This document shows positions 1 to 40,251 of a stretch of 40,251 nucleotides of DNA, one piece after another (the first letter of the stretch is position 1; each line of letters begins with the position of its first letter). Below the pieces are notes generated by a model, which saw only the letters and a list, made by a program, of their open reading frames with translations, searched no databases and was not told where the DNA came from. The position numbers and the translations under genes were made by a program. Origin of the DNA: Nitrospira sp. (GTDB lineage: Bacteria; Nitrospirota; Nitrospiria; Nitrospirales; Nitrospiraceae). The stretch lies in assembly GCA_025936075.1 (NCBI GenBank), contig JAICUC010000003.1:1-40251 (forward strand). The letters are read 5' to 3'.

Positions 1-601
1 GCTGGGTTTGATGGCGGGCCTGGATCGACCGACCACTGGATCAATTCGGCTGGATGGAACCGACATCACGACCATGGGTGAAAGTCAGATGGCCCGGTTC
101 AGGCGCGAAAAGGTGGGCTATATCTTCCAATCGTTTCACCTCATCCCGACCCTGACGGCAATCGAGAACGTCGCCGTTCCATTGGAACTCAGCGGGTTGA
201 GTCGGGACGGTGATCGGGCTAGGGAATTGCTTGCTGCGGTCGGGCTGTCCGACCGCACGGAGCACTATCCGGTTCAGTTATCCGGGGGAGAACAACAACG
301 AGTCGCGGTGGCCCGGGCTTTTGCCTGTCGTCCACCTATCCTATTGGCGGATGAGCCGACAGGGAACCTCGACAGTTCTACCGGTGCCCACGTCATCGAG
401 TTGCTGCTCTCACTCCATCGCGATTATGGCACCACCCTCGTTCTCGTGACACATGACGCAACGCTGGCCTCGTCGATGCAGCGTGTCCTGTCGCTTCGCG
501 ACGGACGTCTGGAGTCCGATAGCATGCCTGCCTCGCCAAGTGCTGAACAGACTCTCCACGACCCGTTATCCTCCAATTCATTTCCTGTATTCGAACCATG
601 A
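1..601 (+). CDS. ABC transporter ATP-binding protein, LolD/YbbA-like (5' truncated by window)
   Basis: This is the ATPase subunit of an ABC exporter of the LolD/MacB/YbbA class, which powers lipoprotein or envelope-substrate movement by an FtsX-type permease. The frame is open from base 2, so the track start (TTG at 8) is only the window edge, and the Walker A segment lies outside. Visible are the Q-loop region ([19 protein letters not shown]), the ABC signature LSGGEQQR, Walker B plus D-loop ([12 protein letters not shown]) and the H-loop (LVTHD). The last ~25 residues are poorly conserved. Its stop overlaps the start of the permease gene in an ATGA, so the two are translationally coupled and surely form one transporter. 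The substrate is not visible; the LolD-like signature is family knowledge, the pairing is direct. Confidence 0.93.
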
Positions 602-3252
602 CTTCTTTCATATTCAACATGGCGTTGCGCGAGACACGCGCGGCATGGCGACACTTTCTCTATTTCTTGGTTTGTATTGCGATCGGCGTGGGCGCATTGA
701 CCGGAGTCTCTCTTTTCGGCACGCAGGTAGAACGGGCCGTCACCAAAGAAGCGCGCGGCCTTCTCGGAGGAGATCTTGAAATCCGACTCTCTCGCCTGAT
801 GAGCCCCAAAGGCCAGGAGGTTCTGGACTCGTTGAGCGATCGTGGAGTCGCTCTCACCCACGTCAGCGAGCTCGTCGCGATGGCCTCGAGAGCCGAATCA
901 TCCGGAAGCGGGCAGGCGACTCAAATCATTGAACTCAAAGCCGTCGAGCCTCAGTATCCGCTATATGGCACGCTCCGGCTGGAACCACAGGGCGACTTCG
1001 TGGACCTTCTTAGCCGGCAAACCAGCCGGTGTCCCGACCGGATCTGCTTTGGAGTCGTCGTGCAGGAGTCGCTCCTGATCCGAATGGGACTCAGGGAAGG
1101 GGATCCGCTCAAGATCGGGCAAGGTTTCTTCATCATCACCGGCGTGGTCAGGACGGAACCGGATCGCATGGCGAACGCCTTCAGTCTTGGTCCCCGAGTC
1201 CTGGTGTCCCGGGAAGGGCTTCACTCGGCTGAGCTGATCAAGGTGGGCAGCAGAATTCGTGAGCGATATCTCCTGAAAACTCCACACTCTATGACGCTTG
1301 AACCGCTGCTCTACGAGTTGAGAGAGCGACTTGCGCCGGACTCTGCCCGCGTGTCGAGTTACCGTGACGCACAACCACAATTGAAGCAGTCTTTGGAACA
1401 ACTGACCCGTTATTTGGGCTTGATCGGATTGACGGCGCTGTTTGTAGGAGGCCTGGGGGTTGCTACGTCGATCCATGCGTTTGTGCGGGAAAAATTGAAT
1501 ACGATCGCTGTCTTGAAGACGGTCGGAGCAGAGTCTCCCACGATCATCGGAACCTATGGGTTACAGGCGATGATCCTTGGGCTGGTCGGAAGTCTTGTCG
1601 GCCTCATGATCGGTGTGCTGCTCCACCAAGGATTCCCGAGGATGATTGCAGCCTTGATGACATCGGATCTTCTCGACCAATTGGGTTTTGCAACGAATGG
1701 AATGAATCTTACTCTGGCTCCTCTTGCGAAGGGGTTGGCATTGGGCATGCTGTCCACGCTGCTCTTTGCACTTTGGCCGTTGCTGACCATCCGTGACGTC
1801 AAACCGGCTCGAATCTTCCGCCGTGAGGTTGCTCCACTGAGCCCGGTGGCGCCACGGTGGGCGGCTTGGCGTGAGATTGACAGGGTCAAGATTCTTGTGT
1901 CGGTCGGGATCGGCTTGGGATTGGCGCTCTTGTCAGTGTGGCAGGCGAATTCATGGAAAATCGGCCTACTGTTTATCCTGGCCTTCGCTGTTGCAGTCCT
2001 GCTGTTGGGTGTGTCGGCACGCGGCCTGCTCATGGCACTGAAAAAATCGCCACGTCCTGAGCCTCTCGTCTTTCGTCAAGCGCTGGGCAACATCATACGC
2101 CCGGGTAGCCAGGCGGTGAGCATCACGATTGCGATCGGTATCGCCGCCATGGTTGTCACGACTGTGTCGCTCGTCGAACGTTCGCTCCTCGCACAAGTAG
2201 GTGACAATCGGCCGACCGATGCCCCGACGTTTTTCTTCATCGATATCCAACCTGATCAGGCAGAAGGGATGGCTGCTCTCCTCCGCCGACGCTCCAGTGA
2301 TCCAAGCCCTCGATTGACACCGCTGGTGCGGTCCCGGCTATCAGCCGTCAAGGGTGAGCCCGTGAAGTTCGAAGCCACGTCAGAGGAGGAAGAACAGAAA
2401 GAGAAAGCCGCCCAGAAGGAAGGACGGCGGAAGAAGTGGTACCTGACACGCGAATACGTCCTGACGTTCCTCCAGGACCTTCCCAAAGACAATAAGATTG
2501 TTCAGGGGGAGTGGTGGAAACCGGGACAAGTCTTTACCAAACCGCTGATTTCGATCGAGGAGGATGCGGCGAAGCAACTTGGTCTCACCGTCGGCGACAG
2601 CATCGAGCTCGACATCCAAGGAGTACCCGTCGCTGGGGAGGTCAGCAGCATTCGGCAAGTGGAGTGGGGAAATTTTTCCACGAACTTCTACATGATTTTT
2701 TCGCCGGGCGCCCTCGATGGCGCCCCTCATACCTATGTGGCCACGGCTCGCGTCGCGCCGTCCGAAGAGACGGCGTTACAGCAAGCGGTCGTCGCATCGT
2801 TCCCCAATGTGACGGCCATCAATATGGGCGACGTCCTCGCCAGTTTTGCCGGGGTGCTTGACCGGCTGTCCCTCGCCATCCGTGCCGTGGCGTTGTTCTG
2901 CGTTCTTTCAGGCGGTCTGGTGATGGCAGCGGCCTTGGCGGCGACGCGCTATCGGCGGTTGTACGAATCAGTCATTCTGAAAGCCCTGGGAGCCACTCGC
3001 AGTGTGATCGTGCGTACGTTTGCGACCGAGTATGCGCTGCTGGGGGCATTGGCCGGTCTGCTGGGATGCACATTGGCCAGCGCACTGTCCTGGGCAATCC
3101 TTGAGGCAGTGTTTGACCTTCCTTGGAGCCTCCAACCGGCCGTGCTGGTTACGGGCTTTACAGCCACGATCACACTCACCATGCTGGTCGGGTTTCTCGG
3201 CACGTATCGGATACTCGGTCAGCCGCCGTTGGCGGTGCTTCGCCAGGAATAA
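598..3252 (+). CDS. ABC transporter permease, FtsX family, YbbP-type double-domain (884 aa)
   Basis: Inner-membrane permease partner of the preceding ATPase. A first membrane helix lies near residues 20-42, followed by a MacB-like periplasmic domain. A first FtsX block of about three helices spans roughly 270-395, with more helices near 430-480 and 505-530. A second periplasmic domain follows, and a last FtsX block of three helices spans about 760-880. This duplicated FtsX layout and the length of about 850 aa fit the YbbP/LolC-like predicted permeases linked to lipoprotein or lysophospholipid-related export. The second periplasmic domain carries a strongly charged stretch (EEEEQKEKAAQKEGRRKKW) that looks like a lineage-specific insertion. 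Start ATG 598 overlaps the ATPase stop. No further exporter gene follows; the next gene is on the opposite strand. Confidence 0.93.
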   Translation: MTSFIFNMALRETRAAWRHFLYFLVCIAIGVGALTGVSLFGTQVERAVTKEARGLLGGDLEIRLSRLMSPKGQEVLDSLSDRGVALTHVSELVAMASRAESSGSGQATQIIELKAVEPQYPLYGTLRLEPQGDFVDLLSRQTSRCPDRICFGVVVQESLLIRMGLREGDPLKIGQGFFIITGVVRTEPDRMANAFSLGPRVLVSREGLHSAELIKVGSRIRERYLLKTPHSMTLEPLLYELRERLAPDSARVSSYRDAQPQLKQSLEQLTRYLGLIGLTALFVGGLGVATSIHAFVREKLNTIAVLKTVGAESPTIIGTYGLQAMILGLVGSLVGLMIGVLLHQGFPRMIAALMTSDLLDQLGFATNGMNLTLAPLAKGLALGMLSTLLFALWPLLTIRDVKPARIFRREVAPLSPVAPRWAAWREIDRVKILVSVGIGLGLALLSVWQANSWKIGLLFILAFAVAVLLLGVSARGLLMALKKSPRPEPLVFRQALGNIIRPGSQAVSITIAIGIAAMVVTTVSLVERSLLAQVGDNRPTDAPTFFFIDIQPDQAEGMAALLRRRSSDPSPRLTPLVRSRLSAVKGEPVKFEATSEEEEQKEKAAQKEGRRKKWYLTREYVLTFLQDLPKDNKIVQGEWWKPGQVFTKPLISIEEDAAKQLGLTVGDSIELDIQGVPVAGEVSSIRQVEWGNFSTNFYMIFSPGALDGAPHTYVATARVAPSEETALQQAVVASFPNVTAINMGDVLASFAGVLDRLSLAIRAVALFCVLSGGLVMAAALAATRYRRLYESVILKALGATRSVIVRTFATEYALLGALAGLLGCTLASALSWAILEAVFDLPWSLQPAVLVTGFTATITLTMLVGFLGTYRILGQPPLAVLRQE

Positions 3253-3283
3253 CCCGAATCATCGCGGAACCGAATAGTCACCA

Positions 3284-3790
3284 CTACCGCCTGGACGGCA
3301 ACAATTCGGGAAGCCATACATCGATAAGCTGGCGAATGCGCCGCTCATCGCTTCGACGGAGTTGAGTGAAACGCAGACCGATCGCGCCATCGGCTGACGA
3401 CCGCACCACGGCCTCCTCGATGGTAATCGGGAAGGAATCGTTGGAATGCTGAAATTCCAGCTCGAGCCGCGAGCCGATCGCCACCGGAGTCGTGGAACGA
3501 ATCCGGCATCCACGTATCGATAGATTCTCTATCACGCCTTCTTGTCCCGTCTCATCCGGGTACTTGGACCGGCGCGGCCTAAACCAGACCGGAAAGGAGA
3601 CTTCGACACGCTCGAAGCTGCGGCGGGGATTGGGCGTACGGCGCCCAAGAAATGTTCGAAAGCGGTCGGCGCAGAGCTGACACCGAAACGGATAAATCGT
3701 CAGTCCGCTCAGGAACACATCGGAAATGGATTTTCTGTGGGCGAGCCGGATTTTGCTCGCCCCGCACGCCGGACAGCGGAGATCGGACAT
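3284..3790 (-). CDS. Zinc-ribbon + PilZ domain protein (cyclic-di-GMP binding candidate)
   Basis: About 168 aa from the internal ATG giving MSDLRCPACG; the track start at 3844 adds 18 residues that are not zinc-ribbon-like. N-terminal half: two CxxC pairs (CPAC and CQLC, about 25 residues apart) typical of a zinc ribbon. C-terminal half: PilZ signatures, namely the RRSFERVEV stretch (RxxxR class) and NLSIRGCRI (the [D/N]xSxxG motif), which bind cyclic di-GMP in known PilZ proteins. It is therefore probably a cytoplasmic second-messenger receptor, but no output domain is visible beyond the ribbon. It converges with the permease gene (31-bp gap) and has no co-directional neighbour, so it is probably monocistronic. 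Target process unknown. Confidence 0.85.
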   Translation of the reverse strand: MSDLRCPACGASKIRLAHRKSISDVFLSGLTIYPFRCQLCADRFRTFLGRRTPNPRRSFERVEVSFPVWFRPRRSKYPDETGQEGVIENLSIRGCRIRSTTPVAIGSRLELEFQHSNDSFPITIEEAVVRSSADGAIGLRFTQLRRSDERRIRQLIDVWLPELLPSRR

Positions 3791-4412
3791 CGGATTTTCC
3801 AAATAGGGTGTCTTTGGATTGTAGCGGGACCCAACGCTCTCCACAACAGAGTGAATATGCGTATCGTGCTAATACGTACGTACGGCAATCGTTTTCGCTG
3901 TATCTCTTTTTTCTGATCAAGGATTGAGGGTCATACGTTGCACGATCATGTGGTGGAATCAAAGCAGGACCGGCACCGCTCTCTCGTTTACTCGTCAGAT
4001 CTGTATCCAATTGGTTCGATTCAGTATCTCGCAAGATACACTTATTCCACACAGCTATCCCAGCTACACGAAGTGAATCGATCCATAATTATATAAAAAG
4101 AACTGATAACTGCTTATCCGCACTATTCGCACGAATATTGCTCCCTCCCAATACCGGATGTCATGGAAGATCCATTGTTATTAGGCGCGCCGCTGGATCC
4201 TTTCCATGTTTCCAAGTTCTACATTTGGACAGATCGGTTTACAAAGACGTGCGTCTTAAATCCTTCCTACGTTACGCAAGGATGGACGCACTTAAGCCCC
4301 CCTCGGGAGAACCGTGGGGAAACTCATCACGATTAACAGGACCATTGCTTGAGGTAGGAATTATACGTTCAAACCTCAAATGAGGAGGATGGCCATAAGG
4401 AAGGAGAAAGCC
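3791..4412. other. Intergenic stretch (about 620 bp) with a leader hairpin, no supported gene
   Basis: AT-rich spacer between the PilZ gene and the secreted protein at 4413, both reading away from it. ORFs here (for example 4138-4383) lack ribosome binding sites and recognisable composition. The right half probably serves as promoter and long 5' leader of the 4413 gene; it contains the hairpin listed at 4249-4291. Confidence 0.6.
4249..4291 (+). promoter_or_regulatory. Two-part stem-loop in the 5' leader of the 4413 gene
   Basis: GTGCGTC (4249-4255) pairs with GACGCAC (4285-4291), and ATCCTT (4260-4265) pairs with AAGGAT (4278-4283). This makes a 7+6 bp stem with an asymmetric internal loop and a 12-nt terminal loop. 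It ends about 120 bases before the start of the secreted-protein gene. There is no match to a riboswitch class I can name and no T-run after it, so a cis-acting leader element is only a possibility. Confidence 0.35.
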
Positions 4413-4901
4413 ATGAACTCATATTATTCACATTCAGCATCAAATATCGAGTCCGGTGCTGGTACGCCCCGCCCGGTCCGAAGCCGTGCCTCGCAAGCAC
4501 TCGGCATGGCGGCGGTTGGAATTATTGTATCGCTTGGTATGGCTGGACAAGTCGGCGCAGGCGGCCTTGCTTGCGACGCGAATTTCAAAATTACGAATGA
4601 GAAAAGCAAAGCCGTCAAAGTCCTTTCGTTAATTTATCAGGTAGAGGGGAAAGAACACACGGAAGGACTCAGCAATAGGAAATTGTCTTCTGGAGAAGAC
4701 CATACATGGAAAAATCAATCTCTCGGCAAACTCGCCGAGCATAATGCGATGGAGAAGATTCGGATCGAATATCGGAACGACACAAGCGGCGAGGGGAAAA
4801 TCAGCTCCCCCTGGGGACCTGCTGTGAAGACCATCTGGTTTACGGAAGAAATCGCAGGTGACTGTACCAACAACAGAACCTACGAGTTAAGAATTCCTTA
4901 G
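4413..4901 (+). CDS. Secreted protein of unknown function (162 aa)
   Basis: Not recognised. Start ATG 4413 is preferred over the track start (4380) because AAGGAGAAAG lies just upstream at proper spacing. The N-terminus is long for a signal peptide: about 28 polar/basic residues, then a hydrophobic segment (ALGMAAVGIIVSLGMAGQ) ending GAGG near residue 50, so a cleaved signal or a single N-terminal anchor. The mature part is about 110 residues, hydrophilic and beta-rich in appearance, with only two cysteines (near residues 54 and 151) that could form one disulfide in the periplasm. It stands alone between divergent and convergent neighbours, with a long leader that suggests regulated expression. 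A strong hairpin follows the stop. Confidence 0.75.
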   Translation: MNSYYSHSASNIESGAGTPRPVRSRASQALGMAAVGIIVSLGMAGQVGAGGLACDANFKITNEKSKAVKVLSLIYQVEGKEHTEGLSNRKLSSGEDHTWKNQSLGKLAEHNAMEKIRIEYRNDTSGEGKISSPWGPAVKTIWFTEEIAGDCTNNRTYELRIP

Positions 4902-4915
4902 ACTCGTTTGAGCAT

Positions 4916-4951
4916 AGCCTGGCGGGAGGCTCTAGAGTATCCCGCCAGGCT
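4916..4951. terminator. Strong 12-bp hairpin, probable bidirectional terminator
   Basis: AGCCTGGCGGGA and TCCCGCCAGGCT are perfect inverted repeats of 12 bp around a 12-nt loop, located between the convergent secreted-protein gene and the M1 peptidase gene. There is no clear T-run on either side, so it may act as an mRNA 3'-end stabiliser or a Rho-assisted terminator. Confidence 0.7.
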
Positions 4952-5060
4952 CACTGCGGTCATTTCATTGTGCTGTTCCCAAGCCCCGCCCCTCTGAGAG
5001 AAAGCCGGCAGCTCAACCGGTAAAATGCGGCCACATCTTGCATGGGGAATTGTTTCTCGC

Positions 5061-7796
5061 CTACAGCGCGTTGGCGAACGCGGTTCCAAGCGTGCGTCCT
5101 TCCCGTTCACGAAATGCGACGGCAACACGAAGTTGTTCCAGATATTGGTCCAAAGTTTTCCCACCCAGATCGATCTTGCGAGTGGCAAAGAACGAGCGCA
5201 CGTCCTGTTCGAGTTCAGAAGTGGCGAGACCGACGATGCCTCCGCACATCCGCCTCAAGCCTTGTTTCGGGAACAGCCGATCCATCTGATCCCAATTCGC
5301 TTTGACAAAATCCCAAGCGAGTTCTCTGCCATACACATTCGTCAGCAATGCTCCGACGATGAAGGGAGCATCCTGAGTGCGGATCTCGCCGTTGATCGTG
5401 CGGGCCAATGTGCTCGCCAGGAGTTCCTTGTGCCGAAATGAGACCAACGAAAACAGGTACCGCCGTTCCTCCTGAGGGGTGGACGCGGTTCGGTAGAGCT
5501 CTAGGAATTCAGCGTACCGTGCCTCGTCTCCTGTATGGGCCAGAATGGCTACGAGAGCGGGCACGACATTCGAGTCGGCGGTAGCCGGATCTTTGCGGAA
5601 TCGCCGATACCGTTCCGTCGCCTCCTGTTGCGTGGCAACATCATTGCCAAGTTTTCCGAGTGCGCCGAGCAAGTCGCCTCGCAATTGTCGAATGAGATCC
5701 GATTCTCCGGACCTTGCATCCCATCCCAATTCGTCTATTGCCGGCTTTACGCCGGCCCTCACAAAAGTTTCCAAAGCTTCCCGATCTTCCGAGGAGATGA
5801 TCCTCTTCAAGAATGAGAACGAGTCCAGCAACACCGCCCAAACGTTCTTGTCCCGCTCATTTTTGAAATGGACGGTGAGTCGGAGGTATTCCGGCAGCGG
5901 CATGAGCCCGGCCACTGTGGTGGCCCACGTATCACTGATAAGGGCGAACCGTTCGATGGCCTCTAGACGATCAAGACCCTGATCGAGGAGCTGCTCTAGG
6001 AGCGAATTCCGGTAGCGGACGCGATAAAACCCATGTCCTCCTTCATTGACAAAGACGGAGGTGACACCAGCCGGTAGCCCGATAGTCATCTCCCGCTCTG
6101 TCAACAGGAGCCGACGGTGCTCCGTACGATTCCCGATGACCAGCCGAATCTGGACGGGAATCTGCCAGAGCTGCTCGGAGGCCGACGCTTGCGAGATATA
6201 GGTGAAACGTTGTTGTGAGAGCCGCAATTCTCGATGCCGTATTTCTGCCGTGACCAAAGGGAAGCCGGGTTGAAAGATCCAGCCGTTCATCAGCTCAGGC
6301 ACCGGTTGGCTGGCAACCGTGCCAAGAGCCGCCCACAGATCGTTCGTATCGGCATTGGCAAAGGCATGGGCGCGGAGGTACTGTCGCACACCGTCTCGGA
6401 AGACCGTGGGGCCTATATGTTGCTCCAACATCCGAAGGATCGACGCTCCTTTTTCATAGGTCAAAATGTCGAACATGGCATCGGCGTCCTTCGGAGCGTG
6501 AACAGGATATTCGATCGGCCGGGTGCTCACCAGTCCATCGACCGAGAACGCGGCCGCTCGCGCGACGCTGAAACTCTCCCAACGTTTCCATTCCGGTTTC
6601 CAGGCATCAACGGCCAGCATCTCCATGAAGGTCGCGAACGCCTCGTTCAGCCAGAGCCCGTTCCACCAGGACATGGTGACTAAGTCGCCGAACCACATGT
6701 GGGCGTTCTCATGGGCCACCACGTCGGCCACGCGCTCGAGCTCAGCATGGGTTCCGATCCGTCGATCCACGAGTAACGCCGTCTCACGGAACGTGATGGC
6801 GCCGAGGTTTTCCATTGCTCCAGACGCAAAGTCCGGGATGGCCACAAGGTCCAGTTTGTCTCCAGGATATGGAATGCCGTAGTAGTCCTCAAAAAACTTC
6901 AGCGACGCCACGGCAATATCTTGTCCGAACGGTGTGAGCGGTTGTTTCCCCGGGACCGTCCACAGCCGAAGGGATGTCTTGCCGACCCATACCGGCTCCG
7001 TTCCCTCCATACGACCCACCACGAAAGCCACGAGATAAGTCGACATCTTGATGGTGTCTGCAAACCGTACCAGTTTCTTGTTGCCTTCAAGAGACTCCGA
7101 TATGGCGGATGTGTTTGAGATGGCCGTGAGATCAGGATCGATCACGAGTGTAGTCGCGAAGACCGCCTTAAAATCCGGTTCGTCCCAACAGGGAAAGGCC
7201 CGGCGCGCATCGGTGGCTTCGAATTGCGTGGCCGCCAACGTCTGCGGTGTTCCTGAAGCATCCTTATATGTACTGCGATAGAAGCCGCGGAGCTGATCGT
7301 TCAGTTTGCCATGAAAGGAGAGATGCAGTCGCCATTCGCCAGGCTGGATCGGCTCATGGAAGGAAAGCCCGACCCGCTGTGTCTTTTGCTCCAATTCGAT
7401 AAGCGCCTTGAATTGCCGCTGATTCGCGTCCTCAGCCATCGCCGACTGAAGCACGAGATCGATTGCGTTCAACAGAATGGTCCGCGTGGTCTGTTTGACT
7501 GTGATCGTGATCGTCACATGGCCTGCGAACGTCGCGGCCGCGAGATCAGGTTCAAGCCGTAGGTCATAGCGTGTTGGGATCACGTGTCTCGGAAGCCGAT
7601 ACCGATCGTGGCTGCTTGGAACATCCTCAGGACTCATATCTTCACCTTGTGGCCTCGTGGTCGTGGTGGCCTCTGCGGATTTGGATGATGGTACGAGTGT
7701 ATACGCTATCGGGCCGATCAGAAGGAAGCAAGCCCGTCGGCCGAAATTCAATAGAGTTTCTCGTCTGCTGAACGAGCACTCATTTCCTTGGGACAT
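5061..7796 (-). CDS. M1 family zinc aminopeptidase with probable Tat signal (911 aa)
   Basis: Aminopeptidase N-type metalloenzyme that trims N-terminal residues from peptides. The exopeptidase motif GAMEN is at about 326-330. The zinc site is HENAH (H362, H366) with the third ligand in NEAF (E385), followed by the ERAP1-like helical C-terminal domain. The N-terminus reads SRRETLLNFGRR then a hydrophobic run (FLLIGPIAYTLV), a good twin-arginine signal (SRRxxL), so the enzyme is probably periplasmic or exported folded; ordinary PepN is cytosolic. The start ATG lies 17 bp inside the end of rpiA, so it is the last gene of the pgi-pgl-glk-rpiA operon. No good SD precedes it, consistent with translational coupling. 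Ending in MnmE-free spacer, it converges on the secreted-protein gene. Confidence 0.93.
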   Translation of the reverse strand: MSQGNECSFSRRETLLNFGRRACFLLIGPIAYTLVPSSKSAEATTTTRPQGEDMSPEDVPSSHDRYRLPRHVIPTRYDLRLEPDLAAATFAGHVTITITVKQTTRTILLNAIDLVLQSAMAEDANQRQFKALIELEQKTQRVGLSFHEPIQPGEWRLHLSFHGKLNDQLRGFYRSTYKDASGTPQTLAATQFEATDARRAFPCWDEPDFKAVFATTLVIDPDLTAISNTSAISESLEGNKKLVRFADTIKMSTYLVAFVVGRMEGTEPVWVGKTSLRLWTVPGKQPLTPFGQDIAVASLKFFEDYYGIPYPGDKLDLVAIPDFASGAMENLGAITFRETALLVDRRIGTHAELERVADVVAHENAHMWFGDLVTMSWWNGLWLNEAFATFMEMLAVDAWKPEWKRWESFSVARAAAFSVDGLVSTRPIEYPVHAPKDADAMFDILTYEKGASILRMLEQHIGPTVFRDGVRQYLRAHAFANADTNDLWAALGTVASQPVPELMNGWIFQPGFPLVTAEIRHRELRLSQQRFTYISQASASEQLWQIPVQIRLVIGNRTEHRRLLLTEREMTIGLPAGVTSVFVNEGGHGFYRVRYRNSLLEQLLDQGLDRLEAIERFALISDTWATTVAGLMPLPEYLRLTVHFKNERDKNVWAVLLDSFSFLKRIISSEDREALETFVRAGVKPAIDELGWDARSGESDLIRQLRGDLLGALGKLGNDVATQQEATERYRRFRKDPATADSNVVPALVAILAHTGDEARYAEFLELYRTASTPQEERRYLFSLVSFRHKELLASTLARTINGEIRTQDAPFIVGALLTNVYGRELAWDFVKANWDQMDRLFPKQGLRRMCGGIVGLATSELEQDVRSFFATRKIDLGGKTLDQYLEQLRVAVAFREREGRTLGTAFANAL

Positions 7797-8478
7797 GAAG
7801 GGTGCGAACGCCTTGGGGCGTACCGATGATCAAGACATGAGTCCGGCCGACAAAGAGACCGGTCTCCACCACACCGGGGATGAGATTCAGCGCTGTTTCC
7901 AATTCACCCGGCCGCTCGATGCGTTCGATGTGGATATCAACGATGAAATGACAATTCTCAGTCTTAAGCGGAACTCCGTTGCGCTCTCGTAACACGACGC
8001 GGCTGTCGGTGAGCGCTTCAATTTTGCGCGCAGTGCTGCCCCACCCAAAAGGAATGACTTCAACAGGCAGCGGGAAAGATCCTCCGAGCACCGATACTTG
8101 TTTGGTGTGATCGACCATCACGATGAATTGTTTGGCCGACGCCGCCACGATCTTTTCTTTCAAAAGCGCTCCGCCCCCGCCCTTGATCAAATTGAAGTCG
8201 GGATCGACCTGATCGGCTCCATCGATAGCCACGTCGATTTCCCACCGGTTCTCTGAATCGATAAGCGGAATGCCTGCTTGCGTCGCGAGCGCAGCCGTTT
8301 CCGTCGATGTCGGCACGCCACGCAGTTTCAAGCCTGACCGGACCTTGTCACCCAAGGCAACTATCATGTGTTTCGCAGTCGTTCCAGTCCCTAACCCGAC
8401 GACCATGCCGTCGCGGATGAATTCCACCGCCCTGAAGGCGGCGGCTTTTTTAAGACTGTCCAGACTTTCTGAGCTCAT
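7780..8478 (-). CDS. rpiA: Ribose-5-phosphate isomerase A
   Basis: Interconverts ribose-5-phosphate and ribulose-5-phosphate in the pentose phosphate and Calvin-type routes. At 232 aa it is of normal length. Visible are the phosphate-binding loop GLGTGTTAKHM (about 28-38), the substrate region DGADQVDPDFNLIKGGGGA with its catalytic Asp, and the KEKIVA stretch with the conserved Lys. The start overlaps the glk stop in an ATGA, and its own 3' end overlaps the M1 peptidase start by 17 bp, so it is the fourth gene of a coupled carbohydrate operon. Nothing is missing from the active site as far as can be read. Confidence 0.96.
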   Translation of the reverse strand: MSSESLDSLKKAAAFRAVEFIRDGMVVGLGTGTTAKHMIVALGDKVRSGLKLRGVPTSTETAALATQAGIPLIDSENRWEIDVAIDGADQVDPDFNLIKGGGGALLKEKIVAASAKQFIVMVDHTKQVSVLGGSFPLPVEVIPFGWGSTARKIEALTDSRVVLRERNGVPLKTENCHFIVDIHIERIERPGELETALNLIPGVVETGLFVGRTHVLIIGTPQGVRTLHVPRK

Positions 8479-9545
8479 GGAATGGGAGCGAGCGAGAGAG
8501 CCCCTGCGACGGATGCGGCACCGAGCAGAGCGGTCTGTTGATTCATGATGACTTTCACCGGCACGGCGCTCAGCAGTTTCTTATACCGGCCCTTGTTCAA
8601 AAACGCCTTCATGAACGTCCCGTCTTGGAGCTTCATGATGAGCTTGGGCGCAATACCGCCACCGACATACACACCATTGAGGGAGAGCGCCTTCAAGGCG
8701 AGATTACCGGCTTCTGCGCCGTAAATCGACGCGAAGAGATCCAGCGTTTGCTTGGCAATCTCGGCTTGTCCTTGCAATCCTGCTTGAGCGATTTCAGCAG
8801 CCGGATTACCGGCTCTGATCTTTTCCGCAAGCCACGTCGGCTCGTTTTTCTTGGTGTCACGGAGGAATTCATATATCGCGTGTAAACCAGGTCCTGAGAG
8901 GATCCGTTCATAGCTCACATGGAGATACTGGGTCCGGAGGTACCGGAGCAGTTCGATTTCTTGATCATTGTTGGGTGCAAAATCCGTATGACCCCCCTCA
9001 GACGGCATGGGACGGTATGTCTTGCCGTCCCAGAATAAGATGCCTTCACCCAATCCGGTGCCGGCGGCAATGAGCGCCAATGCTTGCCGTTTGTTCGGCG
9101 GATTACCCGCATTCAGTACTTCCAGCTCGTCAGGCCGCAGCCACTGAAGGCCATAGGCGGTTGCTTCCAGATCATTAAGCAATTGCACGCGCGGAATATT
9201 GAATTGTTTGCCGATGGTCCGGCCGTCGATAATCCAGGGGAGATTCGTCGTCTGACAACGATTGTCGATAACGGGTCCTGCAATTCCAAAGCCGGCCGCC
9301 GTCAGTTTTTCCGGCTCAGCAGGGAATGTGGTGCATTTTTCGTTTTGGTCGGTTTCGTCGGTGTCTGGCGAAGCGACGGGAGATGGGCCTTTCGGTGGTG
9401 TAAGAAACTCGACGAGGATGTCTTCGAGCGATTTGTAATCACCACTTGGAAAACTCTCCAGACGCAATGGTTCCACACGTTCGGTTGTCCACTCATAGAG
9501 CGCCAGATTCGTCTTTGTCCCACCGATGTCTCCCGCGAGAATCAT
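8475..9545 (-). CDS. glk: Glucokinase (E. coli Glk-type)
   Basis: ATP-dependent phosphorylation of glucose to glucose-6-phosphate. The start is placed at ATG 9545, giving MILAGDIGGTKTN with GAGAGGGTAC just upstream; the track start (9608) adds 21 unrelated residues. The phosphate-1 loop DIGGTKT is at 5-11, followed by LNDLEATAYG with the catalytic Asp, the AGTGLGEGI adenosine-side motif and the SEGGHTDF stretch typical of the Glk family. There is a roughly 25-residue acidic/Pro-rich insertion before the LTAAGFGIAGP strand. 356 aa. Its start overlaps the pgl stop (ATGA) and its stop overlaps the rpiA start (ATGA). In a chemolithoautotroph it would probably serve turnover of stored polysaccharide or free glucose; that is inference. 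Confidence 0.94.
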   Translation of the reverse strand: MILAGDIGGTKTNLALYEWTTERVEPLRLESFPSGDYKSLEDILVEFLTPPKGPSPVASPDTDETDQNEKCTTFPAEPEKLTAAGFGIAGPVIDNRCQTTNLPWIIDGRTIGKQFNIPRVQLLNDLEATAYGLQWLRPDELEVLNAGNPPNKRQALALIAAGTGLGEGILFWDGKTYRPMPSEGGHTDFAPNNDQEIELLRYLRTQYLHVSYERILSGPGLHAIYEFLRDTKKNEPTWLAEKIRAGNPAAEIAQAGLQGQAEIAKQTLDLFASIYGAEAGNLALKALSLNGVYVGGGIAPKLIMKLQDGTFMKAFLNKGRYKKLLSAVPVKVIMNQQTALLGAASVAGALSLAPIP

Positions 9546-10318
9546 GTACCCTCTCTGTGTGTGTACTTCTTCGTCAGTCGTTGTGCAGCGGCTTGATCGA
9601 GCATCCACACGAGGCGACCCGATACCGGTGATATCCTCGCCGCCGGCAATGAATGATCCGCCTCGGATTCGGGCTCGATGACTCGGCGGACTATCTCTGC
9701 TTTACCTGGACCGGTCACCAGGAACAGTACCACAACTGCGTGATTCAGCATACCGAGGGTCAATGTCAGGCGAGACCTGATGCCTGTGGGAGCGTGACCG
9801 ACCGTGACAATCTTGTTTTGTTCCTGCAAGGCTGCTGTTCCAGGAAAGAGCGATGCGGTATGTCCATCGTCTCCGAGGCCGAGAAGGACGAGGTCTATGA
9901 GCGGTACTTTTGGTGAAGGACTTTTGGTCAGCCTTCGAATGGCCTCCTCATACTCCTGAGCGGCGGCCGTTGAATCTTCATGCTCGCCTTTCATTCGGCA
10001 AATATGATCCGGCTGGATGTTGAGCGGTTGAAACAGCGAGGTATAAGCCATGTTGAAATTGCTATCCGGATGGTCCGGCGGGGTGCAGCGTTCGTCACCG
10101 AACAAAAAGAAGATACGGGACCAATTGAGCCGCGCCTTCCATTCGGCCGTAGCCAGGACCTGATAAAGCTTCTTCGGTGTGGATCCTCCTGAGAGAGCGA
10201 TGACGAAGCGGCCCTGAGATGTGATAGCGTGTTCGCTCACAGAATGGATGAAGGCTGCGGCGTCCTGCGCCCACTCATGAAGGTTGCCTGCAATGCGGAT
10301 TTTCGGGATGACAGGCAT
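9542..10318 (-). CDS. pgl: 6-phosphogluconolactonase (DevB type)
   Basis: Hydrolyses 6-phosphogluconolactone, the second step of the oxidative pentose phosphate pathway. 258 aa of the DevB/SOL family. The phosphate-binding strand-loop ALSGGSTPKKLY is at 41-52, GDERCTPPDHPDSNF at 74-88, and LLGLGDDGHTASLFPGT carries the catalytic His region. The start follows the pgi stop by a single base, and the stop overlaps the glk start. zwf and gnd, the neighbouring pathway steps, are not in this window. Confidence 0.96.
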   Translation of the reverse strand: MPVIPKIRIAGNLHEWAQDAAAFIHSVSEHAITSQGRFVIALSGGSTPKKLYQVLATAEWKARLNWSRIFFLFGDERCTPPDHPDSNFNMAYTSLFQPLNIQPDHICRMKGEHEDSTAAAQEYEEAIRRLTKSPSPKVPLIDLVLLGLGDDGHTASLFPGTAALQEQNKIVTVGHAPTGIRSRLTLTLGMLNHAVVVLFLVTGPGKAEIVRRVIEPESEADHSLPAARISPVSGRLVWMLDQAAAQRLTKKYTHREGT

Positions 10319-10319
10319 C

Positions 10320-12008
10320 TTAGTAGTGAGTAATCTTACGGCGTTTCGTTGAGGTTGTACGACGTCCGGATGATGCCGTCTCAGTCAATGCCGCTGTGAT
10401 GGCGTTCACTGTGGCGGCTGGGTCACGACCTAATTGAACACGAACGGCGTGGCGATGGTGTGTGCTGAGTGATTCCAGGTCCCCCGCTGCCTGTGCCTGA
10501 GCCAATGTCCCAAACGAAAACGGCTTTCCGGGAATCGGCACGTCGGGCGTCATCCGGTCCACTAATTCCAGAAAGACGCCGGTATTGGGACCGCCCTTGT
10601 GGAGTTGTCCGGTTGAATGGAGATAACGAGGCCCATACCCAAAGGTAGTGGCAACGCGATGTCTTGCCATGAGGACCTTGCGGAAGCGGTTCACCGCTGT
10701 TTCGAACGGACGTGACGGAGTGGTATAGGCCAATACTGAAACATATGTGCCGGGCTCAAGATGGCCCGACAGATCTTGGGCGGCATTCTTGGGATGGCTG
10801 TTCGCTTGTTCCGGCAGTCGTCCTGTCGATTGGAAAGTTTGCAGGACTCGATTGGTGTTGTCCTTGCTCTCCTGGACATTCGGCTGGTCGAACGGGTGAA
10901 TGCCGAGTAAGTATCCAGCGATGGCCGTCGCAAACTCCCACCTGAAGAACTCGGCGCCCACATCATAGCGGTCACGGAGATTGAATTGGACTACCGGTTG
11001 TTCAGCCTTGACGAGGGCTTGAACCGCTTGATCGAGCGTATGGTTCTTGTCTCCTTTCAGTTTGAGATAGACGAAGAATCGGTCGGTTCCATAGGCGCGT
11101 GGCTTCAGAACGGGTTCCTGTGCAATTGGAATGAGACCCCTGCCCTCCTTCCCCGTGCTTTCAGCGAGAAGTTGCTCGACCCAAAGCCCGAACGTCGAGA
11201 GAGATGGAGATGCAATGACTGTCACTTTATCGCGTCCGGCCTTAGCGAGACTTCCCATAGCCGCGCCTAGATATGCACCGGGATTAGTCCCGACGTCTTT
11301 CTGCTGGCGACATTGTTCCGCCATACCGGCTGCCCGGTCCAAAAGTCTGGCAATATCGAGGCCGAGGAGTGCAGCAGGCACAAGTCCGAACAGAGAAAGC
11401 ACGGAATACCGTCCGCCGATATCAGCCGGATTCGTGAAGATCCCTCCAAATCCATGGTCGCGCGCCATCTTCTCCAAGCCGGTGCCCGGGTCGGTGATCG
11501 CGACAAACTGCTTTCCTCCATGATTCCCCTTGGCCTTCGTCACTTGGTTCCAAAAATGAGCGAAGAGCGACATCACTTCGATCGTACCCCCGGACTTGCT
11601 GGCCACGAGAAAGAGAGTCCGCGATGGGGAAATAGCCTTCGTGACCTGTCGAACCCAATCAGGAACGGTCGAATCAAGGACCCACAGACGCGGGAAGCCT
11701 TTTTGAGATCCAAACAAGGTACGGAAGACTTCAGGCCCAAGGCTGCTGCCTCCCATTCCCAGTAACACGACGTCTTTGATATTGAGACCTTTAGCCGTTG
11801 CAACGCAGCGTTGCAGCTGCTCCAGCTGTCGGCGCATCTCTTCTTGTACCGTCAACCAGCCCAGACGGTCGACGATTTCGTTGGGGTCCGGCTTCCAGAG
11901 TCGATGGTCCTTTGCCCATAGGCGGTCAACAACCTGCGCGCTGATCGCTTCGATGGCCGGTTTAACTATGGATTGAAATATGGCTGGAAGCTTGTCATTC
12001 AACCGCAT
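10320..12008 (-). CDS. pgi: Glucose-6-phosphate isomerase, of the type found in transaldolase-Pgi fusions
   Basis: Interconverts glucose-6-phosphate and fructose-6-phosphate. 562 aa. SIS domains are visible: GMGGSSLGPEVF (84-95), ASKSGGTIE (about 136), and the later WGxEF-equivalent EFFRWEFATAIAGYLLGIHPFDQPNVQ with the QPNVQ/ESK motif. The sequence (LWVLDSTVPDWV, DIGGRYSVLSLFGLVPAALLG, HSTGQLHKGGPNTGVFLEL) resembles the Pgi half of bifunctional Tal-Pgi proteins; here no transaldolase part precedes it, so it is a stand-alone version. It is the first gene of the five-gene operon, with a 111-bp gap from the upstream envelope cluster, so it could have its own promoter or be read through. Confidence 0.94.
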   Translation of the reverse strand: MRLNDKLPAIFQSIVKPAIEAISAQVVDRLWAKDHRLWKPDPNEIVDRLGWLTVQEEMRRQLEQLQRCVATAKGLNIKDVVLLGMGGSSLGPEVFRTLFGSQKGFPRLWVLDSTVPDWVRQVTKAISPSRTLFLVASKSGGTIEVMSLFAHFWNQVTKAKGNHGGKQFVAITDPGTGLEKMARDHGFGGIFTNPADIGGRYSVLSLFGLVPAALLGLDIARLLDRAAGMAEQCRQQKDVGTNPGAYLGAAMGSLAKAGRDKVTVIASPSLSTFGLWVEQLLAESTGKEGRGLIPIAQEPVLKPRAYGTDRFFVYLKLKGDKNHTLDQAVQALVKAEQPVVQFNLRDRYDVGAEFFRWEFATAIAGYLLGIHPFDQPNVQESKDNTNRVLQTFQSTGRLPEQANSHPKNAAQDLSGHLEPGTYVSVLAYTTPSRPFETAVNRFRKVLMARHRVATTFGYGPRYLHSTGQLHKGGPNTGVFLELVDRMTPDVPIPGKPFSFGTLAQAQAAGDLESLSTHHRHAVRVQLGRDPAATVNAITAALTETASSGRRTTSTKRRKITHY

Positions 12009-12119
12009 AGACGGAGGTTCCTCCTCATCGAAATCGAAGTGGTACGGTTGGTGGGTAACTCATGCGTATCTTATTGATCCGGTGTGGAAAAGGCAACATA
12101 GACTCCCTACTCTGTTTCC

Positions 12120-12758
12120 CTATTTATCGGCCGGACGGCGAATGACCAAAGCCATGCCATCGACCAGAGACCAGGCCAAAGATTGCGCATGGTTGACAGA
12201 GAGGGTCAGTCGGAGGTGAGCCGTGGGCTCGGATGAGCGGTCCATTAACAATCTACCCGTCCAGTCCTTCACATTTCGCCACCCCACTTTTCCTAGCAGA
12301 AGCGCACTTTGGAAGAGATTATCGCTTTCGACGGATGGAACCACCGTGACGCTCAAAGAGGGAGTGAAGGACAACACGTAGTCGGCCGGCATATCGGCGA
12401 GAGAAATGGGCTCCTGCTCGACTTCTGCACCGGGTTCAACCTTTCGTCTGACGACCTGAGGCCGTGCCACCAATCGGTGGATCCCTTTCAGATCCTTCCA
12501 TGATTCGGCAGACCAGACCATGATAGGGATTTGGTGGAGGCCGACTCCACGACCCTTAATGGAAATCGTACTTCCACTCAAATCAATCAAAAGATATGTT
12601 TGAGGACGCGCAGCCAGCTTGAGTTCTTCCTCAAGCACCCGCATTGCCTCTTTCAATTCATTGGGGTTATTGAGATTCAGGTCGGGAAAGACCTCGATAT
12701 CCTTTCCCCAACTTGGTGTGGTGAAGGCAAGAAGAAAAAGAATGGCGCAGAGGTTCAT
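12120..12758 (-). CDS. Secreted protein with a YkuD-like N-terminal hairpin but no catalytic motif (212 aa)
   Basis: Not assignable to a named family. A signal peptide is clear (MNLCAILFLLAFTTPSWG, cleavage near residue 18), so it is periplasmic. A short helix (ELKEAMRVLEEELKLAA) is followed by PQTYLLIDLSGSTISIKGRG. That stretch mimics the opening of the adjacent L,D-transpeptidase (QPYILVDTARNRLYVK) in position and pattern. The HG...GCIR catalytic stretch of YkuD enzymes is absent. The rest is beta-rich with a conserved-looking LRLTLSVNHAQSLAWSLVDG. It is the last gene of the lipoprotein/L,D-transpeptidase cluster, 27 bp after the preceding gene, so a role beside those enzymes (regulator or chaperone-like partner) is a reasonable inference only. 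Confidence 0.8.
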   Translation of the reverse strand: MNLCAILFLLAFTTPSWGKDIEVFPDLNLNNPNELKEAMRVLEEELKLAARPQTYLLIDLSGSTISIKGRGVGLHQIPIMVWSAESWKDLKGIHRLVARPQVVRRKVEPGAEVEQEPISLADMPADYVLSFTPSLSVTVVPSVESDNLFQSALLLGKVGWRNVKDWTGRLLMDRSSEPTAHLRLTLSVNHAQSLAWSLVDGMALVIRRPADK

Positions 12759-12785
12759 GGGTAATATCTGCGCGCTCTTGAGGGA

Positions 12786-13424
12786 TCAAAAGATCATGAT
12801 CGGTGTCCCTACTCGAGCGAGCTTGTAGACACCTTTAAGGTCGCTGTCATTGAGCCGGATACATCCATGTGTCACGTTTTTCCCCAATAAACGAGTATAG
12901 AGCGTCCCATGGATGAAATAGCCTTTGCCGAATCCCAAGGCATATTCTCCGAGGACCCCTTGTTCGGCGCGGTCGGCGGCATTTTGCGGTACGGCGAGTC
13001 CCTCTTCGATGAATGCCCAGTCGGGCTTGATCCATGTGGGATTGGTCAATTTCGACTTGACGAGAAACTCTCCTCGTGGCGTATCGAAAATCCACTGGCT
13101 GTTACCTTCGCCGGGCTTATCGAGAATTGTTCCGCTACCGGTCGAAGCAATCGCATCGAGGACTACTTGCTCTTGGTGCTTCACATAGAGTCGGTTCCTG
13201 GCCGTATCGACTAAGATGTAAGGCTGGGTCGGCATGAGGTGGGACAGCTGTTTGGAGAGTATCTTATACCGGGCTTGCAATGTACGAAGATCGGCTTTGT
13301 CCTGCACAGCGGGTTGGTGAACGGCTGCGGAGTTTTCGAGCGCCGCGTGATTGGTAGTAAAGGCGCTTATGACCACTAATAGGAGTAAGACGACTGCTGA
13401 AGTTGCAAGGAGGAGTCGTCCCAT
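12786..13424 (-). CDS. L,D-transpeptidase (YkuD domain)
   Basis: Periplasmic cysteine transpeptidase that makes 3-3 peptidoglycan cross-links or attaches lipoproteins to meso-DAP. 212 aa. An N-terminal membrane anchor or signal spans about 4-22, then a short helical linker. The YkuD domain runs from about 68 to the C-terminus: QPYILVDTARNRLYVK, TPRGEF, then the full catalytic signature IHGTLYTRLLGKNVTHGCIRL with H172, C188 and R190. The domain ends GTPIMIF, the usual terminal strand. It is placed 10 bp after the YafK-like gene and 27 bp before the degenerate relative, all co-directional. Whether it cross-links glycan peptides or anchors the cluster's lipoprotein cannot be read from sequence. 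Confidence 0.94.
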   Translation of the reverse strand: MGRLLLATSAVVLLLLVVISAFTTNHAALENSAAVHQPAVQDKADLRTLQARYKILSKQLSHLMPTQPYILVDTARNRLYVKHQEQVVLDAIASTGSGTILDKPGEGNSQWIFDTPRGEFLVKSKLTNPTWIKPDWAFIEEGLAVPQNAADRAEQGVLGEYALGFGKGYFIHGTLYTRLLGKNVTHGCIRLNDSDLKGVYKLARVGTPIMIF

Positions 13425-13434
13425 CAGTTTACGC

Positions 13435-14568
13435 TCAGATTTCGTCTCTACGTTGGACCAGTTCAGACAAGGCCAGAGCCACCGCGTTCTCTTTCGTCAA
13501 GGCACCGACGATCGTGACCGGTGTCCCGACAGAGACGCCCTCGTAGAGAACAGCCATATTCGGATTATCGAGCATAATGCATCCAAGGGTCTGGGCCAAC
13601 AGTTCGTTGTCGGCTCCATGGATCTCGATAAGGCCCCCTATGCCTTTGGCAGGACCGATCTTTCCCGACTTCTTCGCAAGGTCGAACCGCCGACGATCTT
13701 CGGCATTGGGATAATCCAGATCCAGGGCTCGATAGAATTGCGTCTGCCCTTGACCGCGCTTGTCCGTCACGCGATAGCGTCCTTCCGGTGTCGCTCCGTC
13801 CCCTTGGAACCGTTTTTCCAGCATGCCGTTGAACCCTAACCGGACGGGATATGATAGCATCTTCCGCCCGCTCTTGTAGAGAGTCAATTCTCGGTCTGCT
13901 TTACTCACCACGATAGCCGTTGATTGATGGATTCGTGACCAATCGATAGTCTGCTTGGCTAAGCTCTGCCAATAGGCGATCCGGCTCTCGTCGGCGTAGC
14001 GCCCCAATTCTTGGCTGAGTAATAAAACTTGAGCCTTGAAAGCGGAATCCGCTTTCTCTGCCGCTTGCATGGCTCGTTGGAAATCTTTCTGTTCGAAGAA
14101 GGAACGGGCCTGTTTGACAAGAAGACCCGTCTGAACGGCTTTTTCTCCTAGGAGGATACGTCCATCGATCGATTCGACCTTCGAGATAATCGTATGGAGC
14201 CGTTCTTCAAGGCGATCCACTTTAGCCTGTGCCGTGCGATGCTGCGAGGTGTGCCTCTCGTGCAGCTGGGACACGGTGCGCTCGCCCATGATGTAGAGCC
14301 GGCGGAGTTCATTCTCAAGATCACTCGATTCCCATGGCCATGTGATTAGATCATCGTCCAATTGGACGCGTGCTTTGAGCGAGACCCATTGGCGAACAAA
14401 CTGCCCGTACTCCTCAGGCGCAGCTTCCGGAGCCCGCAATGCGATTAAATCTTGATCAATGGCTTCAAGGGCTACAAGGAGGTCCGGCGGAACGGCTTGA
14501 ACGCAGCCCATTAAACAGAGAATGCAGATAACCGCAGCAAGCGTTTTATGTATCTGATCAAGCGCCAT
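13435..14568 (-). CDS. YafK/DpaA-like L,D-transpeptidase-fold protein, probable lipoprotein (377 aa)
   Basis: N-terminal lipobox-like ICILCLMGC (Cys22; Met at -2 is unusual), then about 190 residues of helical, coiled-coil-like sequence. A YkuD-fold domain runs from about 216: STAIVVSKADRELTLYKSG, QGDGATPEGRYRV, FYRALDLDYPNAEDR, then IEIHGADNELLAQTLGCIML with H317 and C330. The GDGxTPEG and YPN..D patterns are those of YafK (DpaA/LdtF), which in E. coli detaches Braun lipoprotein from peptidoglycan. As in YafK, the Arg after GC-I is missing (Met332 here). It lies between the Lys-ended lipoprotein (8 bp upstream) and the canonical transpeptidase. The hydrolase-versus-transpeptidase choice is inference. 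Confidence 0.88.
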   Translation of the reverse strand: MALDQIHKTLAAVICILCLMGCVQAVPPDLLVALEAIDQDLIALRAPEAAPEEYGQFVRQWVSLKARVQLDDDLITWPWESSDLENELRRLYIMGERTVSQLHERHTSQHRTAQAKVDRLEERLHTIISKVESIDGRILLGEKAVQTGLLVKQARSFFEQKDFQRAMQAAEKADSAFKAQVLLLSQELGRYADESRIAYWQSLAKQTIDWSRIHQSTAIVVSKADRELTLYKSGRKMLSYPVRLGFNGMLEKRFQGDGATPEGRYRVTDKRGQGQTQFYRALDLDYPNAEDRRRFDLAKKSGKIGPAKGIGGLIEIHGADNELLAQTLGCIMLDNPNMAVLYEGVSVGTPVTIVGALTKENAVALALSELVQRRDEI

Positions 14569-14576
14569 GCCGTGCG

Positions 14577-15188
14577 TTACTTTTTCTTTGCGGGTTTTCC
14601 TTTTCCCACCTTCGCAAGGGCGTTCTGTATTTCGACTGACACGCCTTGGCTCATGTCGTGAATAGCCTTTGCCTGGGTTTGCGCAGCAGGGTAATCTTCT
14701 TTGTCGATCGACGCCTGAACCTGTTTCAGTAACGACTTCAGCCCTTCCACGTCGTTCTTAATGGCCTCCACCGCCGCACGGTCTTTTCCGACCGGTGCCT
14801 TGGCGACCAAATCTTGCGTCGCTTTCACCGCCTCTTCGGCGACTTGTTGAGCTTGCAAGGCTGCTGCTTTGGCCTCTTCCTTTTTTTCAACCGAAGCCGC
14901 CTTGATCCGTTCACTGTCGGCTTTGGCCGAGGCAGATAGTTGTTGTGCCTTGCCGTAGTCCCGAAAGAGTGTGAACTTTTCGTCCTGATCGGCGACTTCT
15001 TTCCGCAATGCGGCAAGGGTACCTTCTAGCTTGGCGTACTCATCGGCGCTATATGTGGCAGCGCCGCTTTCCTGCGCATCTTTGAGAGCCTTTTCCGCGT
15101 CTTGGATCTGCTGAGTAGGGGGCTCCGCACATCCGGCGATCACAACGAGAGTCAAGAAAAGAGAGACAAGGGATGCTTTTCTCAGCAT
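14577..15188 (-). CDS. Coiled-coil outer-membrane lipoprotein with Lys-rich C-terminus (203 aa)
   Basis: Type II signal with lipobox VIAGC (Cys20). The +2 residue is Ala, not Asp, so Lol sorting to the outer membrane is expected. The mature protein is almost entirely Ala/Glu/Lys/Gln-rich heptad-like helix (EKALKDAQES, KKEEAKAAALQAQQVAEEA). A SmpA- or TolA-like helical rod is likely; the E-A-D-K composition also resembles DUF4398-type lipoproteins. The extreme C-terminus is basic (KGKPAKKK), so a free terminal lysine is present, as in Braun lipoprotein. It is the first gene of the cluster, with a strong SD (TAAGGAGG, nine bases before ATG) and a 464-bp intergenic region upstream. Confidence 0.9.
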   Translation of the reverse strand: MLRKASLVSLFLTLVVIAGCAEPPTQQIQDAEKALKDAQESGAATYSADEYAKLEGTLAALRKEVADQDEKFTLFRDYGKAQQLSASAKADSERIKAASVEKKEEAKAAALQAQQVAEEAVKATQDLVAKAPVGKDRAAVEAIKNDVEGLKSLLKQVQASIDKEDYPAAQTQAKAIHDMSQGVSVEIQNALAKVGKGKPAKKK

Positions 15189-15652
15189 ACGGGGAATCCT
15201 CCTTACAGGTTCTATCCATGGACTTTGGTCAATCGGATTCTTCCTTCATCTTAATGTAGAAGCCCGTCATCGACAGCCGGCATTACTCTTCAAAAACCAT
15301 TGAGACTATTTCAAGTATGCGCCAGCTTAACAGACTTGAACCGTCAGGCATACTAGCACGGCCCAAACATGCAGCAAGCTCGGTGCCACTCATAATCGTC
15401 ATTGTCGGATAAAGATTCAATCTATTTTGCATATTTATGAGAGATTGATGATCTTTGTGCACCCGATTTTTGTGGCATTCTGGTGACAGGAGGCAAAAGC
15501 GCCTCAACGCCGCGGATGATGAAGGACTGATGTTGGATAATCTTTTATATACCTGCCAGAGGCGGCATGAAATTGACAGGTCCAAGTCCCTCCCCTATAA
15601 TTCGCCGTTCATGTGAATCGACCTATTAAAACCGAAGCAATGGAAGGGAACT
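15189..15652. other. Divergent intergenic region (464 bp) between envelope cluster and rpmH
   Basis: Holds the leftward promoter and leader of the lipoprotein cluster and the rightward rpmH promoter. The ORF 15283-15585 has no SD and no protein-like pattern and is taken as chance. I looked for DnaA boxes (TTATNCACA) because the following genes are origin-proximal in many bacteria, and found no convincing cluster. Confidence 0.6.
15573..15601 (+). promoter_or_regulatory. Perfect sigma-70 consensus promoter of rpmH
   Basis: TTGACA at 15573-15578, a spacer of exactly 17 bases, and TATAAT at 15596-15601. This matches the sigma-70 consensus at all twelve positions. It sits 51 bases before the rpmH ATG, so transcription should begin near 15608 with a leader of about 45 nt. 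Strong constitutive expression of the rpmH-rnpA start of the operon fits. Confidence 0.88.
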
Positions 15653-15790
15653 ATGTCTTTCACATTTCAACAACCGTCCAACTTAAAAAAGAAGCGCGAG
15701 CATGGATTTAGGAAGCGTATGAGCACCAAAAATGGACGCAAGGTACTGGCCCGTCGAAGGGCAAAGGGACGAGCTCGGTTGACCGTCTAG
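15653..15790 (+). CDS. rpmH: 50S ribosomal protein L34
   Basis: 45-residue highly basic ribosomal protein, too short for the ORF track. It reads [20 protein letters not shown], continues [20 protein letters not shown] and ends ARLTV. The core ([21 protein letters not shown]) is the L34 signature. The SD GAAGGGAA is seven bases from ATG. L34 is assembled late into the large subunit near the exit tunnel region. Followed by rnpA after 113 bp, the universal bacterial order. Confidence 0.97.
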
Positions 15791-15903
15791 ACGCATCGAG
15801 TCGGATCAGCGGTGTTCTTCGAGTCGCTCTCCAATCTATCTCGTGCTGTTGAGCGTGTATTCACCTACCAGCTAGAGTCTCTCCGGGATCGTGAACGGAT
15901 GGG

Positions 15904-16293
15904 ATGCGGCGAAGAAACACCCTCTTCCCAATGACACTGAAAGCGCAAGGACGAGATGTTTTTTTGCGCAGCAACCGCGACATTCAAATCGTCAAACATC
16001 ACGGTCGGCGGATTTCGACCGCCTTCTTCAATCTTTTGGCGTACAAGATGAACGATGCCCCGAGTCGCGTGGGAATTATTGTGGGGAAGCGATTTGGGAA
16101 TGCGGTCCGACGCAATCGAGCCAAACGAGTCTTTCGCGAACTGGTAAGGCACGTATATCCGGACCTGGTGCCAGGCCAGGGGCTTCTCGTGTTTCCAAAG
16201 CGAGACGCACTATTGCAACCCCGAGAGGGGTTGGTCCAAGCGTGGAAGACGTCTCTTGAGCGTTTCCATCTTCTTCGACCAAGGGCATATTGA
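15904..16293 (+). CDS. rnpA: Ribonuclease P protein component
   Basis: Basic protein subunit of RNase P, which with the M1 RNA matures tRNA 5' ends. 129 aa. The RNR motif is clear (KRFGNAVRRNRAKRVFRE, about residues 62-79), with the preceding PSRVGIIVGKR strand and the LVRHVYPDL segment. The N-terminus differs from the common R-L-x-x-x-x-D-F pattern (TLKAQGRDVFLRSNRDIQIV), and an internal ATG at 15931 is an alternative start. Its stop lies one base before the yidD start. Gene order identifies it beyond doubt. Confidence 0.95.
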   Translation: MRRRNTLFPMTLKAQGRDVFLRSNRDIQIVKHHGRRISTAFFNLLAYKMNDAPSRVGIIVGKRFGNAVRRNRAKRVFRELVRHVYPDLVPGQGLLVFPKRDALLQPREGLVQAWKTSLERFHLLRPRAY

Positions 16294-16294
16294 T

Positions 16295-16504
16295 ATGCAA
16301 TCGCTATGTCTGTGGCTGATTCAGGGATACCGCCTGGTGATTTCTCCTATGTATGGTCGCACATGCCGATTTGAACCCAGCTGTTCGCAATATGCCTCAG
16401 ATGCTATCAGCAAATATGGAGCGTTACAGGGGCTCGGCCTAGCCATCCTCCGGCTTATGAAATGTCACCCCTTCCATCCCGGTGGAGAGGACCCCGTCAA
16501 GTAG
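16295..16504 (+). CDS. yidD: Membrane protein insertion efficiency factor YidD
   Basis: Small amphipathic membrane-associated protein that aids YidC/Sec insertion. 69 aa from ATG 16295; the track start 16256 lies inside rnpA. Diagnostic motifs are LIQGYRLVISPMYGRTCRF, PSCSQYASDAI and RLMKCHPFHPGGEDPV, with conserved cysteines in each. AAGGGC precedes the start. It sits one base after the rnpA stop and 36 bp before yidC, implying coordinated expression of the insertion machinery. Confidence 0.95.
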   Translation: MQSLCLWLIQGYRLVISPMYGRTCRFEPSCSQYASDAISKYGALQGLGLAILRLMKCHPFHPGGEDPVK

Positions 16505-16540
16505 CGACGATTACACCTTTTAAGAAAGCATAGCCTCTTC

Positions 16541-18238
16541 ATGGACAAAAATCGCGTCATCGTGTTCTTGGTACTCTCCCTGGGGATTATCTTCGGGTAT
16601 GAATACCTGCTTAAAGAGCTGGGTCTGCTTCCTCAACCGACCATTTCGGAACCGGCCGGGCCTTCCACGAGCGATACGTCATCGCCTTCGAAGACAAGCC
16701 CTGGCGCTCCAACTTCAAACGTTCCGGCAACCAAGGAAACAGCTGTACCAAAACCCGCCGGTGGGGGCAGCCCGGCTCAAGAGCCTCGCGAAGAACCTTC
16801 CCCGATAGAGGTCGTCGAGGTAGAGACGGATCTTTATCGGGCTAAGTTCACGACCCGCGGAGGCGCACTGATCAGTTGGGAACTCAAGCGCTATCGCAAC
16901 AGTTCTGACGGGAAGTCCGCAGTGCAACTCGTACGACAGGGAGGCAAGTTTGCCGAACCCCTGACGATCACAGCAGATGATGCTGCTCATTCAAAAGGAT
17001 TAAGCGAAGGGATCTACAGGGTTGAAAAAGACTTTACGGCCTTGGACCAGGACCACCCCACGGGCCACATGACCTTCTATTATGCTAATCCAGCGACTGG
17101 CGTACGTTTGGAAAAACAACTGACCTTTCACGCCGACAGTTATGTCGTGGATATCGCGTTGAAATCCAGCGGACTCGAAGGGGCGTTGAAAGTCGGATTG
17201 GGGACGAATTTTGGGGTTGTAGATTGGGGAGAAGGGTTCATCGGTTCTGTCGGAGCGGCTTCGCTCATTGACGACAAGATTGAAAACGACATGCCGGAAT
17301 CCGAGACTGAGCGCAAGGGTTCCCTAAGATGGACGGCCTTGCAAGACAAATATTTCATTGCCGCACTTATTCCAAAAACAAGTGCATCCGCTTTGCCCAA
17401 GAAGCAAGGGGACAAGCTCGTTTCCACTGCGGTTCGTTTGGCGGTCGACTCCTCCGGAACATCGGTCGGACTCCAATTATTCGCCGGTCCCAAGGAGTAT
17501 GACACGCTGCAGAGTTTGCAAATTAGGCTCGAAGATACCATCGATTTTGGATGGTTTCTTTTCGGAAGCTGGGATACGGTCAGAGCCGTGGCCAAGCCCA
17601 TCTTCTACGTGCTGCGTTATATCAATGAGTACACACATAATTATGGACTGACGATCATCCTCTTGACCGTCATCATCAAGCTGCTGTTTGTCCCCCTGCA
17701 ATACAAAAGTTATACATCGATGAAGAAGATGCAGGGCATCCAGCCGAAGGTTGCTGCGGTCCAGGAGAAATTTAAGGACGATCGCGAACGTTTGAACAAG
17801 GAACTCATCAAACTGTACCGGGATCACAAGGTCAATCCCGTCGGCGGCTGTCTCCCTATGGTATTGCAGATGCCGGTCTTCGTATCGCTGTTCAATATTC
17901 TGTATATGACGATCGATTTACGTCAAGCACCGTTGGGATTGTGGATTACCGATCTGTCAGTTCAGGATCCCTACTACATTCTGCCGATCATCATGGGAAT
18001 CAGCATGGTGGTCATGCAAAAGATCCAGCCGACGACCATGGACCCGACTCAGGCGAAAGTCATGCTGATGCTTCCGGCCCTCATGACCTTTCTGTTCATC
18101 AATTTTCCTGCCGGCTTGGTGTTGTACTGGTTGACCAATAACGTGCTCACCATCGTGCAACAGTTCGTCACGGATCGCTTTTTCTTTCGAACTCCCGCAA
18201 TAACACCGGCTACGGATGAACAAGATGGCAAAAAATGA
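16541..18238 (+). CDS. yidC: Membrane protein insertase YidC
   Basis: Inner-membrane insertase acting alone or with SecYEG. 565 aa, the Gram-negative form. The first helix (VIVFLVLSLGIIFGYEYLL) is at 5-23, followed by a Pro/Ser/Ala-rich low-complexity linker (about 33-90), a periplasmic beta-super-sandwich domain (about 90-350) and the conserved C-terminal five-helix core. The core includes YNYGLTIILLTVIIKLLFVPLQYKSYTSMKKMQ with the hydrophilic-groove region, and GCLPMVLQMPVFVSLFNILY. The C-terminus is short after RFFFRTP. ATG 16541 has only a weak SD. Confidence 0.97.
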   Translation: MDKNRVIVFLVLSLGIIFGYEYLLKELGLLPQPTISEPAGPSTSDTSSPSKTSPGAPTSNVPATKETAVPKPAGGGSPAQEPREEPSPIEVVEVETDLYRAKFTTRGGALISWELKRYRNSSDGKSAVQLVRQGGKFAEPLTITADDAAHSKGLSEGIYRVEKDFTALDQDHPTGHMTFYYANPATGVRLEKQLTFHADSYVVDIALKSSGLEGALKVGLGTNFGVVDWGEGFIGSVGAASLIDDKIENDMPESETERKGSLRWTALQDKYFIAALIPKTSASALPKKQGDKLVSTAVRLAVDSSGTSVGLQLFAGPKEYDTLQSLQIRLEDTIDFGWFLFGSWDTVRAVAKPIFYVLRYINEYTHNYGLTIILLTVIIKLLFVPLQYKSYTSMKKMQGIQPKVAAVQEKFKDDRERLNKELIKLYRDHKVNPVGGCLPMVLQMPVFVSLFNILYMTIDLRQAPLGLWITDLSVQDPYYILPIIMGISMVVMQKIQPTTMDPTQAKVMLMLPALMTFLFINFPAGLVLYWLTNNVLTIVQQFVTDRFFFRTPAITPATDEQDGKK

Positions 18239-18277
18239 TGCTCGGTCGGTTTCGCTCACCGATCTGGCCGAACGTAT

Positions 18278-19735
18278 GTGAACATGCTGGCCGTCGGAAC
18301 GCCCGAGGATACGATTTGTGCAATTGCCACTTCTGCCGGCGAGGGAGGTATCGGTATTGTTCGGATAAGCGGACCAAATGCCGTTGACATAGGGGACCGC
18401 GTTGTGCGACTGCGCTCCAAGCAGTCGCTTCAATCACTCGTTTCTCATAGGCTGCACCTGGCCGATATTCTCTTTGCGCCTGTTCCTCCAATCGGTAACC
18501 GACCTACTCCCGAGACACGTCACTCGACCGAGCAGATAATTGACGAAGGCCTGGTGGTCTATATGAAGGCACCTCGATCTTTTACCGCGGAGGACGTGAT
18601 TGAGATTCATTGCCACGGAAGTTGGCTCGTTCTGCAACGAGTCTGTGAGGCTTGCGTCGCTGCCGGAGCTCGCCTCGCACAAGCAGGAGAGTTTACCAAG
18701 CGGGCTTTCTTGAACGGCCGCTTGGATTTGTCCCAGGCTGAGGCTGTGTTGGACACCATCAGAGCTAGGTCGGAACTTGGACTCAAATTGGCCCAACGTC
18801 AGCTCCGTGGCGAACTCGCGCAGCAAGTCCACCGATTGCGCACCCGTCTCGTAGGCCTGTTGGCCCACCTGGAAGCAGGAATCGATTTCGCTGCGGAAGA
18901 TATAACGTTCGTCGGACGTGAGGAGATGATCGTCTCTCTGCAGGAGACGCTGACTCATGTTCGGCAAATGTTGGCGACTGCCGAAACCGGACGCATACTG
19001 CGCGACGGAGTCCGCGTGGTGATCATTGGAGAGCCCAATGTCGGCAAATCAAGTTTATTGAACAGTTTACTCCGCGAGAACCGAGCTATTGTGACCGACA
19101 TCCCCGGCACGACTCGCGATATTATCGAGGAATCGGTCGTCTGGTTTGGTCTGCAAGTCACCTTGGTCGATACCGCGGGCCTGCGTGATACAACCGACCT
19201 CGTCGAACTGGAAGGTATCCGTCGTTCTAAAGAGGCTCAGAACCAGGCGGATATCGTTCTGCATGTCTTGGATGGCGCTCAACTAGCAAAGATAGATGTT
19301 GGCAACGTCCGCTTGCCTTCTCTGGTTCATGAACAGTTGTGTGTCGTCAATAAAATCGATTTGATCAACACTGCAGCGATACAACCGCTGTCCGACGCAC
19401 TTCGCGCTCACACAAAGTGTGAGGTTTTTCCCATTTCAGCTCAAACGGGCGACGGACTTAATGCGTTGAAACAGGCTATTCGAGCACAATTTGTGAAGAT
19501 GTCCTTGGAACCGGGCGACGGTGTCGTTGTCACTCATGTTCGACATCGGGTAGCACTTGAGCGAACGGAGGCATCACTTCAAGAGTCACTGGCCTCGACC
19601 GAACGGGGCATAGAGCCTGAATTTATAGCGGTCGATCTGAGAGGCGCAGCTGATGCGCTGGGCGAGATTGTCGGGGCAATTACGTCCGACGAAGTTTTGG
19701 ACCGAATTTTTTCCGAGTTTTGTATCGGCAAATAG
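18278..19735 (+). CDS. mnmE: tRNA uridine-5-carboxymethylaminomethyl modification GTPase MnmE
   Basis: With MnmG it installs the (carboxymethyl)aminomethyl group on U34 of tRNAs. 485 aa. The N-terminal formyl-THF-binding domain is seen ([22 protein letters not shown]). The G domain has G1 [13 protein letters not shown]2 [11 protein letters not shown]3 DTAGLRD and G4 NKIDL. The C-terminus FCIGK is the invariant CIGK end whose Cys is needed for modification. Start GTG 18278 (MNMLAVG) or ATG 18284; neither has a clear SD, so the choice is open by two codons. Followed by mnmG nine bases after the stop. Confidence 0.97.
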
Positions 19736-19743
19736 AGGAACCA

Positions 19744-21636
19744 GTGCCTACAGCATTTGATGTCATCGTGGTGGGGGGCGGCCATGCCGGATGCGAAGCC
19801 GCGATGGCTTCGGCACGGATGGGTGCGAAAACTTTGCTTTTGACGATGGAACTGGGCCGAATCGCACAGATGTCGTGCAATCCGGCGGTCGGCGGGATCG
19901 CCAAGGGACACCTTGTGAAGGAGATTGACGCGCTCGGCGGTGAGATGGGACGGAACACGGATCGTTCAGGAATTCAATTTAGATTCATCAACACCAGCAA
20001 AGGGCCGGCGGTTCGGGCGTTGCGCGCCCAATGCGACAAATCGTTGTATCGCATGGCTATGCAGGAGACCCTCGCCTCACAGGAGCACCTGACCCTGGCG
20101 GAAGGAGTCGTGGATCGATTGCTCGTGGCCGGAGGTATGGTAACCGGGATTGTGACGGGCTCAGGTGAGACGATCAATGCGAAAGCCGTCATCATGACAT
20201 CAGGTACTTTCCTTAAGGGCCTTATCCATATCGGACTCACCCATTTCCCGGCCGGTCGCGCGGGAGAAGCCTCGGCCGAACATCTTTCAGACTGCATGCG
20301 TGACCTCGGGTTTGAGGTTGGACGCCTCAAGACCGGAACTCCTCCCCGGTTGGACAAGGCTACGATTGATTTCTCAGTAATGATTCCTCAGCCCGGTGAT
20401 ACTCCTCCACCTCCTTTTTCGTATCGCACTCAACACATCACGACCAGACAAGTTCTCTGTCACTTAACCCATACCAGTCGAAAAACACATGACATTATTC
20501 AAAAAAATCTCGACCGCTCACCTCTGTACAGCGGTATCATTGAATCTACAGGACCTCGGTACTGTCCTTCCATTGAGGATAAAATTGTGCGTTTTGCTGA
20601 GAAAGAACGTCACCAGGTTTTTATCGAGCCGGAAAGCCTTGACTCGATCGAATTTTACCCGAACGGTATTTCAACCAGTCTACCGGTAGATGTTCAGGCC
20701 GCAATGTTGAAAACAATCCCCGGATTAGAGCATGCCAAAATACTTAAACCAGGCTATGCGATTGAGTATGATTATTTTCCTCCTCGTCAACTCTATCGAA
20801 CGCTCGAAACAAAACAGGTTGCAAGTCTCTATCATGCTGGACAAATCAATGGGACCTCTGGATATGAAGAAGCTGCGGCGCAGGGCTTGATTGCCGGTAT
20901 TAATGCTGTTTTGAAGTTGCGGGAAAAGCCTCCTCTCATCCTGGATCGGTCACAAGCCTATATCGGGGTGCTCATCGATGATCTCATTACAAAAGATACC
21001 CAGGAACCTTATCGAATGTTCACGTCGAGGGCTGAGTATCGATTGCTTCTCCGCCACAACAATGCAGACCTTCGCCTCATGCCGATTGGATATGACGTTG
21101 GCCTGATCTCCGAGGAAGCATATATGAGGTTTTTGCGAAAGAAATGTCTGATCGAAAAAGAGATTGAGCATCTGAATACGGCCAGGCCACCATTCACCGA
21201 AAAAATCAGATTTCATACCAAAGGCACATATCTGGAGAATGCCTCATCTGCCATGACCATGGCACAGCTTCTTCGGCGACAAGAATCAAGCTATCAAGAA
21301 CTCTTAAGAGCTTTTGAAATGCCCTTCATTTCCGACAATGAAATTGGTGAAGAAATTGAACTTCAGATCAAGTACGAAGGCTATGTACGCCGCCAAATCC
21401 AACAAGTTGAAAAATTTAAGAAACTTGAGCAAAAATTGATTCCTCGCATGTTCGATTACAACACCGTGACAGGTTTTTCCACAGAAGTTCGAGAAAAGTT
21501 CAATAGAGTAAGACCTGAAACGGTAGGCCAGGCATCGAGAATATCCGGAGTGACCCCCGCTGCCATATCTTTGCTTTTAGTTGCAATAGAAAAGGGCCGG
21601 CGTCAGTCTCCTCCCGTTAGGCAAATAGTGTCATAA
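19744..21636 (+). CDS. mnmG: tRNA uridine-5-carboxymethylaminomethyl modification enzyme MnmG (GidA)
   Basis: FAD-dependent partner of MnmE. Start GTG 19744 is preferred over TTG 19720 because AGAGGA sits just before it and the resulting protein opens [19 protein letters not shown], with the Rossmann GxGxxG near residue 11; 630 aa matches the family. Also visible are [22 protein letters not shown], the GTFL region, [17 protein letters not shown] and the C-terminal [19 protein letters not shown]. Base composition becomes visibly more A/T-rich in the second half, continuing through rsmG. Ends 55 bp before the first parS site. Confidence 0.97.
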
Positions 21637-21690
21637 AATTTGAGTAGCATCCCAATCTTCCCTATTGACCTCACTCTTACATCAGCGTAG

Positions 21691-22350
21691 TTGTTCCACG
21701 TGGAACAAACGAATTCATCTTTCACACTATTGCAGGAAAACTCGGCAGAAATTGGCGTTCCACTCAGTAACGAACAAGTACAGCGGTTCATGGTATACCT
21801 TAAGCAGCTTCAATTCTGGAATCAATCGTTCAACCTCACAAGCATCACTCTAGATAATGAGATTATTATCAAGCATTTTGTGGACTCCCTTGCCGCACTT
21901 AGAGCGAATGATATTAAGATTGGAGCGAGGCTGCTCGATGTCGGCACAGGAGCTGGATTTCCTGGAATTCCTTTAAAAATTGCGAGGCTGGACTTACACC
22001 TTACGCTCATTGAGCCAGCGACGAAGAAATCCTCCTTCCTTCGCTTCATCATCGGCCTCCTACAGCTTGATACCGTCGATATCTTCAATGGGACTCTAGA
22101 GAAATTCTTGAATGATCGGCCACCACATGAATCTTTTGACTGCCTGACCACTCGTGCGTTGAAACACGACTTAATCCTGCGTCATGGCAGAAGGCTCCTC
22201 CGAAAAGGGGGGAAGGTCATTCTTTATTCGTCACAACCGATTAAGCGGTCAGATTTATCTTCTCAATGGTTAGTGACAAATGAATACATTTTTCAGCTTC
22301 AAAAAGGATATGGCCAGAGAGTGATTTCCACTGTTACACCTTCCATTTAA
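21691..22350 (+). CDS. rsmG: 16S rRNA (guanine-527-N7) methyltransferase RsmG (GidB)
   Basis: SAM-dependent methyltransferase acting on helix 18 of 16S rRNA. Visible are WNQSFNLTSITLDNEIIIKHFVDSL, the SAM loop LLDVGTGAGFPGIPLKI, LIEPATKKSSFLR and the TTRAL motif. The start is uncertain. The track's TTG at 21691 is inside the parS palindrome, so its first residues (MFHVEQ) are simply parS translated. GTG 21700 in the same palindrome or TTG 21730 are alternatives, and no clear SD decides. The gene is enclosed by two parS sites, one at its 5' edge and one 9 bp after its stop. Confidence 0.94.
   Translation: MFHVEQTNSSFTLLQENSAEIGVPLSNEQVQRFMVYLKQLQFWNQSFNLTSITLDNEIIIKHFVDSLAALRANDIKIGARLLDVGTGAGFPGIPLKIARLDLHLTLIEPATKKSSFLRFIIGLLQLDTVDIFNGTLEKFLNDRPPHESFDCLTTRALKHDLILRHGRRLLRKGGKVILYSSQPIKRSDLSSQWLVTNEYIFQLQKGYGQRVISTVTPSI
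21692..21707. promoter_or_regulatory. parS centromere site 1
   Basis: TGTTCCACGTGGAACA, a perfect 16-bp palindrome (18 bp with the flanking T/A) of the conserved chromosomal parS class (TGTTNCACGTGNAACA). It lies between mnmG and rsmG and overlaps the likely translation start of rsmG. It is the loading site for the ParB encoded 1.5 kb downstream. Confidence 0.95.
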
Positions 22351-22359
22351 GGGTTTTGG

Positions 22360-22375
22360 TGTTCCACGTGGAACA
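22360..22375. promoter_or_regulatory. parS centromere site 2
   Basis: The same sequence, TGTTCCACGTGGAACA, 668 bp from site 1, in the rsmG-parA gap 38 bp before the parA ATG. It lies in the leader of parA, so ParB binding could also affect parAB expression. The track start of parA (22356) reads through this site (VFHVEQ), which argues against that start. Confidence 0.95.
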
Positions 22376-22397
22376 ACTTGCTGTAGGAGTCTCTTCA

Positions 22398-23174
22398 ATG
22401 GGAAAGGTTGTCGCGATTGCGAACCAAAAAGGCGGGGTTGCCAAGACGACCACGGCTATAAATCTTTCATCAGCCATTGCTCTAGAAGAAAGATCCATAC
22501 TCCTCATAGATATGGACCCCCAAGGAAACGCGACGAGTGGTCTCGGCATTGACCAACAGTCCTTGAAGAGGACAACATACAGTTGCCTTGTCAAAACCAA
22601 CACGATTCAAGAATCATCACTACAGACTTCCGTTTCAGGACTCACTCTCTTACCGGCCAACGCGGATCTGGCGGGGGCTGAGGTTGAACTTGTCAACGTT
22701 GAAAGGCGCGAAAGTCATCTCAGGATCATCATTGAGGAAGTCAGAGAGAAGTATGACTTTATTTTCCTCGATTGCCCTCCAGCTCTTGGAATTCTTACCA
22801 TCAATGCCCTTACCGCGGCAGATTCCGTTCTCATACCGGTCCAATGCGAATATTACGCAATGGAAGGCCTGACTAGGCTCATCGGGAGTATTGATCTTGT
22901 CCGTCAATCGTTTAACTCCAGCTTAACTCTAGAGGGCATCGTCTTGACGATGTTTGATTCGCGCAACACCTTATCCAAGCAAGTAGCTGAACAAATACGA
23001 TCTCATTTCGTCGATAAGGTTTATCAAGCCGTCATCCCGCGCAATGTATCGCTCGCAGAGGCGCCGAGTTATGGCCGACCCGGAATCTTATACAACGTGG
23101 CATCTGCCGGCTCGCAAGCATACGTATCTCTAGCTAAGGAGTTTATTGTCCATGGAGAAAAAAGCCCTCGGTAA
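22398..23174 (+). CDS. parA: Chromosome partitioning ATPase ParA (Soj)
   Basis: Deviant-Walker ATPase that binds the nucleoid and moves ParB-parS complexes. 258 aa from ATG 22398, which has TAGGAG eight bases upstream. The P-loop KGGVAKTT is at 11-18, with the switch regions LLIDMDPQGNATSGLG and FIFLDCPPALGILT, and VIPRNVSLAEAPSYGRP, a Soj hallmark. There is no N-terminal DNA-binding extension, as expected for chromosomal (type Ib-size) ParA. The 3' end overlaps parB by 23 bp. Confidence 0.97.
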   Translation: MGKVVAIANQKGGVAKTTTAINLSSAIALEERSILLIDMDPQGNATSGLGIDQQSLKRTTYSCLVKTNTIQESSLQTSVSGLTLLPANADLAGAEVELVNVERRESHLRIIIEEVREKYDFIFLDCPPALGILTINALTAADSVLIPVQCEYYAMEGLTRLIGSIDLVRQSFNSSLTLEGIVLTMFDSRNTLSKQVAEQIRSHFVDKVYQAVIPRNVSLAEAPSYGRPGILYNVASAGSQAYVSLAKEFIVHGEKSPR

Positions 23175-24000
23175 AGGACTTGGCGCGCTTCTACCCTCCT
23201 CCAAAGCGGGCCAGTCAATGGAGTCGGCCGATGTCCAGCGGATACGAATTGAGCATATCGTACCGAATCGCTATCAACCGCGGCACATCTTTACCCCAGA
23301 AGAACTTGCTGAACTAACGGCTTCCATTAAAGAGAGCGGAGTTCTTCAGCCGATTATAGTTCGCCGTAAGGGTGACGGCATTTACGAATTGATCGCCGGA
23401 GAACGCCGATGGCGCGCCTCGAAGGAAGCCGGCCTGGAGACCATCCCCGTCGTCATCCGCAATTGCAGCGATCAAGAGTCTCTCTTGCTGGCATTGGTAG
23501 AGAATCTCCAACGGGAAGACTTGAATCCGATGGAGACTGCGCGGGCGTATTCGCGCATGATGAATGAATTCGGCCTTACGCAAGACGCGATTGCCGTAAA
23601 AGTCGGTCGTGATCGTTCTTCCGTCGCAAACTTCGTTAGACTGATCCATCTTCACCCGGAAGTACAGGAACTCGTCGAAGGAGGAACTCTCACAACAGGT
23701 CATGCGAAAGCCCTGCTCGGCCTCCAATCCCCCGAGGAGCAGATCAGGATCGGCAGAATGGTCGTCGCCGGCACTCTTTCCGTCAGAGAAACAGAAAAAC
23801 TCGTAGACCTCTCTCTCGCAGGAAAGAAGCGGCAGCCGAAAAGTCTTCACAGTTCACCTTGGGCTGATCTCGAGATCAGGTTGCAGAAGCGTCTTGGCAC
23901 GAAAGTGACGATCCATCCATACAAGCAAGGAGGGAAAATCGTCATTCATTATTTCTCCCCTGACGAACTCGATGGTATTGTAGAGACACTCCTGAGTTAG
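23152..24000 (+). CDS. parB: Chromosome partitioning protein ParB (Spo0J)
   Basis: CTP-dependent clamp that loads at parS. 282 aa from ATG 23152 (AAGGAG ten bases upstream, inside parA). The N-terminal ParA-activating peptide KKALGKGLGALLP is followed by the ParB/Srx CTP-binding domain (VPNRYQPR, then GERRWRA and ENLQREDLNPMETA). The helix-turn-helix is LTQDAIAVKVGRDRSSVANFVRL, and a C-terminal dimer domain ends the protein. The cognate parS sites are just upstream. Followed after 169 bp by two bactofilin genes. Confidence 0.97.
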   Translation: MEKKALGKGLGALLPSSKAGQSMESADVQRIRIEHIVPNRYQPRHIFTPEELAELTASIKESGVLQPIIVRRKGDGIYELIAGERRWRASKEAGLETIPVVIRNCSDQESLLLALVENLQREDLNPMETARAYSRMMNEFGLTQDAIAVKVGRDRSSVANFVRLIHLHPEVQELVEGGTLTTGHAKALLGLQSPEEQIRIGRMVVAGTLSVRETEKLVDLSLAGKKRQPKSLHSSPWADLEIRLQKRLGTKVTIHPYKQGGKIVIHYFSPDELDGIVETLLS

Positions 24001-24169
24001 CCCTTGCTTGGTCGCAGTGCGCCTCGCACTTGCTATAAAAAGCCTATCTATTGCCTTTTAAGCGCATGAACGCTAAATATCTCATCGAAACAAACCGATA
24101 TGTTCTCTAACGGTAAGTCCACGCTTTTAATCGATCCAGTGATTCTAAATCTCAAGAGGAGGAGAATGT

Positions 24170-24664
24170 ATGTGGAAGGAGAAACAAGACGGTAGACGCT
24201 CAGACGACGTCGATACTGAGAGCAATGGATTGAGCACGGAACCTATGCGGCACGAACCCGGACAAGATGTCAGCGCTTTCGTAGGAAAGGGCGTTGTGTT
24301 CAAGGGCACCATCACCTACAACGGGACCGTGCGAATCGATGGCACGCTCGAGGGCGAAATCCACACCGATGGCATCCTGTTGGTAGGCGAAGAAGCCGTT
24401 ATTACGGCGAAAGTTACGGCCGGAACGATCGTCTGTAAAGGGAAGATCACCGGCGATATTCATGCCAGAGACAAGATGAAATTACGGGCTCCTGCGATTA
24501 TCAACGGAGGAATCACCACGCCCATGCTCTCCATGGAAGAAGGAGTCCTCTTTAACGGTACCTTAGAGATGGAACAAGCCGCGCCTACCTCGCAACGTGA
24601 CACGCCACATCTGCATTCCATCGGAATTCCGGGTGAGCCTCCCATCAGGAGGGTCTCGGCATAG
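24170..24664 (+). CDS. Bactofilin 1 (polymer-forming cytoskeletal protein)
   Basis: Bactofilins assemble into nucleotide-free filaments of right-handed beta-helices. 164 aa. A disordered N-terminal tail (about 1-35) is followed by the DUF583 core: GVVFKGTITYNGTVRIDGTL, EGEIHTDGILLVGEEAVI, TAGTIVCKGKITGDI and so on, with regular GxI/V repeats about 17 residues apart. A Pro/Arg-containing C-tail follows. Start ATG 24170 has a strong GGAGGAG SD. It lies directly after parB on the same strand, and parAB-linked bactofilins (BacNOP in Myxococcus) act in positioning the segregation machinery, so a similar role is plausible but unproven. Confidence 0.93.
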   Translation: MWKEKQDGRRSDDVDTESNGLSTEPMRHEPGQDVSAFVGKGVVFKGTITYNGTVRIDGTLEGEIHTDGILLVGEEAVITAKVTAGTIVCKGKITGDIHARDKMKLRAPAIINGGITTPMLSMEEGVLFNGTLEMEQAAPTSQRDTPHLHSIGIPGEPPIRRVSA

Positions 24665-24682
24665 GCTGTGATACACTACAAT

Positions 24683-24704
24683 AAATACCGGGAGTATTTG
24701 TTTT
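24683..24704 (+). terminator. Weak stem-loop followed by T-rich bases between the bactofilin genes
   Basis: AAATAC and GTATTT pair around a five-base loop, followed by GTTTTCC. The stem is only six bp and A/T-rich, so at most a weak attenuating terminator that would let the two bactofilins be expressed at different levels. Confidence 0.3.
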
Positions 24705-24786
24705 CCATCGAAGGAGGATCCCTTCTGTTCAACCCATTTGACGACGATGCCTCGTCGGTTGTTGTCACAAGGAGCAAGGTAAACTG

Positions 24787-25233
24787 ATGTGGGCTTTAGG
24801 CGACAAACATGCTCAAGACACGAGCAACAGCGATAATTTTACATTCCTGGCAAAAGGAGTCGATTTTAAGGGCATTCTCAACTTTGATGGGACCATCCGC
24901 ATCGACGGTCGCCTTGAAGGCGAAGTCCACACCACCGGAACTCTGATTATCGGGGAGCAGGCAGTCATTAAAGGCATTCTTTCAGCGGGCACCCTTATGA
25001 CCAGCGGCAAGGTCAATGGCACGGTCACAGCTACCGCAAAAGTTCAAATCCTTAAGCCTGGGATCCTTATTGGTGATATTCGTACACCCGGCATTTCGAT
25101 CGAGGATGGCGCTCACTTTCATGGCATGTGTGACATGGGAGCTCATAAATGGGTCGATGAAAACCCATCGTCACCCAAGAATGTTCACGACTTGGCATCC
25201 CATCGAGGCAAAGCTCGGGCGGCAGACCTCTAG
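24787..25233 (+). CDS. Bactofilin 2 (polymer-forming cytoskeletal protein)
   Basis: Paralogue of the preceding gene with the same core (GVDFKGILNFDGTIRIDGRL, EGEVHTTGTLIIGEQAVI, SAGTLMTSGKVNGTV). 148 aa with a shorter N-terminal tail (about 18 residues) and a His/Asp-containing C-tail. AAGGAGCAAGG precedes the ATG. The 122-bp gap from bactofilin 1 carries a small A/T stem-loop. Different tails with a shared core suggest co-polymerising partners with different anchors. The next gene, mnmA, follows after 35 bp. Confidence 0.93.
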   Translation: MWALGDKHAQDTSNSDNFTFLAKGVDFKGILNFDGTIRIDGRLEGEVHTTGTLIIGEQAVIKGILSAGTLMTSGKVNGTVTATAKVQILKPGILIGDIRTPGISIEDGAHFHGMCDMGAHKWVDENPSSPKNVHDLASHRGKARAADL

Positions 25234-25268
25234 CCCTTTATCCACTCCTCCCGGTACAATACTGCCCC

Positions 25269-26351
25269 ATGACTCGACCAACCGTTCTTCTCGGTATGAG
25301 CGGCGGAGTTGATAGCTCCGTTGCTGCCGCATTGCTGGTTCGCCAGGGCTACGACGTGCACGGCATTACCCTTCAGGTATGGGAACACGAAGACGAAACT
25401 GTATCAGCCTCCAAAAAGTGGCAAGAGCGGGGATGTTGTAAGGTCGGCATCGCCAGGCACGTCGCCAAACTCCTCAACATCTCCCACGAAGTCATCGATA
25501 CTCGCGACACATTTAGAAAAGGAGTCATAGATGATTTTCTCCACGGCTATACCACGGGCACGACACCCAATCCCTGTGTGCGCTGTAACGAGAGAGTGAA
25601 AATTCGGGGTCTCATGGATCTCGCAGCCTCGCGAGATTTCAATTACGTAGCAACAGGACATTACGCCCGTATTCAGAGCAATCATGGCACTTTCGTCCTC
25701 GCACGGGCCACTGATAATCGCAAGGATCAAACCTACTTTCTCTACCGCCTCAATCCTCACTGGCTTCCCAAGCTCCTCTTCCCTCTGGGCAATCTGGTCA
25801 AATCAGACGTCTGGAGAGAAGCTGAAGCCTTGAGGCTCCCGGCTGATGAGCTTAAGGAAAGTCAGGAGATCTGCTTTGTCACTCAAGGAGATTATCGTAC
25901 ATTCATTGAAAAAGAGGTTCCCGAGGCCAAAAGACCCGGCCTCTTTATCGACGAGGCAGGGCAGCCGTTGGGCCAACACGACGGAATTGCATTCTACACA
26001 CCAGGTCAACGCCGGGGTCTTGGCGTTGCCACAGGACAACGGCTCTATGTTCAACAAGTACACCCCGCCACCAATACTGTCATGCTCGGCCCGGAGAAAT
26101 CCTTGCTCAGACAAAACTGTACGGTGAGCGACATCAATATCTTTGTGCCTCGACTATTAGAGAGCCCCACCGAAGTTCACGTTAAAGTCCGCTACGCGAC
26201 ACCGCCGACACCTGCTATTCTTTCACCGTTGACCTCCTCAAGCCTCTGTGTTCAATTCCGGGAGCCTCAACGGGCATTGAGCCCCGGCCAATCCGCCGTC
26301 TTCTATGAAGGAGAGCTGGTTCTCGGAGGCGGAATTATCCAACCGTTCTAA
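25269..26351 (+). CDS. mnmA: tRNA-specific 2-thiouridylase MnmA
   Basis: ATP-dependent enzyme that adds sulfur at position 2 of U34 in Lys, Glu and Gln tRNAs, complementing the MnmE/MnmG modification encoded upstream. 360 aa. The PP-loop GMSGGVDSSVAA is at 9-20. The catalytic cysteines are in TPNPCVRCNE (Cys103) and ESQEICFV (Cys202). GHYAR and the C-terminal beta-barrel (GLGVATGQRLYV) are typical. ATG 25269 lacks an obvious SD; the 35-bp gap from bactofilin 2 suggests read-through. Confidence 0.97.
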   Translation: MTRPTVLLGMSGGVDSSVAAALLVRQGYDVHGITLQVWEHEDETVSASKKWQERGCCKVGIARHVAKLLNISHEVIDTRDTFRKGVIDDFLHGYTTGTTPNPCVRCNERVKIRGLMDLAASRDFNYVATGHYARIQSNHGTFVLARATDNRKDQTYFLYRLNPHWLPKLLFPLGNLVKSDVWREAEALRLPADELKESQEICFVTQGDYRTFIEKEVPEAKRPGLFIDEAGQPLGQHDGIAFYTPGQRRGLGVATGQRLYVQQVHPATNTVMLGPEKSLLRQNCTVSDINIFVPRLLESPTEVHVKVRYATPPTPAILSPLTSSSLCVQFREPQRALSPGQSAVFYEGELVLGGGIIQPF

Positions 26352-26372
26352 CCCCCGGACCCTTTCTTCTTC

Positions 26373-26400
26373 TTGACTTGTCCCGCAATCATCCTATAGC
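26373..26400 (+). promoter_or_regulatory. Possible sigma-70 promoter before the tat genes
   Basis: TTGACT, a 16-base spacer and TATAGC, about 75 bases before the first tat gene and after the mnmA stop. The -35 has five of six consensus bases; the -10 is weak. Offered as a candidate only. Confidence 0.35.
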
Positions 26401-26474
26401 CTTGAGAGCTATCAGTGCGGAGGATAACTCTCTCCGTTCCGACTAGAAGTCCGTAGCATTAATCTGAGGTTCTG

Positions 26475-26759
26475 ATGTTCGGCTCATTTGGGTGGATGGA
26501 ATTACTGCTGATCTTGGTCATTGTCTTGATCATCTTCGGCGCGGGTAAACTTCCCCAATTGGGAGAAGGCCTCGGTAAAGCCATTAAAGGCTTCAAGAAG
26601 TCCGTACACGAGGCCGACGCAATTGACGTAACACCGGCCGAACAGCCTCAGCAGGCTCAGTCGCAGGCCGCCTCATCCAATCAGGTCAACGCCCAATCAG
26701 CACCCACGCCATCGGCCGCCTCTCAAGCACCGCAACCGGGACAGGTGAAACAAGGGTAA
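26475..26759 (+). CDS. tatA: Twin-arginine translocase subunit TatA
   Basis: Pore-forming component of the Tat pathway for folded proteins. 94 aa. A short N-terminal periplasmic stub is followed by one membrane helix ([24 protein letters not shown], about 7-30) with the FGAGKLP hinge, the amphipathic helix ([17 protein letters not shown]) and a Gln/Ala/Pro/Ser-rich disordered tail. TGAGGT precedes the ATG. No tatC is in the window. The Tat-type signal of the M1 peptidase in this window would be a client. Confidence 0.94.
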
Positions 26760-26827
26760 AAAGCCTGAGTGTCCTGTGACGATTGGACAGCGTGGAGATT
26801 AACGGCATTACCACTACAAGTTGAATC

Positions 26828-27127
26828 ATGTTTGGATTGGGAGCCAGCGAGATACTCATTATTCTGGTAATAGCCTTTCTTCTCTTCGGCCCAAAACAAC
26901 TCCCCGAAGTCGGACGCCAAGTCGGCAAAGCCATTAAGGGCTTTAAAGATACGGCCGAGGATCTGCGTAAATCAGTGGAGCCAGAGCTCAACATGATTCA
27001 ACAAGAAGTCAAAATGGTCGAACAGGACTTTCAAGCTTCTATGAAAGAAGCCGAAGAAGAAATCACTGCTGCGGGTAAACAATCGGAGGAGACTCCACAG
27101 TCCCTTAACACGTCGGGTCACCCATAA
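26828..27127 (+). CDS. TatA/TatB family twin-arginine translocase protein
   Basis: Second Tat subunit, 99 aa. Membrane helix ASEILIILVIAFLLFGPKQLPEVG (about 6-29) with the FGPKQLP hinge common to TatB and some TatA. An amphipathic helix ([26 protein letters not shown]) is followed by a long charged helical tail (EVKMVEQDFQASMKEAEEEITAA). The conserved Glu in the membrane stub (SEILIIL, E8) and the acidic tail favour TatB. The 68-bp spacing from tatA suggests an operon. TatA/TatB assignment is by length and hinge, so moderately sure. Confidence 0.88.
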   Translation: MFGLGASEILIILVIAFLLFGPKQLPEVGRQVGKAIKGFKDTAEDLRKSVEPELNMIQQEVKMVEQDFQASMKEAEEEITAAGKQSEETPQSLNTSGHP

Positions 27128-27298
27128 CCGGAATGATCAGTGCGGTCGTTTCACCAGGAGGATACGGGCAACATGGACGCTCCCCCATTTCCCTCCTCTC
27201 ATTGAACTCTCTCGTTGTCAATTGCATAGAGATAAATCCTTACCCATTTTTTTCCTCGTGCTGAAAGGGGCCTGTACGACTCCCTTCCTCTTCAGAGA

Positions 27299-29014
27299 AT
27301 GATCACCGTAAGGACGATTTCTAAACCGACAGTTCGAGGACAGTGGGAAACGGTCTTCCTCACAGCTATAACTGCGGCGGTCGGAGTATTTACCGTCTGT
27401 AGTCCCGTCGAGAGCGCCTTCGAGTTGCCCGAAGGGGAAAAGATAACCAATCCCATTGTCATCGGACGTGGTATCCCTCAAAAAGAAGCCTACGAACCAT
27501 TCGATCCAAAGATCGGCAGAAACTTCGATATCAAAAACCTCTGGATGCGCGCCGACCTCCGCGTACGACCCGAATTCCGCAACAACGTCTGTTTCGGCGG
27601 AGGGATAGGAGCGGCCGGAGAATGTAACGGCCCCGGTATTGCGTCAAATAACCTGACCGGCAACGCCAACGATCAATTCGTCCAACAGATGACCCGTCTG
27701 GGCATCGGTTACGATCTGTCACCCGACGTCAATTTTTACCTTGAACTCATTGACTCCCGTACTTGGGGTGGTAATGGCACACCTGTCGGTGCCGGAGGCG
27801 CTGGGAACAACGGAGACCCGTCGATCCATACCTGCGGGTCCACGCCTAATCCGGGCGGGAGGCCGGTCTGCACACTCGGAGTGCGAGCCGGCTATATGTT
27901 GATTCGTAACTTTGCCGGCGTACAGGGCTTGGGCTTAAAGGCTGGTCGGCAGTATCTGGTGTTCGGCGACCAGAGTTTGTTCGGCCACTTCGATTGGGCC
28001 AACACAGGCTTCTCGTTTGATGGCGCCATGGTGCAGTATACCCACAGCATCGTGGATACCCATGTAGGCTGGTTTCGAACCGCAGAAACGGACCTTTTAC
28101 AAGGAGCACCCGTGGGTAGCGGAAACCCGAACATCGGAGGAACAGGCCAAGCCAAAAACGCCGGCGGCGACGCCGATTTACTCATTTTTTATAATCAAAT
28201 TAAAACTGTCCCTGGATTTCTCATTGAACCCTTCTATGTCTATTACAAAAACAACTTGGGTGGCGGAGATATTTCTTCTCAGGGCCTCGGCACTCCGAAG
28301 CACGGCAATCAAACCCGCCATACCGTCGGAGGACGGGTAGCCATGAAGAAAGGCTACTTCGACCTATCCAGCGAAGTGGTCTATCAGTTCGGGCAGATGG
28401 GGGATACCGCTGCCAGCGCGAGCAGCCTATGCGGGGATCCTGGAGGAGAAGGAAAATGTCTCCACATCAATGCATGGGCAACTAGAAATTGGTTCGGCTA
28501 CACAGCATTCAATCTGCCTGGGAAACCTCGGCTGGCCTTCAATTTTGACTATGCCTCCGGAGACGGTCGGGCAAATTGTACGTTAGCCGCCACCTCCGGC
28601 GATTGTAAAACCGCCAACACGTTTGAAAACTTTTTCCCGACGAATCACATTCACATGGGCTACATGGATGTCATGGCATGGAAGAACATGATGAGCTTCT
28701 CCGGCAACTTCCAAGCCCGACCTTCATCCAATGATCACATCGAAATCTGGTATACAAATCTTCACCTGGCCAACGCTCGAGACAATTGGTATCGTGCGAG
28801 TCAAGGCGTCTATGTGTTTTCACAACCTGACAACACCGAAACTCATATCGGTGACGAAATCGATTTCGTCTGGACACACTTCTTTATGAACGGCATGGTC
28901 GCCTTCCAAACAGGCTACGGCCATCTATGGCCTGGTTCCTATATCGCACGGAATTTAGGACGGCGAGCCGTCGGACAAGATTGGGCTTATGCCCAGCTCT
29001 GGATAAATTTTTAG
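27299..29014 (+). CDS. Outer-membrane porin, alginate-export (AlgE-like) family
   Basis: Predicted beta-barrel channel of 571 aa. A signal peptide is present (TVFLTAITAAVGVFTVCSPVESA, cleavage near residue 40). Many alternating amphipathic strands follow (DLRVRPEFRNN, LGIGYDLSPDVNFYLELID, YMLIRNFAGV..GLKAGRQYLVFGDQ, LAFNFDYASGDG), and the C-terminus ends in an aromatic strand (WAYAQLWINF) as outer-membrane proteins do. Gly/Asn-rich loops with Cys pairs (VCFGG..GECNG, CGSTPNPGGRPVC) look like surface loops stabilised by disulfides. The pattern matches the alginate_exp domain proteins that are numerous in Nitrospira; the real substrate is unknown. SD weak. Confidence 0.85.
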   Translation: MITVRTISKPTVRGQWETVFLTAITAAVGVFTVCSPVESAFELPEGEKITNPIVIGRGIPQKEAYEPFDPKIGRNFDIKNLWMRADLRVRPEFRNNVCFGGGIGAAGECNGPGIASNNLTGNANDQFVQQMTRLGIGYDLSPDVNFYLELIDSRTWGGNGTPVGAGGAGNNGDPSIHTCGSTPNPGGRPVCTLGVRAGYMLIRNFAGVQGLGLKAGRQYLVFGDQSLFGHFDWANTGFSFDGAMVQYTHSIVDTHVGWFRTAETDLLQGAPVGSGNPNIGGTGQAKNAGGDADLLIFYNQIKTVPGFLIEPFYVYYKNNLGGGDISSQGLGTPKHGNQTRHTVGGRVAMKKGYFDLSSEVVYQFGQMGDTAASASSLCGDPGGEGKCLHINAWATRNWFGYTAFNLPGKPRLAFNFDYASGDGRANCTLAATSGDCKTANTFENFFPTNHIHMGYMDVMAWKNMMSFSGNFQARPSSNDHIEIWYTNLHLANARDNWYRASQGVYVFSQPDNTETHIGDEIDFVWTHFFMNGMVAFQTGYGHLWPGSYIARNLGRRAVGQDWAYAQLWINF

Positions 29015-29190
29015 GGCTCTGTCAGCGGAATCCAGCGCATCAACCGCGTCATCCATGCGGCGGCACAAGAACTTGGCCCTTCTTTGAATTGATATTGCAC
29101 TAATTATAAAGCGAGAGACCAAAAACCCGCTGCGTGCAGGCCGGTCTCCAATCAGAACTCGTAATCGCCGGCTAAGCCTATTCGCGCTCT

Positions 29191-29802
29191 CTATAGGGCC
29201 GCTTGGACCAATTGTTCTTGAAGTTCTCCATAGTTCTGCGTCACAGGAAATTCAGGGAATTCCTTCGGTAAGTGATCAGGGGGCCGGAAGAAAAACCCGG
29301 CGTCGGCTTCGTCCAACATCGCAGTGTCGTTGTACGAATCACCGGCAGCCATCGTAAAGAAGTTCAACGATTTGAGCGCAGCGACCGCATGCTTCTTGGG
29401 GTCAAGCATTCTCATATGGTAGTTCACGATGCGGCCATCCCGGTCGATTTCCAGCTGATTGCAGAAGAGAGTCGGAAAGCCCAACTGTCGCATAAGTGGC
29501 TGGGCGAACTGATAGAACGTATCTGACAAAATAATCACCTGATAGCGCTCCCGCAGCCACGCGAGGAAGTCCATCGCCCCTTCTAAAGGACCCATTTTGG
29601 CAATTACTGCTTGAATGTCGCCGATCTTCAACGCCTGCCGATTGAGTATGTCTAACCGCTGCCTCATGAGCTTGTCGTAATCCGGCATTTCACGGGTCGT
29701 GATCTTCAAGTCATCAATGCCCGTCTTCACTGCCACATTGATCCAGATCTCCGGCACGAGCACCCCTTCCAAATCCAAACACACCACCACTGGTTTTTGC
29801 AT
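29191..29802 (-). CDS. thrH: Phosphoserine phosphatase / homoserine phosphotransferase ThrH
   Basis: HAD-superfamily enzyme that dephosphorylates phosphoserine and can pass the phosphate to homoserine, linking serine and threonine synthesis. 203 aa from ATG 29802, which has AGAGGAGAG immediately upstream (track start 29838 adds 12 residues). Motif I is CLDLEGVLVPE (Asp10; the usual second Asp replaced by Glu, as in ThrH), motif II LSDTFYQF, motif III Lys in DPKK, and motif IV AAGDSYNDTAML. Nearly every segment (DYDKLMRQRLDIL, LRERYQVIILSDTFYQF, QPLMRQLGFPTLFCN) is ThrH-like. Isolated gene, convergent with the porin. Confidence 0.95.
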   Translation of the reverse strand: MQKPVVVCLDLEGVLVPEIWINVAVKTGIDDLKITTREMPDYDKLMRQRLDILNRQALKIGDIQAVIAKMGPLEGAMDFLAWLRERYQVIILSDTFYQFAQPLMRQLGFPTLFCNQLEIDRDGRIVNYHMRMLDPKKHAVAALKSLNFFTMAAGDSYNDTAMLDEADAGFFFRPPDHLPKEFPEFPVTQNYGELQEQLVQAAL

Positions 29803-30359
29803 GCAATCTCTCCTCTTCTTTACTGAAGATACCATCACCCGATGCCGTTAGGAGGCAGCGTCAATACGACCGTCTCGATGGACTTTGAAAGACCTATCGA
29901 GTCTACCGTTAATAGAGCAGGTAACAATTAATATGTCGCTGAACGCTGAATCAAGAGCCACGGCACCGTGGCGCTTATACTGGACCAAGACATACCGTAG
30001 TTGATTCACCCTCTTGTCGCCATGGCTTACTTCCCGATCCATGCCATCACTGTCACCGGCAGATCCTACCGGTTCGTTTCCCCTACCCCAAATGGACTCA
30101 CACATAAGGCCATCTTTGGGCCTTGTGCGTCTCATAAAAAGGTGTAGAGTTCATGGTGCGCGGGTACACCGACCCTGCCGAACATGAGGTAGCCAACGAG
30201 AGGTCGTCGCTCATACCGAGTCAGCGAGGTGTACCCCCGCCCAATCTCCACCTCTCATTTTCACTCCACACAAAATGATTCTCACTAATCGTCGCCTTGG
30301 ATTCCCCCTTCCGGCTCAGTCGATCTTGCTCCTTCCATAAAGAAACTCGATAATAACGC
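29803..30359. other. Intergenic region (557 bp), structured segment but no supported gene
   Basis: The only sizeable ORF (29848-30135, minus) has no SD and an irregular composition, so it is not called. The right part contains the stem-enclosed segment listed at 30158-30240. The region presumably includes promoters for thrH (left) and the 30360 gene (right). Confidence 0.55.
30158..30240. ncRNA. Candidate structured RNA or small inverted-repeat element
   Basis: GCGCGGGTACACC (30158-30170) and GGTGTACCCCCGC (30228-30240) pair over 13 positions with one mismatch, closing an 83-nt segment. Inside, ATGAG pairs with CTCAT, and ACGA pairs with TCGT around GAGG. Three stacked helices in 83 nt suggest a folded RNA or a MITE-like element; strand and function are not determinable here. 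Confidence 0.4.
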
Positions 30360-30746
30360 ATGGAACACCCAATTGTGTTTTCCGGCCATGTCATTGGTCT
30401 GCTCAAAGAGTACATGCGGGACCTTGTTGAACAGGCAACGCAAGAGCAGCATTCCCAGGAACAGTTCGGCTTTACCTCTCTGCCTTATCGTCCCGATCAG
30501 GCATTTTCCGATCTCCTCGCCTTGCTGGACGATCGCATCGAATCGGAAGGCATCCAAGTAGGCTTACCGGAATGTTTTCTCCATGACATGTGGACTCTCT
30601 GTAACGAAGCAGTCGAACCGATCTCTCGTCGCATCTGGCTGGAAGGAAACCTGGATGGTCTCAGCATGACGAAAGCGCAAACAAGGGAGCTAACCTATCA
30701 GGCTCTGATCCAGTTTATTGATTCCCGTTCACGAGAAAGAAGTTAA
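30360..30746 (+). CDS. Conserved-looking hypothetical protein (128 aa)
   Basis: Not recognised. Soluble, acidic-to-neutral, mostly helical protein without signal peptide or membrane segment (MEHPIVFSGHVIGLLKEYMR, FSDLLALLDDRIESEGI, MTKAQTRELTYQALIQFIDS). Codon use and the absence of rare patterns look like a real gene, and no competing ORF is better. The SD is weak. Followed by the EVE-domain gene 91 bp downstream, so the two may be co-transcribed. No catalytic motif seen. Confidence 0.72.
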   Translation: MEHPIVFSGHVIGLLKEYMRDLVEQATQEQHSQEQFGFTSLPYRPDQAFSDLLALLDDRIESEGIQVGLPECFLHDMWTLCNEAVEPISRRIWLEGNLDGLSMTKAQTRELTYQALIQFIDSRSRERS

Positions 30747-30837
30747 ACATGCTTCCTTCTCTCACTCTCACTATAGGAGATGGGCATACCCTCTATTCGG
30801 AGCATCCCGGCACGAGGTTCAGAAAGAAGAGGACGGA

Positions 30838-31302
30838 ATGAAATCAAAGAGGTATTGGTTGATGAAGTCGGAGCCTTCCACCTTCTCGATTGATGACCTG
30901 GTACGATCTCCCAACAAGACAACTTATTGGGATGGAGTACGCAACTATCAAGCCCGCAATTTCATGCGCAGTATGGTAGTCGGCGATCAAGTCCTGTTCT
31001 ATCACAGCAACGCCGATCCACCGGCGGTCGTGGGCATTGCTGAGGTCGTCAAAACCGCCTACACTGATCCCACACAATTCGACAGGAAGGACAAGCACTA
31101 CGACCCGGAGAGTAAACCATCCGAGCCTAGGTGGGACATGATCGATATCAGATACGTTCGCAAATTTGCTCGCCCATTGACCTTGGACGAATTGCGGAAA
31201 GAGGGCAAGCTGAAAGGAATGGTGTTGCTGAAAAAGGGATCTCGTCTCTCAGTTCAACCGGTTACTCCGCTGGAGTGGAACCACATCACCAGCCTAGTAT
31301 AA
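30838..31302 (+). CDS. EVE domain-containing protein (THYN1-like)
   Basis: EVE domains belong to the PUA-like fold and bind modified bases in DNA or RNA. 154 aa from ATG 30838, which has AGAAGAGGACGGA upstream; the track start (30718) overlaps the previous gene. Hallmarks are YWLMKSEPSTFSIDDL, the TYWDGVRNYQARNFMRSM stretch, GDQVLFYHSNADPPAVVGIAEV and the DPTQFD....YDPES segment. The whole protein is one EVE domain with no partner nuclease or restriction domain. A role in recognising modified nucleic acid is family knowledge. Confidence 0.94.
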   Translation: MKSKRYWLMKSEPSTFSIDDLVRSPNKTTYWDGVRNYQARNFMRSMVVGDQVLFYHSNADPPAVVGIAEVVKTAYTDPTQFDRKDKHYDPESKPSEPRWDMIDIRYVRKFARPLTLDELRKEGKLKGMVLLKKGSRLSVQPVTPLEWNHITSLV

Positions 31303-31320
31303 ACATTAGTTATTCACCGG

Positions 31321-31599
31321 TTAGGTACTGGCCTTTCCATCATCCATATACCGATGTTGCCAGTCCAGCCAGGCGTGGCCAAGCTCGTGCGCAAGAATAT
31401 ATCGGCGGCGAGTGACAGGAAGTCGCTTCCGTACGTAGATAGTCTTCGTATCATCATCCCAAATTCCATCAGCGTTCGCGTCGCGCTTGTCCATTTCCGC
31501 ATCGGATAACTGTCGAACCGAAATCCGGTAGCCGAACGGAAGGACAACTTGATTGGGAATGCGCAACATCTTTCTTCGTTCTCTGACCATTGTCCCCAT
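31321..31599 (-). CDS. Small HELGH metallopeptidase-like protein (92 aa)
   Basis: Very short protein whose centre reads KTIYVRKRLPVTRRRYILAH then ELGHAWLDWQH. The HELGH zinc-binding signature follows a helix, as in ImmA/IrrE or SprT-like minimal peptidases (YIxxHELGHAxLDW). The N-terminal part (RIPNQVVLPFGYRISVRQLS) predicts strands, then DANADGIWDDDTKTIYV. At 92 aa the fold has little room for a third zinc ligand beyond the C-terminal His/Asp residues. Start ATG 31599 has TGGAG eight bases upstream. No helix-turn-helix partner of the ImmR kind is adjacent. Convergent with the EVE gene. Confidence 0.75.
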   Translation of the reverse strand: MGTMVRERRKMLRIPNQVVLPFGYRISVRQLSDAEMDKRDANADGIWDDDTKTIYVRKRLPVTRRRYILAHELGHAWLDWQHRYMDDGKAST

Positions 31600-31787
31600 C
31601 GTTCACTCCATCTTCCTCCGATCGTTGACTTAGCCTACCATAACAAGGCGGTCCGAGTGTTGACCATTTTGTGCCTGTTTTTCAATGCCTTCCGGGATTC
31701 TCTGTCTTGGGAATAGTTGAGGCTAGATTCAACCGTTGCAGCGCCTTAGCAGTTCCCTCGTGAGATAATTTTGTGTATGATCGGCTC

Positions 31788-32552
31788 ATGGAATCCACCC
31801 TTGCCGAAGAATTTGCTCACATCTATCCCACTTGTGTCCGCTTGGTTGGAGTGAAGGTCAGGAACCGGGGAGAGGTCAAGAAGCTGGACTCAGCCGGTAT
31901 GTCATTGCGTACTGGAGACCCTGTCTTAATCGAGGTGGAGGGTGAAATCACGTATGGGATCGTCTACACAGAGCCCTATTCGACGCCCTTTATTCCGCCC
32001 ATGCGGGCGATGAAATCCGTTTTGCGCAAGCCTAATACGGAAGAAACGGCATTGATAGCTCGGCTTGAGCGACTCTCCCAGGAGGCTGCCGCGTATTGCC
32101 GAACCAAAGCGATGGAACTTGGTATCCATCTCAAGTTGGTCGAGGTCTATGGGGCCATGGATTGCCGACAACTAACCTTTGTCTACACGGCTGACGACCG
32201 GATCGATTTCCGAGAACTGGTCAGAGATCTTGCACGTCGCTTCGGCGGCCGTATCGAAATGCGCCAAGTCGGGGTACGCGAGGAAGCCAGACGGCTTGGT
32301 GGCATCGACACCTGCGGTCTCGTCCTGTGCTGCGCAAGTTTCTTGACCGATGTGAAACCTATCTCGGCTAAGCAAGCGAAAAAGCTTGATCTACCGATCG
32401 ATGATCCTCGCTTGCTGGGCGTGTGCGGAAGGTTGAAGTGTTGTTTAATGTTTGAAATGATGGACGCCCAGGGAATGATCACCTCTGGAGTTCACCAACT
32501 CATTACGCCAACCAGACCCAATTCCCCACCCTCATCAACCCTGCCCGCTTAG
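31788..32552 (+). CDS. ricT: PSP1 domain protein, RicT/YaaT family
   Basis: PSP1 C-terminal domain protein; in Bacillus RicT (YaaT) forms a [4Fe-4S] complex with RicA and RicF that affects RNase Y and phosphorelay. 254 aa from ATG 31788 (GTG 31773 is an alternative; neither has a good SD). The six-cysteine pattern is intact: IDTCGLVLCCASFL and LLGVCGRLKCCLMFE. The segment FVYTADDRIDFRELVRDLARRF is the other family hallmark. The usual downstream metG is missing; a degraded gene follows instead. Confidence 0.93.
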   Translation: MESTLAEEFAHIYPTCVRLVGVKVRNRGEVKKLDSAGMSLRTGDPVLIEVEGEITYGIVYTEPYSTPFIPPMRAMKSVLRKPNTEETALIARLERLSQEAAAYCRTKAMELGIHLKLVEVYGAMDCRQLTFVYTADDRIDFRELVRDLARRFGGRIEMRQVGVREEARRLGGIDTCGLVLCCASFLTDVKPISAKQAKKLDLPIDDPRLLGVCGRLKCCLMFEMMDAQGMITSGVHQLITPTRPNSPPSSTLPA

Positions 32553-32939
32553 TCGTACACTGCCCAGGCTTTTACCGTTATGGAACGTTTCCAGAGCACA
32601 TTTCCGACAAGATTCTTCAATGTCTGCTCTTCGAATCGACCGATCCAAAAGCACCCTTGGTCGGAATCGAGTATTTCGTCGCCATGGACCTTACCGAAAA
32701 CTTCCCGCCATTCAGTGGCACCGCCATCTCCACGATCATAAAGTAGAGATCGCGACAGGCCGAGTCCAAGTCCTTGATATACCTCTTGATCAAGCCTCCA
32801 AGGTTACAGAAGCCGCCGCCGGACGGACGGTGTCATCTATCACCAGTGGCAGCATGGGCAGGAATTCTTCCGACGGCACGGTGAGCTTCCCACGATCCCT
32901 CGGTCACAAGTTCCCAGGGTATTTCGACAAGTAAGCTGA
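32540..32939 (+). pseudogene. Frameshifted remnant resembling OBAP / DUF1264 protein
   Basis: No intact ORF spans this stretch, but three reading frames in succession give pieces that line up with the oil-body-associated protein (OBAP) family as I remember it. Frame 1 gives DKILQCLLFESTDPKAPLVG then IEYF, like the family's D-x-LQC-x-x-YDS...A-x-LIGVEY. Frame 2 gives QWHRHLHDHKVEIATGRVQV, like LWHSHxYEIxTG. Frame 3 gives DGVIYHQWQHG, like YGKxxxTWQ. The shifts fall near 32700 and 32825, and a start codon is lacking. It is best read as an inactivated, 5'-truncated gene. The order of the pieces is colinear, which makes chance less likely. Confidence 0.5.
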
Positions 32940-33051
32940 CAGTGGGAACTCGTCGTGTCTTCACCCGATAGACCTACGGGGATTGCGGTCAGCCCGCATG
33001 GCTGTACAAGGTCGACATGAGAAGAAAGTGACACAACTAGCTCATATACGA

Positions 33052-34392
33052 TCAAGGCTCAGTGGATGGGGAACGGCGGCTGTCTTGTAGCAGCGATTGC
33101 ACGGTTTCACCCACCAACGCCCGTTCCACCGCCTTATCCCGACGGTGCAAGAGGGCACCAACCGGATCGCCCGTATCGAGGTGGGGCAGTATCCACGGCG
33201 GAGTTCCATTGCGAACCGAATCCAGAACTTCTTTTATAAAGATCAAGTCCGGTGACTTGATGAGACTCACCCCTTGCGGTTCCTGAAGACGACCTACAAA
33301 TCCGTTTTCCACGAGACGTTCCACCTCTTCCTCTACCAGAGACAAGGGCATGTTCAGTTCACTCGACAGCTCTGGCAACCTCAAGGGCCGATCTCCCTTG
33401 AGATAGTGATGTCCCAGGACTCGCAGTACTGTGAGAGCCAGTTGCTCCCGAAACACGTAGGTCCCCTGTTCCCACAGCAGGCGAGACAAATAGGCCGTGG
33501 GATATTGGTGGAAAAAGGAGAACTGCGCCCCAATCAACACAATCATCCAGCCGGTGTAGAGCCACAGCAGAAACAGCATTAAGATGGCAAAACTCGAATA
33601 GATGGCACTGTAATTGGCGGAGGCCGCCACGAATTTGGCAAAGGCTTCACCGACAATAATCCAAAGAATGGCCGCCGACACGCCACCAACAACTGCCGAC
33701 CGAACCTGGACATGGGTATTGGGAATCATTTTGTAGAAGAAAGTGAACACGGCACACAGCATCAAGAAGGGAATCACTTCGCCGCTCCACACCAGCAGCG
33801 TCCCAAACGGCTCCAATTCAATGAGATGCTGGACCAGAGTGTTGCTTTGGAGCGAGGCCAGCAAACCGAACGCGCTCACAACGAGAACCGGTCCCACGAG
33901 GACCGCGCTCAAATAATCGGTAAACTTACGTTCCCAGGTGCGTCCCTGTTTGACCTGCCAAATGGCATTCAAGGCTTGCTCGATTTTGTCGATCAGCGAG
34001 TAGGTCGTATAGAAGAGGCCGGCAATCCCGAATACTCCCAGCACGCCCATCTTGATATTGTCCACGAAACCGATAATCGTAGTGGTGATCTCCCGACTCT
34101 TGGGGCCGAGTGGCTCCAGCGTCTGGGCTAAGAAGGGTTCGATCACATGGTGGACACCGAAGCCCTTCAGCACCGAGAACATCACGGCGAGAAACGGCAC
34201 CAACGACAGCAACGTCGTATACACCAGACCAGCCGCTCGCGCATCGAGCAGCCGATGGCGAAACTCCATGCCGACCGCAGTGGCCAGCCGAAGCGCTTGA
34301 GTGCCCAACCGCCGGAGCAATGACATGGTCGTCAAATCCTTGGTCCAGAGGTCCTGTTTCGTAAACTGGGAGATGCGTGTGGAGCGGGTCAT
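33052..34392 (-). CDS. YihY/virulence factor BrkB family membrane protein
   Basis: Polytopic inner-membrane protein once misnamed RNase BN. 446 aa from ATG 34392 (GGGAG/AGGA just upstream); the track start at 34500 adds a non-homologous lead. The family core is visible: DARAAGLVYTTLLSLVPFLAVMFSVLKGFG, FYTTYSLIDKIEQALNAIWQVK, LSAVLVGPVLVVSAFGLL, TFFYKMIPNTHVQVRSAVVGGVSAAILW and ANYSAIYSSFAILMLFLLWLYTGWMIVLIGAQF. About six helices are followed by a soluble C-terminal domain (about 330-446) with a winged-helix look (LRLPELSSELNMPLSLVEEEVERLVENGFV). Function of the family is unsettled. Divergent from the P450 gene. Confidence 0.93.
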   Translation of the reverse strand: MTRSTRISQFTKQDLWTKDLTTMSLLRRLGTQALRLATAVGMEFRHRLLDARAAGLVYTTLLSLVPFLAVMFSVLKGFGVHHVIEPFLAQTLEPLGPKSREITTTIIGFVDNIKMGVLGVFGIAGLFYTTYSLIDKIEQALNAIWQVKQGRTWERKFTDYLSAVLVGPVLVVSAFGLLASLQSNTLVQHLIELEPFGTLLVWSGEVIPFLMLCAVFTFFYKMIPNTHVQVRSAVVGGVSAAILWIIVGEAFAKFVAASANYSAIYSSFAILMLFLLWLYTGWMIVLIGAQFSFFHQYPTAYLSRLLWEQGTYVFREQLALTVLRVLGHHYLKGDRPLRLPELSSELNMPLSLVEEEVERLVENGFVGRLQEPQGVSLIKSPDLIFIKEVLDSVRNGTPPWILPHLDTGDPVGALLHRRDKAVERALVGETVQSLLQDSRRSPSTEP

Positions 34393-34716
34393 GGTCCTGC
34401 TCCCTAGCAAGTTATTCAAACTTTTCGGTCGCACCGGTGAGTTGATACAGAAGTCGTCATAGTAGCATCCTAGGATCCATTTCCCAAGGCACGTGCACAC
34501 TGTATCGCGAATTGCGGCATTTGTTCATGGAGGCGATACTGCTGTGCCTACGTCTTTCGACTACTCCGTACATGGCAAAACCTCAATGGCTCGTAGGCGT
34601 ATTCATTGTGCGTAATCCTTTAGCGCCGCGATTTATCGCGCGCATTGGCATGTGTTCTTTTGCGCTCGTCCCTTCATTTGATGCCCCTGATCTAGTGTGA
34701 TACGGTCCCTTCTCTC
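34393..34716. other. Divergent intergenic region (324 bp) between YihY and P450 genes
   Basis: Carries the promoters of both divergent genes. I see no exact consensus promoter, clear operator palindrome or small gene in it; the ORFs 34512-34700 and 34633-34926 are shadows without SD. Confidence 0.55.
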
Positions 34717-36099
34717 ATGCTGGATTCGGTTTCCTCCTTCACACTTACCGATATTCCAGGCGCGGCGCCTCTGCTTGGCCATCTGCCTGCGTTCAAAAAG
34801 CGCCCATTGGAGGCGATGTCCGGATGGTGGCGCCAGTACGGCGATGCGTTGCGCTTTCGGCTCGGCCCCAAGACGCTCCATCTCTTTAGTCATCCCGATC
34901 TCGCCGAAGAAATTCTGGTCCACCAAGCCGACCGCTTTGTGAAAGTGTATGACCCTCGGCGGCCGGTCGGCCTCGCGCTGGTTCTGGGCAATGGATTGGT
35001 GACCAGTTCAGGAGAAGTTTGGAAACGTCATCGACGCATCATTCAGCCGGTTTTTCATCGCTCTCGCATGGCCGCGATGGCCGATCGGATGGCCCAGGTA
35101 GGCGAGCAGCGAATGGCCGGTTGGGAAAGCCTCGAAGGACAGCCGATCGATATCGCTACCGAAATGATGCAGTTGGCGCTCGAAGTGATCTCTCAAACCA
35201 TGTTCACCACCAGCATGACGCAACACATCGAGCACATTAGCCGTGCATTGCGCGTAAGCCTGAAGTACGCATTCGACTCGTTTCATAACCCGCTCCGCTT
35301 ACCGAATTGGGTACCCACTGCGCGAAACCGGGAATTTCGTTCAGTCATGCAGTTCATGGACAACCTGATCTATGGATTGCTCGTCGAGCGGCGCCGCACT
35401 GCAACAACCCATGGGGATCTCCTTGATCTGCTGCTCCACGCTCGCGATGAGGAGACCGGTGCCGGACTCACCGATCAAGAGCTCCGGGACGAAGCCTTGA
35501 CGATTTTTGCGGCGGGACACGAGACTACTGCCAATGCGCTCGCCTGGACTTGGTATCTCCTGGCCACCCATTCCGAGGCAAAGGCACGGTTTCACAAGGA
35601 AGTGGACAAGGTTCTCCAGGGTAGAACGCCTACCGCCGACGACTTGCAGCACCTCCCATATACTCGGGCCATATTCGATGAATCGCTCCGTCTGTACCCG
35701 CCGGCCCCAGCGGTCCAGCGCAAGGCAGCGACCAGTACCACTGTGGATGGAATACCGCTACCAGCTGGAGCACTCGTCCTCATCGGTATATACAACCTGC
35801 ACAGACATCCAGCCTTTTGGCCCAACCCTGACCAATTTATGCCTGAGCGATGGTTGGACGGCGAGCGGCCGCCTTCCCGCTATGCCTATCTCCCATTCGG
35901 GGCAGGACCGCGCGCCTGCGTAGGAATCCATTTCGCGTCAGTTGAAGGACCACTTCTATTAGCCCTGATCGGTCGCCGCTATGACCTGCAACTGGCTCAA
36001 AACAGTGTCGAGCCTGAACTCATGGTCACTTTACGACCGAAAGGTGGCATTAGCATGATACTCCAGCCACGCCGGGTGCCGATCGTATCGGCCGTCTAG
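34717..36099 (+). CDS. Cytochrome P450
   Basis: Haem-thiolate monooxygenase, 460 aa, soluble, without an N-terminal anchor. The C-helix WKRHRRIIQ is near 102, the I-helix oxygen-activation motif AAGHETT at 265-271, the K-helix ESLR at 322-325 and the PERW region near 376. The haem loop FGAGPRACVG has Cys401 as the axial ligand. The sequence (HRRIIQPVFH, FLPFGAGPR-type loop, LPNWVPTARNREF) resembles CYP102/CYP4-like bacterial fatty-acid-hydroxylase clans more than CYP51. No ferredoxin or reductase gene lies beside it, so its electron donor is elsewhere. Substrate unknown. Confidence 0.95.
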   Translation: MLDSVSSFTLTDIPGAAPLLGHLPAFKKRPLEAMSGWWRQYGDALRFRLGPKTLHLFSHPDLAEEILVHQADRFVKVYDPRRPVGLALVLGNGLVTSSGEVWKRHRRIIQPVFHRSRMAAMADRMAQVGEQRMAGWESLEGQPIDIATEMMQLALEVISQTMFTTSMTQHIEHISRALRVSLKYAFDSFHNPLRLPNWVPTARNREFRSVMQFMDNLIYGLLVERRRTATTHGDLLDLLLHARDEETGAGLTDQELRDEALTIFAAGHETTANALAWTWYLLATHSEAKARFHKEVDKVLQGRTPTADDLQHLPYTRAIFDESLRLYPPAPAVQRKAATSTTVDGIPLPAGALVLIGIYNLHRHPAFWPNPDQFMPERWLDGERPPSRYAYLPFGAGPRACVGIHFASVEGPLLLALIGRRYDLQLAQNSVEPELMVTLRPKGGISMILQPRRVPIVSAV

Positions 36100-36759
36100 A
36101 GACACTGATAACCAACACCTTAGCTTATCTTCTTAAGCGTGTACAATCTGGAATTACTGAAGGGTTTTATCCGTCCGTGCCCAGATTGCAATACAACGAT
36201 AAACAATGCGCGGCTCACACGAAGTGCGGGTTGAAATGAGGTTTATGGAAGTATTGAGTATCCGCCACGATTTGCTCGAACGCAGCGCCATGAACGAAGT
36301 TCGGTTTGGTGGGGTCGAACTACGGCCGCTGATTACGAGTGAATCAAATGGGCTTGCTCAAGTCCTTGAAAACAAAGGGAAGTAAAAGATTGTCGATTAC
36401 AATTAGAAACCGAACCAATATTACGTGCTTATGTGCACAAGCCGAGACTCTCCAGGCAGGCATTCGCAAAACGTTGATCTGCGATTGCTCACTTGCTTTC
36501 TCACCCAAAGTTCGTAGCGACCATAAAGTAGACGGCAGTCTGCGCACCCTTGTGATGCAGCCGCTCTGTGTGGGAAGTCCAGCGTCTAGAATGAGACGAG
36601 TAAGGGGTATACCCTGTTGAAACGCATTCACTCCGAAGCTAGATTGAGCATACGGGATAATATTGTTGCGGAAGGGCACTTCCGAAGACTGACCCAATGA
36701 ACATGAATGTATGAATGTGGATGGCGTCGTCAATGAATCGAGCAATGGAGGAAGGCATC
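36100..36759. other. Gene-poor stretch (660 bp) containing a tRNA remnant
   Basis: No ORF here has both an SD and protein-like sequence; 36339-36620 (plus) and 36344-36745 (minus) overlap each other and look random. It holds the degenerate tRNA piece at 36311-36340 and a short direct repeat (ATGAATGT twice near 36702-36720). Confidence 0.5.
36311..36340 (-). pseudogene. Degenerate tRNA 3'-half remnant A
   Basis: Read on the minus strand it gives ACTCGTAATCAGCGGCCGTA followed by GTTCGACCCC. That is the 3' side of an anticodon arm (CTCGTAATC loop, CGT anticodon position as for Thr), a variable loop and the 5' part of a T-arm. Two bases are missing relative to remnant B and no 5' half is recognisable, so it is a fossil, not a working tRNA. 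Confidence 0.5.
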
Positions 36760-36900
36760 ATGATCCACATGTTGCACGACCTGAGAGCAGCATTCTTCCT
36801 CATGATCGCACTGGCCATGCTGTTATTTATATGGGCGCTGGCAGGCTTAGGAGCAGTGCTGCAACCGGTCCGTTGGTCCGAACGAACAGCGTATCGCTAG
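36760..36900 (+). CDS. Small single-span membrane protein (46 aa)
   Basis: Not recognised. ATG 36760 follows GGAGGAAGG at good spacing; the longer track start 36715 would place that SD inside the gene. The short amphipathic start MIHMLHDLRAA is followed by one membrane helix (FFLMIALAMLLFIWALAGLGAVL) and a charged tail RWSERTAYR, so probably N-out/C-in. Lies inside the tRNA-remnant-bounded stretch. Single-helix proteins of this size often modulate a membrane complex, but no partner is visible. Confidence 0.6.
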   Translation: MIHMLHDLRAAFFLMIALAMLLFIWALAGLGAVLQPVRWSERTAYR

Positions 36901-37012
36901 GCAAAGAGAGTTTTTGATTGACCTCTTTCTCCTCATTTGTTGCTGATCCGATTTCGGCGTGAGTTCTGAACGCCCTACGGTTGAAGAGCGACGCATACCA
37001 TGTGAGGGTACC

Positions 37013-37186
37013 ATGACTACCACTCAAGCTGCTGAATTACGCGTGAAGTGGAAACGGCAGTCGAATCCTCCAATGTGCGAGCATTTAAACCTTGAATTGG
37101 AATGGAGTGAGGGCGGCTATCGGACTGGCAATTACAACTGCATTGTGTGTGGGGAGAACGTGGTGAAATCCTCCGGACAATCATGA
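37013..37186 (+). CDS. Small zinc-ribbon-like protein (57 aa)
   Basis: Not recognised by name. Start ATG 37013 has GAGGGT upstream; the track start (36959) adds 18 non-conserved-looking residues. The sequence RVKWKRQSNPPMCEHLNLEL then YRTGNYNCIVCGENVV offers a Cys/His pair (CEH) and a CxxC pair (CIVC), enough for one zinc site. Basic N-terminus, no membrane segment. The regular pattern and clean SD support a real gene. Confidence 0.65.
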   Translation: MTTTQAAELRVKWKRQSNPPMCEHLNLELEWSEGGYRTGNYNCIVCGENVVKSSGQS

Positions 37187-37526
37187 GAGGCACGCCTTGC
37201 TTTTCATTCCGAATACTCTCCGTCATGTCCAAATCTCACGGGCGTACTGCCTTGTCCTATGCCGATCACACTCGCTAGCCGAGTACTCCGTAGCAGTCAT
37301 AATATGGGGGTGACGAGCTATGATGCCATGGATCATCGAACCGTTATTGGTGGGCATCATTGTGGGACTCATATACACAGTGGTATCGGCATGGCGGAAG
37401 TAGTCGGAATGACTAACTGGGACTCTGTCCGGAACTTGTGTTACGGTTCAATAACGCCCAACCAGCTACAAGTGTTTGAAGACTTTTAAACATCTGATCA
37501 GGCTAGAAAGATCCTGAGCAAACGCT
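37187..37526. other. Gap of 340 bp, holding only one possible 27-residue membrane ORF
   Basis: No larger gene is supported. ORF 37259-37489 overlaps the small membrane ORF in another frame and is rich in His/Gly without a clear pattern. Confidence 0.5.
37320..37403 (+). CDS. Possible 27-residue membrane peptide
   Basis: MMPWIIEPLLVGIIVGLIYT followed by VVSAWRK and a stop; too short for the ORF track. One hydrophobic helix with a basic end, preceded by GGGGGTGA about six bases before the ATG pair, which may act as SD. Supported only by hydrophobicity and position. Confidence 0.4.
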   Translation: MMPWIIEPLLVGIIVGLIYTVVSAWRK

Positions 37527-37697
37527 CTAGGCATCCGTTCCAGTCTTGGGACGAGGCGGAAACCACGGTATCCGGCTGGTATCCGGAAGTGGCTTGGCGA
37601 ACTGTTTGTCGGTGCTCCTGAAACCGGCTGGCTTACTGAAATCCTTACCTCTGCGCTTAACAATGAAACGGGATTTGGAATGCTTCTTTGAAGGCAT
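37527..37697 (-). CDS. Small basic protein, paralogue copy 1 (56 aa)
   Basis: Unknown family. From ATG 37697 it reads MPSKKHSKSRFIVKRRGKDF, SKPAGFRSTDKQFAKPLPDT and SRIPWFPPRPKTGTDA: very basic, Pro-rich, no predicted membrane part. The second half is nearly repeated by the gene cut off at the window end (KPAGFRSxxK..A.PLPDTSRIPWF), which is the main evidence that it is translated. There is no SD; instead an extended -10 (TGGTATAAT) lies six bases before the ATG, so the mRNA may be leaderless. The longer track start (37784) would put that promoter inside the gene. Function may be nucleic-acid binding given charge, but that is a guess. Confidence 0.68.
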   Translation of the reverse strand: MPSKKHSKSRFIVKRRGKDFSKPAGFRSTDKQFAKPLPDTSRIPWFPPRPKTGTDA

Positions 37698-37703
37698 ACC
37701 AAA

Positions 37704-37712
37704 ATTATACCA
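37704..37712 (-). promoter_or_regulatory. Extended -10 promoter (TGGTATAAT) at the edge of the small basic gene
   Basis: TGnTATAAT matches the extended -10 consensus exactly on the minus strand, six bases before the ATG at 37697. Transcription would begin at or within a base or two of that ATG. No -35 at 17 bases is evident, which extended -10 promoters do not need. Confidence 0.55.
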
Positions 37713-37908
37713 GGGAAATGCAACAATGACGGCCAAGCCACCCACCCGCGACCCAGCCGTAACCGCTTCTTCGTTACTCGACATGGTTGCCGAGTGGGGA
37801 ACAGCAGTTCGTGAATATGCTGGATACCGGATCAGACAAACCTTGGCACCAAACCGGGCACCCAGTTGACATAATCTGGAAGGAAGAGACAGAAGTAGTT
37901 GAAAGATT

Positions 37909-37945
37909 TGATGGGTATAGGGGTCGAACCTACGGCCCGCTAATT
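37909..37945 (-). pseudogene. tRNA 3'-end remnant B (T-arm and acceptor strand)
   Basis: On the minus strand AATTAGCGGGCCGTAGGTTC continues GACCCCTATACCCATCA. The T-stem GTAGG/CCTAT is intact around TTCGACC, followed by a seven-base acceptor strand ACCCATC and discriminator A. The anticodon loop and everything 5' of it is lost. Same orientation as remnant A, 1.6 kb away. Such 3' tRNA pieces are typical scars of integration into a tRNA gene. Confidence 0.55.
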
Positions 37946-38203
37946 TTCAGGACGTGAAGCATCTGATGGTCTCACCCCCAGAGTTGCTCGGTGAGAGTCT
38001 CGTATTCGATAAGAGATGAGAATATCCTCGCGTCCGCAGCTATCGCACTCGCCTTCTTGCAAGAGCGGCATCCTGCCCCGATCTGCAATCGTCCCAAACT
38101 GGTAATGGCTGGGATTGCAGAACTCTATCTCGTGTTCGGTTCTGGGTGCGATCGAGGAAAACCGACCGCTGCATTGACAACAGAATTTCGGTGTTTCGGC
38201 CAT
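37940..38203 (-). CDS. Small protein with two CxxC-type pairs (87 aa)
   Basis: Not recognised. MAETPKFCCQCSGRFSSIAP begins with a Cys cluster (CCQC), and GECDSCGRED about 45 residues later gives a second pair, so a four-Cys zinc ribbon is likely. The middle (EFCNPSHYQFGTIADRGRMP) is unremarkable. AGGGAG is placed about eight bases before the ATG. The last residues (SDASRPEN) are encoded by DNA that runs into tRNA remnant B, so the C-terminus may have been altered by the same rearrangement. Confidence 0.55.
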   Translation of the reverse strand: MAETPKFCCQCSGRFSSIAPRTEHEIEFCNPSHYQFGTIADRGRMPLLQEGECDSCGREDILISYRIRDSHRATLGVRPSDASRPEN

Positions 38204-38330
38204 ACCTGGGACTCCCTTTCATCGTGAGTTGGAGGAGGGAACCTTGCGGATTGGAAGCGTACCTCGGAAAAACGCTATCCAAAAGAGAAACCTCACAAAC
38301 TTGCGCGGTCGATGGAAGGTTCACGTGGCC

Positions 38331-38825
38331 CTAAGCGGCCTTTCGGCGGTGGGCGAGAGCAAAGAGTTTATCGGTGACGGCGATGTTCTCTTTGACCTTT
38401 CGAGCGAGCGCGGTGCCCTTTGCAGTGAGCTGTAGCTTGACGATTTTCCTCCTCACATTGACCCGTGGCTTGCGTATCCACCCATTTCTCTGAATACGTT
38501 GCACGGTCTCGACTGCTGAGAGACTCGGAATACAGAGCGCCGAAGCCAGCTCAAACACCTCGCACTCAGGATGCCGGTCGAGATAGATCAACATACTGGC
38601 CTGGACGGGAGAAAGGCCAAGCGGTTGTAAGCGATGATGGAAGAGGCCTTGAAGACGGAGCACGATTTCAAGGGTCGAAAGCTTACCGTTGGTCCTCTGA
38701 ATCGATCTCACAGAAGAAGTATAGCTCAAGATAGGAGATATGACGAGACGTAGGCGGTATCCTGGTCCTGGTCTGACGATGAGCGTTCGGCATCTCACCG
38801 TACTGCACGCGAAGGAATTGACCAT
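38331..38825 (-). CDS. MarR-like winged-helix transcriptional regulator
   Basis: The conserved part starts near residue 45: KLSTLEIVLRLQGLFHHRLQ, PLGLSPVQASMLIYLDRHPE, a recognition region ELASALCIPSLSAVETVQRI, a wing with NVRRKIVKLQLTAKGTALAR, and a C-terminal dimerisation helix (KENIAVTDKLFALAH). That order is MarR/SlyA-like. The first about 30 residues of the 164-aa ORF look non-coding; starts at TTG (PILSYT) or GTG (SSVRS) further in are possible and no SD decides. Divergent from the secreted protein at 38843, whose promoter it could control. Confidence 0.75.
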   Translation of the reverse strand: MVNSFACSTVRCRTLIVRPGPGYRLRLVISPILSYTSSVRSIQRTNGKLSTLEIVLRLQGLFHHRLQPLGLSPVQASMLIYLDRHPECEVFELASALCIPSLSAVETVQRIQRNGWIRKPRVNVRRKIVKLQLTAKGTALARKVKENIAVTDKLFALAHRRKAA

Positions 38826-38842
38826 GCTCCGATTCAGCCTCC

Positions 38843-39361
38843 ATGATGCTGCTCATCGTCCTCGCTTCACCTGTCATGGCAGAAGAACCGACCGCGTGTT
38901 CCTTACTGACCTCCGGCGAGATTGAGGCCGTGACAGGAGGCACAGTGAGTGCGACGGAACCGATGCAGCTTGATGACATTCCGAGCGACCATAACAGGAC
39001 CGTGACAGTGGTCGGATGTCTGTGGGGTCTCGCACATCAGACGGGACAACTCAGCCTTACGTGGTTCCGAGGGCCCCTGACGGATGCGGAGATCGGGCAG
39101 TTGCTGACAGTGAGCAGGAACAGTATGGGAATAGATAACATGAAGAGCGCCAACTATCGGGAGATTTCGAAGGAGTTTCCCAATGCCTGGTGCTCGACCT
39201 TTAGCCCTCCGTCATCCGACAAGCTTGGCCAACTGCTGTCAGCCTGTACTGGGGTAGTGAAGAGACATGGCCTGTCGATTGCATTTGGAAGTCCTTCCAA
39301 ATTATTGACCATCGATCAGGCAAAACTCCTCTTAGATAAGGCGAGTGAACGCGCACGGTAA
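38843..39361 (+). CDS. Secreted protein of unknown function (172 aa) with a disturbed start
   Basis: A short signal peptide MMLLIVLASPVMA with cleavage before EEPTACSLL is followed by a mature domain starting CSLLTSGEIEAVTGGTVSAT. That opening resembles periplasmic 'DUF3558-like' small lipoprotein domains in which a Cys pair (C19 and C59) brackets the first half; the family match is tentative. Two more cysteines (WCSTF, SACTG) give four in total, so two disulfides are plausible. The good SD GAAGGA precedes a different ATG (38823) that is out of frame and would read MLRFSLHD. One added base would fuse MLRFSL to this signal peptide, which suggests a recent frameshift or a sequencing slip. Confidence 0.72.
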   Translation: MMLLIVLASPVMAEEPTACSLLTSGEIEAVTGGTVSATEPMQLDDIPSDHNRTVTVVGCLWGLAHQTGQLSLTWFRGPLTDAEIGQLLTVSRNSMGIDNMKSANYREISKEFPNAWCSTFSPPSSDKLGQLLSACTGVVKRHGLSIAFGSPSKLLTIDQAKLLLDKASERAR

Positions 39362-39610
39362 TGGCATCACCGGTCGTCACTTAGATGTGTGTCGGTAGAA
39401 GCGTCGCCGAGTGAATCAGCCCCTAGGAACCTCTGCTTGTAGCGCCTGCTGGGCTGTGCCCTGAGTAAGGAGCCGAAGTGTTGAGTCCTCGGACAGGTTC
39501 ATATCGAAGTGATAACTGAAGCTGTTTCACCTTCCTTGGCTATTCAGCCGGCACACTGTCTTTGAACCGGCACACCCTCCCCCGTCATTGGTTTAGGTTC
39601 CATATTCGAG

Positions 39611-39629
39611 TTGTGTCATCTGGACACAA
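39611..39629. terminator. Short perfect hairpin after the 39647 gene
   Basis: TTGTGTC and GACACAA form seven base pairs around a five-base loop, 17 bases past the stop of the minus-strand gene. No T-run, so a weak terminator at best. Confidence 0.35.
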
Positions 39630-39646
39630 AGGGAAGGCATCGTAGC

Positions 39647-39907
39647 TTACGGGCAGGGATGGGGTGATAACGGTTCCCAGGGATCAATGAGTTTTTTAGC
39701 CTTTCGCAGCGCAGCCGACTCTGCCTCTTGTTGCGTGGTAAAAAGGCCGTCGGGATAGTTCGATAGATAGGCCGTGTCTGTGAGCGAGAATTCAATGTAG
39801 ACATATCGACAACGCCAGGTCCCTTCAGGGGCTTCGCTGACGAGCAGCGAGATCGTGCTTCCCTTATACTCATGCGTGGAGGAAGGATTGGGAATACAAC
39901 GATGCAT
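39647..39907 (-). CDS. Small hypothetical protein (86 aa)
   Basis: Not recognised. The body YKGSTISLLVSEAPEGTWRC continues RYVYIEF and then YPDGLFTTQQEAESAALRKA then KKLID. This strand-strand-helix plan, with the closing 'DG-F-T-EEA...A...AK..ID' helix, is common in small conserved proteins of unknown function that bind or modulate other proteins. No signal or membrane segment. Start ATG 39907 has only TAGGT as a weak SD; later starts are possible. Followed by the hairpin at 39611. Confidence 0.6.
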   Translation of the reverse strand: MHRCIPNPSSTHEYKGSTISLLVSEAPEGTWRCRYVYIEFSLTDTAYLSNYPDGLFTTQQEAESAALRKAKKLIDPWEPLSPHPCP

Positions 39908-40139
39908 ATCTGGACCTACGTCTACGTCAGTAAACGACCATCATGCCACGTCGTCCCAAAGGTCCTGGTGATGCCTGGGAGCGTGCCCGGGGGAATCGGC
40001 GTGGTGGATCGCACATGCTGTGACGGTAAAGACGAGGACCAGGATGGAACTCTTCAAAAGACTGAAAATGGGAAACATGACCAGCTCCCTTCGCTATCAG
40101 CGTAGGCGTTACGAGAAAGCGTGCCATCTAGTAGAACGC

Positions 40140-40251
40140 CTAGTACATGGCTCTGCCGGTCTTGATGGTCGTCTGAAACCACGGGATACGGCTGGTATCG
40201 GGGAGGGGCTGAGCGGTCTTTTTGTTGATGCTCCTGAAACCGGCTGGCTTA
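40140..40251 (-). CDS. Small basic protein, paralogue copy 2 (5' part beyond window)
   Basis: The last 112 bases on the minus strand encode KPAGFRSINKKTAQPLPDTS then RIPWFQTTIKTGRAMY and a stop. It matches copy 1 (KPAGFRSTDKQFAKPLPDTS then RIPWF) over about 25 positions, with DNA similarity to match, and then diverges at the C-terminus as copy 1 does. The start lies outside. Two copies within 2.6 kb indicate a small multicopy family in this accessory region. Confidence 0.7.
   Translation of the reverse strand, partial: KPAGFRSINKKTAQPLPDTSRIPWFQTTIKTGRAMY

Follow-up and report, generated by a model that had tools for sequence, protein, structure and literature searches.

A conserved four-gene module of Nitrospirota that may attach a helical outer-membrane lipoprotein to peptidoglycan and release it again

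The Braun lipoprotein (Lpp/OprI) is a single rod-like helix of about 58 residues, which is trimeric. The Nitrospira operon described here resembles the E. coli set of Lpp, the transpeptidases LdtA-C and DpaA (LdtF, YafK) in that it combines an outer-membrane-type lipoprotein carrying lysines (LPP) with an ErfK-type L,D-transpeptidase (LDT), and its other YkuD enzyme (LDTF), like DpaA, is devoid of the transpeptidase Arg and keeps the essential Lys. Unlike in E. coli, however, the lipoprotein and the enzymes share one operon, together with an additional pseudo-transpeptidase (REL); LPP is unrelated to Lpp, has a predicted multi-helix fold and an invariant internal PxGK loop, and does not conserve its terminal Lys, whereas LDTF, in contrast to DpaA, is itself a lipoprotein and has an LPP-like domain fused to it. 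For Coxiella LimB and Legionella Lpg1810, binding to peptidoglycan via a non-terminal Lys has been reported (PMC12274547, PMC11841132), and hence L,D-transpeptidases can use non-C-terminal lysines, as Lys135 or Lys193 of LPP would need; both are different proteins from LPP, and the accessible parts of these reports describe no operon-encoded dedicated eraser or pseudoenzyme for them. DpaA-like enzymes are found in many bacteria without Lpp, their substrates being stated as open (PMC8263019).

The analysed sequence (hereafter the window) comprises 40,251 nucleotides of Nitrospira sp. (GCA_025936075.1, contig JAICUC010000003.1), from a genome that is 84% complete. The operon consists of four minus-strand genes, LPP, LDTF, LDT and REL, spaced by 8, 10 and 27 bp:

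LPP, 14577..15188, minus strand: helical lipoprotein of 203 aa with a Lys-rich C-terminal tail, lipid Cys20, signal ...VVIAGC followed by AEPP, C-terminus PAKKK
PxGK loop of LPP (P132-K135), 14784..14795, minus strand: joins helices 79-130 and 137-162
C-terminal KKK of LPP (residues 201-203), 14580..14588, minus strand: predicted disordered
LDTF, 13435..14568, minus strand: DpaA/YafK-like YkuD lipoprotein of 377 aa, signal ...LMGC followed by VQAVPP, presumed hydrolase (eraser)
LPP-like helical N-terminal domain of LDTF (about residues 22-184), 14017..14505, minus strand: hhalign match to LPP
LDTF active site Glu315, His317 and Cys330, 13579..13626, minus strand; in addition Lys252 at 13813-13815
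LDT, 12786..13424, minus strand: L,D-transpeptidase of 212 aa, HG...VTHGCIRL, His172/Cys188/Arg190, presumed writer
Codons of the LDT catalytic Cys188 and transpeptidase Arg190, 12855..12863, minus strand
REL, 12120..12758, minus strand: catalytically dead YkuD paralogue of 212 aa (pseudo-transpeptidase)

Among the four operon proteins, Pfam matched YkuD in LDTF (5.7e-18), whose sequence carries YPNAEDR...IEIHG...TLGC, and in LDT (1.7e-20), with no significant match for LPP and REL. Together with the open reading frames and the profile and fold matches of REL, this bears out the co-directional arrangement, the gaps and the gene identities proposed in an earlier note on this DNA. LDTF and LDT are the sole YkuD-domain genes detected in the source genome, and likewise the sole ones detected in several 99%-complete congeners, including the single-contig genomes G022 and G024.

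The order LPP-LDTF-LDT-REL is present in nearly all Nitrospira and recurs at 43 loci in nine family groups of Nitrospirota outside the genus, so that the conservation expected earlier extends well beyond the source genome; LPP homologues occur in 117 of the 346 Nitrospirota genomes sampled. Because the order is conserved both genus-wide and phylum-wide, the arrangement is more than chance. It could be argued that operon structure alone holds four functionally loosely connected envelope genes together, as the short gaps and the persistence of single genes on their own (the LDTF of lineage g12, solo LPP paralogues) would allow. We consider this extremely improbable, since the order is maintained throughout the phylum although identity is 28-33%, and since the catalytic-site states of LDTF and LDT shift together with the LPP motif upon gene loss. 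No publication describing such a module turned up in the literature searches made.

These coupled losses are the best evidence, drawn from comparative sequence data, for a writer/eraser pair. Of the 154 LDTF sequences that cover the active site, 147 retain the catalytic Cys, the exceptions being LDT-less lineages and one frameshifted LDTF gene counted twice. This Cys is invariant wherever LDT occurs and disappeared on three occasions, always in a lineage without LDT. Cys330 is gone in g12 (28 genomes, in which LPP, LDT and REL are absent) and its sister G373; G335, in which Cys is replaced by Gly, groups with an intact lineage and therefore represents an independent loss; and Cys330 is gone again in G423, whose operon is decayed. 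In G335 and G373, LPP outlives LDT, but without PxGK and without the Lys tail. G409 and G425 have no LDT and still possess the LDTF Cys, which counts against the pairing; the loss of LDT is probably recent there. That the LDTF active site is lost only where LDT is gone suggests a new version of a system tethering the outer membrane to the wall, and the writer/eraser pairing put forward earlier gains from this evolutionary coupling. Gene order, domain sharing and coupled active-site loss all connect this DpaA-like enzyme to a single particular lipoprotein, LPP, and a single particular transpeptidase, LDT, so that the question of its substrate becomes directly testable.

We propose, with the chances about even, that the module attaches LPP to peptidoglycan and releases it throughout the phylum. 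LDT would join meso-DAP of the wall to a Lys of LPP by an amide bond; the acceptor need not be terminal, and candidates are the invariant Lys135 in the PxGK loop as well as Lys193 and the tail lysines. LDTF, residing in the same membrane, would be brought to LPP by its own LPP-like domain and hydrolyse the LPP-wall bond in the manner of DpaA, while REL, a dead copy of LDT, may serve as its regulatory or docking subunit. The covalent bond itself we regard as an evenly balanced matter. The sequences show the homologies, the gene order, the states of the active sites and the coupled losses, while LPP as acceptor, the directions of both reactions, the outer-membrane location and the role of REL are to be taken as inferred. 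A more specific version, in which Lys135 is the point of attachment, LDT writes with REL as an obligate partner and LDTF erases through its LPP domain, appears rather unlikely. Gene order, the coupled losses and the DpaA-type site of LDTF speak for an attach/release module, which would provide a deep-branching phylum including nitrite oxidisers with a defined outer-membrane fastening and a conserved pseudo-L,D-transpeptidase.

The N-terminal half of LDTF aligns with LPP over 173 columns (hhalign 98.5%, E 2.2e-15), and distant LDTFs are also matched directly by the LPP profile; phylum-wide alignments were needed, as genus-level profiles gave a partial LPP-LDTF match and a weak REL-LDT similarity (26%). 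The presumed eraser is accordingly built on the scaffold of the lipoprotein itself. The DpaA profile NF040599 matches all 26 phylum-wide LDTFs (best E 4.2e-11) and the window LDTF with 31.8 bits (E 7.5e-8), the curated family score of 365 bits not being reached. Lys252, aligned to the essential Lys83 of DpaA (residue roles from PMC10653827), is found in 157 of 157 sequences, and the position of DpaA Tyr109 is aromatic (Phe278 in 129, Tyr in 25). Counting against the proposal, Tyr131 and Met133, which line the DpaA cleft, are not conserved, a variable residue and the conserved Glu315 standing in their place. Two residues past the catalytic Cys there is Met332, elsewhere Ala, Ser, Gly and a few others, and never the transpeptidase Arg. 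The YafK-like nature claimed for LDTF is thereby upheld, with a resemblance to LD-carboxypeptidases besides, and it probably acts as a hydrolase cutting lipoprotein-wall bonds.

Nitrospira cells are helical or curved, and LDTF might instead be an LD-carboxypeptidase of the Csd6, Pgp2 or Bd1075 type editing stem peptides for cell shape, with LDT as a 3-3 cross-linker and LPP and REL as accessories. After DpaA, the solved structures nearest to LDTF are indeed Bd1075, Pgp2 and Csd6, and like them it has the conserved L1 Lys and belongs to the YkuD hydrolases that are devoid of the transpeptidase Arg; that Arg is missing from the DpaA and the LD-carboxypeptidase classes alike (PMC8263019). Unlike these enzymes, however, LDTF has an N-terminal LPP-like domain, no extra C-terminal domain after YkuD, and Glu315 in place of the Trp of the D-Ala pocket, this Glu being invariant save where the Cys is lost. 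As, moreover, loss of lysines from the lipoprotein upon loss of LDT would not be expected, we find stem-peptide editing quite unlikely.

LPP is nearly all helical, as the earlier note stated (AF2 model, pLDDT 84; helices 24-40, 48-69, 79-130, 137-162 and 166-195), whereas its rod of three times the Lpp length does not agree with the model: mature LPP (about 184 residues) is predicted to be a multi-helix bundle and not one long rod. Lys135 sits at the end of the long helix. Borrelia BB0323 is weakly similar to this fold in its helical domain (E 0.21), Foldseek returned nothing below E 0.2, and the PDB sequence search gave just an N-terminal (signal-region) match to LPP20. Membership in Lpp/OprI was rejected (NF040598, 16.3 bits, E 0.011, cut-off 43 bits), and no Lpp/OprI protein above the cut-off was found in Nitrospira, in line with the supposed absence of an E. 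coli-type Lpp. The helical lipoproteins of DUF4398 (PF14346) gave matches to 11 of 26 LPPs with E values no higher than 1, the lowest being 4.6e-5 and the window LPP being unmatched, and membership is not claimed because these matches are weak only.

The earlier interpretation as a whole is partly supported; not borne out is the conservation of the C-terminal Lys, which had been set beforehand as a refutation test: this Lys is present in 37 of 69 LPPs within the genus and 34 of 48 outside, as compared with 16 of 16 readable cases among the Lpp-like proteins of other Nitrospirota. Beside intact enzymes it was repeatedly lost, once through a frameshift common to several species, with tails ending RRR, RQ, RN, KQ, GA or KKA, while Lys-tailed paralogues exist in G231 and G246, genomes without any detected YkuD gene; both observations count against attachment. 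Lys135, on the other hand, is invariant among operon-type LPPs, and PxGK is found in 101 of 105 LPPs adjoining an LDT gene versus 4 of 26 without LDT. In these alignments, it is the Lys135 loop and not the extreme C-terminus that tracks LDT; a phylogeny-aware test (about 5 independent contrasts, 3.1 in the same direction, 0.1 opposite) falls short of p<0.05 because the contrasts are too few, again a point against. LPP could instead be a non-covalent outer-membrane docking or activating partner of both enzymes rather than a substrate, its PxGK loop binding enzymes or wall and its basic tail binding peptidoglycan electrostatically, with LDT making 3-3 links and LDTF cutting or trimming. The LPP-like domain in LDTF, which a docking module would explain, the tracking of LDT by PxGK instead of the terminal Lys, the dispensable terminal Lys, the multi-helix fold and the faint likeness to BB0323 all suit such a scaffold, which we hold to be possible, if on the doubtful side; the retained DpaA-type residues and the missing D-Ala-pocket Trp of LDTF do not, nor does the Lys frequency in tails outside the genus, which is 0.25 at position -6 and rises to its maximum of 0.71 at the extreme C-terminus (position -1), a trend that favours attachment. 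That the Lys tail is an artefact of the ribosome-binding site of the next gene was rejected, since terminal Lys is equally common with long and short gaps (11 of 18 at gaps of at least 25 bp, 41 of 69 at shorter ones); AAA/AAG usage is also alike in tail and body.

Attachment and release are further favoured by a separate cluster in other Nitrospirota families (L239-L242, L245-L264), in which a writer, a Lys-ended alanine-zipper Lpp and a DpaA-like enzyme are likewise encoded together, although its lipoprotein is a genuine Lpp/OprI type and its enzymes belong to other subfamilies. LDT fits YkuD with HG...HGC-x-R, and apart from four, all sequences that cover its site read HGHGCR; these four are LPP-LDT pairs without LDTF, in which the LDT Arg is replaced by Gln and LPP keeps PxGK without a Lys tail, the latter counting against attachment. 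Both profile (hhalign against LDT 95.4%, E 1.8e-8, 154 columns) and fold identify REL as a genuine, though degenerate, YkuD protein, the top Foldseek matches of its model all being L,D-transpeptidases (probability 1.00, best E 2e-4, with TM just 0.3-0.4), and its alignments contain no conserved Cys or His. It was found in 93 of the 346 genomes sampled, essentially only alongside the module.

The four co-directional genes described in the earlier note, with gaps of 8, 10 and 27 bp, are present in the window:

15188-12120, minus strand: four genes, LPP (helical lipoprotein with a Lys-rich C-terminal tail), LDTF (DpaA/YafK-like YkuD lipoprotein), LDT (L,D-transpeptidase with HGCIR motif) and REL (motif-less YkuD relative of LDT)

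Close relatives within the named collection are Nitrospira sp. MAGs and N. moscoviensis. Wherever the contig permits, the order is constant in Nitrospira and the gaps are near-identical. Conservation of gene order in Nitrospirota, put forward earlier as a check, extends well beyond the genus: among the loci read, 43 outside it, in nine family groups (f1, f3, f7, f20, f23, f24, f31, f32, f33), keep LPP-LDTF-LDT-REL, with identities falling to 27-33% for LPP and LDTF. Profile searches of 346 Nitrospirota genomes recovered LPP homologues in 112-117 and REL in 93, and REL is essentially absent where the module is missing. The f3 genomes have a duplicated set, in which LPP1-LDTF1 lies separate from LPP2-LDTF2-LDT-REL. 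Solo LPP paralogues distant from any YkuD gene were seen in Nitrospiraceae (loci L120, L126, L163-L170), several of them ending in HA or HV.

Phylum-wide alignments (that is, across Nitrospirota, which were searched deeper than other phyla, with no claim of restriction to them) match LPP to the N-terminal half of LDTF (173 columns, 98.5%, E 2.2e-15); judged from these alignments, LDTF combines an LPP-like domain with a YkuD hydrolase in one protein. REL aligns with LDT along its length (95.4%, E 1.8e-8), the top structural matches of its AF2 model (pLDDT 76) are solely L,D-transpeptidase-type YkuD proteins, and its alignment contains no conserved Cys or His: the fourth gene, rightly taken for a motif-less transpeptidase relative, encodes a pseudo-transpeptidase. 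The long rod envisaged for LPP was not borne out, the prediction being a multi-helix bundle including a 52-residue helix; no good match among solved folds was found, the best lead being the N-terminal domain of Borrelia BB0323 (E 0.21).

We give an even chance to a scheme in which LDT would join LPP to meso-DAP through a lysine of LPP, LDTF would take it off the wall again and REL would assist or regulate LDT. This chemistry is already known from Lpp/Ldt/DpaA. Unlike in that system, the Nitrospirota lipoprotein is unrelated, the putative eraser carries a fused LPP-like domain, a conserved pseudo-transpeptidase is present and one operon unites the genes across the phylum; these features, together with the coupled catalytic-site loss described below, are new. 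The LPP-like domain within LDTF would also fit with LPP being a non-covalent docking partner of two wall-editing enzymes, the strongest rival to covalent attachment and a possibility to be taken seriously, if a less probable one.

Among solved structures LDTF is closest to DpaA (PDB 8ikr, taken as DpaA from its sequence and PMC10653827), with the LD-carboxypeptidases Bd1075, Pgp2 and Csd6 coming next. Set against the active-site features singled out in the structural study of DpaA (PMC10653827), its YafK-like character stood in part: like DpaA, LDTF has the essential Lys (Lys252) and an aromatic residue at the Tyr109 position and lacks the transpeptidase Arg; unlike DpaA, it is devoid of Tyr131 and Met133, and its score against the curated DpaA family is far under the cut-off. 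The Trp of the LD-carboxypeptidases is replaced by Glu315, which does not vary among catalytically intact LDTFs. Because of Lys252, the aromatic residue and the absence of both the transpeptidase Arg and the carboxypeptidase Trp, we place LDTF, on its sequence, as a YkuD hydrolase closer to DpaA than to the carboxypeptidases, not as a proven DpaA. That the genes form a carboxypeptidase/cross-linking module for cell shape we consider unlikely.

The terminal Lys of LPP is not conserved: it is found in 37/69 sequences of the genus and 34/48 outside. Elsewhere in Nitrospirota, true Lpp-like alanine-zipper proteins, whose genes mostly adjoin YkuD genes, have it in 16/16 that could be read (a count leaving out a wrong-strand ORF as seventeenth reading and three unread). 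A Lys among the final five residues is more common (56/69 and 47/48), and outside the genus Lys frequency rises toward the C-terminal end. Other endings are RRR, RQ, RN, KQ, GA and KKA, all with intact enzymes; GA reflects a frameshift common to several species. In a Nitrospira subclade (L007, L010, L012, L013) a one-base shift near the stop turns the Lys end into TRHGA and makes LPP and LDTF overlap. A ribosome-site artefact as origin of the Lys tail was ruled out by test. Of the 105 LPPs adjoining an LDT gene, 101 have the internal PxGK loop, versus 4 of 26 without LDT, the four exceptions beside LDT being second copies in f3 genomes; phylogeny-aware contrasts run in the same direction, with too few for significance. 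Lys135 of this loop does not vary in the phylum-wide alignment, nor does Lys193, and attachment through a non-terminal Lys has been reported before, for Coxiella LimB and Legionella Lpg1810 (PMC12274547, PMC11841132). Four LPP-LDT pairs of one f3 group (L129, L130, L131, L176), which lack LDTF and REL, keep PxGK without the Lys tail, and their LDT motif is HGCIQ instead of HGCIR; given the missing tail and the Gln for the transpeptidase Arg, their chemistry may differ. The tail by itself is no proof of attachment, since no YkuD gene was found in two genomes with Lys-tailed LPP paralogues (G231, G246).

Cys330, the active-site residue of LDTF, is kept in 147 of the 154 sequences spanning the active site, the other seven being four from genus group g12, that of genome G335 and a single frameshifted gene entered twice. 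After family sampling g12 comprised 28 genomes, with Cys330 replaced by Ser (27) or Gly (1); LPP, LDT and REL are all absent from those sampled, and in two of single-contig quality (G113, G190) no further YkuD gene besides LDTF was found. The dead LDTF (L189-L192, L199-L226) stays full-length and well conserved in the 28 genomes after this loss, and it is a retained pseudoenzyme. In G373, sister of g12, Cys330 is likewise Ser, LDT and REL are missing from the locus, and LPP remains with its PxGK and Lys tail gone. G335, also without LDT and REL, has Cys330 changed to Gly, Glu315 to Ala and an LPP that has lost both PxGK and the tail. A quick tree with long branches places this genome beside the intact lineage L119 (SH-aLRT 96), and it is an independent instance of the G373 pattern. 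In a third case, G423, LPP is disrupted, LDT has been deleted, a remnant of REL is left and Cys330 is a Ser. In the related genomes G409 and G425 the module has decayed in the same way with the Cys still in place, so loss of the Cys seems to come after that of LDT. Taken together, these cases suggest that LDTF catalysis is required only for as long as LDT exists. Throughout these g14 loci (L233 in G423, L234 in G425, L235 in G409), with LPP broken, LDT deleted and REL absent or a remnant, the LDTF frame is still open.

Other Nitrospirota families carry a Lys-ended alanine-zipper lipoprotein of Lpp/OprI type (L239 in G206, 1980-5174; L240, L241, L242, L245-L264). Its gene mostly adjoins that of an L,D-transpeptidase with the motif ATNGCIR or VTHGCIR, and a DpaA-like YkuD lipoprotein (WTKGCIAV) is often encoded there too. 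The Lpp/OprI-type lipoprotein was not found in the sampled f1 genomes, and five genomes have both this lipoprotein and the four-gene module.

In the window's genome, as in several near-complete congeners, no YkuD-domain genes were found besides LDT and LDTF. The signal peptides of LPP and LDTF contain a lipobox whose Cys is followed by Ala or Val, although the outer-membrane sorting rule for this position is that of E. coli and may not be that of Nitrospirota. The module is unlikely to be the sole outer-membrane anchor, because eight OmpA-domain matches in the same genome indicate other tethers. A perfect sigma-70-type consensus (TTGACA-17-TATAAT) lies at 15573-15601 on the plus strand of the window, pointing away from the module toward genes that by eye resemble rnpA, yidD, yidC and mnmE.
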